Assembly: GCA_021414115.1 (NCBI GenBank)
Contig: JAIOPD010000041.1
Location: 1 to 38,291, forward strand
DNA length: 38,291 nt
Source of the DNA: Planctomycetia bacterium
GTDB taxonomy: Bacteria > Planctomycetota > Planctomycetia > Pirellulales > UBA1268
Reading direction: 5' to 3'
A program made the translations under genes and the position numbers. The notes below the pieces were generated by a model. That model saw only the letters and a list, made by a program, of their open reading frames with translations. It was not told where the DNA came from and ran no database searches. This document shows positions 1 to 38,291 of the stretch, piece by piece. How positions within the stretch are numbered: position 1 is the first letter of the stretch; each line of letters opens with the position of its first letter.

Positions 1-216
1 GGTTCCCGTCATCCTGATCCGGTTGCCTTCATACACGAGCGAGAACGTGCCAGACGTCGTCGGCGTCGTGGTCCAGTTGTTGGCGGTCGACCAGTTGCTG
101 CTGGTGCCGCTGCCCAACCAGGTCGTGAGCGTCCCGGCCGATGCCGTGCTGGCAGCAGCCATGCAGGCGAGAGTGAGCAGCCCAAGAGAAAGCGGCTTGA
201 ATGAGAGGCGAATCAT
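1..216 (-). CDS. Secreted protein, N-terminal fragment (runs off window)
   Basis: Reading the minus strand from the ATG at 216-214 gives 72 residues without a stop up to the window edge. Residues 1-26 form a clear signal peptide: an Arg/Lys N-region, a hydrophobic stretch (LGLLTLACMAAA) and an Ala-rich cleavage site (ASA|GT). The mature part begins TLTTWLGSGTSSNWST and continues with NNW. This Trp- and Asn-rich pattern is typical of planctomycete autotransporter-associated beta-strand repeat or PEP-CTERM surface proteins (family knowledge). The C-terminus is outside the window, so the class is an inference from this short piece. The predicted location is exported or cell surface. Confidence 0.7.
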   Translation of the reverse strand, partial: MIRLSFKPLSLGLLTLACMAAASTASAGTLTTWLGSGTSSNWSTANNWTTTPTTSGTFSLVYEGNRIRMTGT

Positions 217-346
217 GATCGTGGCCGTGTCATGGGATGAAGGGACCGAAACGCGTGTTGATTGGGAGATGGCGGGTTTTCGCAAAGGGCAAGGTTTTAA
301 CTCCCCCGCCCCCTCGCCTACAATCCAGACGGACGCAAAAAAAGGA

Positions 347-399
347 CGAATCGACACCGGCGCGCACGAATCGACACCGGCGCGCACGAATCGACACGG
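347..399. repeat. 20-bp tandem repeat, about 2.6 copies
   Basis: The unit CGAATCGACACCGGCGCGCA starts at 347, 367 and 387. The third copy diverges after 13 bases. It lies between the signal-peptide gene and the tRNA-like gene. No function is apparent. Confidence 0.85.
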
Positions 400-425
400 G
401 GTGGGGCCGAAACGCCCGCAATTCC

Positions 426-448
426 GCCGCCCGGCCGGGACGGGCGGC
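426..448. other. GC-rich perfect hairpin
   Basis: GCCGCCCG (426-433) pairs perfectly with CGGGCGGC (441-448) around a 7-base loop. There is no T-tract on either side, so it is not a standard intrinsic terminator. It is one of the few structured elements in the 217-620 stretch, which otherwise holds the tandem repeat at 347-399 and the putative integrase tail. Confidence 0.5.
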
Positions 449-479
449 CCGCAGCAATGCCCGGGTGCCACTCATCGGC

Positions 480-600
480 TCAGCGGCTTGCCTGCACCAT
501 CGCGAGGATGCCTGCGCGCACCGCAGGAGGCAGGCTCGACCAAGCCTCGACCACCTGAGGGAGAGCAGGGTCTGCGGTTGCGGCAGTGGTCGCTGTAGTG
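480..600 (-). pseudogene. Possible C-terminal remnant of a planctomycete integrase
   Basis: The minus-strand frame ending at the stop 482-480 reads ALPQVVEAWSSLPPAVRAGI followed by LAMVQASR. From memory, planctomycete tyrosine recombinases and some related mobile-element proteins often end in a very similar 'AWPxLPExIRAAILALV' helix. Upstream, the frame runs straight through the tRNA-like gene, so the rest of the gene is missing. I see no catalytic residues. It could equally be a chance frame; identification rests only on this tail. Confidence 0.3.
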
Positions 601-620
601 GTCACTTCCGGGATTTGCCC

Positions 621-695
621 GGTTTCTCCGGGCTTTGCTAGGCTTGGCAGCGGATTGCAAATCCGCCATCGTCGGTTCGACTCCGAGCGGAGCCT
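621..695 (+). tRNA. tRNA-Cys(GCA)-like gene, structurally odd
   Basis: A perfect anticodon stem-loop lies at 650-666: gcgga, loop ttGCAaa, tccgc, giving anticodon GCA (Cys). A T-arm with TTCGACT loop follows (671-687), then the 3' acceptor half CGGAGCC (688-694) and discriminator T. The 5' half is irregular. GG (621-622) plus CTCCG (626-630) would pair perfectly with CGGAGCC, but three extra T bases interrupt it. The alternative GGCTTTG at 631-637 pairs with wobbles but leaves only 12 bases for the whole D arm. CCA is not encoded. It is either a functional tRNA with a bulge or a decayed copy. A strong terminator follows. Confidence 0.65.
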
Positions 696-707
696 CTCTT
701 CCAAAGA

Positions 708-751
708 CCCCTGCGAAGTGCCGACAACAGCGGCCTTCGCAGGGGTTTTTT
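708..751 (+). terminator. Rho-independent terminator after tRNA-Cys-like gene
   Basis: An 11-bp perfect stem, CCCCTGCGAAG (708-718) with CTTCGCAGGGG (735-745), is followed directly by six T bases (746-751). It sits 12 bases after the tRNA-like 3' end, which supports active or recent transcription of that gene. Confidence 0.9.
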
Positions 752-769
752 CGTTTTCAGCGGCGCTCG

Positions 770-1183
770 ATGAGGGCAGGTCGGCAGCCCGCACAGATGC
801 CCCAGAGTGCATCCGACTGTGGAGCATCGCCTGACGGGGGCCCGAATGGTGGGCCGGGGCTGCCCGTGCCCCGAGAGCTCGACGTTCGCTCCGTCCATCC
901 TGGACTTCGCTCACTCGGTGCTGCCTGCGCTTCGGCATCCTGCCTGCGCTGGCCAGCACCCTCCTCCGGCGACGAATTCCTGCGGCTCGAAAGCCTGATC
1001 TACCGGCCTGTCTGGAAACGTCCGGACTGGCTGAAGGCGTGGCGGAACGAGGCCAGTTATCTGCTCATGCTGGCACGCCGGGCCGAAGACGACGACAACG
1101 AGGAACTCCTACAGGAACTCGAAGACCAGGCCCGCGAGATGGCGGACATGGTCGAGGCGCGATGGCGGGCAGAGGGGCTTTGA
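770..1183 (+). CDS. Hypothetical protein, possibly only a C-terminal fragment
   Basis: The last 70 or so residues look like genuine protein: IYRPVWKRPDWLKAWRNEAS followed by an acidic, probably helical stretch rich in Glu/Asp/Leu and ending MVEARWRAEGL. The N-terminal part of the frame is Pro/Gly/Ser rich and unconvincing, and no good ribosome-binding site precedes the ATG at 770. The start is therefore uncertain and the real gene may begin near 960 or be a truncated remnant. The next ORF starts directly after its stop codon. I do not recognise the family; the position beside a tRNA-like gene and integrase-like tail suggests mobile-element cargo. Confidence 0.35.
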   Translation: MRAGRQPAQMPQSASDCGASPDGGPNGGPGLPVPRELDVRSVHPGLRSLGAACASASCLRWPAPSSGDEFLRLESLIYRPVWKRPDWLKAWRNEASYLLMLARRAEDDDNEELLQELEDQAREMADMVEARWRAEGL

Positions 1184-1449
1184 ATGCCCTTGGCGTTTCG
1201 ATCACTGGCGGTTACGGGTGCACGTCCATGCATACTCTCGGACGAGGAAAGCCATACGACGCGTGTGATCGGATACTTTCGGCCCCAGCAGGTTCCGCAG
1301 CACCTTCTCGACCGGACTGACGTGCCGGTTGAGCAACTGCTCGAGCACGGCCGGCTGCGAAGTGTCATCGCTCCGGCCATCCCGCTTCCCGTCAGAAAGC
1401 CCCAAGCGCGAGCGCGGGGTATACGGTCTCCACCCCAATCCGCTCCGCG
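1184..1449 (+). pseudogene. Unrecognised ORF truncated by an interspersed repeat
   Basis: An ATG at 1184 directly follows the previous stop. The first 70 residues look protein-like (for example DEESHTTRVIGYFRPQQVPQ and HLLDRTDVPVEQLLEHGRL). From about 1395 the frame enters the repeat copy and then continues antisense into folD, so the natural C-terminus and stop appear to have been lost. I do not recognise the family. The end coordinate given is where the repeat ends, not a stop codon; the open frame technically continues to 1576. Confidence 0.35.
1395..1449 (-). repeat. Interspersed palindromic repeat, half copy A
   Basis: This carries the 'R' end of the repeat family (AAGCCCCAAGCGCGAGCGCG at about 1397) followed by the inner segment with CACCCCAATCCGCTCCGC. 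The other end is missing. It abuts the folD stop codon and cuts into the preceding plus-strand ORF. Confidence 0.85.
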
Positions 1450-2352
1450 TCAGCGCTTCCCGAGGCGGAGTTCGGCGGCAAGGAGGGTGTTGGCGAGGAG
1501 CATCGCCACGGTCATCGGCCCCACGCCACCCGGCACCGGCGAGATCCATCCCGCAACCTCGCGGACCGGGCCGTAGTCGACGTCGCCCACGAGCGACCCA
1601 TCGACGCGATTGATGCCGACGTCGATCACCGCCGCGCCGGGCTTCACCATGTCGGCCGTGATCAACTTCGGGCGGCCCACCGCCGCCACCACGATGTCGG
1701 CCTGCCGCGTCAACGCGGCGATGTCGCCGGAGCGACTATGGCAAATCGTCACCGTCGCGTCACAGCCGCCGGTTTCGTCAGGCGGGCAGCCATGCGGTGG
1801 ACGCGACGCGAGCAGGAGCGCCAAAGGCTTGCCCACGATGTCGCTGCGACCCACGATCACCACGTGCTTGCCGGCAGTCGGAATCGCCGCGTCGATCAGC
1901 ATCCGTTGCACGCCGGCAGCCGTGCAGGGAACGAATCGCGGCCGACCCTGCGAGAGCAGGCCGGCATTCTCGGGATGAAAGCCGTCGACATCGCGATCGG
2001 GGGGCACCGCGTCGAGTCCGGCGACCGTGTCGACATGCGGCGGCAGTGGCAGTTGCACGAGGATGCCGTCGGCCGGACCATGTTCGTCGCGGGCGATCGC
2101 CTGGACGAGGGCCACGAGATCGGCGGTGCTCGCCGTCGCCGGCACCGCCACGACCTCGGAGTCGATGCCCACGCGGCCGGCCGCCGCCGCCTTGCTCTTC
2201 ACATACGAAGCACTCGCCGCCATGTCGCCCACGAGCACCACGACGAGCCGCGGCCGTCGGGAGAACATTTCGGCGAACGTCTCCACCTCGCTGCGAAGCG
2301 TGGTCTCGATGCGGCCCGCGAGGGCTTTGCCGTCCAGGATCGTCGCGGTCAT
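1450..2352 (-). CDS. folD: Bifunctional methylene-THF dehydrogenase / cyclohydrolase
   Basis: This cytosolic enzyme interconverts 5,10-methylene-THF, methenyl-THF and 10-formyl-THF with NADP, supplying one-carbon units. The 300-residue protein has the family hallmarks: Tyr50 and Lys54 in SYVKSKAAAAGRVGI (catalytic in the family), the QLPLP segment at 100-104, DVDGFHPENAG at 121-131, the cofactor loop VGRSDIVGKP at 167-176 and the C-terminal PVPGGVGPMTVAMLL. An extra segment of about 15 residues (183-197, SRPPHGCPPDETGGC) lies where most FolD proteins go directly from the helix to ATVTxCHS. The ATG overlaps the upstream stop (ATGA), so it is the last gene of the pyrG operon. A repeat half-copy lies directly downstream. 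Confidence 0.97.
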   Translation of the reverse strand: MTATILDGKALAGRIETTLRSEVETFAEMFSRRPRLVVVLVGDMAASASYVKSKAAAAGRVGIDSEVVAVPATASTADLVALVQAIARDEHGPADGILVQLPLPPHVDTVAGLDAVPPDRDVDGFHPENAGLLSQGRPRFVPCTAAGVQRMLIDAAIPTAGKHVVIVGRSDIVGKPLALLLASRPPHGCPPDETGGCDATVTICHSRSGDIAALTRQADIVVAAVGRPKLITADMVKPGAAVIDVGINRVDGSLVGDVDYGPVREVAGWISPVPGGVGPMTVAMLLANTLLAAELRLGKR

Positions 2353-3437
2353 GGAGCGGCCTGCGTGTGTGATTCGACCTTCTCGCCGCTCGTGCGGTCG
2401 TCGTGCGTCCACTTCTTCCACAGGGCATCGATATCGGCGGCTGCGGAGTCGCCCTCGTGCACCACGATGAGATACCGCAACGTGAGCGAGTCGCCGGCGG
2501 GAATGGTGTAGTCGCCCGTGCCCTTCGCAGCGCCGGTGAAGTCGTGCAGCCCGAACGGGTTCGCGGCGACGAGTCCGTAGTCGCGGGCATGCCAGTGCGT
2601 CGGATGCCGGAGGTTGTCGGGGTGATCGAGGATGGCGAGGCCCACCGTCCTGCCTTCGATGGGCCCCCAGTAGGCCACCCAGCGGGCCGCCTTGCCCCAC
2701 ACGTCGGCGTCAGCGTGCCCCTCGGAGTTGATGCAGTGGCCCGCGGCCCCCTTCGAGCCGTCGACGTTCGTGAGTTGAAGCTGCACGGGCACTCGTAGGC
2801 CCATCGCTCCTTCCTTCGTGTCGCCGAACGTCACCGGCCCGTGATCGGCGTGGATCGTGATCGAATAGTCGATCGTGCGGGACGTTCCCTCGCCGCCAAA
2901 AACGAGCCGCCGGGTGTCGCTGCAGACCTGCGTGCCGTCGGCTTTCATCCAGCGGTTCTTCGTCTCGATCACGCCTTCACGGCCCCCCTCGGCCTTCACG
3001 AGCGTGGCGTGCTCGATCCGGTTGTCGGCCCGCAACTCCGGCTTTTTGGCAGCCGGGTGCGAGGCCCAGAAGTCGACGCCATTGACGTTGCCGTGCGTGA
3101 ACCAGATCGACTCGTGATGAGGATGGTCGTGCGGTTCGCCGGCGACCCCTTCGACCATCGGCCACGACCGCGTCATGGCGACGCCGCCGTGGCCGAGCAC
3201 GGGAAACAGAATCGGCTTGCGGTGCCCCGCGAAGACATACGACGTGTAGGGCTTTCCGTCGATCGCGACATCGATGCGATCGTCGTGCTTCTCGACCGTC
3301 ACCTCCGCCGTCGCGATTGCCGGCAGGGCGGCCAGCAGCAGTGCAAGGGCAGACCGCCAGGAACTCCGGGGTTGGTAAGCGTGCCACCCGTCTACCCGTC
3401 GCTCTCGCTCCGGGCTTCCTGGACGCGCAGCGATCAT
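2349..3437 (-). CDS. Secreted DUF6807 / 'PmoA family' protein
   Basis: A 362-residue exported protein. Residues 27-44 form a hydrophobic signal segment (SALALLLAALPAIATA) with a cleavage site before Glu45. The mature part contains GHRKPILFPVLGHGG, HDHPHHESIWFTHGNVNGVD and DYGLVAANPFGLHDF, the pattern of DUF6807 proteins, which databases often label 'PmoA family' although they are not methane monooxygenase subunits. The His-rich HDHPHHES run could bind metal (inference). The only in-frame start is the ATG at 3437, which overlaps the upstream stop as ATGA. Codons 7-18 or so are a copy of the interspersed repeat (GSPERERRVDGWHA), so the repeat provides the N-region of the signal peptide. Its own stop overlaps the folD start. 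Biochemical role unknown. Confidence 0.85.
   Translation of the reverse strand: MIAARPGSPERERRVDGWHAYQPRSSWRSALALLLAALPAIATAEVTVEKHDDRIDVAIDGKPYTSYVFAGHRKPILFPVLGHGGVAMTRSWPMVEGVAGEPHDHPHHESIWFTHGNVNGVDFWASHPAAKKPELRADNRIEHATLVKAEGGREGVIETKNRWMKADGTQVCSDTRRLVFGGEGTSRTIDYSITIHADHGPVTFGDTKEGAMGLRVPVQLQLTNVDGSKGAAGHCINSEGHADADVWGKAARWVAYWGPIEGRTVGLAILDHPDNLRHPTHWHARDYGLVAANPFGLHDFTGAAKGTGDYTIPAGDSLTLRYLIVVHEGDSAAADIDALWKKWTHDDRTSGEKVESHTQAAP
3382..3420 (-). repeat. Interspersed palindromic repeat, half copy B (inside a CDS)
   Basis: The 'L' end of the repeat family, read on the minus strand as GGAAGCCCGGAGCGAGAGCG then ACGGGTAGACGGGTGG. It lies in frame between the start codon and signal-peptide core of the DUF6807 gene. 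Confidence 0.85.
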
Positions 3438-3739
3438 TTCCGGGCCTCGACGTACATCGTCCGGAGCTGGTGCTGGACCTCCTCGAGCAATCGCTTCTCG
3501 TCGGTGGAGAGATTGCCGGCGGTCTTCTGTCCGAGCATGTCGAGCGTGTCGATGAAGTGCTTCGCCGTGGGGATATTGGTGATCGCCTGCTTCGTGATCG
3601 GGTTCGGGATCCGCCCCAGCGCCATGAGCGCCTGCGTGAAGAGCGTATGCACCAGAAAATCGAAGGTCGCCGGAGGCATCTTGCCCGGGGCGGGCAGGTC
3701 ATCGCCGGAGTCCTCGGTCAGCGCCGCATCGTCACTCAT
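3434..3739 (-). CDS. DUF1844 domain protein
   Basis: A small protein of 101 residues. After an acidic, probably disordered N-terminus it carries TFDFLVHTLFTQALMALGRI, PNPITKQAITNIPTAKHFID and LDMLGQKTAGNLSTDEKRLL, which fit DUF1844, a short all-helical family found across several bacterial phyla and of unknown function. The start chosen is the ATG at 3739, preceded by a GAGGAG-like ribosome-binding site; a longer frame would overlap pyrG. It lies 28 bases after the pyrG stop, and its stop overlaps the next start, so it is cotranscribed with pyrG and probably translationally coupled to the DUF6807 gene. Confidence 0.9.
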   Translation of the reverse strand: MSDDAALTEDSGDDLPAPGKMPPATFDFLVHTLFTQALMALGRIPNPITKQAITNIPTAKHFIDTLDMLGQKTAGNLSTDEKRLLEEVQHQLRTMYVEARK

Positions 3740-3767
3740 CGCTGCTCCTCGTATCGCGTCGGAATCA

Positions 3768-5474
<1,707 letters not shown>

Positions 5475-5543
5475 TCACCGGGCGCGGTCAAACCCCCGCC
5501 GGTTTCCCCCCACGTGCACCGCGGGGTGGTGTAGAGTTGCTGC

Positions 5544-6608
5544 ATGCCTGCAGCCACCGCTCAACCGACGTCGAACCTCCGGATCAGGAGCCTCGAGCCC
5601 CTCGTGCCGCCGTCTCGGCTCTGTGCGCTCTTGCCGCTCGACGGGGCCGCGCTCGAGACCGTCGTGGCCGGTCGCCGGGCCGTGGAGGCGGTGCTGGGCG
5701 GGAGCGACCCCCGGTTGATCGCGGTCGTCGGTCCCTGTTCGATCCACGATCCCGACGCCGCCCGCGACTACGCCGCCCGGCTCCACGCCCTGGCGGGCCG
5801 CCTCGCCGACCGCCTGCTCGTGATCATGCGGGTCTATTTCGAGAAGCCGCGGACGACCGTCGGCTGGAAGGGTCTCATCAACGATCCCCACCTCGACGAC
5901 TCGTTCGACGTGGGCACAGGCCTGCGACTGGGCCGCTCGCTGCTCATCGAGATCGCCCGGATGGGCCTGCCGACGGCCACCGAGTTTTTGGAACCGATCA
6001 CTCCGCAATACATCGCCGACACGATCGTGCTCGGGGCGATCGGCGCCCGCACGACGGAGAGCCCGACGCACCGCCAGATGGCCAGCGGCCTGTCGATGCC
6101 GGTCGGCTTCAAAAACTCCACCGACGGCTCGCTGCAGGCCGCGATCGACGCGATGCTCGCGGCCAAGACGCCCCACAGTTTCCTTGGCATCGACAACGAC
6201 GGCGGCACCTGCGTGGTCTCCACCACGGGCAACCCGTGGGGCGTGCTCATGCTTCGCGGCGGCCGATCGGGCTCCAACTACTCGCCGGAGGTGATGGAGG
6301 AGGCCCGCACGCTCATGGAGAAGGCGGGGCTGCCGCCGCGGATCGTGGTGGACTGCAGCCATGCCAACTCCGGCAAGGATCCGACGCGGCAGTCGATCGT
6401 GTGGCGTGACGTGCTCGAGCAGCGGCGGGCCGGCGACCGGTCGATCGTGGGCATGATGCTCGAGAGCAACATCCATCCGGGCAGCCAGGCGGTGCAGGCC
6501 GACCGGGCGAAGCTGGCCTACGGCGTGTCGGTCACCGATGCGTGCATCGGCTGGGAGGAGACGGAGCAACTGCTCCGCGAGGCCCACGAGCGGCTCGCCG
6601 CGAGTTGA
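5544..6608 (+). CDS. aroF: 3-deoxy-7-phosphoheptulonate (DAHP) synthase, class I
   Basis: Condenses phosphoenolpyruvate and erythrose 4-phosphate, the first step of the shikimate pathway. The 354-residue protein matches the AroF/AroG/AroH type: GPCSIHD at 63-69, MRVYFEKPRTTVGWKGLIND at 95-114 (PEP and metal binding), MPVGFKNSTDG, GGRSGSNY and DCSHANSGKDP (metal-binding His region), then ESNIHPGSQ and SVTDACIGWEETEQLL near the end. Which feedback type it is (Tyr, Phe or Trp) cannot be read here, so the symbol is generic. No clear ribosome-binding site precedes the ATG. It is monocistronic: pyrG diverges upstream and a repeat copy plus a convergent gene follow. Confidence 0.95.
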   Translation: MPAATAQPTSNLRIRSLEPLVPPSRLCALLPLDGAALETVVAGRRAVEAVLGGSDPRLIAVVGPCSIHDPDAARDYAARLHALAGRLADRLLVIMRVYFEKPRTTVGWKGLINDPHLDDSFDVGTGLRLGRSLLIEIARMGLPTATEFLEPITPQYIADTIVLGAIGARTTESPTHRQMASGLSMPVGFKNSTDGSLQAAIDAMLAAKTPHSFLGIDNDGGTCVVSTTGNPWGVLMLRGGRSGSNYSPEVMEEARTLMEKAGLPPRIVVDCSHANSGKDPTRQSIVWRDVLEQRRAGDRSIVGMMLESNIHPGSQAVQADRAKLAYGVSVTDACIGWEETEQLLREAHERLAAS

Positions 6609-6626
6609 GCCGCGGCGGATGGTGCA

Positions 6627-6735
6627 AGGAAAGCCCGGAGCGCGAGCGACGGGTAACCGCGTGGATCGTGCGGAGGCGCTGCGGAGCGAGTTGGGGTGGA
6701 GGGCGTTTTCCCCGCGCTCGCGCTTGGGGCTTCCC
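6627..6735 (+). repeat. Interspersed palindromic repeat, full copy C
   Basis: A full-length copy between the convergent aroF and SYLF-protein genes. The left end (AAGCCCGGAGCGCGAGCGAC) and right end (CGCGCTCGCGCTTGGGGCTT) are imperfect inverted repeats of about 25 bp separated by about 60 bases containing GCGAGTTGGGGTGGAG. Folded, it could act as a bidirectional terminator for the two convergent genes (inference). Confidence 0.9.
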
Positions 6736-6768
6736 GACGGAAGAGCCCACAAAAATCTGGTGACGTGA

Positions 6769-7683
6769 TTAACGGATCGGCACAAGCGGCGGGGCCGATG
6801 GCGGCGGTGCGTAGGGCGCATCGGTCGCGCCGGTCACCGGTGCGACCGGCTGCTGGGGAACCGGCTGTGGCAACGTCGGGAATCCGCCCTCGACGGGCTG
6901 TTGGGGCTGGGGCTGAAGCAGCTGGGGCTGCGTGGGCGGCGGCACGATCTGGGCCACGGGCTGGGCGGCCGCCTGACTGCGGGTGTTGAGGTCGTCGATC
7001 AACACCTTCACCTCATTGTGAAACGCGAGGCCACGGGCGGCGAACACGTCGGCGGGCGTGACGCCGAAGCGTCCATAGAGCATCGAGTTGGCGTTGTTGT
7101 CCACCGAGAGATCGGCTCCATTGATCGACACGCCAAGAAACAGCCCCCGGCTGCGGGCATACGAATAGATCTCGGCGCCGAGTTTGGCGTCGGTGCCGGC
7201 GTTGGCCTGACGACCGATCGGGCCGAGGGCCACCGACGCATCCGCGCCGAGCGTCACCTTCTGGCCATTGAGGATGCCGTTCAGGCTCCGCGGCGTCGCG
7301 AAGATGAGCACGATGTCGGCCGACTGCACGCCGGCCTGAAAGCCGAGGCTGCCGCCCCCCATCGTCACCATCACCGGCGGGCTCCAGGTACGGTCGGGCC
7401 GCCGGACCATGAGCACGCCCTTCCCGTAGTTGACGCCGAGGATGAAGCCCCCCTTGATCATGTCGGGGAAGATCGCGACGCCTTCGGCGCGGCCAAACAT
7501 GGCGGGTGGAATCGATTCGATGGCAAGCCCGCCAAACTCATCGAGCGTCTCGCGGGCGGAGTTGACGGTCTGCAGTTCGGCCTGGCCGCCGCTCATCTGC
7601 ATCTGTGCGGCCACCGGGGCGTGCACGAGGGCGAGGCTGGCGGCGATGACGAGGCCGCGGCACGAGAGGGCGACGAGGCGCAT
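6769..7683 (-). CDS. Secreted SYLF-domain (Ysc84-like) lipid-binding protein
   Basis: A 304-residue exported protein. The signal peptide spans about residues 1-26 (MRLVALSCRGLVIAASLALV, then HAPVAA). The SYLF/Ysc84 domain follows at about 35-225, with AEGVAIFPDMIKGGFILGVN, VMVTMGGGSLGFQAG, ADIVLIFATPRSLNGIL and ADASVALGPIGRQANAGTDA. SYLF domains bind phosphoinositides or other lipids in eukaryotes; their bacterial role is poorly known. The tail from about residue 235 is Pro/Gln-rich low complexity. The ATG at 7683 is preceded by AAAGGA. A longer open frame upstream only reads repeat copy D. It is convergent with aroF. Confidence 0.93.
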   Translation of the reverse strand: MRLVALSCRGLVIAASLALVHAPVAAQMQMSGGQAELQTVNSARETLDEFGGLAIESIPPAMFGRAEGVAIFPDMIKGGFILGVNYGKGVLMVRRPDRTWSPPVMVTMGGGSLGFQAGVQSADIVLIFATPRSLNGILNGQKVTLGADASVALGPIGRQANAGTDAKLGAEIYSYARSRGLFLGVSINGADLSVDNNANSMLYGRFGVTPADVFAARGLAFHNEVKVLIDDLNTRSQAAAQPVAQIVPPPTQPQLLQPQPQQPVEGGFPTLPQPVPQQPVAPVTGATDAPYAPPPSAPPLVPIR

Positions 7684-7745
7684 GGCGAATCCTTTCGCGA
7701 GAGCAGGAATTAACGGCGATAGCCTATCCCGCGAGCCTCCGCCGA

Positions 7746-7852
7746 GGAAGCCCGGAGCGCGAGCGACGGGTAGACGGGCGGCGACCTCAAGGGCGGTGTG
7801 GAGCGGGTTGGGGTGGAAAACGTATTCCCCGCGCTGGCGCTTGGGGCTTCCC
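7746..7852 (+). repeat. Interspersed palindromic repeat, full copy D
   Basis: Full-length copy: left end GGAAGCCCGGAGCGCGAGCG at 7746, middle GTGGAGCGGGTTGGGGTGG, right end CGCTGGCGCTTGGGGCTTCC ending at 7852. It lies upstream of the SYLF-protein start and next to copy E. Confidence 0.93.
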
Positions 7853-7876
7853 GAAGCCAAGAAGCCAAGAAGCCAA
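7853..7876. repeat. 9-bp tandem repeat between repeat copies D and E
   Basis: The unit GAAGCCAA(G/A) occurs about three times between the end of copy D and the start of copy E. It resembles the GGAAGCC terminus of the repeat, so it may have arisen by slippage at the element end. Confidence 0.7.
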
Positions 7877-7965
7877 GGAAGCCCGGAGCGCGAGCGACGG
7901 GTAAACGGGTGGCGACCTCAAGGGTGATGTGGAGCGGGTTGGGGTGGAAGACGCCTTCCCACGGG
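7877..7965 (+). repeat. Interspersed palindromic repeat, copy E (right end lost)
   Basis: Left end GGAAGCCCGGAGCGCGAGCG at 7877, then the same middle as copy D (CGACCTCAAGGGTGATGTGG). The canonical right end is absent; the sequence diverges at about 7955 just before the fucosyltransferase stop codon at 7970. Confidence 0.88.
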
Positions 7966-7969
7966 GATT

Positions 7970-8983
7970 CTACGCGCGAGCGGTCCACTGGAGATACTTG
8001 CGGCGGAGGCGGCGGCGGAGGCTGCCTGCCGCGTCGGGCAATCGGTCGAGCCGCAGGAGTTGGGCGATACCGCGGCGGCGGGCCACCGTCTCGATGGGCG
8101 TCTCGAAGATCCGCGTGAACTGCTCGAGGATCACGTCGGCGTCGGCCGAGCGGGGCACGCGGTTGCCCCGATACCACGGCTGCTCGAGCAGCGTCCGCAG
8201 CAGGTCGGGATCGCGGTCGACCGCCACCACCCTCGCCACGAGTTCGTCGAGCATGGCCGACGTCGACCGTGAGCCGCAGTCGTGGGCCGAGAGAAAACTC
8301 CGCGTGTCGAAGTCGCGACCGATGAGCGGGTCGCCCCAGTAGATCGGAATCGAGTTGACGAGCATCGGCTCGGCGATCTTCTCGCTCGCGTAGCCGGGGT
8401 GCGACTCGTTTTCGAAGGCGATCGTGAAGCGGTGATCGGCGAGAAACGCCCGCTTGTCGGCCACGCGGTGGCCGATCGTGTTCATCACCTTGCCCCCGGA
8501 GTCGACCGGCTTGTAGCGGGAGAGCCGCCGGAAAAACTCATTCCGTACCTTGCACAGGGGATTGGAGACGACGAACGCGCAAAACCGCGTCTTCTCCGCG
8601 AGCACGCGGTCAGGGTCGAAGTCGGCGGGCTTCACGAGGACGGGCGGCTCGACGCGAAACGGCCAGTGAGGCAGCCGAAAGTGACGCGGGTGCGGGTCGT
8701 GCTCGAAGGTGAAGGCCCAGTCGGTGGAGAGCCAGTCGGCGGCGACGTTTTCACCCGTGTAGAAGATCCGCACGCAGTCGTGGCCGCGGTGGTCGTGGCG
8801 TCCGCGGCCGATGCAGGAGTGGATGAGGTAATCGGGGCGGTCGCAGATCACGACGTCGTAGCGGCGGGCGATGATCCGCGTGAGGAAGTTATTCCGCGGG
8901 TCAAAATCGTCCCAGAAACCGGCGAAGCCGAGGCGGACGAGAGGGCGTGGTCTGGCGGCTTCGGCGGTGGCGTTCACGGCCAC
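7970..8983 (-). CDS. GT10 (alpha-1,3-fucosyltransferase-like) glycosyltransferase
   Basis: A 337-residue protein predicted to transfer fucose or a related sugar from a GDP-sugar. The C-terminal donor-binding half contains the GT10 signature: FCAFVVSNPLCKVRNEFFRR at 134-153, then FTIAFENESHPGYASEKIAE at 187-206 followed by PMLVNSIPIYWGDP. The N-terminal half has VRIFYTGENV and WPFRVEP, also typical. There is no signal peptide or membrane span, so it should be cytoplasmic. It starts 12 bases after the TolC-type gene stop and is the last gene of the secretion operon. This suggests glycosylation of the exported product or of a surface glycan (inference). The exact donor and acceptor cannot be read. 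Confidence 0.88.
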   Translation of the reverse strand: MAVNATAEAARPRPLVRLGFAGFWDDFDPRNNFLTRIIARRYDVVICDRPDYLIHSCIGRGRHDHRGHDCVRIFYTGENVAADWLSTDWAFTFEHDPHPRHFRLPHWPFRVEPPVLVKPADFDPDRVLAEKTRFCAFVVSNPLCKVRNEFFRRLSRYKPVDSGGKVMNTIGHRVADKRAFLADHRFTIAFENESHPGYASEKIAEPMLVNSIPIYWGDPLIGRDFDTRSFLSAHDCGSRSTSAMLDELVARVVAVDRDPDLLRTLLEQPWYRGNRVPRSADADVILEQFTRIFETPIETVARRRGIAQLLRLDRLPDAAGSLRRRLRRKYLQWTARA

Positions 8984-8995
8984 ATCGTACCCGCG

Positions 8996-10750
8996 TCACT
9001 CAGGCTGCGGGACGACGGGCAGCACGATCTCGCGAAGAAGCCCCGGCGTTTCCGGGCCCAGCGACGCATCGGCCGCCCGCAGATCGCTCTCGGCCCGCCA
9101 AAACTCCTGCCGCGCGGTGATTTCGAGGATATCGGCCTCGAACTTCGCCTGCTCGCGGAGTGTCACACGGAGGATGTCGCTCCGCCCGAGCCGGAGTTGT
9201 TCCCGCTCAGCGCTCGCGACCAGCCGGGCAAGTTCTTCCCGCTTGAACGCCTGCTTGTGAAACTCATACGCCCGTTCCAGCATCGAGAAGGCGTCCTGCA
9301 CCTCGGCTTGCACCTGATCGTGGGCGTAGGAGAGCTGCCGGTCGAGCTGCATGAGCTGTGAATCGAGGGTCTGGAGTTTGCCTCGCGCATCCCGTCTCTG
9401 CGCCGGCATCTGGAAGACGAGCGAGGCCTGGAGCACCTGCCGGTCGAGACCGTTCGGACCGGAGAGCGCACTCTTGCCGAAGCCTGCGTCCTGATTGCCG
9501 AGCAGCTGGCCGTCAATGCCCGGGAGCGTCTGGTTGGCGGCCAGCCTGCGTTCGACGACGAGTTTTTCCTTCTGGAGGGCGAGCCGCTGAAACTCCGGCC
9601 GGGCCCCCATCGCCCGGGCGAGTGACTGCTCGTAGAGTTCGACGGACGGCTGCACGGGCATTGGCACCGGCCGCATCCGGCTGCGGCGGGCGAGCAGCGG
9701 CCTTCCCGACGCATCACGGTGATACAGCGAGAGATCGATCGCGGCCTGCTGCACGGCGCGATCGGCCTGGATGACGATCCCGTTTCGCAAGGCGATATTC
9801 TGCTGGTTGTCGATGCGGTCGATGTTCGCGATCACGCCGCCCCGCACCTTCAACTCAATCTGCTTGTCGCGTTCAAGGGCCAGGTCGACGAGTTGTTCCC
9901 CGGCACTGTAGCGCTCCCCGCTCCCCATCCACGCCCAGTAGGCGCGTGCGGCGGAACGCATGTAGTCGAGCCGGCTGCGGTCGATCGCGGGCTCGGCCAG
10001 TGCCACGTCGAGCTGCGCCTGCGCCCGGGTGGCTCGGGCGCGATCGATCTCGCGATTACGGGCCAACGGCATGTTGAGCCCACCGCGAAACTCCCCCGCG
10101 TCGGCGGTTTTCTGCGCCAGATTGTAGGTCGGGAAGTCGCCGAAGCCGGTCCGGAAGCCACCGAACGCGCTCATGCCACCAAACATGAACTGCTGCGACA
10201 TCCCCAGGTCGGAACGATAGTTTTCATACGTGCCCGGATTGAGCGCATTGCCTGCCATGTTGACGTTGGTGTCGAAGGCACCCATCGCGGTGGTCAGCTT
10301 GCCCGAGGCCACACCCCGCTCGCGTTCCACGGCCTGCAGGAGGGGGTAGTTCGCCAGCACACTGAGCAGCACTTCGGCCAGCGTCAGCGGCTCCGTCCGC
10401 TCGTCCAGGGCGAGCCCGGGAATGGCAAGCGACGACGACGGCACGAGCGGCGGCACGGTGGTGTCGGGCCGCTGCCGAACGGCTGGTGGAGCGGGTAGGA
10501 GTTCGGCCCCGGAAGCCGCGGGGGCGGCCGCCGGGACGGGGTCGTTACCAGGGCCATCCGGGCCCGACGCGATGGCTCCAAAAGGCGTTGAGACGCCGAT
10601 TGGTCCCAGGATCGAGTCGTCTGCGTTCAGCGGTGCCGCAGCGGCGATCAGGCAGATGGCCGCATGCAAAACGACCGCCGCGATGCCCAGGCGGCGTCGG
10701 GGGCGAGGATGCTCACATCGCGAGTCCTGAGGGCAATGGCCGCGCGTCAC
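8996..10750 (-). CDS. TolC-family outer membrane efflux protein
   Basis: The predicted outer-membrane channel of the tripartite exporter, 584 residues. After a signal segment (LGIAAVVLHAAICLIAAAAP) comes a Pro/Ala-rich linker, then the outer-membrane-factor repeats: LTLAEVLLSVLANYPLLQAV opens the first, and long helical stretches (LDYMRSAARAYWAWMG; LQTLDSQLMQLDRQLSYAHD) are characteristic. The start is uncertain: the GTG at 10750, 14 bases after the HlyD-gene stop, is the best in-frame option that leaves a signal peptide. Lengths and helices are as expected for OEP proteins (about 450-600). It is followed at 12 bases by the GT10 gene. Confidence 0.87.
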   Translation of the reverse strand: MTRGHCPQDSRCEHPRPRRRLGIAAVVLHAAICLIAAAAPLNADDSILGPIGVSTPFGAIASGPDGPGNDPVPAAAPAASGAELLPAPPAVRQRPDTTVPPLVPSSSLAIPGLALDERTEPLTLAEVLLSVLANYPLLQAVERERGVASGKLTTAMGAFDTNVNMAGNALNPGTYENYRSDLGMSQQFMFGGMSAFGGFRTGFGDFPTYNLAQKTADAGEFRGGLNMPLARNREIDRARATRAQAQLDVALAEPAIDRSRLDYMRSAARAYWAWMGSGERYSAGEQLVDLALERDKQIELKVRGGVIANIDRIDNQQNIALRNGIVIQADRAVQQAAIDLSLYHRDASGRPLLARRSRMRPVPMPVQPSVELYEQSLARAMGARPEFQRLALQKEKLVVERRLAANQTLPGIDGQLLGNQDAGFGKSALSGPNGLDRQVLQASLVFQMPAQRRDARGKLQTLDSQLMQLDRQLSYAHDQVQAEVQDAFSMLERAYEFHKQAFKREELARLVASAEREQLRLGRSDILRVTLREQAKFEADILEITARQEFWRAESDLRAADASLGPETPGLLREIVLPVVPQPE

Positions 10751-10764
10751 GAAGCGTCTGCTGG

Positions 10765-12162
10765 TCAGACCTTGATCTTCGGGGGCTTCGCTCCCTTGTC
10801 TTTGTCCTTGCCCTTGCCCTTGTCGCTCGGCGCGAGCACCGGTGGAAAGCCGTTGAGGCGGCGCCAGATCTCGTAGCCCAGCGGCACGCGGTTGAGAAAC
10901 ACCCAGCCAACCGCCTGGTTGCCCTGCCGGAGAAACTCCGCCGCCGGCCAGACGTCCCCTTCGAGCCTGGCTTCGGGCTCCACCAGCGCCCGAAACTTTC
11001 CGGTGTCGTTCGCCGCCGAGTCGACCTGCCGCACCTTTCCGCCGAACGTGCCGATCGCGAGTTCCGGCCAGCCCGAAAACTGGATCGCGGGCCAGCCCTC
11101 GAACTGCAGCCGAACGTGCGGCATCCGCCCGGTGCGATCCGCGAATGCCAGCACCAACGGCGCATCGATACCGTCGAGCATGAGCTCCACGACTCGATCG
11201 TTGGTGTCGGGCACGATGGTGCAAAGTTCGTCGCCTTCCTTTACGTACTGGCCGCCTTGGCCGACGTTTGCTGACACTCGATAGACGAATCCGTCGCATG
11301 GGGCCACGACGTTTCGGGCCTTGAATCGCTCGATCCGGTTGTCGATGTCCTGAATGTCGCGCTCGACCGTAAACAGATTTTGCTCGGCCTTCCGCAGGTT
11401 GCTGCGGGCCACGGAAATCGACGACAGGCCGTTGGCATCGGCCTGCAGCAGCATGGCTTCCTGAGTGAGCAGTGTGGCCAACGCCCGCTGGATCTCGGCG
11501 TCCGCCTTGTCGGTGTCGGTCTGGGCGCGGTCCGACCGCATCCGCGCTTCGTCGCGGCTGAGCCGGCTCTCGAGGCCGCCGAATTCGGGATTGGTGAAGA
11601 GGTCTTCAAACGTCTCATACCTGTTCTTCTCGAACGTCAGGGCGAAGTCGGTGTTGGCCTTCGACTGCTTCGCGACTTCCACGGATCGCCGCGCCGCTTC
11701 ACGATTCGCCTCCGCCGCCTTCACCGCCGCACTTCGGGCCGATTCCTGTGCCTTGGCAGCCGCACTGAGCTCCGCCACTTCGTCGCGGGCGGCCACAAGC
11801 CGCTCGGCGAGGAATGCCCGTTGCGCCTGGAGCCTGGCCGCGAGCTCAGGATCGTTATCTTCGATATCGACCACCGGATCGTTCATCTTCACGCGGCTTC
11901 CCTCGACCACGTGCCAGGTGCGAACTTGGCCCGAAACGCGGGCCGTCAGCACCTGCATTCGCTCGGTTGGGGAATATGCGGTGACTGTTCCCCGACACAT
12001 GACGGTCTGTTGCCAGGGCACGAAGGCGAGGAGGAATGGCGTGGCCAGGAAAAGCAGGAAGAGGAGGCGGGAGAGGGTGTTCACAAATCGGGGTGTCGCC
12101 GCGCGTACAAGCGCCGAGCTCTGCGGACCGTCACCGGGATGTTTTGAATGCTTGAGCGTCAT
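10765..12162 (-). CDS. HlyD-type periplasmic adaptor (membrane fusion) protein
   Basis: A 465-residue adaptor linking the inner-membrane ABC protein to the TolC channel. One membrane span lies at about residues 33-50 (LLFLLFLATPFLLAFVPW), then a lipoyl half-motif (MCRGTVTAYSPTERMQVLTA). A long Ala/Glu/Arg-rich helical hairpin region (about 105-290) follows, with the second lipoyl half (RNVVAPCDGFVYRVSANVGQ) and a beta-barrel/tail. The C-terminus is Lys-rich (KGKGKDKDKG). The ATG at 12162 overlaps the ABC-gene stop as ATGA, favouring this start over one 24 bases upstream. The complete ABC-HlyD-TolC order fits a type I secretion or peptide export operon. Confidence 0.92.
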   Translation of the reverse strand: MTLKHSKHPGDGPQSSALVRAATPRFVNTLSRLLFLLFLATPFLLAFVPWQQTVMCRGTVTAYSPTERMQVLTARVSGQVRTWHVVEGSRVKMNDPVVDIEDNDPELAARLQAQRAFLAERLVAARDEVAELSAAAKAQESARSAAVKAAEANREAARRSVEVAKQSKANTDFALTFEKNRYETFEDLFTNPEFGGLESRLSRDEARMRSDRAQTDTDKADAEIQRALATLLTQEAMLLQADANGLSSISVARSNLRKAEQNLFTVERDIQDIDNRIERFKARNVVAPCDGFVYRVSANVGQGGQYVKEGDELCTIVPDTNDRVVELMLDGIDAPLVLAFADRTGRMPHVRLQFEGWPAIQFSGWPELAIGTFGGKVRQVDSAANDTGKFRALVEPEARLEGDVWPAAEFLRQGNQAVGWVFLNRVPLGYEIWRRLNGFPPVLAPSDKGKGKDKDKGAKPPKIKV

Positions 12163-13814
12163 GACCACTCCACCGTCCGGTCGCACCGGTTCTTGATGTC
12201 GTCACGGGCCGTCACGATCACGAGCGTCCACGGCGCCGCGCGGTCGAAGAGCGAGTCGATCAGTTCCGGACACGTCCGAAGGTCGAGGCGATCGAGCATT
12301 CCGTTGATCAGCAGCAGCCGCGGACGCCCGGCGATCGCCCGGGCGAGCGAAAGCCGCGAGGTGTCGTTCGTCGACAGGGGCAGGCCGTCGGAGGCGAGCG
12401 GGGTGCCCACCCCTTCGGGCAGGCGGGCCACGGTATCGGCGAGCCCCACCATCTCCAGTGAGCGGCGAATGTGCGCCGCCGACAGATCGGTCCGCCCCAC
12501 CCTGATATTGCCGGCGACGGTGTCGGCAAACGTCTCGGCCTGACCGACGTAGGCGAGCTGCAGCCGGGTCTGGGGCCTGTCGAGCGATCGCGCGTCGAGC
12601 CCGTCGAACTCGAGCAGTCCCACCGCCGGCACTCGCAGCAGCGCCAGTGTCTCCATGAGTAGGGTTTTACCGCTGCCCGAGGGGCCGCAGATAGCGATCC
12701 GCTCGCCCGGCTGAATGTCGAGCCGCCGCAGCGCTGCGGTATCGGTCTGGCTGCCGCCCGTCCGGATCACTCGCAGTTCCGCGACCACCTGCATCGGCCG
12801 GTCGCTCGGCGGCAGCGACTCACCCCCTTCGCGCTCGAGCGGCAACTGGTCGATCACACCGAGTTTGTCGAGCGAGGCCTGAAGGTCGTAGAAGGTCTCG
12901 ATGTATTTTCCGCTTTTCGAGATCGCGGCCAGCACCAGGGCCACGATCAGTTCGCCGGCCACGAGCTGTCCGAGCGTCAGCTGCCTGTTGATCACGAGCC
13001 AGCCACCGAGCCCCAGCAAGACGGTCATCGCTACGGCCTCGAGCAGAAATGCGAAGAGCGTCTGCCGCCAGACCACGCGAAAATGCTGCCGCCGAGCGAG
13101 CACGTAGGCATCGGCCAGTTCGTCCGCCCGCTGATGGGCGAGTTCGCCGCCGCGGCCGAACCGAAAGGTGTGTGGGCACTTCGCGAGTTCTTCGAGCCAT
13201 GCGGCCACGTCGAACTTCGCGTAGCTCTCCGCGATGCTCGATTTCACGCCACCGATTCCCAGCGCAAACAGCAGGAAACACACGAGCACGACCATCACCG
13301 CCGCAAAGGTGAGCAGGTAGGGGTGATAGAAGGCGAGCACGGCAAGGCCGACGACCGTGATCATGACCACGCCGATGCCGTCCACCAGCAGCGTGGCGAG
13401 CGCCTTTTGCACCGACGCGACCTCGAAGAAACGGTTGACGATGTCGGTGGGATTGCGGCCGTCGAACGACTCCATCTCGGCGCGGGCGAAGTGGTCGGCA
13501 AATGCATCGGCCGTCCGCACGAAGAAACGTCGCTGCAGGCATTCCACCACATACATCTGGATCGCCCGCAACACGGCCGAGAGCGACAGGAAGCCGAACA
13601 TCACTCCCGCCAGCACGATCACCGGCCAGAGTTGCACGCCAAACGCCACGGTGTTGACGAGCGCCTCGATGGCGGCCGGCGTGACGATCGACAGCACGCC
13701 GACGGCCACGGCGAACATGACCACGGTCCCGATGTCGCTGCGTTCGAAACGCAGCGCGTCCGTCAGCCGTTTCCACGGTCGCTTCCCGGCTCCGCCATGA
13801 TGCGTGTCTGCCAT
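12159..13814 (-). CDS. ABC exporter half-transporter with degenerate ATPase domain
   Basis: A 551-residue type I exporter. The membrane domain is at about 30-310 (hydrophobic stretches IGTVVMFAVAVGVLSIVTPA and TVLLGLGGWLVI). The nucleotide-binding domain is at about 345-551. Walker A is intact (GPSGSGKT, 377-384) and a Q-loop is present (YVGQ, about 422-425). The signature motif LSGGQ reads LSTND (480-484). Walker B ends LLLINGM, so the usual Asp and catalytic Glu are Asn504 and Gly505. The H-loop reads TARD in place of TH. This should bind nucleotide but hydrolyse it poorly, unless other residues compensate or a partner ATPase exists. No second ABC gene lies in this operon. The ATG at 13814 follows an AGGAAG site. 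Confidence 0.93.
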   Translation of the reverse strand: MADTHHGGAGKRPWKRLTDALRFERSDIGTVVMFAVAVGVLSIVTPAAIEALVNTVAFGVQLWPVIVLAGVMFGFLSLSAVLRAIQMYVVECLQRRFFVRTADAFADHFARAEMESFDGRNPTDIVNRFFEVASVQKALATLLVDGIGVVMITVVGLAVLAFYHPYLLTFAAVMVVLVCFLLFALGIGGVKSSIAESYAKFDVAAWLEELAKCPHTFRFGRGGELAHQRADELADAYVLARRQHFRVVWRQTLFAFLLEAVAMTVLLGLGGWLVINRQLTLGQLVAGELIVALVLAAISKSGKYIETFYDLQASLDKLGVIDQLPLEREGGESLPPSDRPMQVVAELRVIRTGGSQTDTAALRRLDIQPGERIAICGPSGSGKTLLMETLALLRVPAVGLLEFDGLDARSLDRPQTRLQLAYVGQAETFADTVAGNIRVGRTDLSAAHIRRSLEMVGLADTVARLPEGVGTPLASDGLPLSTNDTSRLSLARAIAGRPRLLLINGMLDRLDLRTCPELIDSLFDRAAPWTLVIVTARDDIKNRCDRTVEWS

Positions 13815-13878
13815 CGTCACAAGACTTCCTGGGGGGGGCCTGATCATGAAGCCCTCTGCCGCCCCTCACAACATCAAA

Positions 13879-13904
13879 TCTCCGGCCTCTCCGGCCTCTC
13901 CGGC
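13879..13904. repeat. 9-bp tandem repeat at the edge of repeat copy F
   Basis: About three units of CTCCGGCCT lie directly before copy F. The same GGCCTCTCCG motif precedes the repeat end at 16191-16203, so it may be part of a wider element flank. Confidence 0.75.
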
Positions 13905-13905
13905 A

Positions 13906-13962
13906 GGAAGCCCCAAGCGCCAGCGCGGGGAATACGGCCCGCCACGTCAATCGGCTCGAAGT
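13906..13962 (-). repeat. Interspersed palindromic repeat, half copy F
   Basis: R end GGAAGCCCCAAGCGCCAGCG at 13906, with a decayed inner part (CCGCCACGTCAATCGGCTCG). It lies between the secretion operon and the first small two-gene module. Confidence 0.85.
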
Positions 13963-13977
13963 CTCGCTTAGACCGAC

Positions 13978-14235
13978 TCAGGCTGCCGTGATCTCGACCT
14001 TCGCCGTGAAGCCGATGCGTTTGAGAAGGTCCTCGCAATCATCCCACGTCAATCCAAATTCCTTGACGTCGGCCACGCCCAAACGGGCGACGACCGCTGC
14101 GAGATCCGTAGATTCCGCTTCGGCGAACTCCTCTTCACGAAGAGCTTCTTCCGCCCACGCCACGAGGGCGTCGAGGCTGATCTCGTGCCGCAACCATGCC
14201 CCTATTTTTTCCGCCACGACGTGCCGGGTAATCAT
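13978..14235 (-). CDS. Small acidic protein, second gene of a two-gene module
   Basis: 85 residues, acidic and probably helical: ISLDALVAWAEEALREEEFA, DLAAVVARLGVADVKEFGL, TWDDCEDLLKRIGF. From memory similar small proteins occur next to the same partner in planctomycetes and cyanobacteria, but I know no established function. Its ATG overlaps the stop of the preceding gene (ATGA), so the two are translated together. The size, acidity and coupling resemble an antitoxin, but this is inference only. Confidence 0.75.
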   Translation of the reverse strand: MITRHVVAEKIGAWLRHEISLDALVAWAEEALREEEFAEAESTDLAAVVARLGVADVKEFGLTWDDCEDLLKRIGFTAKVEITAA

Positions 14236-14483
14236 GGTGGCGACTCCTCCACGCGGCGATGCCCGAAATCCTGCGGAAACTTCTCGTGTACTTCAACGAG
14301 CCGGTTTTTCGAGTCGTATATTTCCTGCCAAAACCGCAGCGTTTGCTCCGCGGCATCGACTTCTTTGAGATAACGCGCCGTCCAACCGAGTTTTCCGCTA
14401 ACAACCATGAAGTATAGCCTGCCGCCATGGGCGAGCGTCCGCCAACTGCCGAACTTCCGTTCGTTTTGGCCACGGGCTGTCAT
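14232..14483 (-). CDS. Small basic protein, first gene of a two-gene module
   Basis: 83 residues: ERKFGSWRTLAHGGRLYFMV, VSGKLGWTARYLKEVDAAEQ, TLRFWQEIYDSKNRLVEVHE, then KFPQDFGH. The pattern suggests a compact beta-rich fold with aromatic and basic residues. I do not know a named domain for it; the combination with the downstream small acidic protein is one I associate with a conserved, uncharacterised pair. Overlap with the next gene is 4 bases. Possible toxin-like component (inference). The module lies between repeat copies F and G. Confidence 0.72.
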   Translation of the reverse strand: MTARGQNERKFGSWRTLAHGGRLYFMVVSGKLGWTARYLKEVDAAEQTLRFWQEIYDSKNRLVEVHEKFPQDFGHRRVEESPP

Positions 14484-14545
14484 CGGCGTTCTTGATCAAT
14501 GAGAATGTGTACGGGCGTCCACATTCTTGTCGTCCGCTCGGGCGC

Positions 14546-14582
14546 TGTCAACCGTATACCCGCTCGCGATCCGGGCTTCCCG
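14546..14582 (-). repeat. Interspersed palindromic repeat, half copy G
   Basis: L end read on the minus strand: GGGAAGCCCGGATCGCGAGC followed by GGGTATACGG. It lies upstream of the first two-gene module. Confidence 0.8.
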
Positions 14583-14641
14583 AAAGCCGCGGCGTCGCCG
14601 TCCGTAGGCGCCGCCTGCCGATTCCACCGCGATCTCTCCGT

Positions 14642-14700
14642 AAGGAAGCCCCAAGCGCGAGCGCGGGGTATTCGCTCTCCACCCCAACCCGCCCCGCGAA
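14642..14700 (-). repeat. Interspersed palindromic repeat, half copy H
   Basis: R end AGGAAGCCCCAAGCGCGAGC at 14642 plus inner segment CTCCACCCCAACCCGCCCCG. It directly abuts the stop codon of the small basic gene at 14707. Confidence 0.88.
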
Positions 14701-14706
14701 TCGGGA

Positions 14707-14892
14707 TCAGAGGCAGCTGCCGCCGCCGGGGAGCCGTTTTCGGAGAAAGTTCATCCGCTTCTCGAGCGGGAGCGCGAGACGGCGGCGGATGAGTTCGTCG
14801 AGTTGCCGATCGCTTTCGGCGGCGAGCGCGTCGAGGGTCCGTTTTCGGGCGGCGGCTTGTCGAGCCCGTGCGGGCTTGCGAGGTATGGTCAT
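14707..14892 (-). CDS. Small basic protein paired with a nucleotidyltransferase
   Basis: 61 residues, very rich in Arg/Lys/Ala, with a C-terminal segment RRRLALPLEKRMNFLRKRLP ending GGGSCL. It starts 3 bases after the nucleotidyltransferase stop, so the pair is clearly cotranscribed. From memory, proteins ending in a similar LPGGGSxL tail accompany such nucleotidyltransferases in planctomycetes and verrucomicrobia; no function is known to me. The partnership resembles a MNT-type toxin-antitoxin arrangement, but the usual HEPN partner is not what is seen here. Confidence 0.7.
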   Translation of the reverse strand: MTIPRKPARARQAAARKRTLDALAAESDRQLDELIRRRLALPLEKRMNFLRKRLPGGGSCL

Positions 14893-14895
14893 GGT

Positions 14896-15405
14896 TTACT
14901 CCGGCTTCCGCCGGCGGGTGGCCGGTTTGGTGCGGCCAGCGCTGCGTCCGCCCATGGCCTCCCTCGTTTTTTCGAGCACGGGCAGCACAGCCAGATCACG
15001 CTCGCGGCCCGCGGCCCGCTTGCTGGCGATGATGTCATCGATCGAGGCGACGAGCAAGGACATGCGGCCTACCTGCCGCTTGACCGCCCGCGAACGCAGC
15101 CCTTCGAACGATCGCACACCGTGAATCGCGGGCATGAAATCGGCCTGCAGGCCGGTGGCGTCATCCACCATCCGGTAGAGCTTTGAAACGGGATAGAACG
15201 GCCGCAGGATCGTGGCGTTGAGTTGGGCCGCCACTTGCTTGAGCTTGCGGAGGTTTGCCGGCGTATCCCGAAACATGAAATCGAAGTCGAGCGTCGTGAC
15301 GGGTGCGCCGTGCATGGCGGCGGCGGCGTTGCCGATGAGGACTACTTCGAGGTGCGCGTCATGAAGGGCCGCGAGGAGCGTCGAGAGCAGGGGCGTGGCG
15401 TTCAT
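14896..15405 (-). CDS. Nucleotidyltransferase-superfamily protein
   Basis: 169 residues. The N-terminal half matches the small pol-beta-like nucleotidyltransferase fold: VVLIGNAAAAMHGAPVTTLD with the metal-binding Asp-x-Asp in LDFDFMF. A later segment (DDIIASKRAAGRERDLAVLP) is the typical C-terminal helix of these proteins (VDDLIASKRAAGRxKD pattern). The C-terminal 20 residues are Arg/Lys-rich. The ATG at 15405 was chosen because the longer frame only reads a degenerate repeat. It is first in a two-gene operon. Related proteins act as toxins or antitoxins that modify tRNA or proteins; which applies here is unknown. Confidence 0.82.
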   Translation of the reverse strand: MNATPLLSTLLAALHDAHLEVVLIGNAAAAMHGAPVTTLDFDFMFRDTPANLRKLKQVAAQLNATILRPFYPVSKLYRMVDDATGLQADFMPAIHGVRSFEGLRSRAVKRQVGRMSLLVASIDDIIASKRAAGRERDLAVLPVLEKTREAMGGRSAGRTKPATRRRKPE

Positions 15406-15435
15406 GGCGGCGTTTGGGTCGAGGGGGAGTGAACG

Positions 15436-15452
15436 TGCGTATTTTGTACGCA
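15436..15452. promoter_or_regulatory. Inverted repeat upstream of the nucleotidyltransferase gene
   Basis: TGCGTA-ttttg-TACGCA, a perfect 6-bp inverted repeat centred about 40 bases upstream of the ATG at 15405. Its place and symmetry fit an operator for autoregulation, but this is inferred from position alone. Confidence 0.35.
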
Positions 15453-15467
15453 ACCGTTGGTGTGGTC

Positions 15468-15533
15468 GCCACCCGGATACCCGATGCATCGCCCGTCCGC
15501 CGGGAAGCACCAAGCGCGGGGAATACGGCTCCT
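15468..15533 (-). repeat. Interspersed palindromic repeat, degenerate copy I
   Basis: Pieces of both ends are visible: GTCGCCACCCGGATACCCG on the left side and GGGAAGCACCAAGCGCGGGG on the right. Both are shortened relative to the full copies. It separates the second and third small modules. Confidence 0.65.
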
Positions 15534-15617
15534 CACCTCCATCGGCCCCGCATCGCCTCCAAGGTCGATGGCTCTCTACGCACGACCGTCTGATGGTCGG
15601 TGCTGCTCATCGAAAAA

Positions 15618-15812
15618 TCAGGACCGGAGCGAGCATGAAACGCAAGCGAGACTCAGATTATCGAGAATCGTCTGGCCGCCGTGCTTGGATGGCAGAATGT
15701 GATCGACATGAAATCGAGCTTCCTGTCCGGCTTGAGAAAGGTGGCAATACTCGCATTTCCCTCCGGCTCGCTGCTCGACCTGCAACTTCATCGCCGCAGG
15801 CACATGCGTCAT
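15618..15812 (-). pseudogene. HNH endonuclease, truncated
   Basis: 64 residues covering the first part of an HNH nuclease: EQRAGGKCEYCHLSQAGQ (zinc-type CxxC), then FHVDHILPSKHGGQTILDNL (the HxxH-like core) and SLACVSCSLRS. It stops at the second Cys pair. Family members continue for roughly 60 more residues with the remaining catalytic Asn/His helix and a C-terminal region. The downstream sequence is non-coding and contains repeat copy I, so the gene appears broken. The start overlaps the preceding stop (ATGA). Confidence 0.8.
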
Positions 15813-16018
15813 TTTGCAAGCCTCTCCGCTCGCATACGGAGAAGCGTTAAAAACTCAGCGAGATCAACAAGGCCTTCTGCTTCGTTCCGCTCATCGTCGC
15901 TCAGTGCGAGGCCCGAATCCTGTTGATCAAGAAGTCGGTCGAGTCGCTGCTGAACGGCCGCCGGCAAACGGCATTTCTCCAGATCGCTGGGGAGTTCGAC
16001 ATCGATCGTCAGAGTCAT
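15809..16018 (-). CDS. Small partner protein of the HNH endonuclease
   Basis: 69 residues: MTLTIDVELPSDLEKCRLPA, then VQQRLDRLLDQQDSG and ERNEAEGLVDLAEFLTLLRM. From memory, this short helical protein is the usual upstream neighbour of HNH endonucleases of this type in planctomycetes and cyanobacteria, which suggests an antitoxin or accessory role (inference). Its stop overlaps the HNH start by ATGA. It is intact although its partner is truncated. Confidence 0.78.
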   Translation of the reverse strand: MTLTIDVELPSDLEKCRLPAAVQQRLDRLLDQQDSGLALSDDERNEAEGLVDLAEFLTLLRMRAERLAK

Positions 16019-16103
16019 GAGTCACCTCTGTCTAAGAATCACCATGAAGTATACATGCGTGCATTCTCGTGACAAGGTCTCAACCGGCTCCGCGCGACAC
16101 GTC

Positions 16104-16147
16104 CGGGTCGCCACCCGTATACCCGTCGCTCGCGCTCCGGGCTTCCC
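16104..16147 (-). repeat. Interspersed palindromic repeat, half copy J1
   Basis: L end read on the minus strand: GGGAAGCCCGGAGCGCGAGC followed by GACGGGTATACGGGTGGCGA. It lies upstream of the third small module. Confidence 0.9.
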
Positions 16148-16203
16148 GAAAAGGAATGCCGGCCTCTCCGCGGGCTTCCCGAAAAGGAATGCCGGCCTCT
16201 CCG
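16139..16203. repeat. 33-bp tandem duplication between two repeat halves
   Basis: The unit starting GGGCTTCCCGAAAAGGAATG (at 16139 and again at 16172, ending GCCGGCCTCTCCG) is present twice without visible mismatch. It includes the last bases of copy J1, so the duplication arose after, or together with, the repeat. Confidence 0.92.
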
Positions 16204-16264
16204 TCAGGAAGCCCCAAGCGCGAGCGCGGGGAATACGGCCCTCCACGCCAACCCGCTCCGCGCC
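16204..16264 (-). repeat. Interspersed palindromic repeat, half copy J2
   Basis: R end AGGAAGCCCCAAGCGCGAGC followed by GCGGGGAATACGGCCCTCC and ACGCCAACCCGCTCCGC. It abuts the stop codon of the glycosyltransferase gene at 16278. Confidence 0.9.
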
Positions 16265-16277
16265 GCCACGGACGCCG

Positions 16278-17588
16278 CTATTCCGAAACCGTCTCGAGCC
16301 AATCGGCAAACTTCGGATACGTCCGCTCGCGGTCAAACTCCGCCGCGGCGAGCCGGCGGGCGCCCTGCTGGCAGGCCGCGAGCCGCGTGCGGTCGCTGGC
16401 AAAGCCCGTGATCGCTCGGGCAAGCGACCCCGCGTCGCCTGCCGTGTAGGCAACGCCCGCACCGTGCTCGTCGATGTGCGCCTGAAGTTCGCCGGGCAGG
16501 GAGTTCACGAGCGCGAGGCCGGCCGCGGCGAAATCGCAGGCCTTGTTGGGCACCACCACGAGCGACTCGGGCTTCACGCAGACGAGGCCCACGTCGCACC
16601 GTGAGAGGAGGTTCACATAGGCCTGCCGTGGAAGCAGGCCGTGCACTTCCAGGCGGCACGAGCCGCCGAGGGATGCAGCGGAGCGGCGGAGCGATTGCTC
16701 GAAGGCCCCGGTGCCGGCCACATGAATCGTGGCCTTCACACCAGCCGCCGAGAGTTGCTTGGCGGCTCCGGCGAGCACGTCGAGATCCTGTCCGGCTTCG
16801 AGCGTACCGGCATAGACGCATTCGAGCGGTGCGGGCTCGGGCGGCGTCGTCTCGCCGGCGTCGAGGGCGGGCACGCGGTTCATGATCCGCGACGGGGAGG
16901 GAAACTCCTGCGGGTAGGCGCCCACATAACACACGTGCCGCGGAAGCTCCGCCGAAGCCCCGCGAAGCACGGCATCGGCGTAGGTCCTGGTCGTGGCCGA
17001 CACGGCATCCGCTGCGGCGATTAGCGACTCGCGCCGCTTCTGCATGCCGCCCAGGAGAAAGGGAGCGATGAGCCGCTTCAAGAAGGACGGCCCGGGAATC
17101 AGACGGTCGAACGTCTCCGGCCAGAGGTCTTGCACGTCGAGCACGAAGGTCGCGTCGAGTTTCTTGGCAAGCCGCGCGGCGGCCTCGGGGCTGTCGAGCG
17201 GGGGCAGGCTGGCGAGGATGATGTCGGGCCGCTCGAGCTGCCCCGACGAGATCGACTCGTTGGCGAGCCGCTCGAAGGTCTTGCCGAAATCGCGGTGGCT
17301 ACCGAGCCGGGCCAGCGACGCATCTTTCTCGTAGGGCCGCACCGCCACGAGTCGCACGGCGAAGCCCTCGTCGTCGCGGATGCCGAGCGGTGCCGAGCGA
17401 ATGGCCTTTCTGCGGTGGCTCCAGGTGGCGGTCCACCAGATCACGTCGTGTCCGCGGGCCGCGAGCACCCGAGCGAGTGTCCAATAGCGGAGCGGCGGCA
17501 GGCCTTCGCCGGGAATGTCGTCGAAAGGGTTGACGAGCCAGACGGAATGGGGCCTGGGGGCAAGGGGCTCAGGGGCAGGGCTCGGCAT
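16278..17588 (-). CDS. Family 4 glycosyltransferase (WcaI/WbuB-like)
   Basis: A 436-residue GT-B enzyme transferring a sugar from a nucleotide-sugar donor, probably in glycan or O-antigen-type assembly at the cytoplasmic face. The N-terminal acceptor domain has VNPFDDIPGEGLPPLRYWTL and LDVQDLWPETFDRLI. The C-terminal donor domain starts CVYAGTLEAGQDLDVLAGAA and includes VHGLLPRQAYVNLLSRCDVG and VVPNKACDFAAAGLALVNS, which match WcaI/WbuB-type enzymes. The ATG at 17588 lies 20 bases inside the upstream protease gene, so the two overlap and are likely coupled. Donor and acceptor cannot be predicted. Confidence 0.9.
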   Translation of the reverse strand: MPSPAPEPLAPRPHSVWLVNPFDDIPGEGLPPLRYWTLARVLAARGHDVIWWTATWSHRRKAIRSAPLGIRDDEGFAVRLVAVRPYEKDASLARLGSHRDFGKTFERLANESISSGQLERPDIILASLPPLDSPEAAARLAKKLDATFVLDVQDLWPETFDRLIPGPSFLKRLIAPFLLGGMQKRRESLIAAADAVSATTRTYADAVLRGASAELPRHVCYVGAYPQEFPSPSRIMNRVPALDAGETTPPEPAPLECVYAGTLEAGQDLDVLAGAAKQLSAAGVKATIHVAGTGAFEQSLRRSAASLGGSCRLEVHGLLPRQAYVNLLSRCDVGLVCVKPESLVVVPNKACDFAAAGLALVNSLPGELQAHIDEHGAGVAYTAGDAGSLARAITGFASDRTRLAACQQGARRLAAAEFDRERTYPKFADWLETVSE

Positions 17589-18588
17589 GGTGGGAGACTA
17601 GCAGACCGGGCCCGGGGGACAGAGTGGGCCGCGCCGGGCCCGTCCGGGGCGCCGGTTTCGGGTCGGAGACGCGCCGGCGCCACCACGCCACCGCGATCAC
17701 GCCCGCTATGGCGAGCCCGCCGAAGGCCGGCTCGGGCACCACGATCGCCGCGATCTGCGGCTGATAGTAGGCGAGGTCGGCGATGTAGGTCTTGTTCCCA
17801 AACACCGACGTCGAGCCGGGCTGGCCGCTAAAGGAATCCACGGCCAGCATGATGCCGGCCAACTCCCACGACCCGCCGTTTTTCCGAAACACGCCGCCGC
17901 CGGAATCGCCCGTGGCCGCCTGCCCTTCGGTCGATTCTCCAACAAAATCGTTGAACGTCGTCTGTATCGTGAAGGCATCGACGCCTACGTTCAACCAACC
18001 CGTGCCCGAGGTTGTGTTGGTTCCCCACCGCATCGTCCGGCCCGACCCCCACTGGTAGCCGGCGGCATCGGGGTTCACGCTGCTCTGCGTCCACACAAAA
18101 GGGATCGTCCCGGTGTTCACGACCCACGTCGTGAACGCGCCGCGATTGAGTCCTGATCCGATCATCGTCACGGCCGATCCGTTCGCCGGCGTGGAAGACG
18201 CGATCGAAAGCGCCGCCAGCCCTGGATCGGTCGTGATCTGAAACAGCACGAGATCGGTATTCGTTGACTTCCCAGAAGCCCCGGCGTTATTCAGCGTGAC
18301 TGCCGTGCCCACGTCCAGGGCGTAGGTCGTGCCGCTCAAGTCGATGCTTCCCGCTCCCACGTGCCCGGCCGTCAACACCCACCGGTTGCCGAGATACACG
18401 CCTGTCCCGATCCCCCGCAGGCCCACATTCGCCCAGCCCGGGTCATCGGCCGGGGCCGATGTGTTCCCGGAGCCCGAGGTCGTGTCGATGATCACCCCGC
18501 GGGCAGGGGCCGCCAACCACAAGCAGCCCGCGCACCATGCCGCGACGACCAGGAGGCGAGACAAAGTTGATTTCGCTGCTCGCGACAT
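17569..18588 (-). CDS. Secreted trypsin-like serine protease with PEP-CTERM anchor
   Basis: A 339-residue exported protease. Signal peptide is at about 1-31 (RLLVVAAWCAGCLWLAAPAR). The S1 catalytic triad is visible: His76 in VLTAGHVG, Asp112 in NTDLVLFQ and Ser229 in ATGDSGGGVF. A PEP-CTERM sorting signal follows: VPEPA at 284-288, a hydrophobic helix (GLAIAGVIAVAWW) and RRR (304-306), normally processed by an exosortase. Unusually, 33 more residues follow the RRR (Pro/Ser/Gly-rich, ending HHAEPCP), overlapping the next gene. No exosortase is in the window. The ATG at 18588 gives the best signal peptide; the longer open frame reads repeat copy K. Confidence 0.92.
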   Translation of the reverse strand: MSRAAKSTLSRLLVVAAWCAGCLWLAAPARGVIIDTTSGSGNTSAPADDPGWANVGLRGIGTGVYLGNRWVLTAGHVGAGSIDLSGTTYALDVGTAVTLNNAGASGKSTNTDLVLFQITTDPGLAALSIASSTPANGSAVTMIGSGLNRGAFTTWVVNTGTIPFVWTQSSVNPDAAGYQWGSGRTMRWGTNTTSGTGWLNVGVDAFTIQTTFNDFVGESTEGQAATGDSGGGVFRKNGGSWELAGIMLAVDSFSGQPGSTSVFGNKTYIADLAYYQPQIAAIVVPEPAFGGLAIAGVIAVAWWRRRVSDPKPAPRTGPARPTLSPGPGLLVSHHAEPCP

Positions 18589-18664
18589 GATCGCTCCCGG
18601 ACCGGATTCCCTTGCCGCCTCAAGTTTAGCGTCGGCAATGCGACTCCGCACGTCGCCTCCCGTC

Positions 18665-18720
18665 AGGAAGCCCCAAGCGCGAGCGCGGGGAATACGGTCC
18701 CACCTCCCTCGACCCTTCCA
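18665..18720 (-). repeat. Interspersed palindromic repeat, half copy K
   Basis: R end AGGAAGCCCCAAGCGCGAGC at 18665, with a decayed inner part. It is the last copy seen in the window and lies in the 322-base divergent region between the protease and the first asparagine synthetase gene. Apart from it I see no clear regulatory element there. Confidence 0.85.
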
Positions 18721-18910
18721 TCTGCGTAAGGCTTCGCCGGCCCTGTTTCCGCGTCGCCGCCGCCGTTGTATGTTCCCTTGCGGGGAGTGGTCATCCGGTC
18801 GTCGCAGCGATTCCTCGACCTGCCGGCCGTTCCCTTGCACTACGGATCTGCCCCCTTACAGTAGGGGCCACTCCCGAGCATGCACCTCGACCCTCGAGCG
18901 ATCTCATCCC

Positions 18911-20818
18911 GTGTGCGGCATCTGCGGAGTCATTAGCGCGGAGCGAGGCCGGGTGGAACCCGCCGTGCGGCGGATGATGCAGGCGATGATTCATCGCGGC
19001 CCCGACGACGACGGCTACGAGGAGCTGCCGATGGGCGGCGATGAATCGGGCCCCGTCGCCGGATTCGGTTTTCGCCGGCTGTCGATCCTCGACCTCACCT
19101 CGGCGGGCCATCAGCCGATCTTCAACTCCTTCACTGGCGACTGCCTGATCTTCAACGGTGAGATCTACAACTTCCGCTCCCTGCGGTCCGAGTTGCAGCT
19201 CCGCGGGACCCTCTTTCGCGGCACGAGCGATTCGGAGGTGCTCCTCCAGGCCCTGTCCACGTGGGGCGAGGCCGCGCTCGAGAAGCTCCAGGGCATGTAT
19301 GCCTTCGCCTTTTACGAGGCCAAGACCCGCCGCATCCTGCTGGCACGCGATCCGCTGGGCATCAAGCCGCTGTATGTCGCCAGCCTTCCCAATCGGTTCG
19401 TGTTTGCGAGTGAAATCCGGTCGGTCCGGGTATCCGGTCTCGTCCCGGATGACCTCGACATGGGCGGCATCGCCGGCATGCTGGCCTACGGTGCGGTCCA
19501 GTCGCCGCGCACGATCTACGAACACATCCGCTCGTTCCCGGCTGGCAACTCGCAGTGGCTCGATGCGGGCGTAGTCTCCGGCAGCCCGCAAGCCCCATCC
19601 CGCCGATATTGGAACTTCCCCGCCCACCCGCAGACCGCCACCGACGTCCCGACCGCGGCCGCCCATGTGCGGCAACTGCTGCACGATTCGGTGCTCCGCC
19701 ACCTCGTCGCCGACGTACCGGTGGGTGTGTTCCTCTCGGCGGGGATCGACAGCACGATAATCGCTTCGTGCGCCCGGGAGTTCACGCCGCAGGTGACGGC
19801 CTTCACGGTCGGCTTTGGCGCCGTGCATGGGCAGGATGAAGTGACGCTGGCGTCGGAGACCGCCAGGGCGCTTGGCATGAAGCACGTGGCCGTTGAACTC
19901 GACGCGAACAACATGCCCGAGAAATGGCAAGACTGGATCGCCGGCATGGATTCGCCGAGCATCGACGGCTTCAACACCTACGTCGTGAGCCGTAGGTTGG
20001 CGGCCGAGGGAGTGGTGGTCGGCCTGTCGGGCCTGGGCGCCGACGAACTCTTTGGCGGGTATCAGACGTTCGACCGGGCGCCGCGGTGGTCGAAGCTGCT
20101 CCGAGCAATGTCGTTCATCCCATCCGGGATGAGAACCAGCGTGATTCGAAGGCTCGGTGAACTCGACGGCCGCACCGGAGCTTTCGAGAAGCTTGCCGAC
20201 CTCGTCGCCGGGGATCCGAGCGTGGCCGGGATCGCGCTCTCGCTACGGCGGGCGATGCCCAACCGGAGCCTCAGTGCGCTCGGCTTCTATCCAGGTTGCA
20301 CGGGCCTGGGTGTCAACTATCTCGATGCCCGTTCCGACACCGGCGCCGCCGCCACGCTCGACGGCGACGGCTTCAACACGGTCGCCCGCATGGAGATGAC
20401 CCACTACATGGGCGACACGCTCCTGCGCGACACCGACACCAACAGCATGCGGCAGTCGCTCGAGGTCCGCGTGCCGTTCCTCGACACTCCCGTCGTCGAC
20501 TATGTCTCGTCGCTGCCCGGCCACATCAAGCGACATGCGAGATGTTCGTCCAAGTCGTTACTTCGGATGGCGTGCGCTAAGGCGATCCGCGACGACGTCG
20601 CCCGGCGCCCCAAGACCGGTTTTACACTGCCGATGGGCGACTGGATGCGGGGAGAAATGCGGGAGTCGTGCGAGGCCGCCATCGGCCAGCTCGAACGTGT
20701 CTCGTTCCTGGAGGGTGCCGAAGTCCGGCGGATCTGGAACTCTTTCGTAACCGACAGCCGGTCGGTGCACTGGTCGCGGCCGCTGGCGCTCGTGGTGCTC
20801 GGCTCCGCCATCGGCTAG
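18911..20818 (+). CDS. asnB: Asparagine synthetase-like glutamine amidotransferase (copy 1)
   Basis: A 635-residue class II amidotransferase/ATP-dependent synthetase. It starts at the GTG at 18911, so that Cys2 (CGICG) becomes the N-terminal nucleophile. Glutaminase motifs: RGPDDDGY (29-36), FRRLSILDL (54-62), IFNGEIYNF (80-88), GTSDSEVLLQA (104-114). The synthetase PP-loop at 276-281 reads SAGIDS, with Ala in place of the usual Gly of SGGxDS. Later motifs are GLGADELFGGY and RVPFLDTPVVDY. Members near glycan loci often amidate sugars or act in polymer assembly and do not make asparagine, so the substrate is open. It is 31 bases upstream of a paralogue. Confidence 0.93.
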   Translation: MCGICGVISAERGRVEPAVRRMMQAMIHRGPDDDGYEELPMGGDESGPVAGFGFRRLSILDLTSAGHQPIFNSFTGDCLIFNGEIYNFRSLRSELQLRGTLFRGTSDSEVLLQALSTWGEAALEKLQGMYAFAFYEAKTRRILLARDPLGIKPLYVASLPNRFVFASEIRSVRVSGLVPDDLDMGGIAGMLAYGAVQSPRTIYEHIRSFPAGNSQWLDAGVVSGSPQAPSRRYWNFPAHPQTATDVPTAAAHVRQLLHDSVLRHLVADVPVGVFLSAGIDSTIIASCAREFTPQVTAFTVGFGAVHGQDEVTLASETARALGMKHVAVELDANNMPEKWQDWIAGMDSPSIDGFNTYVVSRRLAAEGVVVGLSGLGADELFGGYQTFDRAPRWSKLLRAMSFIPSGMRTSVIRRLGELDGRTGAFEKLADLVAGDPSVAGIALSLRRAMPNRSLSALGFYPGCTGLGVNYLDARSDTGAAATLDGDGFNTVARMEMTHYMGDTLLRDTDTNSMRQSLEVRVPFLDTPVVDYVSSLPGHIKRHARCSSKSLLRMACAKAIRDDVARRPKTGFTLPMGDWMRGEMRESCEAAIGQLERVSFLEGAEVRRIWNSFVTDSRSVHWSRPLALVVLGSAIG

Positions 20819-20849
20819 GCTCGGGGCTCCCCCCCCAGAGGCAGCCCTG

Positions 20850-22781
20850 ATGTGCGGTATCGCTGGCGTCCTTAGTCACACGTCAGGGGCCATTGAGCCC
20901 GCCGTGCGCCGGATGATGCGGGCGATGGTCCACCGCGGCCCCGACGACGAGGGCTACGAGCATTTTTCGCTGGGCGTTGATTCCGGCGGACCGGCGGTCG
21001 GCTTCGGCTTCCGCCGCCTGGCGATCATGGACCTCTCGCCGCTCGGCCATCAGCCGATGATCAATCAGGCCACCGGCGATGCCATCATCTTCAACGGCGA
21101 GATCTACAACTTCCTGGAGATCCGCCGCCGGCTCGAGGGCCTCGGCTGCGAGTTCCGCTCCACGGGCGACACCGAAGTGTTGCTCCAGGCGCTCTCGCAG
21201 TGGGGCGAGAAGGCGCTCGACGAACTCGACGGCATGTTCGCCTTCGCCTTCTACCATGCGGCCTCGCGGCGGGTGCTGCTCGCCCGCGACCCGCTGGGCA
21301 TCAAGCCGCTCTATATCGCCCGCGCGGGCGGAGCCATCGTGTTTGCCAGCGAGGTGCAGGGCGTGCTGGCCTCGGGGCTCGTCCCCGACGATCTCGACCC
21401 CGCGGGCATCGCCGGCTTCCTGGCATATGGCTCGCCACAGGATCCCCTCACGGTCCACAAGCACATCCGCTCGATGCCCGCGGCCACCCTCGAATGGCTC
21501 GACGCCGGCTCGCTGGCCGGTCGCAGCCCAAGTCGCCGTCGCTACTGGCGGCTGCCCGCGACGCAGCCCTGGTGTGCCGAAGCGACCGCCGTTGGCCGTC
21601 TGCGGGAAGAACTTGCCGACTCGGTCCGACGGCAATGCGCTTCCGATGTGCCGCTCGGCGTGTTTTTGTCGGGCGGCATCGACAGCGCCACGATGGCAGC
21701 GCTGGCGGAGCCGGATCAGGGGCCGCCCCAGACATTTGCGGTTGGCTATGAGATCCCCGGGATGGCCGACGAGACGGCTGCCGCCGCCGAAACCGCCGAG
21801 TTTCTCGGCACGCGGCATTTTCAGACAATCGTGGACAACGACTGGGCCATCATGCAGTGGACGGAGTGGCTGAAGGCCGCTGACCGCCCGAGCATCGATG
21901 GCCTTAACACCTACATCGTCAGCGGCGCCGTCAAGGATCGCGACATCACCGTGGCCCTGTCGGGCCTCGGGGCCGACGAACTCTTCGGCGGCTATCCGTC
22001 GTTCCGCAGAGTCCCGCGGGCACGGCTGGCGCTGGCGGCGATCGCCTGGCTGCCCCGGGGCCTCCGCCGGGCGGTCGCTTCGAAAGTGCTCGCCGCGATT
22101 CCGGCCCGGAGGCGGGCCAAGGCGATCGACCTCGTCTCGAGCGGCACATCGGCCGTCGAACTCACGGCGCTTTCCCGCCGGGTGATGAGCGATGATTCAA
22201 TGCGGCAGTTCGGCCTCGACGCCCGGGCGCTTGGGCTCTCGCCCCTCTACTTGGCCCCCGAAGCCCACGACGTGTTTGCCCACACTCCCCGCAACTCATT
22301 CGAAGGCGTCTCGCAGGCCGAGTTGTTTCTGTACATGAACAACACGCTCCTGCGGGATTCCGACATCAACAGCATGGCCCACTCGCTGGAAGTCCGCGTG
22401 CCGTTCCTGGGTCGGCGGCTCGTGGATTACGCCGGCAGCCTGCCGAACTCCGTCCGCCATCCGAAAGCTGCTGCGCCCAAACACCTGTTGCGCCGGGCCA
22501 TCGCCGACAAGCTCCCGCCATCGGTGTTCAATCGGCCGAAGACCGGGTTTACGCTGCCGTTCGGTGCGTGGATGTTTGGCCCGATTCGGGACCAGTGCGA
22601 GGCCGCGATCGACGTTCTGCGCACCTGCTCGGCGCTCGACGGTTCGGCTGTCCGTCGGGCCTGGGACCGCTACGAATCGCACCCGGGCCAAACCCACTGG
22701 TCGCGGCCCATGACGCTCGTGGTGCTCGGGAGTTACCTCGCCAAGCAGACGAACGTCTCGGGGCACGAAGCGACAGGCTAA
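20850..22781 (+). CDS. asnB: Asparagine synthetase-like glutamine amidotransferase (copy 2)
   Basis: A 643-residue paralogue of the preceding gene with long identical blocks (for example IEPAVRRMM/VEPAVRRMM, FNGEIYNF, LLARDPLGIKPLY). Cys2 is the expected nucleophile. The PP-loop is canonical: SGGIDS at 274-279. GLGADELFGGYPSFRRVPRA and KTGFTLPFGAWM follow. The start ATG is preceded by GAGGCAG. Tandem duplication followed by divergence is evident. Together with the glycan locus across the IS630 remnant, an amidation role in surface polysaccharide is plausible; true asparagine synthesis is the alternative. Confidence 0.94.
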   Translation: MCGIAGVLSHTSGAIEPAVRRMMRAMVHRGPDDEGYEHFSLGVDSGGPAVGFGFRRLAIMDLSPLGHQPMINQATGDAIIFNGEIYNFLEIRRRLEGLGCEFRSTGDTEVLLQALSQWGEKALDELDGMFAFAFYHAASRRVLLARDPLGIKPLYIARAGGAIVFASEVQGVLASGLVPDDLDPAGIAGFLAYGSPQDPLTVHKHIRSMPAATLEWLDAGSLAGRSPSRRRYWRLPATQPWCAEATAVGRLREELADSVRRQCASDVPLGVFLSGGIDSATMAALAEPDQGPPQTFAVGYEIPGMADETAAAAETAEFLGTRHFQTIVDNDWAIMQWTEWLKAADRPSIDGLNTYIVSGAVKDRDITVALSGLGADELFGGYPSFRRVPRARLALAAIAWLPRGLRRAVASKVLAAIPARRRAKAIDLVSSGTSAVELTALSRRVMSDDSMRQFGLDARALGLSPLYLAPEAHDVFAHTPRNSFEGVSQAELFLYMNNTLLRDSDINSMAHSLEVRVPFLGRRLVDYAGSLPNSVRHPKAAAPKHLLRRAIADKLPPSVFNRPKTGFTLPFGAWMFGPIRDQCEAAIDVLRTCSALDGSAVRRAWDRYESHPGQTHWSRPMTLVVLGSYLAKQTNVSGHEATG

Positions 22782-23029
22782 ACCTTGGGCATAGCCTCGG
22801 CGTCGACAGCCCGTAGCATCGCCAGTAATGCAAATGAGGCACAGTGTTGACGGCGGTCAAAAACGATGGCGCGGGGACCGTGTCGCGGCGGTCCAAAATG
22901 GAGGCGCACACCCGCACAGTTCTTTGGAAGAGGAGGATCAGGGCGACAGCCTCGATCACACCCCCTTTCAGAGAGAGGCACAGGAGTGCACAGCGACATG
23001 GAGATCTGGAGCGAGATACGACGTGAGGT
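22782..23029. other. Non-coding stretch after the asnB pair
   Basis: No convincing gene, terminator or repeat is visible. The minus strand near 22870-23010 may be the eroded 3' part of the IS630 transposase, but the frame is no longer recognisable. Confidence 0.5.
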
Positions 23030-23648
23030 GCTGACCGGCGTCTCGCCTCGCGGAGCTCACGCCTTGCGAATCGTGGGCTGGAGCTTGAGGCCCGATCCAT
23101 CCGCGAAAACAACGGTCCGGCGGTTACGAAGCGAGGCTTTTTATCCGCGGCCACTCCCGTGATAACCACGCTTGAATCGCCTTCTCGTCTCGCTCGCGGG
23201 CCTGCCGCTTCGGCTTCTGCTGCGTCCAGTTCAGCCGCCGCAGAACATGCCAGATTCCGGACTGATCGTAGGACACGCCGAACTTCCGTCGAACCAATAC
23301 GGCCACACGTTGGCGCGTCCACAACTCCGTTGGGAAGCCGTACTTCGAAGGTCCTTCCGAGAGCATCCGTGTCACCCTTCGCAGTTGGGCATCACTCAGC
23401 CTCGTGGGCCGGCTCGAAATCGGTTTCGCCTCCAAGGCCGCTTGTCCGCCAAGACGGGCGGCCTTTACCCATTGCGAGCCCGCCGCGGTGCTCACGCCCA
23501 ACTCGGTGGTAACCTGGGTCTTGTTTTTCCAGCTTTCAATAACTGCATGGCCTTCAGTCTGCGTGTTTCCCGGAACTCTTGTTGTTTGCTGAGTGACATG
23601 CATGGGACATGGGAAGCCCAGCCGGAAAATTTTCAGAAACTTTCTCAA
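23030..23648 (-). pseudogene. IS630-family transposase, decayed
   Basis: The N-terminal winged-helix half is open from an ATG at 23603 (MHVTQQTTRV) to 23124: VSTAAGSQWVKAARLGGQAA, LEAKPISSRPTRLSDAQLRR and YDQSGIWHVLRRLNWTQQKP match the HTH and pre-catalytic regions of IS630 transposases. In another frame downstream, RRTVVFADGSGLKLQPTIRK is the start of the DDE domain, where family members usually have FxDESGL and then a Trp. Here the Glu is Gly and a TGA stop replaces the Trp, followed by APRGETPVST. The remaining catalytic region is unrecognisable. The element is therefore inactive. AT-rich sequence at 23640-23670 may be one end. Confidence 0.85.
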
Positions 23649-23674
23649 ACCTTAATAGGAAGTTTTTTAGCCGC

Positions 23675-25003
23675 TTAAAATCGCGTCCGGCGATGGCTTC
23701 GTCCTTGGCTCCTTGAAAGGGAGGAAGCCGTTAGGTCGCGGAGCGACTCGTGAAATCGCTCGAACGACAGTTTTTCCGCAACCCATGCCCGTGTGGATTC
23801 TCTCACGCTCGAGAGACTGGTCGACATGATGCCGCATCTCGCAACAGTCTCGCCCCACTCATTGATCGCCTGTACGGCTGAACTTAGCCTGTCGTCCGGA
23901 AGAACCCACCCGTATGCCGATCTGCCCTCGCCAGCGCCGGGCAAATCGTGGGCCAGGTCGTGGCCGCAGGAAAGTATGACCGGAACGCCATGGGCGAGGG
24001 CATCCGCAGCCGAATAGCCAAAGTTTTCCTTTTCGGACAGGGAGATATATCCATCCGCGGCCAACCACACCTCCGCCAGTGCGGCTCCCCTCAGTTCTCC
24101 AAGCACGTGGACATGGCTGGTGAGACGTTCTGGGATAGCTCGTTGGATGTCGGCGCGCGTCAAGGTCTCATCAACGCCAACGATCACCATGTGGCAATGA
24201 GACGGTTTCGCAGCAGCAAAAGCCTGAATCGCTTGCAGCGGTCGCTTAGCCTCATGAAAGCGGCCAACCCAGAGCAGAATTTTTTCTTCTGCGTCTATTC
24301 GAAGTCGTGTTCGTAGCGCCGCATAAGCCACCTCGGCGCCAACCAACGAGGGAACTTCCACTGGCCAGGGAATGATCACGCCCCGGGCGCCACGGCCTTG
24401 ACCAGATGGCGTACTCGTGATGCCCGGAAGCCATTGAGCGGCCTTGGCCATTTCTCGTCGCGTGGCAAAGATGACCGCGTCGCTATCGGCGAAAAGGGGT
24501 CCGCCATCTCGCGTCATCCATAGCCGCTTCAACAGGCTACGACGCGCAAGGCCGGCCGGATCAAGACAGCCGTGCGGCACAACCCAGTAAGGCCGGCCGC
24601 AGCGCATCGCCCAATCGCGAATCCAGCGGCAATGGGCCCGGAACAGGGAATGCACGGCCAGGAGATCTGCTTCGACTGTCGCAGCATCGGCAGCAGCGAC
24701 GGCCGCTGGCGAGAGGGCGTGACAACGGCGAGAGAGCCAGCCCTGCCCGCATGTGACACGCCGAACGACCGGCCACGGAGGATCAGCCAGCGACGGCTGA
24801 GGTACGCCGTCAAAAGAAAGAATGCCTCCGGGCATCGCCTGAGCGAAATCTCGTATGCCGCGATAGAGCCCGGCGTGAGCGGGCTGATGTTCTGCACAGA
24901 TGTTCCAGCAGTTTGCCGCTCCTTTTGAATCACGCTGCGCGGCATTGCTTTCCACGTTTACGACGGCTTCGTCTGCCTTCTGCCCGGTACGCTCCTCGAT
25001 CAA
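23675..25003 (-). CDS. Family 4 glycosyltransferase
   Basis: A 442-residue GT-B enzyme of the polysaccharide locus. The N-terminal domain has CGRPYWVVPHGCLDPAGLAR. The C-terminal donor domain has ILLWVGRFHEAKRPLQAIQA and the typical EX7E-like region GYISLSEKENFGYSAADALA then HGVPVILS. It closely resembles the glycosyltransferase at 35055-36242, sharing VIPWPV and the PYW(V/I)VPHG block. The start is uncertain: the frame opens with a TTG at 25003, 33 bases after the preceding stop. It is the last intact gene of the minus-strand locus, next to the IS630 remnant. Confidence 0.88.
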   Translation of the reverse strand: MIEERTGQKADEAVVNVESNAAQRDSKGAANCWNICAEHQPAHAGLYRGIRDFAQAMPGGILSFDGVPQPSLADPPWPVVRRVTCGQGWLSRRCHALSPAAVAAADAATVEADLLAVHSLFRAHCRWIRDWAMRCGRPYWVVPHGCLDPAGLARRSLLKRLWMTRDGGPLFADSDAVIFATRREMAKAAQWLPGITSTPSGQGRGARGVIIPWPVEVPSLVGAEVAYAALRTRLRIDAEEKILLWVGRFHEAKRPLQAIQAFAAAKPSHCHMVIVGVDETLTRADIQRAIPERLTSHVHVLGELRGAALAEVWLAADGYISLSEKENFGYSAADALAHGVPVILSCGHDLAHDLPGAGEGRSAYGWVLPDDRLSSAVQAINEWGETVARCGIMSTSLSSVRESTRAWVAEKLSFERFHESLRDLTASSLSRSQGRSHRRTRF

Positions 25004-25036
25004 CTCGCTACCCCGCCCGCTTGCTTGCTTGCCGAA

Positions 25037-27856
25037 CTACTGCACGTGGACAACAACAGCGTCTCGTGCTGGAACTGTGACCCGCATCTTTTCGGCATCG
25101 ACCCACTCGCCCTGCTCGAAAACCCGGGCTCTTTGGCCGTGCACGAGATCAACGTTTTCGAGCGTGACATCCAAGCCCGTATCGTCTTCGTTGAAGATCA
25201 GGATGAGCCGTTCGTCGCCATTCTTAAGAACGAGCAGATTTGGATACGCGATCTGACTTGAAACAGCCAACGTGTCAGCTCGTACTCCATCGACAAACAT
25301 GTGTTCAAACTCGGCTATGATCCTGGTCGCCTCGCCAATCCAATAATGGGACCCGGCCCGATAGTCGATTGCGCTTTCCCCCAGGTCCACGCCGCCTTGG
25401 AGCGTTGCTGCGAGCCGGAGCACCTGACTTTTCCACGATTTTGCATCGACATAGCCGTCTCGTGAAATCACTTGCTGCATGGCCCATGCATTCTTCTGCG
25501 CCCCCGCCCCCAACAAGGCGAAGGTCTGGCCCTGAACGTTGGAGACACCAACCTCTCTTCGATAAAAAGCCATACTGTCGTCAGTGTTCTTCTGGGATTG
25601 TGCATTCAACACATTGCTACCCGGCAACCCTGGAAAAGCTATGTCTAGATTTCCGCGCGCTGCCCGCCAGAGGTCGTTAGACCCGTTCCAGGTGTACACC
25701 ATGTATCGCTTGCCGAGACCGTTCGCCGTTTTCCTCAACTCGCCGTGAACCTTGCCAAACCAGAGATGCGCCCAGAACAATCGCCATTCGCGATTGTGTG
25801 TTGTAAAGAGCGCCTCGTCGCTCAAGCCTGCGTCAGGCGGTAGTGCGGCAAACTCTCGAAACCCCGCCTTGCATCGATCACAGAAGCAATAGTTGCCCTC
25901 GCCGCTTGCTGAGAAAATCGCCCGCTCATCATCAGTCCAGATAATGTCGGTGCCGCCCATCTGCGTGATCATGCCGCTCCAGATCTTTGCCACAATCCGG
26001 CGAAACTGTTCCGCCCCCTCGCCGGTGACAAAACTCGGGCAATACATATTTGCACGGTCCCGATCCCACGCCGGTTTGGCGTTGAAATACCTCGCTCGCG
26101 CGCCTGGGGTTGCCTCCACCCAATCGAGTAGCGCAGCGGGCTCATCTCGCTCGATCAGGGATCCGGTGATGGGAAAGCTTTGCCACGGCCACAGAATTCC
26201 TTGGATGCCATGTTGGCGACAAAGGTCGAGGTAGGTCTTTTGGTAAGCCAGCCAGTCCTTTCCCCAGGTGTTGCTCCCCGGCGATGCAATCGAGACGCTG
26301 CAATGCGTCCAACCTGCCGCCGCGACCTGCCGCACGAGCGCCTCGAGGTGATCCGGGGAGAGCGCAGAGTACCCAAGCGGCATGCCGACGTATGCGGAGA
26401 TCATGAACCTCTTGGGCTGCCGACCATTGACGGGCGGGAATACTCGAATAGGTATCCGCTGTTCTAGTTCCGTGAAGTTTCCGTTGGCTCGGCGGTGATA
26501 CCGAAAGACCGTGGTGTTGGGGGCGTACGTTGGGTCCAAACTTACCGGTATGACCGAGTACTGCGTGAATATCCCATCCGTCGCGTCATCCCCGCGCAGA
26601 TGGCCTGGTGGGTGCGAAAACCGATAACGGTTCGCCTTTGTGCCTACTCTCGGATGCGGTTCGTCGATGACGGTGTCGGGCTTTTGGTTGAGCACGTACC
26701 TCGTGTAGTAATCCCCACTCTTTCCGAAAACCCTGAATCCAGCGGGAACGTCCAGAACAAACTCGAAATCCGAGAGACTGCGCGGCAGCGGCGAGTACAG
26801 GGCTAGGGTCAGATTCTCGAAACCGCCGCGTGAGATGCCCCACTCCCGAGCCATAGGCAAAATACATCGATTAGGGCCCACGTGGGTTTCATTCCATAAG
26901 ACGACTTGGCGGAAGTAGGCCTCTTTTGCCGGAGCTCTCGCCAGCCGCTTGACGTCGGCCGTCCACATAAAGCCTTCGTCGTCACTGGCTACGCTGGGCC
27001 AGCCCCGATCGTCATAAGCCGCTTCGTGCCACTGAGCCTCAGGCTTCACAGTTGCCCGCCATCGCCCATCTGTTTCGGGTTGCCCCTTGAGCCGTAGCCG
27101 TAATCCGGGTTTACCTCCCGATGGCGTCGCTCGAAGGGTTAGGGCTGCTAATCCCTCGCGAATCGTGACGGAGCCCAGACCCTGATTCAACGGTACTTGC
27201 TGGCCGTTTACAAAAAGATCGGCAGACCTCACCTGGCGGACATCGAGCCGGAAGGTCAGCTCGCGCTCCGGGATGCGATCGAAGTGCTGTATTCCTGGGT
27301 TGTCCTCCTCGTCGAACGTCAAAGACGCATCATCGATATCGGCGATGGCGTTCTCACCGCTCAGCTGAAACTGCAGATTCACCCCACGGATCTCCGCGGG
27401 TTGGGCTCGATACACGAGATCAATCCGCTGCCACTGCTTCGTCAGAGCAACCGGCTTTGACATCTCGGAGCCTAGCACTGAAGGCCATTGCTGCACTCCC
27501 AGACGAAACTCACCTCGACCCCGTACCCAGACCGAAGCACGATAGAGGCCGCCTCGGGCGACCTTTATCGTGAGCACATCATCTTGCGGATACGACGATG
27601 GGTTTGGTGTGGTGAAGAAGGACGCATTCCATTCATGCGGCCTTGCGGTCATCCGCACTGCGCGGTCCCCAGATCGTGGCGCGGGGATCGAGGCTATCTC
27701 TCCCGCATTCTGAACACCGAAGTAAGCGGGGATCATCTTGTCGTTGATCTTCTCGGCGCCACCATTGGGCAAAAGTTCGACAGGGTCTGCCTGCACCGTA
27801 CGAGAGGCCAACGCGATGACCGCGTATGCAACGAGGCGCCACCATCCGCCGCTCAT
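25037..27856 (-). CDS. Large secreted glycosidase-like protein
   Basis: A 939-residue exported protein. The signal peptide spans 1-23 (WWRLVAYAVIALASRTVQA). The N-terminal part (about 25-170) resembles a jelly-roll carbohydrate-binding module (GGLYRASVWVRGRGEFRLGV; LTKQWQRIDLVYRA). Several beta-rich domains follow, and then a likely TIM-barrel catalytic domain at roughly 490-830: AGWTHCSVSIASPGSNTWGK, QGILWPWQSFPITGS, GGTDIIWTDDERAIFS and a Cys motif CFCDRCKAGF. The acidic WTDDE segment is a candidate catalytic site. A small C-terminal beta domain closes it. I cannot assign a GH family. In a glycan locus it may trim or release polymer. The ATG at 27856 was chosen for the signal peptide. Confidence 0.78.
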   Translation of the reverse strand: MSGGWWRLVAYAVIALASRTVQADPVELLPNGGAEKINDKMIPAYFGVQNAGEIASIPAPRSGDRAVRMTARPHEWNASFFTTPNPSSYPQDDVLTIKVARGGLYRASVWVRGRGEFRLGVQQWPSVLGSEMSKPVALTKQWQRIDLVYRAQPAEIRGVNLQFQLSGENAIADIDDASLTFDEEDNPGIQHFDRIPERELTFRLDVRQVRSADLFVNGQQVPLNQGLGSVTIREGLAALTLRATPSGGKPGLRLRLKGQPETDGRWRATVKPEAQWHEAAYDDRGWPSVASDDEGFMWTADVKRLARAPAKEAYFRQVVLWNETHVGPNRCILPMAREWGISRGGFENLTLALYSPLPRSLSDFEFVLDVPAGFRVFGKSGDYYTRYVLNQKPDTVIDEPHPRVGTKANRYRFSHPPGHLRGDDATDGIFTQYSVIPVSLDPTYAPNTTVFRYHRRANGNFTELEQRIPIRVFPPVNGRQPKRFMISAYVGMPLGYSALSPDHLEALVRQVAAAGWTHCSVSIASPGSNTWGKDWLAYQKTYLDLCRQHGIQGILWPWQSFPITGSLIERDEPAALLDWVEATPGARARYFNAKPAWDRDRANMYCPSFVTGEGAEQFRRIVAKIWSGMITQMGGTDIIWTDDERAIFSASGEGNYCFCDRCKAGFREFAALPPDAGLSDEALFTTHNREWRLFWAHLWFGKVHGELRKTANGLGKRYMVYTWNGSNDLWRAARGNLDIAFPGLPGSNVLNAQSQKNTDDSMAFYRREVGVSNVQGQTFALLGAGAQKNAWAMQQVISRDGYVDAKSWKSQVLRLAATLQGGVDLGESAIDYRAGSHYWIGEATRIIAEFEHMFVDGVRADTLAVSSQIAYPNLLVLKNGDERLILIFNEDDTGLDVTLENVDLVHGQRARVFEQGEWVDAEKMRVTVPARDAVVVHVQ

Positions 27857-27911
27857 GGAAATGCTCGCACGAGTGCCAACGTGACTTGACCATGAAGGTC
27901 TTTGCTGAGCG

Positions 27912-29180
27912 TCATGTCTTGGCCGCTCGGGCGTTAAGCCTCTCGACATGATCGCAGAGCCGCGACAGGAGTCTACGACGAGAGAATGCCTCACTCACCA
28001 TCCTCAAAGCGCTGCTTCCCAAAGCGAGACGATGCTCCGTAGGCATCGCCGCGGCCTGCCTGATGGCTGAGATGGTTCCCTCGACGTCGCCGTGCTCCAC
28101 CCGCCACCCGATGCCGCCAGGCTCCACGATCACGCCAGCGTGAGACTCCCGCGGGCCGAAGAAGAGGATGGGTCTACCGACCGCCATGGCGCCGTAAATC
28201 TTGCAGGGGTGCACGATGCCGACGACCTCCGGCCCCATGCTCACCACGTGCACGTCCGCCGCGCCGAGGCTCTCCTCCAACTTCTCGAGCGGCTGATACG
28301 GCAACGAGACGATGTTCGTCGCGCCAGCCGCGATGCGGCGCTCGACACCGGCCTTTCCGGCGCCCCCGCCGATGAATACGAACACGACGCTCCGATCGGT
28401 CTCGAGCCGAGCCGCGGCATCGAGCAACGTATCAAGTGGATGCTGGATCGCATGGTTACCGGAATACATCACCACGAAGCGATCCACGAGGCCGTGCCGC
28501 TCGCGAAATAAGCTGCCGGCCCGCGCCAGCGTTGCCATTGCCTGCTGGGCGTCGCTCTCCTCGATCGAGGTATGGGGCCACGGCGGCATCACGTCGATCT
28601 TGGTTGCTACATCGAGCTTTCTCGTCAGCCGCTCCGCCATGAACTGGTCGAGGGCCACGACCTTCCCGGCCCGGCGGAACGTCACGCGGTTCATCCAGTC
28701 AAAAACGCGGACGAAGAGCGACGTCGGCCGAAGCTTGCCCGCGGCGACCATCTGGTCGGGGTTCAAGTCCATCACCCACCAGAGAAATGGCACGCGCCTC
28801 ACTATGCCAATCATCGCCCCGCCGAAACCCGCGAATGGGGGGCTCGTGCTCACGACAACGGCTGATAGCCCGGGCAGGAACATCGCGCGCACGACGGCCT
28901 GAAGCATGAAAAGCGACTGCGCCAACAGGCGCACCGGGATCGAGCGCTTGCCGAAGCTGGATAGCGGAAAGCGCCGAACGTGCACGCCGTTTCGCTCCTC
29001 GACCCGCGGAAACCGCAGCGAAGGATCGTCGTAGGCGCGGGCCGACGTAAACACGAACACATCCCAGCCGCGGGCGGCCATCTCCTCGGTGACGTCCGCA
29101 AAGTGCTGCCCGACGGCAGCGGGGTCGGGCACGTAGACCTGCGAGATCAGGAGGAGGCGAGGGGGCTGCGCTTGCTTCAT
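27912..29180 (-). CDS. Family 4 glycosyltransferase (WbuB-like)
   Basis: A 422-residue GT-B enzyme. PPRLLLISQVYVPDPAAVGQ opens the N-terminal domain, and VPFLWWVMDLNPDQMVAAGK resembles the WbuB/WcaI DLxPD segment. The donor domain has VVMYSGNHAIQHPLDTLLDA, VFIGGGAGKAGVE and VGIVHPCKIYGAMAVGRPIL. The start at 29180 (MKQAQPPRLL) is the first with a sensible N-terminus, but the frame is open to 29285 and an earlier start is possible. It is in the same direction as the flanking genes. Between it and the methyltransferase is the longest gap of the locus, holding a hairpin at 29390. Confidence 0.88.
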   Translation of the reverse strand: MKQAQPPRLLLISQVYVPDPAAVGQHFADVTEEMAARGWDVFVFTSARAYDDPSLRFPRVEERNGVHVRRFPLSSFGKRSIPVRLLAQSLFMLQAVVRAMFLPGLSAVVVSTSPPFAGFGGAMIGIVRRVPFLWWVMDLNPDQMVAAGKLRPTSLFVRVFDWMNRVTFRRAGKVVALDQFMAERLTRKLDVATKIDVMPPWPHTSIEESDAQQAMATLARAGSLFRERHGLVDRFVVMYSGNHAIQHPLDTLLDAAARLETDRSVVFVFIGGGAGKAGVERRIAAGATNIVSLPYQPLEKLEESLGAADVHVVSMGPEVVGIVHPCKIYGAMAVGRPILFFGPRESHAGVIVEPGGIGWRVEHGDVEGTISAIRQAAAMPTEHRLALGSSALRMVSEAFSRRRLLSRLCDHVERLNARAAKT

Positions 29181-29389
29181 TCGGGAAAACGTCTTGCCGA
29201 AGGTGTCAAGCCATGATCGACGCGCCAACCCCCTGCTGTGATCCGTTGCCGCCATGTGTTCATTCGCTTCGATTCCATGACTCATACACCCGTGTTGCTA
29301 TCCTGCGAACCGCGATGGAAGGAAATCGTGGCCATCGTCGCATGGCCCGTGCGGCCTACTTGGCGGTCGTGGCCAATCAAACCCTATGG

Positions 29390-29409
29390 GGCCACACTTT
29401 TGTGGGGCC
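29390..29409. other. Intercistronic hairpin
   Basis: GGCCACAC (29390-29397) pairs with GTGGGGCC (29402-29409) around TTTT, with one mismatch. It lies just downstream of the methyltransferase stop at 29428. Without a T-tract it may be a processing or attenuation signal inside the operon, or nothing. Confidence 0.4.
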
Positions 29410-29427
29410 GCATCAGCGTGACAACAA

Positions 29428-30087
29428 CTATCGCTTACGGGCCGTGACGCGCAGTTCAACTGTACCAAGAAGCCGCGCCGCCGATTGGCAGGCGATCCGG
29501 TAGGCGGTGGCGCCCAGGGCGCGGCACACCGGCAGCATCTTGGTATACCCTCCATACGGCGTATACGCCACGTGCTCGGCACGCCACCCCGCGACGTGGA
29601 GCAGATTCACGATCGTCTGGGGCGTCCAGCAGTAGAGGTGCAGGTTCACGGCGTCAACGTCCGTGGTGACGGTGGCACGCTCCTGCCCCGGGAGCACAAG
29701 CCGCAGCTGGCCGTCTGGCCCAGCGAATCGTCGGGCGTCCTCGAGATACCGCAGCGGATCGGGCACGTGTTCGAGAGTATGACGTGAAAACACGAGATCG
29801 AAGGTATCGGAAGGAACGTCGGTCAGATTCTCGAAGATCGTCAGGCCTCGGGCCCGGCTGATTTCGCGGGACTCACGCGACAGATCCCAGCCGCACGCGC
29901 CGGGCACCAGCGCGATCGACTGCCCGATGCCGCATCCGAAGTCAAACACCCGCGCCGAGGGAGGAACGTCGCGGAAATAGAGCCAGTTCTCGACGGCTGC
30001 ACGGGCGTTGAAAAGTTGCGAGTCGGCTATCAACGTCCCATGGCGCGTGGAATGGTACTCAGAGTCGTAATAGTTCTTCAGATCCAT
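29428..30087 (-). CDS. Class I SAM-dependent methyltransferase
   Basis: 219 residues. Motif I is VFDFGCGIGQS, followed by the acidic GWDLSRES and the post-motif DLVFSRHTLEHVPDPLRYLE, the usual pattern of type 11 methyltransferases. Near the C-terminus, NLHLYCWTPQTIVNLLHVAG is typical of enzymes from polysaccharide loci. The substrate is probably a sugar or lipid-linked glycan (inference). The start chosen is the ATG at 30087 (MDLKNYYDSEYHS), preceded by GAGAGG, rather than the TTG 30 bases upstream. The gap to the upstream FkbM gene is 39 bases. Confidence 0.9.
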   Translation of the reverse strand: MDLKNYYDSEYHSTRHGTLIADSQLFNARAAVENWLYFRDVPPSARVFDFGCGIGQSIALVPGACGWDLSRESREISRARGLTIFENLTDVPSDTFDLVFSRHTLEHVPDPLRYLEDARRFAGPDGQLRLVLPGQERATVTTDVDAVNLHLYCWTPQTIVNLLHVAGWRAEHVAYTPYGGYTKMLPVCRALGATAYRIACQSAARLLGTVELRVTARKR

Positions 30088-30126
30088 GATGTCGTATACC
30101 CTCTCGAAGCCTGCCAACTGCGATGG

Positions 30127-30921
30127 TTACGGTCGCACGCCCGCCTTCGGGGTCACTGCATCGAGCCTCTGGCAAGCGACAACCGCGCCGTAGCGTGCGG
30201 CGATGCGAAATCCCCGGCTCTCGATCAGATGCTCGAGATCGGTCGGCGTGTAGGCCGCCCCGTTCGATTGCGTGTGGTGAAGTTCGAGAACCATCACCTG
30301 GCACGCCCGCAGGGTCTCCGCGTCGTGAAGCAGGAAGGCGATTTCCGCGCCTTCGATGTCCGCAACGAGTTGATAAGGCCCCCGATCCCCTTGTGCGAGC
30401 AGTGCCTTCAGTTTGACCGCCGGGACCGTAGTCGTCTCCGCCCTAGCATCGCCCAGAATGCTGGAAGTGAGGTTGTTGGCCGATACCCCAAACCGCACCG
30501 TTTTGCCTTCGTAGCAGACCGCCGCGTGGATGATTTCAGTGGAAAGATGGGAAGCGTTCCGGTCCAGGTTTTTCCGGAGCTGAGGAATCAAGGATGGATT
30601 GGCCTCGACGCACGTGAGCCGCTGTCCTTGGTCAAGTCGGCCTGCGATCACGCTGCTAATCGCTCCAATGCTGCTGCCGAGTTCGATAACGGGCAGACTC
30701 GGCAAAAGAAACGCTTTGATGAACCGATGCTCCGCAGACTCATACATGCCCCACCACAGAGCAGCCTTATTGGCGGCTGGGATGCCTGACTGGCTCACAT
30801 CGACCGGGATTCCATGAAATGGAATGACATTTCCGTAGAACCAGGCAATGGCATTTCCGATCAGATCGCTTTGAATGATGCTTGCTACAAATCGCTTCAA
30901 TCCCACCCATCGCGGTGCCAT
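30127..30921 (-). CDS. FkbM-family methyltransferase (1)
   Basis: 264 residues. SAM-binding motif I is PVIELGSSIGAISSVIA. It is followed by RLTCVEANPSLIPQLRKNLD and the FkbM-type LVADIEGAEIAFLLHDAETL (equivalent of the D(I/V)EGxE block). FkbM enzymes usually O-methylate sugars or polyketides. The start at 30921 (MAPRWVGLKR) has an AGGGA-like site; an ATG 21 bases upstream is also possible. It is 37 bases downstream of the second FkbM gene and only distantly similar to it. Confidence 0.9.
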   Translation of the reverse strand: MAPRWVGLKRFVASIIQSDLIGNAIAWFYGNVIPFHGIPVDVSQSGIPAANKAALWWGMYESAEHRFIKAFLLPSLPVIELGSSIGAISSVIAGRLDQGQRLTCVEANPSLIPQLRKNLDRNASHLSTEIIHAAVCYEGKTVRFGVSANNLTSSILGDARAETTTVPAVKLKALLAQGDRGPYQLVADIEGAEIAFLLHDAETLRACQVMVLELHHTQSNGAAYTPTDLEHLIESRGFRIAARYGAVVACQRLDAVTPKAGVRP

Positions 30922-30958
30922 TCGTGAGTCCCTGTGGAACAACTATTAGTTGCTCAGT

Positions 30959-31711
30959 CTACGCGTCACTTATAGCCGCTGACCTTGCAAATAGCCCGTC
31001 AACCTGAAGCAGCCGGCCCGTTGCCACGTCCGCAAAGCCAGGATCGAGAGCGATCAGATCGAATCCAAGCTTTCGCATCAGATTACACATGTCCAGAAAC
31101 AGAACCTCGTCGTCATAGAGCCTGACGAGAGACATCTCCATCTGCACCAGGCTCATCCGCGACAACGATTCCTTCGCGCCGGCGATGACGCGGCTTTCAA
31201 AGCCCTGTGTGTCAAGTTTCAACATCACGCGGCTGTCTCCCTTTACGGCGTCGAGTTGCGGCAAGAGACTGTCGAGGCTTCTCACGGTCACGACGCACTC
31301 TGTTTCGTAGGCTGATTCGGGCTCGACGGACGTGCTGGTTTCACGAATTGCCAAAAAAGAGCTGCTTACCCGGTTCCTCGACACGTTCAGCTTCAGCTGT
31401 CCGTCCGCTTCGCCCAACGCAACATTGTGCGCTTCCCAGGCAGGATCCTGGTCGGCCAAACCCCGCAGGTGAGCGAACGCGTCAGGCAAGGGCTCGAATG
31501 ACACGATCTCGCCGCGATAGCCCATGGATGCGCGCAGCGACAGGGCAAACTGCCCCGCATTCGCGCCGACGTCGAGAATGACATCGATACCAAAGCCGTC
31601 GAGGAGCCGCTTTCTCGCGGCCACATCCACGGGTATGGGATGCCACTTTACGATGTCATAGCCGGTAACGCGAACAAGGCGTCGCAGGGTATTTTTTGCA
31701 AAGTCTTCCAT
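30959..31711 (-). CDS. FkbM-family methyltransferase (2)
   Basis: 250 residues. It has IDVILDVGANAGQFALSLRA, GEIVSFEPLPDAFAHLRGLA, VSSSFLAIRE and VMLKLDTQGFESRVIAGAKE, the canonical FkbM pattern, followed by VQMEMSLVRLYDDEVLF. Probable O-methylation of a glycan residue. The start at 31711 (MEDFAKNTLRR) avoids overlap with the preceding gene; the open frame extends to 31807 with no better start. Confidence 0.92.
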   Translation of the reverse strand: MEDFAKNTLRRLVRVTGYDIVKWHPIPVDVAARKRLLDGFGIDVILDVGANAGQFALSLRASMGYRGEIVSFEPLPDAFAHLRGLADQDPAWEAHNVALGEADGQLKLNVSRNRVSSSFLAIRETSTSVEPESAYETECVVTVRSLDSLLPQLDAVKGDSRVMLKLDTQGFESRVIAGAKESLSRMSLVQMEMSLVRLYDDEVLFLDMCNLMRKLGFDLIALDPGFADVATGRLLQVDGLFARSAAISDA

Positions 31712-31769
31712 AGTTTCTATGAATCTACTGCAACGCTTTGAGAGCGCCGTACCAATCGAATGATCGCTA

Positions 31770-32900
31770 TCAAGTGTTCGGATCGATTTGGTGGCCAAAA
31801 CTTTCACCGCACAAATCCCCGGAGCCGGCGGGCGCCGAAGTTAGCTGTTTGCAAATCCTGCGGAACGTATCGCCCCACCGATCGATGCTGAAGGCCGCTG
31901 CGAGGTGTTGGCTCTGTCGGGAAGCGGCGGCAAGGTCATGTACATCAAGTGATGCCACCCAGTGGAATGCCTCAACGATATCATCGATGCTCGAGGCATC
32001 AATCAAATGACTGTTCGTAGGCGCACACAGATCCTGTGCCGCACCGGTCGCGCGGCTTGCGATCAGCAGCGTTCCGCAGCAGGCGGCCTCATGCACCACC
32101 AATCCCCAGTGATCGAGGGTGCTTGGCAGGACCAGGCACCGCGCCTGATTGAAGGCCGCGGATAGCCGCGGCGGGGTGGCAAACGGGTGGACGTGGATGT
32201 CGGGATGCGAGGGGATTCGATCCCGCAACGGACCCGATCCGTAGAGATGAAGAGCGCAGGCCCCGGCGGTCCCTCGGCGGAAGCGCAGGAATGCTTCGCA
32301 GAGGCGCAACACATTTTTTCGATCAATGAACTGCCCCGCGAACACAAACTGCAACGGTCGCAACTCGATCGGGGTCGTGCACCTGAAGACGGTGGTGTCG
32401 GCCGTGTACAAACCCTCTGAAATGCGGCTCGCCGGCACGCCGAAGAATCGCATGAGTCGGGATCCGGACTTTCCCGGCACCCAGACGTGGTCAAAAAGCC
32501 GGCTGTATCTGATTCGGTACACCACGGCGCCCGCGACCTGCCGCAGATCTCCACGGAACGAATTGTCGCACATGCACACCACCTTCCCCCCGGCCCGGCG
32601 TGCCTCCCGAGCCAGCCGCATGAAGGAGGGTACTGACCATCCGGCGGTAAACGTAATGGCTGGCACGGTCTCGCCGAGATCGCGAAAAGAATACGTATCA
32701 TCAGTCCCGATCCAGTGAATCCTGCCACCGAGCAACTGCTCCATCTCGGGATGACTGGCACCGGATGGAATCGTGCTGACGACGACGACGGTTCGCGGTC
32801 CAAGCCGAATCGCGGAGGCTATCGCCGTAACGGCGTAGTGAGGCAGGCCATTCCACAGGATCGCGACGGTGTCAGGATCCGTCCTCGGAAGAGGCATCAT
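31770..32900 (-). CDS. Family 4-type glycosyltransferase
   Basis: 376 residues. The donor-binding domain is clear: LQFVFAGQFIDRKNVLRLCE, AFNQARCLVLPSTLDHWGLV and HEAACCGTLLIASRATGAA. The N-terminal domain (AILWNGLPHYAVTAIASAIR; GGKVVCMCDNSFRGDLRQVA) is less typical. The start ATG at 32900 (or the adjacent one at 32897) leaves 123 bases to the upstream stop. The 58-base gap to the next gene contains no visible signal. Sugar specificity unknown. Confidence 0.87.
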   Translation of the reverse strand: MMPLPRTDPDTVAILWNGLPHYAVTAIASAIRLGPRTVVVVSTIPSGASHPEMEQLLGGRIHWIGTDDTYSFRDLGETVPAITFTAGWSVPSFMRLAREARRAGGKVVCMCDNSFRGDLRQVAGAVVYRIRYSRLFDHVWVPGKSGSRLMRFFGVPASRISEGLYTADTTVFRCTTPIELRPLQFVFAGQFIDRKNVLRLCEAFLRFRRGTAGACALHLYGSGPLRDRIPSHPDIHVHPFATPPRLSAAFNQARCLVLPSTLDHWGLVVHEAACCGTLLIASRATGAAQDLCAPTNSHLIDASSIDDIVEAFHWVASLDVHDLAAASRQSQHLAAAFSIDRWGDTFRRICKQLTSAPAGSGDLCGESFGHQIDPNT

Positions 32901-33023
32901 GCGTTGGGGATACGCCCATACTCTTCGGAAGCGGTGGGCGGGGTTTTCAGCGCCACGACCGCCAACGGCCACTGGTGCGTGCAGCCGGTCGTGGCACACA
33001 GATATACCTCACGCATCTCGAAA

Positions 33024-34160
33024 TCATTTTTGGTTGGGAACTGTGGCCCAGTCGAGAAACCTCCGGCCCTGTTGGGACCAGAGTCGGCCGTCGGCGAGAA
33101 ACGCCCGAATTCTCTTTGACAAGTCGATGCGAGCATCATCGGTGAGCGACAGGGCCCGGTCGAGGGCATCGGCAAAGCCCAGCGGCGAGTCGTCGCGCGC
33201 CTCGAGCACGACATCGGCATACTCGGGCGCGACACCGGGCGTGAGGGTGGTAGCGACGGGTTTGAGCGACGAGAGGTAATGCAGCAATTTCGAGGGGAAA
33301 TTCATTTCGTTTCCCCCCACGCCACTGGGCCGAGGATTCGCAAGCACCTCCGCCTGCTCCGTGAGGCGTAGCAGCGTCGCCTCGTCGACCGCCCCAAGGT
33401 ATTCGACGAAGTTTGTGGTTGCCAGGCTTTTCATGGTTTCGGCGGGGCCCCCCCGGCCGACGACGACCAGGCGGGCGCCCGGCGTCTTCACATGCTGCAT
33501 CGCGTCGAGCAGCAGATCGATGCCTCCCCAGCGATGTAACGCGCCGGAATAGAGTACGATCCGCGACCGCGTGTGCGCCGATGGCAGGGGCGGGACATGC
33601 GTCACGCCCGCATCGAGGTGCAATTTGCGCTCGACCGGCGCGTGCATAAATGCCCAGTGTGACACGAAGACGACACCCGCAGACCCGGCAACTCCCTCCA
33701 TCACGTTGGCCCAGCCGGCTGTCGGCGGATCGTGGTCGAGCAGCACGGGAATCCACGGGATGCCAAGCTTTTGGCTGGCCCGTCTGCAGGCGTTCGCGAT
33801 GGGCCGCCAGGTGTTGTACGACGCGATAGCGTCTGGAATACCGCGATCCTCGCAAAAGCGGTCAATTGATTTACCCAGTTGCGATGCAACACTGCCCTCT
33901 CGCAATCCGGGTAGATTCACATAGGCCACCGAGTCTCGGGGAATGCCATGAAACTGGCCTCTCGATCCTGCGACCCGTGCGGGCCCGCGGGGCCACAGGC
34001 GCTCGGCATGGTTGGCTACGATGCCGATGGACGCGCCCGCGTCGGTCAACCCCCCGAGAAAACCTTCCTGCCAACGCGATGCGGCGGGGGCGAGCGCCGT
34101 CGCTGCCAGCGACTCGGCGATCGTGAACGCGGGCCCCAGCCAAAGAACCGTGCGAATCAT
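33024..34160 (-). CDS. Glycosyltransferase-like protein (GT-B type)
   Basis: 378 residues. IVLYSGALHRWGGIDLLLDA opens the donor domain. GAVDEATLLRLTEQAEVLAN, then EMNFPSKLLHYLSSLKPVAT, are typical of GT4-like enzymes. The N-terminal half (WLGPAFTIAESLAATALAPA) is divergent. The ATG at 34160 overlaps the upstream GT2 stop (ATGA), so the pair is coupled. Donor and acceptor are unknown. Confidence 0.85.
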   Translation of the reverse strand: MIRTVLWLGPAFTIAESLAATALAPAASRWQEGFLGGLTDAGASIGIVANHAERLWPRGPARVAGSRGQFHGIPRDSVAYVNLPGLREGSVASQLGKSIDRFCEDRGIPDAIASYNTWRPIANACRRASQKLGIPWIPVLLDHDPPTAGWANVMEGVAGSAGVVFVSHWAFMHAPVERKLHLDAGVTHVPPLPSAHTRSRIVLYSGALHRWGGIDLLLDAMQHVKTPGARLVVVGRGGPAETMKSLATTNFVEYLGAVDEATLLRLTEQAEVLANPRPSGVGGNEMNFPSKLLHYLSSLKPVATTLTPGVAPEYADVVLEARDDSPLGFADALDRALSLTDDARIDLSKRIRAFLADGRLWSQQGRRFLDWATVPNQK

Positions 34161-35062
34161 CGAGGAGCCCCAATGCCGGTGGTAACGGGCGGCCGGGCTG
34201 CGGGGGGATGCATCCGCTCTTCGGCGATCTTCGCGCCGACTTGCGCGAAATACCCCGCCTTCAGCAGGGCAAATCGTGCCCCGACCCCGCCGTCGAGAAA
34301 CCCGAGGCGGAGGAAGTATTGCAACACGAAATAGAGCGGCGGAAACACCGGCGAACCCACCAGCCGATACTTCACGCGCTGCCGGAGGGTCAGCTCACGC
34401 CACCGCTCCGGCTTGTTGGAGAGCGCCGCATGGCGGCGTGCCTCCCACGTCGCGTAGGTGTTGTGGCGCCGCACGTAGGCGTCGATGGTCTTGCAGTCGA
34501 GGTGCACCAGCGGCGCGCGGATCACGCCCACGGCGCCGTCAACGACGAGGTGCTCGTGCACCTCCATGTCGAGGTCGGTCCAGCCGGGATCGTCGATCGG
34601 CTCGTAGGCTCCCGCGCCCGTGCGCATCAAGGCCAGCTTCCGCTGCGGGATTCCAAACCGCAGTCGCCTGCCAAGAAACACCATGTCGTAGGTGAGCCAA
34701 AACCCCGCCGCATCGGTCTGCGGGAGCGTGCGACGCAGTTCCTCGATAAACCCCGTGGTGGGGCGTTCGTCGGCGTCGAGAAACAGGATCCACGGCGTCG
34801 TGACATCGCACTTGCGCGCGGCCCAGGTGCGCTTCTTCGGATACCCGCCCGCCCAGGAAAACACACGGAAGTCGGCGCCATGCCTGCTGGCAAGTTCCCG
34901 GGTGACGGGGTCGTCGGTGGATTCGACCACGATCACGCGCTCGAACGTGCCGAGCAGCGGCAGGACGTCGGCCACCTGGGCCGGCTCCCGCCGCACCGGC
35001 AGGATCACCGTCACGGGGAGCAACGCCGGAGACGCCGCGTGATCGACCTGGGGTTTATCCAT
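34157..35062 (-). CDS. Family 2 glycosyltransferase (WaaE/KdtX-like)
   Basis: 301 residues. GT-A motifs: LPVTVILPVRREPAQVADVL, FERVIVVESTDDPVTREL and the metal-binding WILFLDADERPTTGFIEELR. The C-terminal part, with VDGAVGVIRAPLVHLDCKTI and YVRRHNTYATWEARR, fits the WaaE/KdtX-like subgroup acting on lipopolysaccharide core or related glycans, and ends in a possible membrane-associated helix (FPPLYFVLQYFLRLGFLDGG). The start at 35062 overlaps the upstream stop by 8 bases. Its stop overlaps the next start. Confidence 0.92.
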   Translation of the reverse strand: MDKPQVDHAASPALLPVTVILPVRREPAQVADVLPLLGTFERVIVVESTDDPVTRELASRHGADFRVFSWAGGYPKKRTWAARKCDVTTPWILFLDADERPTTGFIEELRRTLPQTDAAGFWLTYDMVFLGRRLRFGIPQRKLALMRTGAGAYEPIDDPGWTDLDMEVHEHLVVDGAVGVIRAPLVHLDCKTIDAYVRRHNTYATWEARRHAALSNKPERWRELTLRQRVKYRLVGSPVFPPLYFVLQYFLRLGFLDGGVGARFALLKAGYFAQVGAKIAEERMHPPAARPPVTTGIGAPR

Positions 35063-36242
35063 GGGCGGACAGCGTCTGGCTGCGGAGCGCCAGCAGACGG
35101 TTGCGGAAGATTTCAAACGACAGGTTTGCAGCCGCCCAATTCCGCCCAGCGCGGCCCCGGTCGAGCCGTTCGGCAAAGCCCATCGATCCCCAGTCCTTCA
35201 ACGAAGAAATCGTGGCGGATGCGTCGTCGGACATCGCGCCGACGGCGGGCGACGGCCCGATGTCGGCCAGCAGATCGTTGCCAGGAGACAGCAGGATGGG
35301 AATCCCATTCGCCAGACATTCGGCGGCGGCGTTGTTAAAGTTTTCGCGCCACGAGAGGGAAATGAACAGGTCGCAGCCCTGGACGATGCCCTCGACAGCG
35401 GCCGCATCAACGCCCGGGACAACGTGCACCCTCGCGCCCGCGCCGCACGACTCGGCCACCCGCCGGCAGTCCTCCGCCGAAACCCCATCGGGGTGCCCGA
35501 CGAGCAGCATGTGCCAGCGATGATCCATGCCTGCCGCAAACATCCGGATCGTGTCGAGGGGCCGTTTCATCGGATGCAATCGGCCGAGGAAGAGCAGCAG
35601 GTTTGCGTCGGGCGGGATGCCGAGCCGCGCCCGCAGGGCCAAGCGGGCGGCGTCGCGATCGAAGTCGGGGGGGATCCGGACGGGCCAGGGGATCACCACC
35701 GGGTTGGCGATGCGCGCGGTTTGCAAGGCCTTGTCGCGCTCGTTGCACGACGAGAACACTGTCGCTGCCGCGTTGGCCAGGCACGCGCGGCCGACCATGG
35801 TCATGAAAAGGCGTTTGACGGCCGGATTCCGGCGGGCGACGTATGGATCGAGGATGCCGTGGGGCACGATCCAGTAGGGCAATCCGCGCCGGCGGCACAC
35901 ACTGTGCACCCATGGAGAGTGGAACGTGTAGAACGAGTGGCACGAGACAAGGTCTGAAGTCTCGACGATCCGGCGAGCGGCTTCCAACGGCCGGAAATCC
36001 GGCACGAGAAAATGGCGGGCGCCCGGGAATCGGCGGCATGTGACGAGGGCGAGCCGGCCCTGGGGAACGGCGAGCGCGTGGTGCGGAACATCACGTCGCT
36101 CGAGGAACGACACGACCCGTGCATCGAGGGCTCGCTGGAAAGCCCCGGTGGATCGCAGCGGCCCTCCCGTCCAGGGCAGAAGGCTGCCCGTCACCAGACA
36201 GGTTTCCGGGACGCGCGACGCGTCGGCATGGGGCGGCGGCAC
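35055..36242 (-). CDS. Family 4 glycosyltransferase (paralogue of the 23.7 kb gene)
   Basis: 395 residues from a GTG at 36242. Other GTG starts further upstream would overlap the preceding gene, so the start is uncertain. Motifs: CRRRGLPYWIVPHGILDPYV, NPVVIPWPVRIP, LLLFLGRLHPMKRPLDTIRM and LFISLSWRENFNNAAAECLA. The same blocks occur in the glycosyltransferase at 23675-25003, so the two are paralogues near opposite ends of the locus. It lies directly after the next GT4 gene and is coupled to the GT2 gene by an 8-base overlap. Confidence 0.88.
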   Translation of the reverse strand: MPPPHADASRVPETCLVTGSLLPWTGGPLRSTGAFQRALDARVVSFLERRDVPHHALAVPQGRLALVTCRRFPGARHFLVPDFRPLEAARRIVETSDLVSCHSFYTFHSPWVHSVCRRRGLPYWIVPHGILDPYVARRNPAVKRLFMTMVGRACLANAAATVFSSCNERDKALQTARIANPVVIPWPVRIPPDFDRDAARLALRARLGIPPDANLLLFLGRLHPMKRPLDTIRMFAAGMDHRWHMLLVGHPDGVSAEDCRRVAESCGAGARVHVVPGVDAAAVEGIVQGCDLFISLSWRENFNNAAAECLANGIPILLSPGNDLLADIGPSPAVGAMSDDASATISSLKDWGSMGFAERLDRGRAGRNWAAANLSFEIFRNRLLALRSQTLSAHG

Positions 36243-36261
36243 CTTCGAATCACGACCTAAG

Positions 36262-37539
36262 TCAAGTATCGACACGTCGATCGATCGCCTCAGAACAGGC
36301 CGCGTCTTTCCGGGACACCGCCCGGGCATACAAGCCCTCGACGGCGGCCACGTGCGGCTCCACGCTGAATCGCTGGCCGGAAAATTCTCGGGCCCGCTGC
36401 CCCATGCGGCGGGTGGCCTCCGGGTCGCGGAGCATAGCGATCATCGCGTCGGCGAGAGCCGCGGGGTCTCCAGGCAGAACGAGCCTAGCGCCGTCGCCCT
36501 CGCTCACCACCTCGCGAATGCCGCCGAAGTCCGACGCGATCGAAGGCTTGCCCGACAAGGCGGCCTCGATAACGGGCCGGGCGAAGTGCGGCCTCACCGA
36601 GGGAAACACCAGAAACTCGCAGAGATCGAGGTAATCCGCGACGTTCGGCACGAGTGGCTTCACGACCCGGCGAGCCGGCGGGATGCTCTCTTCGAGGAGA
36701 CGATGGCAGCGGTCGTGATACGACCGGATCCCGACGTATGGGCCGTAGCGTCGGGCGATCGCCGCCAGGCGCGATGCCGGCGGCGGCACGTTAGCGCCGA
36801 TGATCACCAGCCGCGCCTCGGGCACGGCCCGGGCGACACGCGGAAACGCCCGACAGAGCACCTGGAACCCCTTGATTTCCTGGAAGCCGCCGACGAATAG
36901 GATCGCCCGGTCGGAGGGGGAGAGACCGAGGTCGGCCCGCAGTTCGACCTCCGTCCGCCGATGCGCTGTGGTGGGAGTCGGGGTGCAGCAATACACCACC
37001 GTGCCGACCGCTCCCTTCGTCCACATCGACTGGTCGTCGTGCGAGATGAAAATCGTCTCGGCCGCCGCCGATTTCATCGTGCGGGCGATCGCCCTCGTCC
37101 GCCAGCCACGGCCACCGAAAGGCGGGGATTCGCGGATGTGCCACACCACCTTGGCCGGCGACTGCCCGAGCGCGAGCGCTGCCGGCAGCAGCGTGACGGA
37201 GTTGAGATGGACGATATCAGGGGCCACCGTGTCCACGAGCGATCGCAGCCGGCGCGCAGCCTCCGGGTAGCGACGAGCCAGCTGCACGAGCCCGCGCAGC
37301 GACCGGGGGTTGGAGAAGCGAATCCAGCCGGCCGTGGTGTGCGGGATCGTGGGAAACGCCCGCAAAGGATGCAGGGTCAGCCCGGCGGCGGCGTAAAAGC
37401 CTTCGAGGTCGGGGCACGGCCACACGAGGGCCACGTGGACGTCGTGCCCATGGGCGATCAGTCCGGCTGCGAGATAGCGGAGACTCACCGCGGCTCCGGC
37501 TGGATGACTGGAGTGATCGAGGAAGAGAATCCGCATCAT
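36262..37539 (-). CDS. Family 4 glycosyltransferase
   Basis: 425 residues, a standard GT4. The N-terminus MRILFLDHSSHPAGAAVSLR has the glycine/alanine loop of the acceptor domain. VHLNSVTLLPAALALG and VVWHIRESPPFGGRG follow. The donor domain has ILFVGGFQEIKGFQVLCRAF, EARLVIIGANVPPP and the EX7E motif region VIEAALSGKPSIASDFGGIR then EVVSEGDGARLVLPGD. The ATG at 37539 overlaps the upstream SGNH gene's stop (ATGA). Confidence 0.94.
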   Translation of the reverse strand: MMRILFLDHSSHPAGAAVSLRYLAAGLIAHGHDVHVALVWPCPDLEGFYAAAGLTLHPLRAFPTIPHTTAGWIRFSNPRSLRGLVQLARRYPEAARRLRSLVDTVAPDIVHLNSVTLLPAALALGQSPAKVVWHIRESPPFGGRGWRTRAIARTMKSAAAETIFISHDDQSMWTKGAVGTVVYCCTPTPTTAHRRTEVELRADLGLSPSDRAILFVGGFQEIKGFQVLCRAFPRVARAVPEARLVIIGANVPPPASRLAAIARRYGPYVGIRSYHDRCHRLLEESIPPARRVVKPLVPNVADYLDLCEFLVFPSVRPHFARPVIEAALSGKPSIASDFGGIREVVSEGDGARLVLPGDPAALADAMIAMLRDPEATRRMGQRAREFSGQRFSVEPHVAAVEGLYARAVSRKDAACSEAIDRRVDT

Positions 37540-38291
37540 CTCTCGGCGGTCGCTTCGCCGCCGGTCCCGAGGAGCATCTGCGTGAGGCGATCCGCCACGG
37601 CCTGCTGCCCTTCGGCGTCGAGGTGGATTCCGTCACGGGTGCGAAACGCGTCCTCGTCGAAGTAGACGGTCTCGGCGGCCTTCGCTCCAAGGATCTCGAC
37701 GCTCGCGGCCCGCCGCGCCTCGTGAAATCGCGTCTTCGAGAGCCCGTGGGGCACCGGGTATTCGAAATAGATCACGTCGACGCCGCGGTCCTCGAGCACG
37801 GCGACGGAGTCGCGCACCGACACGAGGTTCCCACGCAGGTGCTTCATGTCGGGGGGGTTTCTGTAGAGTTCGCGCAGTTGATCGATGCGAATGTCTGCGA
37901 CCGAGCCGAGATGCGGCGTGGCCGCGCCTCGCGACGCGCCCCTGCCGAAAAAGCCCTTGGCCAACGACATGATCACCGATGCCGGCTGATACTCCGTTCG
38001 CAGCGCCAACACCCTCCTTCGCAGCGGCAGCATGACCGGGTTAAAGAGCCGCTTTAGAAACGCGTCGTTTGGAGGGGCGATGAGGCCGTTGAGTTCCACG
38101 GCAACCCGTCGCGGGCGCCGCCCTGATCGCACGAGGATCTCTAGGGCCTCGCGGGCCGACATGCCGTTCATTCCCAAAACCTGGAGTTTCCCGTGGGTGA
38201 GCAGATCGACCGACTCGACCATCGAACTGCCCACAACGAGAGCTGGCAGAGGACCCGATCCATAGACGAAACGCTCCGCCTCCGCGACGTT
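37536..38291 (-). CDS. SGNH-hydrolase-like protein, N-terminus outside window
   Basis: 251 residues are visible, with the frame open to the window edge. ALVVGSSMVES near the start fits block I (Gly-x-Ser, with Ser as the nucleophile). VAVELNGLI could hold the block III Asn. RDGIHLDAEGQQAVADRL near the end is the block V Asp-x-x-His pair of SGNH/GDSL enzymes. A middle segment (SVAVLEDRGVDVIYFEYPVP) fits the fold. Such proteins in glycan loci add or remove acyl groups (for example acetyl). No signal peptide can be judged because the start is missing. It is coupled by ATGA to the downstream GT4 gene. Confidence 0.8.
   Translation of the reverse strand, partial: NVAEAERFVYGSGPLPALVVGSSMVESVDLLTHGKLQVLGMNGMSAREALEILVRSGRRPRRVAVELNGLIAPPNDAFLKRLFNPVMLPLRRRVLALRTEYQPASVIMSLAKGFFGRGASRGAATPHLGSVADIRIDQLRELYRNPPDMKHLRGNLVSVRDSVAVLEDRGVDVIYFEYPVPHGLSKTRFHEARRAASVEILGAKAAETVYFDEDAFRTRDGIHLDAEGQQAVADRLTQMLLGTGGEATAER

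Follow-up and report, generated by a model that had tools for sequence, protein, structure and literature searches.

A REP-type palindromic repeat in the predicted signal peptide of a planctomycete DUF6807 gene

Repetitive extragenic palindromes (REPs) are extragenic by name, and N-terminal cases are commonly dismissed as misannotated starts. Both REPs inside genes and the Rickettsia palindromic elements (RPEs) are already known, and the DUF6807 case described here adds to them an overlap at the gene start and an empty site. According to the parts of PMC3733652 that treat intragenic REPs, such copies belong to the GTAG and CGTC super-families, to Opitutus terrae, to RPE-4 and RPE-6 of Rickettsia conorii and to others; many encode 20-30 residues, some of them at N- or C-termini, and different REPs lie near the same recB site in two Xanthomonas species. 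The same parts warn that many N-terminal REPs possibly reflect miscalled starts. Those elements and ours are alike as palindromes within ORFs, and the recB pair resembles the two different elements found in DUF6807 genes; unlike them, the present case involves another repeat family, with a class-3-like transposase, an ATGA overlap and an empty site. RPE-1, as presented in sections of PMC3733652 and PMC10969869, is likewise a palindromic mobile element in frame within protein genes, and N-terminal RPE-1 cases are reported there as expressed. However, RPEs are about 150 bp long and often genic, whereas the window's family was scored intergenic in 114 of 118 copies of a non-random census sample and the target here is a signal peptide.

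In Pseudomonas, inverted REP ends form REPINs that make one long hairpin and have a single cognate RAYT, in the accounts given in portions of PMC3116915 and PMC6006769. The elements described below are alike in these respects and, set against the portion of PMC3116915, unlike in sequence, host phylum and transposase class. The class 3 TnpA-Y1 proteins, said to be rare and to have received little attention, occur mainly in Planctomycetes and combine a HuH motif and a Y----Q signature with high-copy, atypical flanking palindromes, as set out in the class 3 passages of PMC6006769. Among the abstracts and extracts returned by a literature search for REPs at stop codons or in signal peptides, no directly relevant paper was found.

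The sequence analyzed here, called the window, is the whole 38,291-nt stretch of contig JAIOPD010000041.1 from assembly GCA_021414115.1, a metagenome-assembled contig from an uncultured freshwater Planctomycetia bacterium; the assembly, referred to below as G000, has a size of 4.35 Mb. A DUF1844-DUF6807 gene pair is flanked in it by CTP synthase and FolD genes on the same strand. The closest orthologue of the DUF6807 gene is found in genome G014 (protein 84% identical), and the features of the locus are as follows.

3434..3739, minus strand: DUF1844 (PF08899) gene, upstream; E 8.4e-25, start picked by codon score.
2349..3437, minus strand: DUF6807 (PF14100) gene with the repeat-bearing predicted signal peptide; 362 aa, E 5.7e-72.
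3434..3437, minus strand: ATGA overlap of 4 nt between the DUF1844 stop and the DUF6807 start; conserved among relatives.
3362..3433, minus strand: inserted block relative to G014, from abutting blastn segments and global alignment.
3383..3419, minus strand: recognizable REP end, a type A half element coding for GSPERERRVDGW, from the repeat listing, genome matches and copy alignment.
3360..3419, minus strand: possible decayed element of 60 nt, its extent tentative, starting with GGAA and ending with TTCC.
3306..3350, minus strand: signal-peptide hydrophobic core ALALLLAALPAIATA, common to G014, from sequence comparison.

The initial annotation had named ATG 3437 as the sole possible start of the DUF6807 gene, overlapping the upstream stop in an ATGA, and both statements hold, the first for standard start codons ahead of the signal core. 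The DUF1844 ORF ends at 3434 with 4 nt in common; in this frame ATG, GTG and TTG are all absent upstream of 3437 as far as the previous stop, and equally from the codons that separate 3437 from the hydrophobic core. The first standard start after ATG 3437 is GTG 3302 (codon 46), past the signal core, and no standard start downstream of 3437 would preserve the signal peptide. Junctions in relatives were scored by a script that takes the earliest in-frame start from -6 to +60 nt of the DUF1844 stop, applied to junctions with a placeable stop, and the -4 overlap offset was found at 30 of the 36 resolvable ones (13/15 in the genus and 17/21 in the family). Considering that the start-stop overlap is conserved at so many junctions, the sequences argue strongly, though indirectly, for ATG 3437 as the true start, with the repeat having landed downstream of it, and translation would then initiate at this codon. 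It is noted that the FolD start chosen by codon score also ATGA-overlaps the DUF6807 gene (window 2349-2352), and three consecutive genes are therefore chained by 4-nt overlaps.

Comparison with G014 delimits the inserted DNA. In G014 the same ATGA overlap is followed at once by the signal core, giving an N-terminus of MTTRWSALALLMAALPAIVTA versus MIAARPGSPERERRVDGWHAYQPRSSWRSALALLLAALPAIATA in the window. Two blastn segments meet in G014 at 4953 / 4957 and leave window 3362-3433 unmatched, while the flanks of this block are syntenic with G014 at 92.8% and 87.2% identity. The block measures 72 nt in the window versus 3 nt in G014, a net difference of 69 nt or 23 codons that begins directly behind the shared ATGA and keeps the frame; an in-frame insertion against an orthologue that lacks it is also a feature of RPEs. 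Codons 7-18 (3419-3384, the GSPERERRVDGW segment) lie within the 37-nt repeat copy, and recognizable repeat accounts for 37 of the 69 added nt. The stretch that runs from GGAA to TTCC (3419-3360) may be a whole element that has decayed. It folds with its ends paired at -22.4 kcal/mol, no better than shuffles (z -1.1). No target-site duplication around the insertion was found by eye in the window/G014 alignment.

Among 40 orthologous loci (19 from the genus, the window's included, and 21 from the family, with L048 lacking its 5' end), the repeat occurs at the DUF6807 junction in one, the window's own, and the nearest outgroups have short, unrelated n-regions. This count, together with the empty, in-frame site in G014, refutes the possibility considered with the initial annotation that the sequence is ancestral coding DNA common to all orthologues. 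The in-frame half copy that the annotation placed after the start is likewise real, the full element being about 106 nt long with the left end only recognizable here. Its span of 3382-3437 differs from that of the inserted block, which runs from about 3362 to 3433 and exceeds the repeat match. The alignments thus support a DNA-level reading in which a repeat was inserted into the DUF6807 gene.

The repeat belongs to a large family. The 3383-3419 stretch has many matches in its own genome, mostly at 91-98% identity over about 37-47 nt, and its 26-base core (≤3 mismatches) occurs in G000 in 156 forward and 166 reverse copies. Since these 322 copies compare with 0+0 for the reversed pattern of the core, a chance match is excluded. 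Alignment of 44 copies gives a full-length element (about 106 nt) whose two similar inverted ends, type A (GGAAGCCCGGAGCGCGAGCGACGGGT) and type B (GGAAGCCCCAAGCGCGAGCGCGGGG), enclose a variable middle. The hairpin of a REPIN is present, with type A and type B ends inverted and the copy at 7746-7851 folding end to end. Other copies in the window are listed below.

1380..1446, plus strand: copy of the type B end, located at the folD 3' terminus and at the break of G014 synteny, from the repeat listing and blastn.
6628..6741, plus strand: full element with its two ends, past the DAHP synthase gene, from the repeat listing and copy alignment.
7746..7851, plus strand: intact 106-nt REPIN; ssDNA fold of -30.6 kcal/mol, z -3.7, 1 of 200 shuffles as good.
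7877..7913, plus strand: type A end of a third element, adjoining the 7746 copy, from the repeat listing.
16110..16146, minus strand: type A end copy with a type B end nearby at 16192-16258, from the repeat listing.

A 24-base type A pattern has at least one match in 11 of the 22 genus genomes, with 332 copies in G000, 127 in G014, 142 in G056 and 97 in G065, and 0-3 in the other genomes. We identify the repeat as one end of a REP/REPIN, a short palindromic element present in high copy number and chiefly outside genes. The GTAG/GGAG tetranucleotide at the hairpin foot is absent from the aligned copies, in which the ends begin with GGAAGCCC. In the REP descriptions taken from PMC6006769, this tetranucleotide is the mark of the classical GTAG family and class 3 REPs likewise lack GT[AG]G; the missing foot therefore excludes only the classical GTAG family and not REPs at large. 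A search of the window against Rfam gave no match.

The genomic setting of the family was assessed in a census of 126 distinct copies in the examined stretches. Eight with a flank of <300 nt were dropped, and 118 could be classified. With genes called by a simple codon-score caller, 114 of the 118 copies, which form a non-random and partly clustered sample (taken from exact matches first and from low contig numbers), were scored intergenic and four intragenic, in stretches that are 79% coding DNA. The DUF6807 copy is counted among the 114, because the caller set the start of the gene at GTG 3302. All four intragenic copies lie ≤57 nt from a stop codon and appear to form C-terminal tails of predicted proteins; these tail copies are at L008 1517-1542, L058 1501-1526, L129 1428-1453 and L146 1923-1948. 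Eighteen copies fall in 5' ORF extensions, and 17 of the 18 have an ordinary start downstream of the repeat, ahead of the gene body. Only for the DUF6807 copy would use of the next start delete a signal peptide shared by orthologues, orthologues having been compared at this locus only. Gene ends that flank the copies are more often 3' (158) than 5' (68), and an excess of 3' ends is the usual REP pattern; given the non-random, clustered sample, a binomial test of these counts has indicative value only. A tight preference for the position just behind a stop was not seen, as 7 of the 158 flanking 3' ends lie within 20 nt and the copies are at a median of 134 nt from the 3' ends of genes.

The family has a candidate cognate transposase. 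A profile built from four proteins found a single match in each of 9 of the 22 genus genomes, those of G000 and G014 being G000:C100:717-1232 and G014:C8:52248-52751. Both of these genes, of which the G000 gene is single-copy, have type A and type B ends on either side. The RAYT genes of G056, G065 and G050 have REPs on their flanks, including variants particular to their own genomes, and the repeats on the flanks of the G068 gene are palindromic but unrelated, CCCAACGCCGTAAGGCGTGGG and GAGGCCTTACGGCCTTCGGCTT (L182 533-734 and 1314-1560). With the pattern used, G061, G064 and G038 gave no clear flanking repeat pair, the G038 locus (L188) having a single match on one side. In all nine proteins H95 V96 H97, Y163 and Q168 are invariant, which corresponds to an HVH motif and a Y----Q signature. 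Pfam Y1_Tnp matches eight of the nine, at E values up to 0.1 and at best 7.1e-6; the G000 protein scores 14.2 bits versus a Y1_Tnp cut-off of 23, and for this protein the REP_Tyr_transpos and IS200 models stay below cut-off too. A search of the profile against solved structures gave no match. The lead to this divergent family was a weak Y1_Tnp match in G065 between two repeat copies. A repeat without any RAYT, as an empty Pfam Y1_Tnp search in G000 had suggested, was rejected once the profile had found the family.

By its described features, the RAYT fits the published class 3 TnpA-Y1 proteins, with HuH, Y----Q, a planctomycete host and high-copy atypical flanking palindromes as in the class 3 account of PMC6006769. 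The same account gives 5'-CnGA as the class 3 foot, whereas here C(C/T)GA, judged by eye, is common 3' of the type B end, on the opposite side of the hairpin. The repeat ends around an HUH/Y1 transposase gene lend support to the term "mobile-type" that was initially applied to the repeat.

In G014, the transposase gene lies about 1.1 kb downstream of the DUF6807 gene, behind folD. The synteny of the window with G014 breaks at the repeat behind folD (window 1380-1446; L186 1-530), and contig C100 carries a second folD 3' end, behind which lie the transposase gene and then the genes in their G014 order. This break may reflect a strain mixture, a repeat-mediated rearrangement or a misjoin. The second folD end, the first 530 nt of C100, is only 96.2% identical to window 1920-1391, and for this reason C100, and with it the G000 RAYT, may come from a co-assembled sister strain.

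At the protein level, the window's n-region has 28 residues and a net charge of +3 ahead of ALALLLAAL (best 9-mer hydropathy 2.91), and that of G014 has 4 residues and a net charge of +1 (best 9-mer hydropathy 2.70). The n-regions of 12 other genus orthologues, a set that excludes G000, G014 and G068 and in which no insertion was detected, range from 0 to 25 residues, the 25 residues being those of G053. It is very likely that the repeat, lying just behind the start codon, encodes the first part of the DUF6807 export signal, and the predicted signal peptide with its repeat-derived n-region would be a working one. Against G014, the gene body has a dN/dS of 0.215, a value that gives no date for the insertion; the body is under purifying selection and the gene is useful.

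We propose that the end of a REPIN, mobilized in trans by the RAYT, was inserted behind the DUF6807 start after the split from the G014 lineage and is now coding, and we put the probability of this reading at about 0.8. It builds on the observed insertion, its frame, the conserved start position, the repeat family with its RAYT and the purifying selection on the gene body. The REPIN would be a non-autonomous palindromic element depending in trans on a single-copy HUH/Y1 transposase, which would be the agent of the insertion. After the split, the element or a half of it would have entered just behind the start codon, at a point 14 nt behind the DUF1844 stop and hence 3' of a gene, like most copies. 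The inserted DNA would have become coding because the ATGA overlap of the two genes leaves no spacer, and the frame into the hydrophobic core would have survived because the net 69 nt are divisible by three and the repeat contains no in-frame stop. The n-region would thereby have lengthened from about 4 to 28 residues, with its positive charge retained.

Other explanations have been weighed against this one. The REP could have been inserted without being translated, with a non-standard start (CTG or ATT-type) near the core and the REP acting as an RNA element only. The relevant section of PMC3733652 treats the majority of the REPs located at the 5' ends of ORFs in P. putida, C. koseri and S. 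maltophilia as non-coding, on the grounds that shorter homologues start downstream, and the ordinary start behind the repeat in 17 of the 18 5'-extended ORFs of our census points the same way. However, the DUF6807 gene offers no ATG, GTG or TTG between repeat and signal core, and its orthologues begin at the same ATGA position, ahead of the repeat, so that an untranslated REP appears unlikely. A harmful insertion, in which the long n-region and a hairpin behind the start codon lower the expression or export of DUF6807, with the copy heading for loss, seems to us equally unlikely. REPs can form stable RNA hairpins, and -22.4 kcal/mol is the minimum energy of the 60-nt block; yet that fold is no better than those of shuffled sequences, G053 has its long n-region without a detected REP, the 362-aa ORF is intact with a strong PF14100 match, and the dN/dS of 0.215, though averaged over time before the insertion, indicates constraint.

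That the extra sequence is an assembly artefact is very improbable. Repeats are prone to contig misjoins, and the window does lose G014 synteny at another repeat copy (1380-1446), with C100 continuing the G014 order, but both flanks of 3362-3433 keep their G014 synteny (92.8% and 87.2%) and the frame is preserved. A long N-terminus that is ancestral and was lost from G014 and others is the least credible of all: some relatives do have longer n-regions (25 aa in G053), but the repeat is confined to the window's own locus among the 40 (L048 lacking its 5' end), and the n-regions of the nearest outgroups are short and unrelated.

The sister species G068 carries an unrelated palindromic element in frame in its DUF6807 signal peptide. 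This element is 97 nt long (L039 1404-1500), with perfect inverted arms of 24 nt placed 49 nt apart, and the arm occurs 21+18 times in G068 (≤3 mismatches; reversed control 0+1); the DUF6807 gene of G061 is without it. The G068 case is less decisive, because a GTG inside the element could act as start. It is conceivable, but rather doubtful, that ATGA-overlapped signal-peptide n-regions are recurrent landing sites for palindromic elements, with DUF6807 hit twice independently in one genus, by the window's REP and by the G068 element. An element would there enter behind the upstream stop, meet no spacer and create a new N-terminus. A perfect 9-bp hairpin, AAGCCCCCG ... CGGGGGCTT, was also observed in G067 (L045, near 1487) directly behind the DUF6807 start, with the length unchanged versus G062.

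Returning to the proposed REPIN insertion, the locus offers a clean and testable example of a REP becoming coding, with the gene start fixed by the overlap and the empty site visible in a close relative. The case suggests a rule to be sought elsewhere, namely an overlapping junction, a tolerant signal-peptide n-region and a length divisible by three. It also connects a planctomycete REP family, from a genus that is uncultured, with an HUH/Y1 transposase that shows class 3 features.

Two further observations were made in the window. A tRNA-Cys gene (anticodon GCA) lies at 631-696, in a stretch without other gene-like ORFs. The adjacent genes at 18953-20818 and 20850-22781 share long direct repeats with about 73-83% DNA identity; the former encodes an asparagine synthase (Pfam), and the pair is a tandem duplication.

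Follow-up and report, generated by a model that had tools for sequence, protein, structure and literature searches.

Conserved loss of ATPase motifs in a planctomycete HlyB-type exporter family linked to inorganic-carbon genes

A HlyB-type ABC exporter with a catalytically dead nucleotide-binding domain (NBD) was characterised in a planctomycete genome and in its relatives. The loss of the motifs, its family-wide conservation, purifying selection, the operon with an HlyD-type adaptor and a TolC-type outer-membrane factor (OMF), the fold, and linkage to inorganic-carbon genes are demonstrated. With moderate confidence, this protein (hereafter pseudo-ABC) is regarded as the pseudo-ATPase of a tripartite complex that works without ATP hydrolysis and serves inorganic-carbon supply, most likely by the passage of bicarbonate. 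ATP hydrolysis defines ABC transporters, and a large, old and selected exporter family without a catalytic site raises the question of whether ABC exporters can work without hydrolysis.

Gene and operon

The window, i.e. the whole analysed stretch of 38,291 nucleotides, contains the gene as the first of an ABC-HlyD-OMF operon. The open reading frame (ORF) runs from an ATG at 13814 to a stop codon at 12159-12161 (551 aa); the coordinates given in the first-pass annotation were retained and the strand was corrected to minus. In a Pfam search, ABC_membrane and ABC_tran together spanned the entire protein. The coupling to HlyD and TolC genes noted earlier was confirmed: the stop codon of the ABC gene and the start codon of HlyD overlap in ATGA (12159-12162), and next comes an OEP/TolC-type gene whose start codon is uncertain (GTG 10750 or TTG 10669). 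Both partners expected of a type I secretion system (T1SS), an HlyD-type adaptor and an OMF, are thus present. Genes and domains are as follows.

12159..13814, minus strand: HlyB-type ABC exporter with catalytically dead NBD (pseudo-ATPase), 551 aa (Pfam, motif alignment, AF2 fold)
10765..12162, minus strand: HlyD-type periplasmic adaptor (PF13437), kept in 131/155 loci
8996..10750, minus strand: TolC-type outer-membrane factor (OEP, PF02321), kept in 135/155 loci
12849..13778, minus strand: transmembrane domain (TMD), residues 13-322, six long helices in the AF2 model; the conserved part of the family
12168..12788, minus strand: nucleotide-binding domain fold, residues 343-549 (PF00005; AF2 pLDDT mostly at least 90)

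A dispersed repeat of 67 nt occurs at window positions 1380, 13891, 14629, 16192 and 18651, and copies of 89 nt at 6624, 7741 and 7872, in both cases with a core like GGAAGCCCCAAGCGCGAGCGCGGGGAATACGG; one copy of this repeat sits just upstream of the ABC gene. Also upstream are two small overlapping ORFs, 13978-14235 (minus strand, 85 aa) and 14232-14483 (minus strand, 83 aa), which have no Pfam match and resemble a toxin-antitoxin pair in layout only. At 18956-22408 lie two neighbouring asparagine-synthase-like genes with 1.9 kb spacing, which share blocks of about 74-83% identity.

Loss of the catalytic motifs

The following residues were located in the NBD by sequence and alignment; all earlier residue calls and numbering (Walker A, Q-loop, LSTND, Asn504/Gly505, absent H-loop His) were correct.

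12663..12686, minus strand: Walker A GPSGSGKT, residues 377-384, intact here; lost in 26/115 relatives (counted per sequence)
12540..12551, minus strand: Q-loop YVGQ, residues 422-425 (Gln425), intact here; Gln in 21/115 relatives
12363..12377, minus strand: degenerate signature LSTND (for LSGGQ), residues 480-484
12300..12317, minus strand: degenerate Walker B LLLING, residues 500-505, with Asn504 and Gly505 for Asp-Glu
12291..12293, minus strand: Asp508, family-specific and near-invariant (112/114)
12207..12209, minus strand: Ala536 at the position of the H-loop His (TLVIVTARDD)

The functional NBD motifs required of a type I secretion ABC protein (LSGGQ, DE, H) are therefore missing, and this holds for the family. 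An intact LSGG[QE] was found in none of 115 aligned members. The catalytic Glu is lost in 112/114 and the H-loop His in 113/114, so that only a few members retain one catalytic residue (Glu in two, His in one). The Walker A Lys is kept in 94/115 members and the Walker B Asp in 99/114. Asn504 is limited to 13/114 members, the others mostly retaining Asp, and by this alignment it is a late change within the clade of the window protein. For comparison, 19 other ABC exporters from the phylum, three of them from the window's genome, all keep LSGG[QE] (reading SGGQ or SGGE) and the His; 18 have Asp-Glu, and the remaining one has Asp-Asp.

Distribution and family boundaries

Pseudo-ABC is present in 30/60 relatives and in 193/396 genomes of the order. 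Elsewhere it was found in one additional family of the class and in other families across the phylum (f38, f39, f49, f60, f78). The sampling is weighted heavily towards two large families of the order. With the family profile, members score at least 666 bits, and the next-best ABC exporters reach at most 175. This gap was the basis for assigning membership and marks pseudo-ABC as a discrete family; the sample contained no canonical intermediates. A pattern scan across GTDB, limited in reach to close relatives, yielded planctomycete-type MAGs. The window's genome has a single copy of the gene, and the next match there is 25% identical. Genome G048 carries two copies of the operon (contigs C10 and C15; L073 and L077), each followed by its own HTH-DabB-DabA cluster. 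Gene calls in high-GC loci were made mechanically.

The first-pass annotation had named orthologues with canonical motifs as the result that would point to sequencing error or recent mutation. The closest orthologue (locus L040, 86% identical) and all others are without the functional residues, and the orthologues in 193 genomes together with the aligned motifs of 115 members rule out both explanations. The annotation "ABC transporter ATP-binding protein" probably misstates the nature of this gene, which half of the order's sampled genomes carry.

Selection and predicted fold

Mean pairwise identity in the pseudo-ABC family is 53% for the TMD and 41% for the NBD, with the NBD higher in 1.2% of pairs. 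In the canonical exporters, a mixture of paralogues, the values are 22% and 50%, with the NBD higher in every pair. Median dN/dS for 20 close pairs is 0.06 for the TMD and 0.10 for the NBD. Because the usual order of TMD and NBD conservation is reversed and the dN/dS of the NBD is this low, purifying selection acts on the domain, though for a property other than hydrolysis. Full-length frames and dN/dS of about 0.1 rule out a decaying pseudogene. The earlier view of a gene "selected and not decayed" is borne out by family-wide conservation, the dN/dS of the altered domain, the single copy and the conserved operon.

N436, A491, R492 and P498 are retained in the family and are common to canonical exporters. 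Asp508 is new to the family and stands in place of the Ser/Ala of the canonical DEATS motif (Ser in 16/19 canonical exporters, Ala in 3/19). Family-specific near-invariant residues of the TMD include E91, Q94, K137, E196, K200, R241, K300, K303 and K317, which by comparison with known exporters would lie in cytoplasmic helix extensions.

For the window protein and the long-form relative L092, the AF2 models had mean pLDDT of 83.5 and 83.3, respectively, and the top PDB match of both was HlyB of the HlyB/D complex. The window protein has a six-helix exporter TMD fused to an NBD, as in type I secretion ABC proteins. Since the L092 model aligns full length to HlyB and PCAT1, the extra N-terminal domain of the long form is taken as C39-like; no conserved Cys was found in the alignment consensus of this domain. 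It is predicted in most relatives and is missing from the window protein, having been lost in its clade.

Inorganic-carbon genes and regulators at the loci

Neighbouring genes were clustered without bias over 156 non-redundant loci. The ABC-HlyD-OMF operon is conserved (155, 131 and 135 loci, respectively). After OMF and HlyD, the clusters were an NhaR-type LysR regulator (32 loci), a small winged-helix protein (23), DabA (11), DabB (11) and PEP carboxylase (PEPC; 8). A direct search within 9 kb found DabA at 12 loci, PEPC at 8, beta-carbonic anhydrase (beta-CA) at 7, SulP at 4 and PurK at 4, SulP and PurK being identified from sequence by the analyst and not by Pfam. Expected by chance, from per-genome copy numbers in 39 genomes, were 0.19 for DabA, 0.17 for PEPC and 0.71 for beta-CA. 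Counted by clades (defined at 60% ABC identity), 15/55 have an inorganic-carbon neighbour vs 1.04 expected (Poisson P ~5e-13, only a guide as the clades are still related).

The carbon gene varies from clade to clade and often lies immediately upstream of the operon, in the same orientation. The order DabB-DabA-ABC-HlyD-OMF has a gap of 9-242 bp (L211, L112, L218, L220) and PEPC-ABC-HlyD-OMF one of 16-153 bp (L219, L115, L110, L124, L099, L096); CA-ABC-HlyD-OMF was found at L111 and PurK-ABC-HlyD-OMF at L069. The closest orthologue locus carries divergent DabBA. Linkage to carbon-uptake or bicarbonate-using genes was thus found in relatives and not in the window, where no inorganic-carbon gene lies beside the operon; DabA, PEPC and carbonic anhydrases of the window's genome are on other contigs. 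An inorganic-carbon gene lies within 9 kb in 26/156 loci. Because most loci, and the window, are without one, the functional connection may lie in a wider regulon.

In many loci the NhaR-type LysR gene is divergent upstream of the operon. At L266 6698-8319 (contig C46) of the window's genome, a beta-carbonic anhydrase gene, whose product has an apparent export signal at its N terminus, overlaps one of the two NhaR paralogues of this genome. This suggests a role for the NhaR-type regulator in sensing or controlling inorganic carbon in these bacteria. The small winged-helix protein adjoins DabB in DabAB loci and elsewhere lies directly upstream of pseudo-ABC (loci including L073, L077, L211, L218, L220 and L223); it is a candidate shared regulator.

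Proposed mechanism and alternatives

Within a tripartite complex of the HlyB/HlyD/TolC type that does not hydrolyse ATP, pseudo-ABC would form the inner-membrane part. The working part would be the transmembrane dimer docked onto HlyD and the OMF, and the NBDs may persist as a folded scaffold or lock beneath the coupling helices. Members that have Walker A perhaps bind ATP as a static ligand or gate. We infer the lack of hydrolysis in vitro and the stoichiometry of the complex. "Another energy source" (or none) best fits among the options that had been raised for this protein.

We also infer the substrate and driving force of the complex. Bicarbonate supply is the most economical role because the linked genes have CO2/bicarbonate as their shared reactant. 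Most probably, bicarbonate, or a molecule needed to use it, would cross the envelope down a gradient or the membrane potential, and the conduit would act beside DabAB, SulP, carbonic anhydrase and bicarbonate-consuming enzymes. In its most specific form, a former ABC exporter turned into a trans-envelope bicarbonate conduit from the inner membrane to the OMF, driven by gradient or potential and not by ATP, the proposal is speculative and rather unlikely. Against a passive conduit stands the Walker A motif kept by most members, which a purely passive channel does not need. Proteins or drugs are the usual cargo of HlyD/TolC complexes; we know of none that carries bicarbonate, nor of any precedent for a non-hydrolytic ABC protein within such a tripartite complex. 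The open-access literature yielded nothing on a dead planctomycete ABC exporter or its carbon link. If true, the proposal would describe a new class of planctomycete system for taking up or balancing inorganic carbon; the operon's association with DabAB, PEP carboxylase and carbonic anhydrase makes it a testable claim on their bicarbonate acquisition.

A minor but serious possibility is that the complex exports an anaplerotic product or an unlinked protein and that the inorganic-carbon genes are neighbours only via a shared regulon. PEPC makes oxaloacetate, and NhaR-type and small HTH regulators are found at these loci. However, CO2/bicarbonate is the only common reactant that the analyst could name for DabAB, beta-CA, SulP, PEPC and PurK, and no conserved linked substrate gene was found among the neighbours; a secreted substrate may be encoded elsewhere. 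The probabilities attached to the readings overlap here, in that this one accepts the pseudo-ATPase conclusion and differs in substrate.

It is unlikely that the protein binds ATP without hydrolysing it, as a nucleotide sensor or an ATP-gated conduit. The Walker A Lys and Walker B Asp do exceed the hydrolysis residues in conservation. Yet 26/115 members are without an intact Walker A, those with readable flanks (e.g. L070, L106, L111) retain the same operon, and no member keeps the signature, the usual contact to the opposing ATP. Because of the Walker A loss, the nucleotide sensor proposed earlier was rejected as a family-wide role.

Power from an unlinked canonical ABC exporter, with pseudo-ABC as the degenerate half of a heterodimer or as a structural dimer in a mixed HlyB/HlyD-like complex, is distinctly unlikely. 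It is common for heterodimeric exporters to have one degenerate site (PMC7756269), and because six HlyD are matched by three HlyB dimers in the HlyB/HlyD complex (PMC11026475), dead and live dimers could share one adaptor. However, signature and catalytic Glu are both lost in the same NBD, so that pairing with a normal partner would leave both composite sites non-canonical. No canonical or conserved ATPase partner was found at the loci: generic (ABC-2-type) ABC ATPases lie near 11/155, which looks like chance for so large a family, the chance expectation being an estimate and not measured. The unlinked candidate tested, an MsbA-like exporter (C100), is universal, occurring in 36/36 genomes whether pseudo-ABC is present or not, and the window's genome has just three other PF00664 exporters. 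The earlier suggestion of an unlinked ATPase thus lacks support.

An active, unorthodox ATPase using other residues is very improbable: the fold is intact and Asp508 is near the active site in sequence, but signature, catalytic Glu, His and usually Gln are lost together, and Asp508 shows no sign of reaching the gamma-phosphate.

Comparison with known systems

The closest known systems include the HlyB/HlyD/TolC-type T1SS (TIGR01846, TIGR03375 LssB). Pseudo-ABC shares with it the TMD+NBD architecture, the fold (its top PDB match), an operon that also holds HlyD and OMF and, in most relatives, a predicted C39-like N-terminal domain. It differs in the family-wide catalytically dead NBD, in having no linked substrate, in the inorganic-carbon neighbourhood and in the loss of the N-terminal domain in the window clade. 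Scores are far below the NCBIfam cut-offs for TIGR01846 (HlyB; 144 vs 726 bits) and TIGR03375 (LssB; 141 vs 693). PCAT1 and the NHLM bacteriocin exporters (TIGR03796, TIGR03797) have the same exporter fold and, as predicted for the long forms, a C39-type N-terminal domain; in contrast to these, pseudo-ABC has no conserved Cys in that domain, a dead NBD and no linked peptide.

Planctomycete SecA_DEAD-associated loci are likewise HlyD/OEP modules without an ordinary ABC engine; they encode a SecA_DEAD protein and no ABC homologue (PMC4452313), and as a different locus they were ruled out as the same system.

Heterodimeric ABC exporters (TM287/288, TmrAB, TAP) also tolerate and conserve the loss of catalytic residues. 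These keep one canonical site, whereas pseudo-ABC can form none and has no linked partner.

CFTR is an ABC protein turned anion channel. It keeps one hydrolytic site and is single-chain, without adaptor or outer-membrane factor. In both, the ABC-exporter fold would no longer pump, which for pseudo-ABC is proposed; the likeness is one of behaviour and not of kinship, and CFTR provides a precedent for bicarbonate conduction.
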